This document shows positions 1-12,515 of a stretch of DNA of 12,515 nucleotides, piece after piece. Positions within the stretch are counted from its first letter, which is position 1. Each line of letters opens with the position of its first letter. The DNA lies in NCBI GenBank assembly GCA_019661845.1, contig JAIFWL010000003.1, positions 1 through 12,515 of the forward strand, in the 5' to 3' direction. This DNA is from Candidatus Parcubacteria bacterium. Lineage in GTDB: Bacteria > Patescibacteriota > Minisyncoccia > Phycocordibacterales > Zambryskibacteraceae. The notes under the pieces were generated by a model. The model saw nothing but the letters and a program-made list of their open reading frames with translations. It searched no databases and was not told where the DNA came from. A program made the position numbers and the translations under genes.

Positions 1-90
1 GAATATATTGAGATTACTCCTAAGTCCGTGCGCTTGCGCAAGGTGCTTCTAACTCAATCCGACCGCAACAAAGCTCAGAAGAAGGGATAG
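1..90 (+). CDS. typA: TypA/BipA GTPase, C-terminal end only
   Basis: The window opens inside a frame that reads 29 residues to a TAG at 88-90. The residues include ITPKSVRLRK, which matches the conserved C-terminal tail of the translational GTPase TypA/BipA (E. coli has VTPKSIRIRK followed by a basic end). TypA is a ribosome-associated GTPase of the EF-G family involved in ribosome assembly and stress adaptation. Only the last part of the C-terminal domain is visible; the GTPase domain lies before base 1. The gene converges on the cytidylate kinase gene. I see no clear + strand T-run terminator after it. Identification rests on a short but very typical motif. Confidence 0.8.
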   Translation, partial: EYIEITPKSVRLRKVLLTQSDRNKAQKKG

Positions 91-100
91 TATAGAAGTG

Positions 101-138
101 AAATAAAAAGAACCGCGCCCCTCCAGTGGAGAAACGCG
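101..138 (-). terminator. Rho-independent terminator of the cytidylate kinase gene
   Basis: Read on the - strand, CGCG (138-135) pairs with CGCG (117-114) and an inner CTCC/GGAG (131-128 with 124-121) closes an ACT loop. The hairpin is followed by GTTC and a T-rich run (complement of 101-109). It lies just downstream of the kinase stop at 162. The internal-loop A/C-rich mismatch makes the stem imperfect. Confidence 0.6.
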
Positions 139-161
139 ATTCGGAATTCGGCGACAAGTGC

Positions 162-800
162 TCACCTCGAGAGGGCGACCTTCGTGGATTCACTGATCTC
201 ATGGAGCATCCTTGCTAAGGCCTGCCTCTCAGTCAGCTTGCTGACGTCGATCTCGATAGCGTCAGGGTGCTTCTTGAGAGGGAAAACCTCGCGAGTAGTA
301 TCCTTCTCGTCACGAGCGAGGATATCACTCAGTACCCTCTCGTAGGAAATCTCCTCACGCCCCTCGCGCGCCTTGAGGAGCTGGAGGAAGCGCTGAGCTG
401 CACGCACCTCGGGAAAGGCCGTGAGGAAGAACTTGATGTCAGCCTCAGGATACTCCCATGCACCGGCACGGCCGTCGATGAGCGCTCCCCTTGAGAAGAA
501 GTGGAGACTCCTCAGTCGGGCATTGAGTGCCTCCCGCACCGAGCGGATCTCGCTCACCTTCGGCACCATGTTGCCGATCTCTTCCGTACGAAGGATGGGG
601 TACTGGAGATCTGTGACCTCGAGCGTGCGAGCAATCTCCTGCCACGTAGCCATCCCCGAGCACTTGCTGTGCTTGTATACCAACGCTCGGTACCAGAGCC
701 CGGAGTCGATCACGTCGAGCCCTAAGCGCTCGCCCAAGCTCTTGGTCAAGGTTCCCTTGCCCACACCGCTTGGACCGTCAATCACTATCAACTTCATCAT
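162..800 (-). CDS. cmk: cytidylate kinase (CMP/dCMP kinase)
   Basis: 212 residues, close to the usual Cmk length of about 220. The enzyme transfers phosphate from ATP to CMP or dCMP in the cytoplasm, feeding CTP/dCTP pools. A P-loop GPSGVGKGT lies at residues 9-17, followed by LDVIDSGLWYRAL, the Cmk version of the D-(T/S)-G-x-x-YR nucleotide-binding motif. Later come a VREALNARLR helix, DGRAGAWEYPEADIKFFLTA (family: DGRD-x-G-x-x-x-P-A-x-x-K-x-F-L-T-A; here the Asp after GR is Ala) and the lid-like RDEKDTTR. The last segment DAIEIDVSKL is also typical. Start is one of two adjacent ATGs (800 or 797), preceded by the purine-rich AGAGGAG. The GRA variation is the one oddity; a related P-loop nucleotide kinase is the alternative. 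Confidence 0.85.
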   Translation of the reverse strand: MMKLIVIDGPSGVGKGTLTKSLGERLGLDVIDSGLWYRALVYKHSKCSGMATWQEIARTLEVTDLQYPILRTEEIGNMVPKVSEIRSVREALNARLRSLHFFSRGALIDGRAGAWEYPEADIKFFLTAFPEVRAAQRFLQLLKAREGREEISYERVLSDILARDEKDTTREVFPLKKHPDAIEIDVSKLTERQALARMLHEISESTKVALSR

Positions 801-820
801 TGCGCTCTCCTCTCTCCCTA

Positions 821-850
821 TAGATAAACATGAAGAACACTTCCTGTCAA
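821..850 (-). promoter_or_regulatory. candidate sigma-70 promoter for the cytidylate kinase gene
   Basis: On the - strand a perfect -35 TTGACA (850-845) is followed after 18 bases by TATCTA (826-821), a weak -10. The start would fall near 814, about 14 nt before the ATG. The -35 is convincing and the -10 is not; TATAG slightly downstream is an alternative. Confidence 0.4.
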
Positions 851-861
851 AGAGTCTTTGA
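847..861. promoter_or_regulatory. palindrome in the divergent cmk/hisS promoter region
   Basis: TCAAAGA, one central G, then TCTTTGA: a perfect 7+7 inverted repeat. It overlaps the -35 of the kinase promoter on one strand and the -35 position of the hisS promoter on the other, where no good -35 hexamer is visible. An operator for a dimeric regulator is the natural reading, but a 15-bp palindrome alone is modest evidence. Confidence 0.35.
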
Positions 862-874
862 AATCAATTTTTAG

Positions 875-880
875 TATAAT
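875..880 (+). promoter_or_regulatory. -10 box of hisS; likely leaderless transcript
   Basis: A perfect TATAAT ends six bases before the hisS ATG at 887. The expected transcription start (6-8 bases after the -10) therefore coincides with the start codon, and no Shine-Dalgarno sequence fits in the gap. The -35 position (about 852-857) is poor. Confidence 0.65.
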
Positions 881-886
881 TGCAGG

Positions 887-1990
887 ATGTCTAAGCTTTC
901 AACCGACTCATACAAGGGCGTCCGCGACTTCTACCCTGAGGATCAATTCATTCAGAACTACATTAACGCCATTTGGAGGACGACCGTAGAGCGATTTGGT
1001 TATGAGGAATACGGTGCTTCCATCCTCGAACACACTGAGATTTATACCGAGAAGTCAGGTGAACAGATTGTGAACGAACAGACCTTCACCTTCACCGACC
1101 GAGGTGGTCGCTCAGTTACTCTGCGCCCTGAGATGACTCCAAGTGTCGCCAGGATGCTTGCCCACAAGAGGCGAGAACTCGGCTTCCCACTACGTTGGTA
1201 CTCAATCCCAAATTTATTCCGCTACGAAGCAACTCAGCGTGGAAGACTCCGCGAACACTGGCAATTGAATGCTGACCTATTCGGCTTAAGTGGTATTGAA
1301 GCAGAGGTGGAGGTCATCCAACTTGCTTACCAGATCATGCGCAACTTCGGTGCCAAGGATGAGGACCTCGAAATCCGTCTCAACTATCCTACCGGCACTG
1401 ATAGTGATTTAGAGAAGTTAATGGATAAGTTGCGTGAGATTGGCATCACTAATACCAAGATCGACAAGACCCTAGCTCGTGGCCAAGCTTACTACACTGG
1501 TGCAGTATTCGAATTCTTCGACACTAACCCTGAGAACAATCGTTCGATCCTCGGCGGTGGCCGTTATGATAACCTCACTTCCCTCTTCGGTGATTCTGAA
1601 CTTCCTGCTGTGGGGTTCGGCTGTGGAGATGTGACTACCCGTGACTTCTTGGAAACACACAAACTCTTACCTGAGTACCGACCTTCAACCATGATTGCTG
1701 TCTTGCCTACGGAAGAAAAGGTATTGGGCGAAGTATGGAAAGTGGCCATGTCCCTACGCATGAGCGGTTACAACGTCTCTGTTGACTGGTCTATGAAGAA
1801 GCTCGGCGACATGATCAAGAATGCCGACAAACTCCACATCCCATTCGTTATGGTGGTGGGTGAAGATGAGTTGAAGAGTAAGAAGTTCAAGGTAAAGAAT
1901 CTTAAGACCGGCGAGGAGAAGGAGGTTAACTTCGAAGAGAAGCCTCATGAGCATAAGCACAAGCACGAAGGCCACGATCATAATCACTAA
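887..1990 (+). CDS. hisS: histidyl-tRNA synthetase (short class II form)
   Basis: 367 residues; typical bacterial HisRS has about 420. It would charge tRNA-His in the cytoplasm. Visible parts: N-terminal GVRDFYPED; class II motif 2 FRYEATQRGRLREHW from about residue 111 (R112, E114); the histidine-specific loop ARGQAYYTG at 197-205; GGGRYD at 223-228; motif 3 GFGCGD at 243-248; and a C-terminal anticodon-binding-like domain from about 265. The family loop is RGLDYYTG, so Leu is Gln and Asp is Ala here. Only about 65 residues separate motif 2's end from this loop, so the usual insertion domain is largely missing. The tail (about 352-367) is a His/Lys/Glu-rich metal-binding-like stretch. Stop TAA and the next ATG overlap (TAATG), so the exonuclease is translationally coupled. 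A HisZ-like paralogue is possible, but the retained Arg and YYTG favour a synthetase. Confidence 0.8.
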   Translation: MSKLSTDSYKGVRDFYPEDQFIQNYINAIWRTTVERFGYEEYGASILEHTEIYTEKSGEQIVNEQTFTFTDRGGRSVTLRPEMTPSVARMLAHKRRELGFPLRWYSIPNLFRYEATQRGRLREHWQLNADLFGLSGIEAEVEVIQLAYQIMRNFGAKDEDLEIRLNYPTGTDSDLEKLMDKLREIGITNTKIDKTLARGQAYYTGAVFEFFDTNPENNRSILGGGRYDNLTSLFGDSELPAVGFGCGDVTTRDFLETHKLLPEYRPSTMIAVLPTEEKVLGEVWKVAMSLRMSGYNVSVDWSMKKLGDMIKNADKLHIPFVMVVGEDELKSKKFKVKNLKTGEEKEVNFEEKPHEHKHKHEGHDHNH

Positions 1991-2565
1991 TGAGGAAAAT
2001 AGTTTTCGATATTGAAACTAGTAATATCTTTACTGAGGTGGGTTCTGCTGACCCAGCTGCTCTTGATATTGCTGTAGTGGGCATTTATGATTCGGAAACA
2101 GATTCTTACTCTACCTTCCTTAAGGAAGACTTGCACAAACTCTGGCCCATCCTTGAACACAGTGACATGCTGATAGGCTTCTACTCTGAACACTTCGACC
2201 TACCTCTTCTTAACAAATATTATCCAGGAGATCTGTCTAAGATTAAGCAACTCGATATTCTTAAAGAAATTAGGAAGCAATACGGCCGCGGCATGTCACT
2301 AGATAAGCTGGCTGAAGGCACTCTGGGGAAGAAGAAGAGTGGCCACGGACTAGAAGCGACTAAGTGGTGGAAGCAGGGGGAATACGACAAGGTAAGGAAC
2401 TACTGCCTAGACGATGTGAGGATTACTAAGGAACTCTACGACCACGCCACTACTCATAATAAGCTTATCTTCAAGGAAGGAAATCAGTTGAAGGAGGTGA
2501 AGCTTGATACAAGTGAATGGGAAATGCCGGGGGAAAAGAAGCTTACTTTCAGTATGGGTTTCTAG
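1990..2565 (+). CDS. DEDDy-type 3'-5' exonuclease (RNase H-like fold, YprB/PolB-exo-like)
   Basis: 191 residues. Exo motif I is FDIETS (D7, E9), motif II is GFYSEHFDLPLL (D70), and motif III is YCLDD (Y138, D142), the YxxxD form of DEDD exonucleases. These residues bind the two metal ions that hydrolyse nucleic acid from the 3' end. Size and motifs match the stand-alone RNase_H_2/YprB-like proteins rather than DnaQ or a polymerase domain. The ATG shares a base with the hisS stop, so no separate ribosome entry site is needed. The residues after about 155 have no recognisable motif. Substrate (DNA or RNA) cannot be told from sequence; the nuclease two genes downstream suggests nucleic-acid repair or processing. 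Confidence 0.75.
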   Translation: MRKIVFDIETSNIFTEVGSADPAALDIAVVGIYDSETDSYSTFLKEDLHKLWPILEHSDMLIGFYSEHFDLPLLNKYYPGDLSKIKQLDILKEIRKQYGRGMSLDKLAEGTLGKKKSGHGLEATKWWKQGEYDKVRNYCLDDVRITKELYDHATTHNKLIFKEGNQLKEVKLDTSEWEMPGEKKLTFSMGF

Positions 2566-2567
2566 AA

Positions 2568-2576
2568 TGCTATAAT
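2568..2576 (+). promoter_or_regulatory. extended -10 promoter before the DsbA-like gene
   Basis: TGC directly followed by TATAAT (2571-2576) is an extended -10 element. The ATG at 2591 lies 14 bases further, giving a leader of about 7 nt without a Shine-Dalgarno. No good -35 is visible, as is common for extended -10 promoters. It may serve the oxidoreductase and DUF2779 genes independently of hisS. Confidence 0.55.
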
Positions 2577-2590
2577 GCGGGGACAAATAT

Positions 2591-3283
2591 ATGGAACCAA
2601 CACACGAACAAAACAAGTTACTCATCCCTATCGCCATAGTGCTCGCTGGAGGGCTCGTGGCCAGCGCTATCTACTTCGGTAGTGGCAAGCCTTATACTGG
2701 GAGTCTCACGGGAGGCACTCAGCAAGCAGCCCAGGATGCTCCAGGGGTAACTAGCGAAGACCATATTGTAGGAAGAGCTGATGCTTCCGTAGTTGTCGTA
2801 GAATATTCTGATACTGAATGCCCATTCTGCAAAACTTTCCACAACACTATGAGGCAACTTATGAGTGAATACAGTGGACAAGTTTCTTGGGTTTATCGCC
2901 ACTTCCCCATCTCTCAACTTCATAGCAAGGCCCCACACGAAGCTGAGGCCACAGAGTGTGCTGCCGAACTCGGAGGTAATACCGCCTTCTGGAAATATTT
3001 GAACCAAGTTTTCGATACTACTCAATCCAACGATTCACTGGATCCTATGGAGCTTCCGAAGATTGCTGGCTCTATTGGCTTAGATGTTACAGCCTTCAAC
3101 TCCTGTCTCTCTAGTGGTAAATATACGGATAAAATTTCTAAGAGTGTCGAGGAAGCTGTAAGGATTGGAGCTCGAGGCACACCATACTCAGTCATCATTA
3201 AGAAGAATGGTGATCAAGTGGTCATAAACGGTGCCGAGCCTTACGCTACAGTAAAGGCGAAGATCGACGCCGCACTCAAGTAA
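2591..3283 (+). CDS. membrane-anchored DsbA-like thiol-disulfide oxidoreductase
   Basis: 230 residues. A hydrophobic segment at about residues 10-29 with no clear cleavage site makes an N-terminal anchor, followed by a Gly/Ser/Thr/Gln-rich linker (31-52). The rest is a thioredoxin-fold DsbA domain (Thioredoxin_4 type) with the active site CPFC at 77-80 and the cis-proline loop GTP (T197, P198). Such proteins form or shuffle disulfides in exported proteins on the outer face of the membrane. Two further cysteines in the helical insert (about C118 and C168 regions) may form a structural disulfide. The gene follows an extended -10 box and its TAA is immediately followed by the GTG of the next gene, so the two are co-transcribed. 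Redox partner and substrates are not visible here. Confidence 0.85.
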   Translation: MEPTHEQNKLLIPIAIVLAGGLVASAIYFGSGKPYTGSLTGGTQQAAQDAPGVTSEDHIVGRADASVVVVEYSDTECPFCKTFHNTMRQLMSEYSGQVSWVYRHFPISQLHSKAPHEAEATECAAELGGNTAFWKYLNQVFDTTQSNDSLDPMELPKIAGSIGLDVTAFNSCLSSGKYTDKISKSVEEAVRIGARGTPYSVIIKKNGDQVVINGAEPYATVKAKIDAALK

Positions 3284-4681
3284 GTGCTTTCAAAAACTAA
3301 TTACATCCTCTGGCGTGATTGCCACAAGAACGCTTGGCTTAAGATTCATAAGCCAGACATTTACTATGCTCATGAACTCTCCGACTTCGAGAAACAGATT
3401 ATAGAAACAGGTAATGAAGTGGATCTCCTCGCCCGAGAACTCTTTCCCACTGGCGAATACCAGAAGAGGTTTGAGGTAGATGGATACCTTGCTATCACAG
3501 ATATCCTTGCCGGCAATAATTTGTATGAAGTTAAGGCAACCAATGCCATAGACAAGAAGACCCACCTACATGACCTCACGTTTCAGTACGTTGTACTCAA
3601 ACGTGCAGGGTTAGAAATAGATAGTGCCAACTTAATCCACTTAAATCCGGAGTATGTAAGGAAAGGTGAGATTGATCTCAACAAACTCTTCCAGATTGAA
3701 GATGTTACAGAAGTAGTGAAGGAAATGGCAGAAGAGGTGATGGCTGAGATGCAACTTGCCAAGGGTTATCTCGCGAGCGAGAAGGAGCCTGTAGGCCCCT
3801 GTGACTGCTTGCGCAAAGGACGCTCGGCTCACTGCACCACCTTCAGCTACTCAAACCCTGATATCCCAGAGTATGGAGTACATGATCTTACACGCATTGG
3901 TTTAAGTAAGAGGAAGCTTACTGAACTTGTAGACTCGCACATATTTAAACTAGAAGATATTCCAGAATCTACAGAGCTAAGTGACATCCAGAAGAATCAA
4001 ATCTGGACCTACTTGAATGATCGCGAGATCATTTCTAGGGAAGCTATTGCAGAGGAGTTTGAGAAGTTAGAATTCCCTCTCTACTTTCTAGATTATGAGA
4101 CTTTCCCTGCCGCAATACCACGCTTCGACCAATTCTCTCCTTACCAACAGATCCCCTTTCAATACTCGCTCCATATACTTGAAAATCCAGAATCACAAGC
4201 GCCAATTCACAAAGAGTTTCTTCATACTGGCAAAGATGACCCGAGCCGAGCCTTCGCCGAATCTTTGTATAACGACTTGGAAGGCAAGGGATCTGTCATC
4301 GTCTGGCACAAGAGCTTCGAATGTTCGAGGAACAAAGAGTTAGCAGAGAGGCTCCCTCAATTTAAAAACTTCTTTGATGAAGTGGAGAAACGCGTTTATG
4401 ATCTCGAAGACATATTTAAGAAGCAACATCATGTGCACAAAGACTTCTACGGCAGCACTTCCATCAAGTACGTCCTCCCTGTCCTTGCCCCAGATTTAAG
4501 TTATAAGAATCTTGAGATTAAAGAAGGTGGCACAGCAAGTCAGAAGTGGAATGAGATGGTTACTGGTGACATTACGCAGGAAGAAAAAGCCGTTATATCT
4601 AAGAACCTCAAGGATTACTGCAAGTTAGACACTTACGCCATGTATGCCATTTGGGGGGCTCTACAAAGCCTTATTAATTAA
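3284..4681 (+). CDS. DUF2779 protein: Cas4-like PD-(D/E)XK domain fused to DEDD exonuclease-like domain
   Basis: 465 residues from a GTG that abuts the preceding TAA. The N-terminal half looks like a Cas4/AddB-type nuclease: D73 and E82-V-K84 form the PD-(D/E)XK signature, Q101 fits the following helix, and C13 with C173, C175 and C184 could hold the iron-sulfur cluster typical of that family. The C-terminal half is the DUF2779 domain, an RNase H-like fold: FLDYETF (D270, E272), VIVWHKSFE in the middle, and YCKLD (Y445, D449) at the end match exo motifs I-III. So one chain carries two candidate nuclease sites. DUF2779 proteins are of unknown function; DNA end processing or defence is inference. 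The gene ends in an AT-rich terminator that overlaps the start of the accessory island. Confidence 0.75.
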   Translation: MLSKTNYILWRDCHKNAWLKIHKPDIYYAHELSDFEKQIIETGNEVDLLARELFPTGEYQKRFEVDGYLAITDILAGNNLYEVKATNAIDKKTHLHDLTFQYVVLKRAGLEIDSANLIHLNPEYVRKGEIDLNKLFQIEDVTEVVKEMAEEVMAEMQLAKGYLASEKEPVGPCDCLRKGRSAHCTTFSYSNPDIPEYGVHDLTRIGLSKRKLTELVDSHIFKLEDIPESTELSDIQKNQIWTYLNDREIISREAIAEEFEKLEFPLYFLDYETFPAAIPRFDQFSPYQQIPFQYSLHILENPESQAPIHKEFLHTGKDDPSRAFAESLYNDLEGKGSVIVWHKSFECSRNKELAERLPQFKNFFDEVEKRVYDLEDIFKKQHHVHKDFYGSTSIKYVLPVLAPDLSYKNLEIKEGGTASQKWNEMVTGDITQEEKAVISKNLKDYCKLDTYAMYAIWGALQSLIN

Positions 4682-4713
4682 TATTTGACTTAGACGTTCA
4701 AATATGTTTTTAT
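4681..4713 (+). terminator. AT-rich Rho-independent terminator after the DUF2779 gene
   Basis: ATATTTGA (4681-4688) pairs perfectly with TCAAATAT (4698-4705), with a 9-nt loop, then G and TTTTT. The stem begins within the stop codon. It is short and AT-only, so termination may be partial; the same bases overlap a candidate promoter for the RNA-unit transcript. Confidence 0.5.
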
Positions 4714-4716
4714 AGT
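4685..4716 (+). promoter_or_regulatory. candidate promoter of the RNA-unit/IS110-like transcript
   Basis: TTGACT (4685-4690) and TATAGT (4711-4716) are the same two hexamers as in the excellent promoter at 6803-6831, but here 20 bases apart instead of 17. A start about 7 bases after the -10 falls at about 4723, at the left foot of the first RNA unit (4721). The long spacer lowers confidence. Confidence 0.4.
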
Positions 4717-4720
4717 AGAG

Positions 4721-4767
4721 AGTGCGATGATGATCCCTGTCCAATAGGACGATTGAGAAATTGCACT
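4721..4767 (+). ncRNA. RNA unit 1
   Basis: Outer stem AGTGC/GCACT (4721-4725, 4763-4767). First loop strand GATGATGATCCCT is 13 nt, inner hairpin GTCC-AATA-GGAC (4739-4750), second loop strand GATTGAGAAATT (4751-4762). The extra base in the first strand is shared only with unit 9. No complementarity between the two strands is evident. Confidence 0.75.
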
Positions 4768-4768
4768 T

Positions 4769-4826
4769 ACACGGCAGACGATTGATAACCTGTCTATAAA
4801 GACGATGGGAGTTATGTCTGCCGTGT
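4769..4826 (+). ncRNA. RNA unit 2
   Basis: A perfect 11-bp outer stem ACACGGCAGAC/GTCTGCCGTGT (4769-4779, 4816-4826). Loop strands GATTGATAACCT (4780-4791) and GATGGGAGTTAT (4804-4815) flank GTCT-ATAA-AGAC (4792-4803). ATAAC in the first strand is complementary to GTTAT in the second, so the two could pair or could read opposite strands of one target. This is one of the clearest copies of the consensus. Confidence 0.85.
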
Positions 4827-4828
4827 CT

Positions 4829-4865
4829 GATCTTTAACATGTCCTTCGGGACGAAAGGAGGCCCT
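4829..4865 (+). promoter_or_regulatory. incomplete RNA unit containing the ribosome binding site
   Basis: GATCTTTAACAT (4829-4840) has the unit consensus (GAT, 12 nt, final T). It is followed by GTCC-TTCG-GGAC (4841-4852), a UUCG-capped inner hairpin, and GAAAGGAGGCCC (4853-4864). The second strand contains the Shine-Dalgarno AAAGGAGG (4854-4861), 5 nt before the GTG at 4867. No outer stem is present. If the protein binds the units, it could bind here and block its own translation. Confidence 0.6.
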
Positions 4866-4866
4866 A

Positions 4867-6075
4867 GTGGCCCGTATTATCGGTATCCAGCATCGCGTCA
4901 AGAAAACCTCTACCGGGGAATCTCGACCCACCATGGTTGCGATCTCCGATGGAGAGCACGTTCGTGAATTGGAACTCGAGGATGAACAAGCTGAGCTCGA
5001 CTTCGTGTTCGGCAAGTTCCCTGTCGGGTGGAGAGAGCCGATTGAGGGAGAAGATCTCTCAACTCTGCTGCCACACCATACCAAGAAGAGGAAGAAGGGT
5101 ATGGAGGAGGTGGTGCAGATCCCAGCGCAGTACGAAGGGCTCTGCGCAAACGATTCAGTCGTCATGATCCTTGGTGGATCCGGCGACAGACTCGCCTTCG
5201 CACTTTCCCGTCAAGGAGAGAAGGTTGGGGCAAAGATCTTCCGTATTCCTGGCTTCAAATTGGCTTCGCATCGACGTGAAGCTGACAAGAAGAAGGATCA
5301 CGTGGAACTTGCCCGAATCTTCGTGGAAAAACCTGAGCTCTACTACGAAGTGAGCCCTGCAGACCGGGATAAAATCCGTGTTGCTGAACTCCATCGTGCG
5401 CGTCGTGATACGCAGGTCGACAGAATCGCCTGCGAACAGCGCTTGCGCCAGCGACTCATCGGCACCATTTTCCTCTCGGAGGAAGGTGGCTACCCCGAGG
5501 GCACTGTCGCTGACGAGTTCGACAAGCTCAAGGCAAACGACACGATCCTTGCTACGCTCACCAAGGAGGAACGTCAGCGCGAAACCGAACTGCGTACCGC
5601 AATTCAGAAGGTGCCGATCTGGCAGGAGTTCTTTGCCCCCATGAAGGGCTGTGGAGAAGTCATTGCTGCCGGGCTCATCTCCACCATTGGCGACATCCGG
5701 ATGTTCGATTCGGCAGCCAAACTCAAGGCCTTCTGCGGTGTGCACGTCCTCACGGATGGGCGCTTCCCGCGGAAGCGCACTGGTTCCAGTGCGAACTGGA
5801 ACCCTCGGGCACGGCAAGCCTTGTACCTCCTCGGTCAGCAGTTCGTCTATCGGGCTGACTCAGAGTGGGGTAAGAAGCTCCGTGAGTACAAGGTGAAGTT
5901 CCGTACCAAGTATCCGGAGCCGGTCATCGGTGAGAATGGTAAGAAGCGCTACACCGATATGCACATCCACAAGATGGCGATCTGGCGTACGCTTACGAAG
6001 TTTGTCGAGCGTCTCCACAAGGAGTGGAAGCGACTCGATACGGGAGATGCGCAGAAGAAGACGGAAGCCGCGTAA
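4867..6075 (+). CDS. IS110/Tas-like protein with degenerate catalytic residues
   Basis: 402 residues from GTG with Shine-Dalgarno AAAGGAGG 5 nt upstream. The layout is that of IS110-family transposases. An N-terminal RuvC-like part starts RIIGIQHR; a charged, coiled-coil-like middle runs from about 155 to 255; and a Transposase_20/Nop-like C-terminal part starts GCGEVIAAGLISTIGDIRMF at 261 and continues KLKAFCGV, DGRFPRKRTGSSANWN and RQALYLLGQQF. IS110 enzymes use four acidic residues and a serine. By eye, the first Asp (GID) is Gln8, the Glu of the 'ME-TG' motif is Ile101 (VVMILGGSG), the KTD-x-x-DA motif is ADKKKDHVELA (D140, D144), and the Ser of 'SG' is Asp297 (TDG). So it may bind guide RNA and DNA without cutting or recombining. 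IS110 enzymes work with structured bridge RNAs, which fits the surrounding units. An alternative is a TasR-like protein with a shifted active site. Confidence 0.75.
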   Translation: MARIIGIQHRVKKTSTGESRPTMVAISDGEHVRELELEDEQAELDFVFGKFPVGWREPIEGEDLSTLLPHHTKKRKKGMEEVVQIPAQYEGLCANDSVVMILGGSGDRLAFALSRQGEKVGAKIFRIPGFKLASHRREADKKKDHVELARIFVEKPELYYEVSPADRDKIRVAELHRARRDTQVDRIACEQRLRQRLIGTIFLSEEGGYPEGTVADEFDKLKANDTILATLTKEERQRETELRTAIQKVPIWQEFFAPMKGCGEVIAAGLISTIGDIRMFDSAAKLKAFCGVHVLTDGRFPRKRTGSSANWNPRARQALYLLGQQFVYRADSEWGKKLREYKVKFRTKYPEPVIGENGKKRYTDMHIHKMAIWRTLTKFVERLHKEWKRLDTGDAQKKTEAA

Positions 6076-6095
6076 ATGTTCTTTGGAAGTTTAGG

Positions 6096-6156
6096 TTTTA
6101 AGTGAGACGACATGGCTCCTGTCTTACAGACGACCACAGGATTGTCTCATCTAAAA
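6096..6156 (+). ncRNA. RNA unit 3
   Basis: Outer stem TTTTAAGTGAGAC with GTCTCATCTAAAA (6096-6108, 6144-6156), about 12 pairs with one mismatch and one G-U. Loop strands GACATGGCTCCT (6109-6120) and GACCACAGGATT (6132-6143), both starting GAC, flank GTCT-TAC-AGAC (6121-6131). TCCT in strand one is complementary to AGGA in strand two. The unit starts 20 nt after the protein stop. Confidence 0.8.
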
Positions 6157-6160
6157 TTTT

Positions 6161-6210
6161 GGGGGACGATTAGTCATCTGAGCCACGGCTCGAAGGAGAT
6201 GATGTCCCCC
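6161..6210 (+). ncRNA. RNA unit 4
   Basis: Outer stem GGGGGAC/GTCCCCC (6161-6167, 6204-6210). Loop strands GATTAGTCATCT (6168-6179) and GAAGGAGATGAT (6192-6203) flank GAGC-CACG-GCTC (6180-6191). TCATCT is complementary to AGATGA, in the same register as the ATAAC/GTTAT pair of unit 2. The GAGC/GCTC inner stem replaces GTCY/RGAC with pairing kept. Confidence 0.85.
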
Positions 6211-6212
6211 GT

Positions 6213-6239
6213 CCGGTGGAACCTAAAAAATTCCACCGG
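6213..6239 (+). ncRNA. plain 9-bp hairpin, first element of composite module copy 1
   Basis: CCGGTGGAA (6213-6221) pairs perfectly with TTCCACCGG (6231-6239) around an A-rich 9-nt loop. It lacks the 12-nt strands of the units. It corresponds in position to the hairpin at 6477-6502 in the second module copy. It is not a terminator: C-rich sequence follows. Confidence 0.7.
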
Positions 6240-6281
6240 CCCTCTTTCAAGTACTTGATAAATTGAGTTTTTGAAAGAGGG
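6240..6281 (+). ncRNA. plain 11-bp hairpin whose 3' arm is shared with unit 5
   Basis: CCCTCTTTCAA (6240-6250) pairs perfectly with TTGAAAGAGGG (6271-6281). The last five bases GAGGG (6277-6281) are also the left foot of unit 5's outer stem, so this hairpin and the full unit 5 stem compete. The copy at 6503-6543 has the same arrangement. Confidence 0.7.
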
Positions 6282-6348
6282 TACGATACGTAGCCTGTTC
6301 CTGTGTGGTAGCAATACCCACCATGAACGACTCTACAGTTGTACCCTC
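6277..6348 (+). ncRNA. RNA unit 5
   Basis: Outer stem GAGGGTAC/GTACCCTC (6277-6284, 6341-6348). Loop strands GATACGTAGCCT (6285-6296) and GACTCTACAGTT (6329-6340) flank a longer inner hairpin, GTTC/GAAC (6297-6300, 6325-6328), extended by GTGG/CCAC around AGCAAT. GTAG and CTAC in the strands are complementary. Bases 6349-6369 between this unit and the next show no structure. Confidence 0.8.
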
Positions 6349-6369
6349 AACTCTTAGATCTTTGTAATT

Positions 6370-6424
6370 TTGGCAAGACGATCAAACAAGTGTCAAAAAG
6401 ACGATGTGAACAATGTCTTGCCAA
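6370..6424 (+). ncRNA. RNA unit 6
   Basis: Perfect 10-bp outer stem TTGGCAAGAC/GTCTTGCCAA (6370-6379, 6415-6424). Loop strands GATCAAACAAGT (6380-6391) and GATGTGAACAAT (6403-6414) flank GTC-AAAAA-GAC (6392-6402). The two strands are not complementary, arguing that the 12-nt segments are single-stranded rather than a third helix. The outer stem shares GGCAAGAC with unit 10. Confidence 0.85.
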
Positions 6425-6427
6425 TAC

Positions 6428-6475
6428 GGGGAACGCAAATGGTAGTGAGCTTCGGCTCGTAACGCGTGTGTTCTC
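6428..6475 (+). ncRNA. RNA unit 7 (divergent)
   Basis: Outer stem GGGAAC/GTTCTC (6429-6434, 6470-6475) with one G-U pair. Loop strands GCAAATGGTAGT (6435-6446) and GTAACGCGTGT (6459-6469, only 11 nt) flank GAGC-TTCG-GCTC (6447-6458). Neither strand begins GA, so this is the most diverged copy, but both end in T and geometry is kept. The UUCG tetraloop is an RNA hallmark. Confidence 0.65.
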
Positions 6476-6476
6476 T

Positions 6477-6502
6477 ACCGATGGGGCGCAAGCCTCATCG
6501 GT
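6477..6502 (+). ncRNA. plain 11-bp hairpin with GCAA tetraloop, composite module copy 2
   Basis: ACCGATGGGGC (6477-6487) pairs with GCCTCATCGGT (6492-6502), one G-U, capped by GCAA, a GNRA tetraloop that often makes tertiary contacts. It is the counterpart of the hairpin at 6213-6239. Confidence 0.75.
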
Positions 6503-6543
6503 CCTCTTTTAAGAATTTGAGTTTATCGAATTTTTAAAAGAGG
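6503..6543 (+). ncRNA. plain 10-bp hairpin whose 3' arm is shared with unit 8
   Basis: CCTCTTTTAA (6503-6512) pairs with TTAAAAGAGG (6534-6543); an AATT/AATT pair can extend it inside. AGAGG (6539-6543) also starts unit 8's outer stem. This is the counterpart of 6240-6281, with a T-for-C and matching A-for-G change that keeps pairing. Confidence 0.7.
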
Positions 6544-6614
6544 GCACGTTCCTCAGCGTGTCTCTAGGTAGGTTATCAAGGTTACCCTGAGACGATTAGC
6601 CCAATGTGCCCTCT
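6539..6614 (+). ncRNA. RNA unit 8
   Basis: Perfect 9-bp outer stem AGAGGGCAC/GTGCCCTCT (6539-6547, 6606-6614). Loop strands GTTCCTCAGCGT (6548-6559, begins GTT not GAT) and GATTAGCCCAAT (6594-6605) flank an extended inner hairpin GTCTC/GAGAC (6560-6564, 6589-6593) with an inner GGTA/TACC pairing. Counterpart of unit 5, which also has a long inner hairpin. Confidence 0.75.
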
Positions 6615-6633
6615 GCTATTTGCTATTCAAGAT

Positions 6634-6688
6634 TCACGAAGCGATGCTCGAAGGTGTCTCACAAGACGTGGAGCGAGTTGCCTCGTGA
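6634..6688 (+). ncRNA. RNA unit 9
   Basis: Outer stem TCACGAAGC/GCCTCGTGA (6634-6642, 6680-6688) with one A-C mismatch. First loop strand GATGCTCGAAGGT has 13 nt; second GTGGAGCGAGTT (6668-6679) starts GTG. They flank GTCT-CACA-AGAC (6656-6667). GCTC and GAGC in the strands are complementary. Confidence 0.7.
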
Positions 6689-6694
6689 TAAAAC

Positions 6695-6746
6695 GGCAAG
6701 ACGATGCATCGATTGTTCTTAGGAACGAGGAGGATACTGTCTTGCC
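6695..6746 (+). ncRNA. RNA unit 10
   Basis: Outer stem GGCAAGAC/GTCTTGCC (6695-6702, 6739-6746), identical to the core of unit 6. Loop strands GATGCATCGATT (6703-6714) and GAGGAGGATACT (6727-6738) flank GTTC-TTAG-GAAC (6715-6726). It is the last unit, 7 nt before the terminator hairpin. Confidence 0.8.
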
Positions 6747-6753
6747 ATTCCCA

Positions 6754-6789
6754 AACGCCGACTCTCGCGAGTCGGCGTTGTTTTTATTT
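6754..6789 (+). terminator. strong Rho-independent terminator closing the RNA-unit transcript
   Basis: AACGCCGACTC (6754-6764) pairs perfectly with GAGTCGGCGTT (6769-6779) around TCGC, followed by GTTTTTATTT. It is the only classical terminator between the protein gene and the next promoter, so the eight downstream units are probably the long 3' part of one transcript. Confidence 0.9.
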
Positions 6790-6802
6790 AAGGTTTTAAT
6801 AC

Positions 6803-6831
6803 TTGACTTTTACCTAATTTAGGTGTATAGT
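6803..6831 (+). promoter_or_regulatory. near-consensus sigma-70 promoter of the small membrane protein gene
   Basis: TTGACT (6803-6808), 17-base spacer, TATAGT (6826-6831). The start near 6838 would put the Shine-Dalgarno at the very 5' end of a roughly 10-nt leader. The spacer contains CCTAATTTAGG (6813-6823), an inverted repeat that could be an operator. Confidence 0.8.
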
Positions 6832-6847
6832 ATAAAAGGAGGTTGCG

Positions 6848-7117
6848 ATGGAACGAAGTTCCCGTTGGATGGCCGTGTCTGGCGCGACGGGATTCACTTT
6901 CTTCCTTGTCGCCAATTTCACTCACGTGTTCGCAGGGTCGAGCATCGTAGCTGCGATTCTGCAACTCGTCGTGAACGCTTTCGTGTTCACTGTTTGGAAG
7001 AAAGCTTTCCGAACGAGTTCTGGATTCAAGAAGTTTGTTGCCTTTTGGGGAGTGATTGTGCCAATCGTGATGGCCACCACAACCATCTGGCGAGTGCTTC
7101 TCCCGTTTCTATTCTAA
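6848..7117 (+). CDS. small three-helix membrane protein, unknown function
   Basis: 89 residues from ATG with a strong Shine-Dalgarno AAGGAGG (6836-6842) 5 nt upstream. Three hydrophobic stretches at about residues 8-29, 31-50 and 63-84 are separated by short basic turns (WKKAFR, KKF), so it should be an integral inner-membrane protein. I do not recognise a family and see no catalytic motif. It has its own near-consensus promoter and its own terminator, so it is a single-gene unit lying directly after the RNA-unit island. Whether it belongs to the island (cargo or effector) or is an unrelated neighbour cannot be settled from sequence. The intact promoter, ribosome binding site, helix pattern and terminator make it a real gene. 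Confidence 0.7.
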   Translation: MERSSRWMAVSGATGFTFFLVANFTHVFAGSSIVAAILQLVVNAFVFTVWKKAFRTSSGFKKFVAFWGVIVPIVMATTTIWRVLLPFLF

Positions 7118-7145
7118 AGGGCGACCCTTACGGGCCGCCCTTTTC
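7116..7145 (+). terminator. terminator of the small membrane protein gene, possibly bidirectional
   Basis: AAAGGGC (7116-7122) pairs with GCCCTTT (7137-7143), with an inner CCC-TTAC-GGG, followed by TTTTC. It begins in the stop codon. Read on the - strand it also lies just after rpoD, with only a short T-run (TTTAG), so it may partly end rpoD transcription. Confidence 0.75.
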
Positions 7146-7161
7146 TCATGTCTATTTATTT

Positions 7162-8352
7162 TTAGTATCCTCTCAACCTATCAATCTTGTCATGTTGTCT
7201 TATTTTTTCGTGAGCCTTGGCCTCAATCTGGCGGATGCGTTCGCGAGTGACGCCGAAGACCTTGCCCACTTCTTCGAGAGTGTGAGTGTAACCATCAATT
7301 AATCCATGGCGCATTTCTAGGATCTTCCTTTCCTTCGGTGGTAAATCACCTAGAATTTCTTTTACCTGGTCAGAGATGATGCGTCGAGAGGAGTCCTGGT
7401 CTGGTGAGAGGATCTTCTCATCGGCGAGGAAGTCACCGAGTTTACTCTTACCATCATCACTATCTTCACCCACTGGACTCTCGAGAGAGACGGTAGACTG
7501 GTCAATCTTCTCAATCTGATATACCTTGTCGACATCCAAGTTCATCTCCATAGCAATCTCTTCCTGCAGAGGTTCGCGACCCAAGTCTTGAGTGAGCCTT
7601 CTAACCACTTGCTTGTACTTCGCAATGGTCTCCACCATGTGTACTGGCACACGAATAGTTCTACTCTGGTCAGCTAGAGCGCGAGTAATAGCTTGGCGAA
7701 TCCACCAAGTAGCGTAGGTTGAGAACTTGAATCCCTTAGTCCAATCGAACTTCTCCACCGCTTTGTGTAGCCCCAGGTTACCTTCCTGAATGAGGTCTAG
7801 GAGAGTAAGGTCTGGGCTTCTATTGGCATACTTCTTAGCGATAGACACCACGAGGCGGAGGTTTGCCTTCATGAGTAGGTTCTTCGCATCTACATCACCC
7901 TTCTCAATCCTCTTGGCAAGCTCCTTCTCCATAGATCCGGCAATGAGTGGGTACTGGCCGATCTCTCGCAAATACATTTGGATCGAATCATATGAGGAGT
8001 CACTACGCGAGTAAGCGTATTTCTTACCGCTTTCTTCCTCAGGTACTTCTAAGAGCCCACCACCCTCGAGGATATCGATACCGAGTTTGTGTAACTTCTC
8101 ATACAAGTCATCTAACAAGATGATATTGGTCTCAATAGTTGGAAATTCTTTTAGAATCTCATCATAAGTTACGAACCCGCGCTCCTTGCCACGAGTAACA
8201 AGCCTATCCATCCTCAACACATCGTCTACCTTCTTCTTAGTATCTCTAACTTTATGAACTTTAGCCTTAGGCTTAGTCTTGTGGACTTTTTTAGGTGACT
8301 TTTTGGTCACTTGTTTCTTCTTAATATTCTTTTGTTTTTTACTTTTTTTCAT
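7162..8352 (-). CDS. rpoD: primary sigma factor RpoD (sigma-70)
   Basis: 396 residues. RpoD binds RNA polymerase core and recognises -35/-10 promoters. A Lys-rich N-terminus (1-41) is followed by a region 1.1-like domain (about 42-100), then region 1.2 ([16 protein letters not shown], 122-137), region 2 (163-232) with [19 protein letters not shown] and the -10-reading helix [21 protein letters not shown], region 3 (233-315) and region 4 (325-390) with the helix-turn-helix [20 protein letters not shown]. The big non-conserved region between 1.2 and 2 found in E. coli is absent, as in most small sigma factors. The start overlaps an upstream 9-codon frame and lies in one arm of an inverted repeat, with no Shine-Dalgarno at normal distance. 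It lies 88 nt after dnaG. The consensus-like promoters in this window fit its intact regions 2.4 and 4.2. Confidence 0.95.
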
Positions 8353-8368
8353 CCCGTACGAAATTCAT
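8339..8368 (-). CDS. possible 9-codon leader peptide overlapping the rpoD start
   Basis: ATG at 8368 opens MNFVRDEKK then TAA (8341-8339). GGAGG (8385-8381) lies 12 nt upstream of this ATG but 28 nt from the rpoD ATG, so ribosomes seem to be directed here. The rpoD ATG (8352) lies inside it in the +1 frame, and seven A residues follow. Translational coupling is the simplest reading. Confidence 0.4.
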
Positions 8369-8417
8369 GTTTTTAATGTACCTCCGTAAGAAATATTTTC
8401 TTTATTTCGTACGGGAT
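8351..8417 (-). promoter_or_regulatory. 14-bp perfect inverted repeat in the rpoD leader
   Basis: ATCCCGTACGAAAT at 8417-8404 and ATTTCGTACGGGAT at 8364-8351 (both read on the - strand) are exact complements separated by 39 nt. In the mRNA the 3' arm includes the first two bases of the rpoD ATG, while GGAGG sits in the loop. The fold would hide the rpoD start unless a ribosome opens it. Confidence 0.6.
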
Positions 8418-8440
8418 TCATCGAAAATCTGTTTTACATT

Positions 8441-10003
8441 CTACAACACCTTACGCCTCTCCTCATCCCTCTGCCGAGTGAGCTTGGAGAGCTCACGGAG
8501 CACACTCTCATCTCCCTCACCAATCTTTAGACGTAGGAGAGCAATTTCCTCGTCAAGCTCATCGATGCGGAGTCTGATAGAAAGTTCTTCCTTATGTCTC
8601 AAAAGATCTTTATCATCTGGATTCTCTTTCAATAATTCTGTCACCTCGTGATACTCATCCATTCTAGAACGCCTCTTTATACTTTCCTTATTTTCTAGCT
8701 CTTCAAGCTCTTGCCGAGGAGCACTAGGAGCCTTAACCTTCTTCAAATCTTCCCAAATGATCTCCTCCTTAATCCCCGTGCGCTTAGCAATGAGCGAGAT
8801 GAAGTGTGAACGCTCTATTGAGCTTGAGAGGAGTGCTACATAAGGCAATATCTTATACTCAATCAACTTACCCAACTTTCTAGGATCCGGCTCAGCCTTG
8901 AAAGCTTTGTTAAGGAAGTGCTCTATAGCAGGCTTCGACTGACGGAGTACTTCTTTCCACTTCTCGGGATCTCCCTTCGCAAGCTCAGCAGGATCCTTAC
9001 CACTTGGCAACTCAGCAATCTTTACCTCCAAGCCGAGCAAGAGTGCTAGTTCCGTCGACTTCTCCGCTGCCTTCTCCCCCGCCGTATCACCATCGAAAGC
9101 TAGAATGATACGGCGAGAGAGCTTCTTCAATCTCTCTAAGTGGTTCTGGGTGAAGGCTGTGCCGGAAGAAGCGACAGTATTATCTACTCCGACCTGGTGT
9201 GACAGTACCAAGTCCATCTGTCCTTCTACCAAGACAGCGTAATCCTTGCGACGAATCTTCTCCTTGGCCTTATCCAATCCATACAAGACCTCAAGTTTCT
9301 TAAAGACCATGGTGTCTGGACTGTTTAAGTACTTGGGTTCAGTATCTTTGGCCAAGGCTCTTCCGGAGAAGGCGATAATCCGTCCACTCGCATCCCTCAA
9401 GGGGAAGATCAGTCTGTCTCGGAAGACGTCATATGGTGACTTACCCGCATCCTCGGCCACCTTCTTCACCAGTCCTGCCTTGAGCAAGAGTTCCTCAGGC
9501 GCGCCCTCTAGGCGCAAGTGCGCGTAGAGGGCGCGCCACTCAGCTGGAGCATAGCCAATGTTCCAATTCTTGATTGATTCATCACTCAAGCCACGAGAGT
9601 GTAAGTACTCTCGAGCTGCCGTATTGGCATTTAAACTTTTTTCAAAGAACAGGCTTGCATCTTCGAGCACTTCAAGGATTCGATCCTTCTCGGTACGCTC
9701 TTCACGTGTATCACTTCCACGGCGAGAGAGTTCTACTCCAGCCTTATCCGCTAAGAGCTTCAGCGCTTCGCGGAAGTCTATCCCCTCCATCTCTTCTACG
9801 AAGGTGAAGATGTCTCCCTTCATCCCGCAACCGAAGCAGTAGAAACTCTGACGCAAGGGTGAGACGAAGAATGAAGGAGTTTTTTCCCGATGGAAGGGGC
9901 ATGGAGCCTTCAAACTCTGGCCCGCTTTTTGGAGTTTGACGTAGCCTCCTACTACTTCGGCTATATCTAGCCGTTCTTTGATTGTTTCGACATCGCCTCC
10001 CAT
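8441..10003 (-). CDS. dnaG: DNA primase DnaG
   Basis: 520 residues; DnaG usually has 580-600. It makes RNA primers for DNA replication. The N-terminal CHC2 zinc finger uses C35, H38, C56 and C59. The RNA-polymerase domain follows, with a TOPRIM core showing VLVEGQMD (E260) and [11 protein letters not shown] (D304, D306), the metal-binding acidic residues. The C-terminal part from about 420 is a shortened, charged helical region ([12 protein letters not shown] onward) where the DnaB-binding domain normally sits. The start [14 protein letters not shown] matches the family start; it overlaps the 3' end of rpoC by 37 nt, so the two are coupled. rpoD follows after 88 nt, similar to the classical dnaG-rpoD pairing of the macromolecular synthesis operon. 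Confidence 0.95.
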
Positions 10004-12515
10004 ATTAATTTTTCTTTGTAGCCGCCCTTGAAGCTGGTACCGGCTGGGATTAGACGACCGATAATAACGTTCTCCTTAAGACCAATGAGGTTGTCCTCAA
10101 CTCCCTTGATCGCTGCTTGGATAAGCACGCGAGGAGTGTGTTGGAAGGAAGCTGCGGAGAGGAAGCTTGCTCGTGAGAGCGAGACCTCAGTAATACCCAT
10201 GATGACTGAATCTGCCTTAGCCTCTGTAAGGCCCTTCTCTCTCAACATGTTGTTGACCTTGGTTAATTCAGAAAGTTCGACAACGTCACCGCGGGTAAAC
10301 TGTGTATCACCTGCTTCCTTAATCTTCCTTCTACTAAACATCTGGCGCACAATGAGTTCAATGTGCTTGTGAGATACTGCTGCACCTTGAAGTTCATAGA
10401 GTTTAGAAACTTCGTGAATAATATAATTCTCTGTCTTATCGCGACCAGCATAGCGGAAGAGTTCGTCGAGATCCGCTGAACCGTCGGTCAAGAGTTCCCC
10501 CTTGGAAACCTTCTGACCTACGCGGACCAAGATGCTTCTAAGGGCGCTCACAGTGTACTCGTTGTCGAGCTTCTTACCCTTCACCTCTCCCGCTTCTGGA
10601 GTAACCACGATCAAGCGATCGTGGCCCACAGACTTGATCTCGGTCACAATACCGTCTAAGTGACTAATGATAGCTGGGTTCTTAGGCTTCCTCTTCTCGA
10701 AGATTTCTTCAACACGAGGAAGACCTGCGGTGATGTCTCCACCAGCAGAGGCCACACCTCCGGCGTGGAAGGTACGCATAGTAAGCTGCGTACCTGGTTC
10801 GCCAATAGCTTGTGCAGCCACTGTTCCCACTGCTTCGCCGAGTTCAATCACTTTATTATTACCAAGATCAGTACCGTAACACTTCACACATACACCGTGG
10901 ATTGACTTACAAGCTAGAGGTGAGCGTACGAGTGTCTCTGTAGCATCAGACCTGTCGATAGTCTCAGCATCTGACTTGGTGATCAAGTGACCACGCTTGA
11001 AGAGGATATTGCCAGCGCTGTCAGTAAGATCAGCTGCGAGGAAGCGACCTCGAATGTTCTTAGAGAGAGGCATTTCTATACCGGAGGCAGTCTTCTTATG
11101 GATTATAGTGCCTTCCTTGGTACCGCAGTCATCTTCAGTAACAATCTCATCTTGAGCCACATCGAAGAGGCGGCGTGTGAGGTATCCTGCCTTAGCTGTG
11201 TTAAGCGCAGTGTCTGTCAAACCCTTTCTTGAGCCGTGAGTGGTGATGAAGTATTCAAGTGGAGTAAGGCCTTCTTTGTAGTTAGAGATGATTGGGAATT
11301 CAAGAGCCTCACCAGAAACGTTCTGGATGATACCCTTCATACCCGCCATCTGGTTTAAGTTACCGAAGGAACCTCGAGCTTCAGAATAAGTCATGTCGTA
11401 GACGGAATCCTTGTTACCTAGAGTAGCGGGGATAAGCTTCTCCACTTCGGACTTAACTCCTTGCCAGATCTCAACCGAGCGAGCGATGCGCTCACTCTCA
11501 GAGAGGAGGCCTTCTTGATACTGGTTCACCACTTCATTTACCTGTGAGCGACCCTTCTCGATAATCTCCTTCTTACCGGCAGGAATCTTCACATCACTCA
11601 AACCCCAAGTAACACCGGAGTAAGTAGCATACTTGAAGCCGAAGGACTTAATCTTGTCCATGATGGCAGGAGTGTTCTCAATGCCATACTTCTCAATCAA
11701 GTTATCTACTAGTTCAGCAATCCTCTTTCTACCCATTTCATGATTCTGGAATGGATAATCTTGTGGTAAAACACCGTTGAAGAGGAGACGTCCTACAGAA
11801 GTTTCGAACGGCTTACCTTCGAATGCCTTGTAACGATCACTCTCACTTGGGAGGACATGAATCTTGGCTCTAAGGTCTACCACTCCGAAGTCGAAAGCAG
11901 TGATGGCTGAGTTTGGACTCGCGTAAATACGGCCTTCACCCTTCTCCCCAGGAATAACACGAGTCATCCAGTAAGTACCGAGCACAATGTCGAGGAGTTT
12001 AGCGGACAAGACTGGTTCACCGTTACCTGGCTTCAAGATGTTCTTGTCTGCAGCCATAACGAGACGAGCCTCAGCTTGAGCCTCTTCAGAGAGAGGAACG
12101 TGAACGGCCATCTGGTCTCCGTCGAAGTCGGCGTTGAATGCAGTACATACAAGTGGGTGAAGCTGGATAGCATTACCCTCAATAAGAATTGGCTGGAAAG
12201 CTTGAATACCCAAGCGGTGCAGAGTTGGTGCGCGGTTCAAGAGTACGTACTTACCACGAATCACTTCTTCAAGAATGGCCCACACTTCAGGAATAGCATC
12301 CTCGATCAAGCGACGAGCACCTGGAATGTTGTAAGCAAGTTCCCTCTTCAAGAGTTCAGAAATGATAAATGGCTTGAAGAGTTCAAGTGCCATGTGCTTA
12401 GGCAGACCACACTGGTGGAGCTTGAGATCAGGACCCACGACGATCACTGAGCGACCAGAGTAGTCGACACGCTTACCAAGGAGGTTCTGGCGGAAGAGAC
12501 CGCGCTTGCCCTTCA
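9967..12515 (-). CDS. rpoC: RNA polymerase beta' subunit RpoC, C-terminal two thirds (runs off window)
   Basis: The open frame runs from the window end to a stop at 9967, about 849 residues; the N-terminus lies beyond base 12515. From the edge it reads [20 protein letters not shown], the conserved beta' segment near the lid. [12 protein letters not shown] (about 12104-12138) holds the three Asp that bind the catalytic Mg. [11 protein letters not shown] and the bridge-helix/trigger-loop stretch [17 protein letters not shown] follow, then the second zinc site formed by a Cys in DDCGTK plus [34 protein letters not shown] is also canonical. The ATG at 12447 is not the true start. The gene ends inside dnaG (37-nt overlap). 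Beta' forms the catalytic core with beta; the beta gene is presumably upstream on this strand, outside the window. Confidence 0.97.

Follow-up and report, generated by a model that had tools for sequence, protein, structure and literature searches.

The 12,515-nucleotide stretch of DNA from a Candidatus Parcubacteria bacterium that we analysed (hereafter the window) carries ten stem-loop units with common junction letters around a tas gene, whose product has a predicted RuvC plus Nop fold and lacks the RuvC aspartate, and units of this kind are linked to tas genes in related genomes. We consider it probable that this locus belongs, as a TIGR-Tas stem-loop array, to the published TasR branch with an inactive RuvC domain found in CPR bacteria (Patescibacteria), and that it likely encodes about ten small RNAs that would guide the protein to DNA without cutting it. 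That clade of CPR bacteria, with its TIGR stem-loop arrays, is treated in a few sentences of Faure et al. 2025 (PMC12045711), which do not describe its function, targets or spacer history. The arrays outlined there resemble the window in their CPR hosts, in a Nop protein with inactive RuvC, in tandem stem-loops whose stems and loops vary, and in two spacers of 8-12 nt that run from box C to box D. A preliminary description of the window proposed a multi-guide RNA system of a new class; the multi-guide, TIGR-like part is borne out by the agreement of protein family, predicted fold, junction letters and unit-Tas linkage, and the claim of novelty falls, as the plan matches the published arrays and TasR branch.

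Geometry and junction letters of the ten units

All ten units parse into the common geometry that had been described for them, with a C-G pair closing the outer stem and a G-C pair closing the inner hairpin in 10/10 (Table 1). A recount gave the same figure of 17/20 strands of exactly 12 nt, the others being strand 1 of the units at 4721 and 6634 (13 nt each) and strand 2 of the unit at 6428 (11 nt). As had been noted, most strands start with GA (16/20, with G in 20/20) and all end in T (20/20). The preliminary description also took a fixed GAY to leave 9 nt per strand. The 9 nt stand, with G-A and T as the fixed marks, and the Y does not: the third letter is variable in the 20 window strands (T12 C3 A3 G2) and near background (0.04 bits) in 122 units of related loci, where both strand ends are conserved in letters and the middle is free. 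Each window unit has a single loop. Two weak units, 7 and 9, could be decayed.

Table 1. Features of the locus, in window coordinates
Feature	Position	Strand	Observations
Unit 1	4721..4767	+	strands 13 and 12 nt; R1 match 4720-4768, E 0.012
Unit 2	4769..4826	+	strict scan; R1 match, among units that built R1
tas gene, 402 aa, GTG start	4867..6075	+	RuvC-fold domain lacking the catalytic Asp, followed by a Nop domain that has a coiled coil
Unit 3	6096..6156	+	strict scan; R1 match E 0.0012
Unit 4	6161..6210	+	strict scan; R1 match, among units that built R1
Unit 5, inner hairpin long	6277..6348	+	strict scan; R1 match E 7.6e-5
Unit 6	6370..6424	+	strict scan; R1 match E 5.4e-5
Unit 7, least regular	6428..6475	+	strands 12 and 11 nt, starting GC and GT; no R1 match at E 0.1
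Unit 8, inner hairpin long	6539..6614	+	strict scan; R1 match E 0.0013
Unit 9	6634..6688	+	strands 13 and 12 nt; no R1 match at E 0.1
Unit 10	6695..6746	+	strict scan; R1 match, among units that built R1
Terminator-like hairpin and T tail, array end	6754..6787	+	terminator-like sites: 3 found, 1.9 expected

That such geometry is hard to obtain by chance, as had been argued, agrees with a strict scan (12/12 strands, no fewer than 5 pairs in the outer stem and 3 in the inner, and 3 or more of the 4 end marks), which found 7 of the 10 units on the + strand of the whole window and 0 on the - strand, against a mean of 0.015 and a maximum of 1 in 200 dinucleotide shuffles of positions 4681-6800. When the GA requirement was dropped, the scan of 26 Tas loci (270,389 bases) returned 134 units on the tas strand and 5 on the opposite strand. 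One or more of the 134 are false positives, among them the one at window position 225. Among equal strand lengths from 8 to 16, the 12/12 combination accounted for 103 units and all others together for 3.

TIGR arrays of the dual-repeat type (TasR, TasH, TasA) share with the window 9-nt spacers, box C/D letters at both junctions and a Tas protein. They are built from an edge repeat and a loop repeat that alternate, each constant and 8-12 nt long, whereas the window has no such repeats, and its stems and inner loops vary from unit to unit. The boxes also differ (CCA and UG in dual-repeat TasR; C/GA and U/G in the window, the stroke marking the junction), and the window protein, unlike those of dual-repeat systems, is missing the RuvC aspartate.

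A Tas protein without the RuvC catalytic aspartate

The window protein scored 164.3 bits against TIGR_Tas_endo (NF052498; cut-off 100), and its RuvC-fold domain lies at the N-terminus (about residues 1-162). In a ranking of structures against the predicted model, TasR (PDB 9mty) came out best, above TasH and IS621, with IS621 and ISCro4 the next matches after the Tas proteins. PADLOC holds no family for Tas. A long insertion after residue 280 occurs in four relatives (L021, L058, L059 and L060) and is absent from the window protein.

Cutting by TasR requires Asp11 (Faure et al., PMC12045711). Residue 6 of 9mty pairs with residue 3 of our model, which places Asp11 at residue 8, provided that the strand is gapless. 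Aspartate is absent at position 8 in 19/19 aligned sequences and in all 24 relatives with a readable N-terminus (26 relatives in all), the site holding R, Q, H or V instead. The window Tas has likely lost its cutting residue, and the inactive RuvC that is a trait of CPR members is, as read from the protein sequence, seen here as a missing aspartate.

It could be argued that the array and protein are as we describe and that Tas is still a nuclease, in which conserved arginine, lysine and acidic residues of the RuvC fold make up a modified active site for cutting guided DNA. The invariance of R3, R10, K12, E18, E43, D96 and D144 in 19 relatives exceeds what a scaffold needs and speaks for this possibility. 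We nevertheless regard it as improbable, given the replacement of the first catalytic aspartate throughout the readable relatives, a residue that active TasR needs.

Search for targets and a proposed mode of action

We propose that processing between the units would release individual stem-loops from a + strand transcript, and that each stem-loop would be gripped at its two C/GA...U/G junctions by both halves of a Tas dimer. Each small guide RNA would then direct the Tas pair to a DNA site of 18 bp, which would stay uncut. Spacer A presumably pairs with one strand of this site, and spacer B with the neighbouring segment of the opposite strand. Since TasR cleavage reportedly leaves 8-nt 3' overhangs, the target was modelled as spacer A and then spacer B in reverse complement, both from the same unit. 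With the catalytic aspartate gone, the complex would be expected to leave DNA intact, binding it, bending it and obstructing its use.

We searched for such targets in the window and 31 other contigs of its own MAG (151,887 of 441,288 bases). The ten units, when gaps of 0-2 were allowed, gave one site at 3 mismatches and 35 at 4, compared with 2 and 39 for an order-swapped control and, for three mispaired controls, 5 at three and 33 at four; 1 at two, 1 at three and 45 at four; and 0 at three and 38 at four. There was thus no excess over controls in the own MAG, the mispaired ones doing equally well or better, and none in the window itself. A search of CPR loci with 291 units at gap 0 gave zero sites at 0-1 mismatches and 12 at 2 mismatches, where the controls gave 8 and 9, again no excess. 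BLAST of the targets against the own genome was empty, which is uninformative because 18-mers may fail to seed. As the own DNA, in the part sampled, gave no match, we favour targets that are foreign or that shift, for instance mobile elements in competition with this one; this is the least certain step of the proposal.

Box C/D sRNPs (Nop5, fibrillarin, L7Ae) have in common with the window a Nop fold, an inactive N-terminal domain and two guides between boxes. Their boxes, RUGAUGA and CUGA, are unlike those of the window. An alternative is that the units steer Tas to RNA rather than DNA, the system being a step on the way to box C/D sRNPs; we judge this unlikely. Complementarity to own rRNA regions in runs of at least 9 nt was found for 11/198 spacers from 12 genomes, no excess over shuffles (10.4) or a same-sense control (13); this comparison concerns rRNA only, some genomes being represented by 16S plus the start of the next gene and the own MAG having no rRNA. 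Fibrillarin (PF01269) above the cut-off was found in 0/22 genomes, including the 73% complete own MAG, and archaeal controls were positive. One match below the cut-off was seen, in genome G555.

Linkage to tas genes and apparent turnover of spacers in related genomes

The units were compared across the window locus and 43 other distinct loci. From 24 genomes matched first, wider stretches of 13 were used; the others matched weakly, were mostly IS110-like and were left out. A later search added 9 new genomes. In 19 further loci, 115/115 model matches lay on the tas strand and 16/19 loci had matches. Matches occurred in 10/10 Tas-positive and 0/15 Tas-negative genomes, and no such unit stood on either strand of four loci whose Tas-like proteins do not carry the motif. 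First scans found no units in L022, L060 and L092 of the 26-locus set or in L144, L153 and L159 of the further set, L153 being the contig of L022. The former three do yield matches to model R1 (weak ones in L022), and the latter three gave zero model matches at E 0.01. A strong model match in L060 lies opposite to the tas strand. R1 recovers 8/10 window units at E 0.1. The covariance-model check proposed earlier upheld the linkage; the covariation counts illustrate the stems rather than prove them, because they derive from units chosen by a scan that requires pairing. Rfam gave zero matches at the gathering score.

That the locus is a transposon of the IS110 type, with bridge RNAs formed by its non-coding flanks, is very unlikely, even though Pfam assigns the protein to Transposase_20 and IS621 and ISCro4 are close in structure. 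The IS110 family models score below cut-off (51 of 140 and 14.5 of 180 bits), the own MAG has one tas copy, unlike the copy number of a transposon, and the DEDD/RuvC catalytic residues of IS110/IS621 contrast with the missing aspartate here. A bridge RNA carries its target loop and its donor loop on a single molecule, and the window has ten one-loop units, so the label "bridge-like" in the preliminary description stands only as shared ancestry. There is a negligible probability that the units arose by chance or are linker hairpins, for instance terminators, taken for units: terminator-like hairpins do occur in some linkers, but a chance origin of the unit set as a whole is excluded by the shuffles, both strand biases, the single prevailing strand length and the Tas-negative genomes.

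No conserved partner gene was seen in 33 loci, where the commonest non-tas families reach 4 loci; tas itself was counted in 27/33, the remainder being lost to the ORF filter. One of the four-locus families is an ORF antisense to tas. Two scans of viral contigs returned 13 and 51 matching stretches; no relative was encoded in any of them, and phages may still carry copies.

In related genomes, copied hairpins retain their stems and the presumed guides differ. We take this as a sign that the spacers of stem arrays change far faster than the stems, which bears on how TIGR arrays gain or change guides, a question that Faure et al. (PMC12045711) leave open. Different loci have two 9-mers of their spacers in common (0.65 expected). 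The locus and the 43 others give the branch a usable definition in a junction consensus, a covariance model and a protein motif.

For the TIGR stem-loop array that we favour, we suggest only tentatively that CPR bacteria hold a natural, re-programmable, non-cutting RNA-guided silencer of DNA, in which 9-nt guide halves may be swapped singly within kept stems without an adjacent adaptation gene, and in which an arginine-bearing dead RuvC (IGIRHR..K.T..GEARPT) may have been retained in a new role, for example to grip DNA or RNA. Under the favoured TIGR-Tas reading itself, a small-genome bacterium would steer a protein to chosen DNA with paired 9-letter guides and, if confirmed, this would be a natural counterpart to dead-Cas silencing among some of the smallest bacteria.

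Unit architecture in the window

The MAG that holds the window comprises 441 kb and is 73% complete, the window being one of its contigs. The + strand carries ten stem units, of which two are 5' and eight 3' of tas. In each unit, the two arms of an outer stem with a C-G closure enclose two 12-nt strands, one on either side of an inner hairpin that starts with G and ends with C. The shared geometry proposed in the preliminary description was upheld, as 17 of the 20 strands are 12 nt long, 16 start with GA, and all 20 start with G and end in T. A strict scan found seven units on the + strand and none on the - strand, compared to a mean of 0.015 units (maximum 1) in shuffled sequence. Units 5 and 8 have flanks equal at 39/60 letters, and units 6 and 10 have arms GGCAAGAC and GTCTTGCC in common; spacers (each strand minus its G-A start and final T; A and B in a unit) differ within both pairs, which look like old copies carrying other spacers.

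Two linkers have a common plan, a GC-rich hairpin followed by CCTCTTT and a palindrome. In both, the last palindrome arm, AAAGAGG, overlaps with the outer stem of the unit that follows (units 5 and 8, respectively), and linker hairpin and unit stem would therefore compete.

Features of the window around tas
Feature	Coordinates	Strand	Description
DUF2779 protein gene	3284-4681		weak Cas4-like match (PADLOC E 0.023)
DUF2779-rpoD interval	4682-7161		
tas	4867-6075	+	402 aa
Linker before unit 5	6211-6276		
Unit 5	6277-6348	+	
Unit 6	6370-6424	+	
Unit 7	6428-6475	+	
Linker before unit 8	6476-6540		
First hairpin of that linker	6477-6502		terminator-like
Unit 8	6539-6614	+	
Unit 9	6634-6688	+	
Unit 10	6695-6746	+	
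Promoter-like TTGACT-17-TATAGT	6803-6831		directly 3' of array terminator
ORF downstream of it	6848-7117		89 aa, without clear family

Stem pairing, junction letters and linkage to tas

The preliminary description had expected covarying stems and units linked to IS110-like genes. Changes on both sides of the stems occurred in 40 cells (10.4 in shuffles) among 14 units from the window and four relatives, and in 108 cells (27.6 in shuffles) among 32 other units (score 0.951, versus 0.246 in shuffles and ≤0.178 when slid), but these units were chosen by a scan or model that demands pairing. Complete pairing is thus built into the sets, and the counts, while above shuffles, illustrate only that the stems pair with many different letters.

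The expected linkage was confirmed using R1, a covariance model built from those 14 units. At E 0.001, R1 matched 10/10 Tas+ and 0/15 Tas- whole genomes, and 48 of the 50 matches were on the tas contig; the remaining two are at the end of contig C7 of genome G009, as if the array running to the end of contig C5 continued there. In a search of 25 further loci and the window at E 0.1, 157 of 158 matches were on the tas strand. A strong unit-like match upstream of tas on the opposite strand (L060:3700-3746, -; 35.7 bits) was the sole one of its kind in that search. Among 19 named loci at E 0.01, all 115 matches, from 16 loci, were on the tas strand. R1 recovered eight of the ten window units, three of which had trained it; units 7 and 9 gave no match at E 0.1.

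A scan of 26 tas loci identified 134 units on the tas strand versus 5 on the opposite strand, with at least one unit in 23 loci. In four loci with Tas-like proteins without the motif, the scan found no units on either strand and R1 had no matches. Tas relatives occur in 8/99 near-relative genomes (genome G000 included), 14/383 across the class (counting G000 and three weak matches) and 24/379 across the phylum by the family model, 11 of them above cut-off. Among 30 loci from named genomes, 26 bear CPR names.

At both strands of 122 units (loci L020, L054 and L085 excluded), the commonest letters were A-C/G-A-N9-U/G-U (slashes at strand ends), under a scan that itself required the closing C, the G and the terminal T; strand positions 3-11 were near background. 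When the T requirement was removed, 105 of 115 units had T at the end of both strands. Two loci carry a box C variant in which the first G is T, on every strand in L020 (G048) and on all strands but one in L085 (G784); a change on both strands is expected if the same protein site meets both junctions. Several units of L054 (G100, ~3264-6690) have one constant outer arm, TTGGCAGATCGAC, in common, and this locus therefore resembles an intermediate between dual-repeat and stem arrays.

Spacer turnover within arrays

We compared 291 units from 45 loci (44 distinct) as 1291 within-locus pairs, each over 60 flanking letters and two 9-nt spacers. Flanks were equal at 50 or more letters in 8 pairs from 6 loci, with 89% flank identity and 35% spacer identity, versus 26% spacer identity where flanks matched at <26/60; binomial chances are rough, as pairs share loci. 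The clearest case, L021 5256/7723 (unit positions in the locus), has flanks equal at 59/60 and spacers at 2/9 and 2/9. One spacer half was kept and the other changed in 2 of the 8 pairs. Spacers are equal at 3/9 and 8/9 in L053 5600/5975 and at 2/9 and 7/9 in L055 3701/5600; L021 5313/7779, with weaker flanks, has an identical spacer A and 0/9 in spacer B. The pair L021 5079/7837 runs counter to the trend, with both spacers kept (9/9 and 8/9) and flanks at only 43/60. Inner hairpins of the compared pairs also vary, with pairing retained. Whole-unit near copies are also present, such as L058 6660/7844 (both spacers equal), which was excluded from later sets because its units failed the stricter letters.

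Kept flanks with changed spacers would not arise if spacers drifted at the rate of the flanks; exchange, outside capture or strong selection could produce them. In dual-repeat arrays, equal repeats regularly carry different spacers; stem arrays of the window type exhibit the same despite stems that differ along the array. Locus L055 (3565-6001) has a cassette of three units (arms AGGGTxC, CGTGGCGGAC, TGGTGAGAC) in three copies with order kept, one upstream and two downstream of tas, and spacers differ each time.

Spacer-rRNA complementarity showed no excess (runs of at least 9 in 11/198 spacers versus 10.4 in shuffles). We found no spacer targets in sampled own DNA or other CPR loci, no fibrillarin above cut-off in the genomes searched, and no Tas relatives in two scans of viral contigs.

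Genomic setting and relation to published Tas systems

The hisS, exonuclease, DsbA-like, DUF2779-like and rpoD genes lie together in 11 of 12 genus stretches, the twelfth being broken by a contig end, and tas was absent from this hisS-rpoD neighbourhood in all 12. A close version of DUF2779 (62-73%) with the same orientation occurs in G005, G010, G012 and G014, where ~145 bp to 1.1 kb separate it from rpoD, versus 2.5 kb in the window; in the other eight, the version is distant (37-41%) and reversed. As close or distant DUF2779 adjoins rpoD in all 12 stretches, a link between it and the array is unlikely. The DUF2779-rpoD interval is a variable spot in the genus, elsewhere holding other small genes or almost nothing. 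Among 17 genus genomes, the other tas carrier (G009) has the gene on a different contig. In L016, L017 and L132, tas has putative pfkB and fba genes nearby, and no mobility gene was seen beside the module in the loci compared. The absence of tas from the 12 stretches, together with differing neighbours in other carriers, therefore indicates that the module comes and goes.

Faure et al. (PMC12045711) report two Tas clades with stem-loop arrays, as well as a TasR clade of CPR that has stem arrays together with an inactive RuvC. The accessible part of a review (PMC12385481) makes no use of the word stem-loop. Within the accessible literature we recognised no other paper on stem arrays and did not meet spacer turnover in them, which does not exclude its publication. 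We conclude that the window locus is a new representative of a branch already published but so far little studied. By analogy with TasR, and given the missing catalytic Asp of the Tas protein, we propose that this system would act by RNA-guided DNA binding without cutting.
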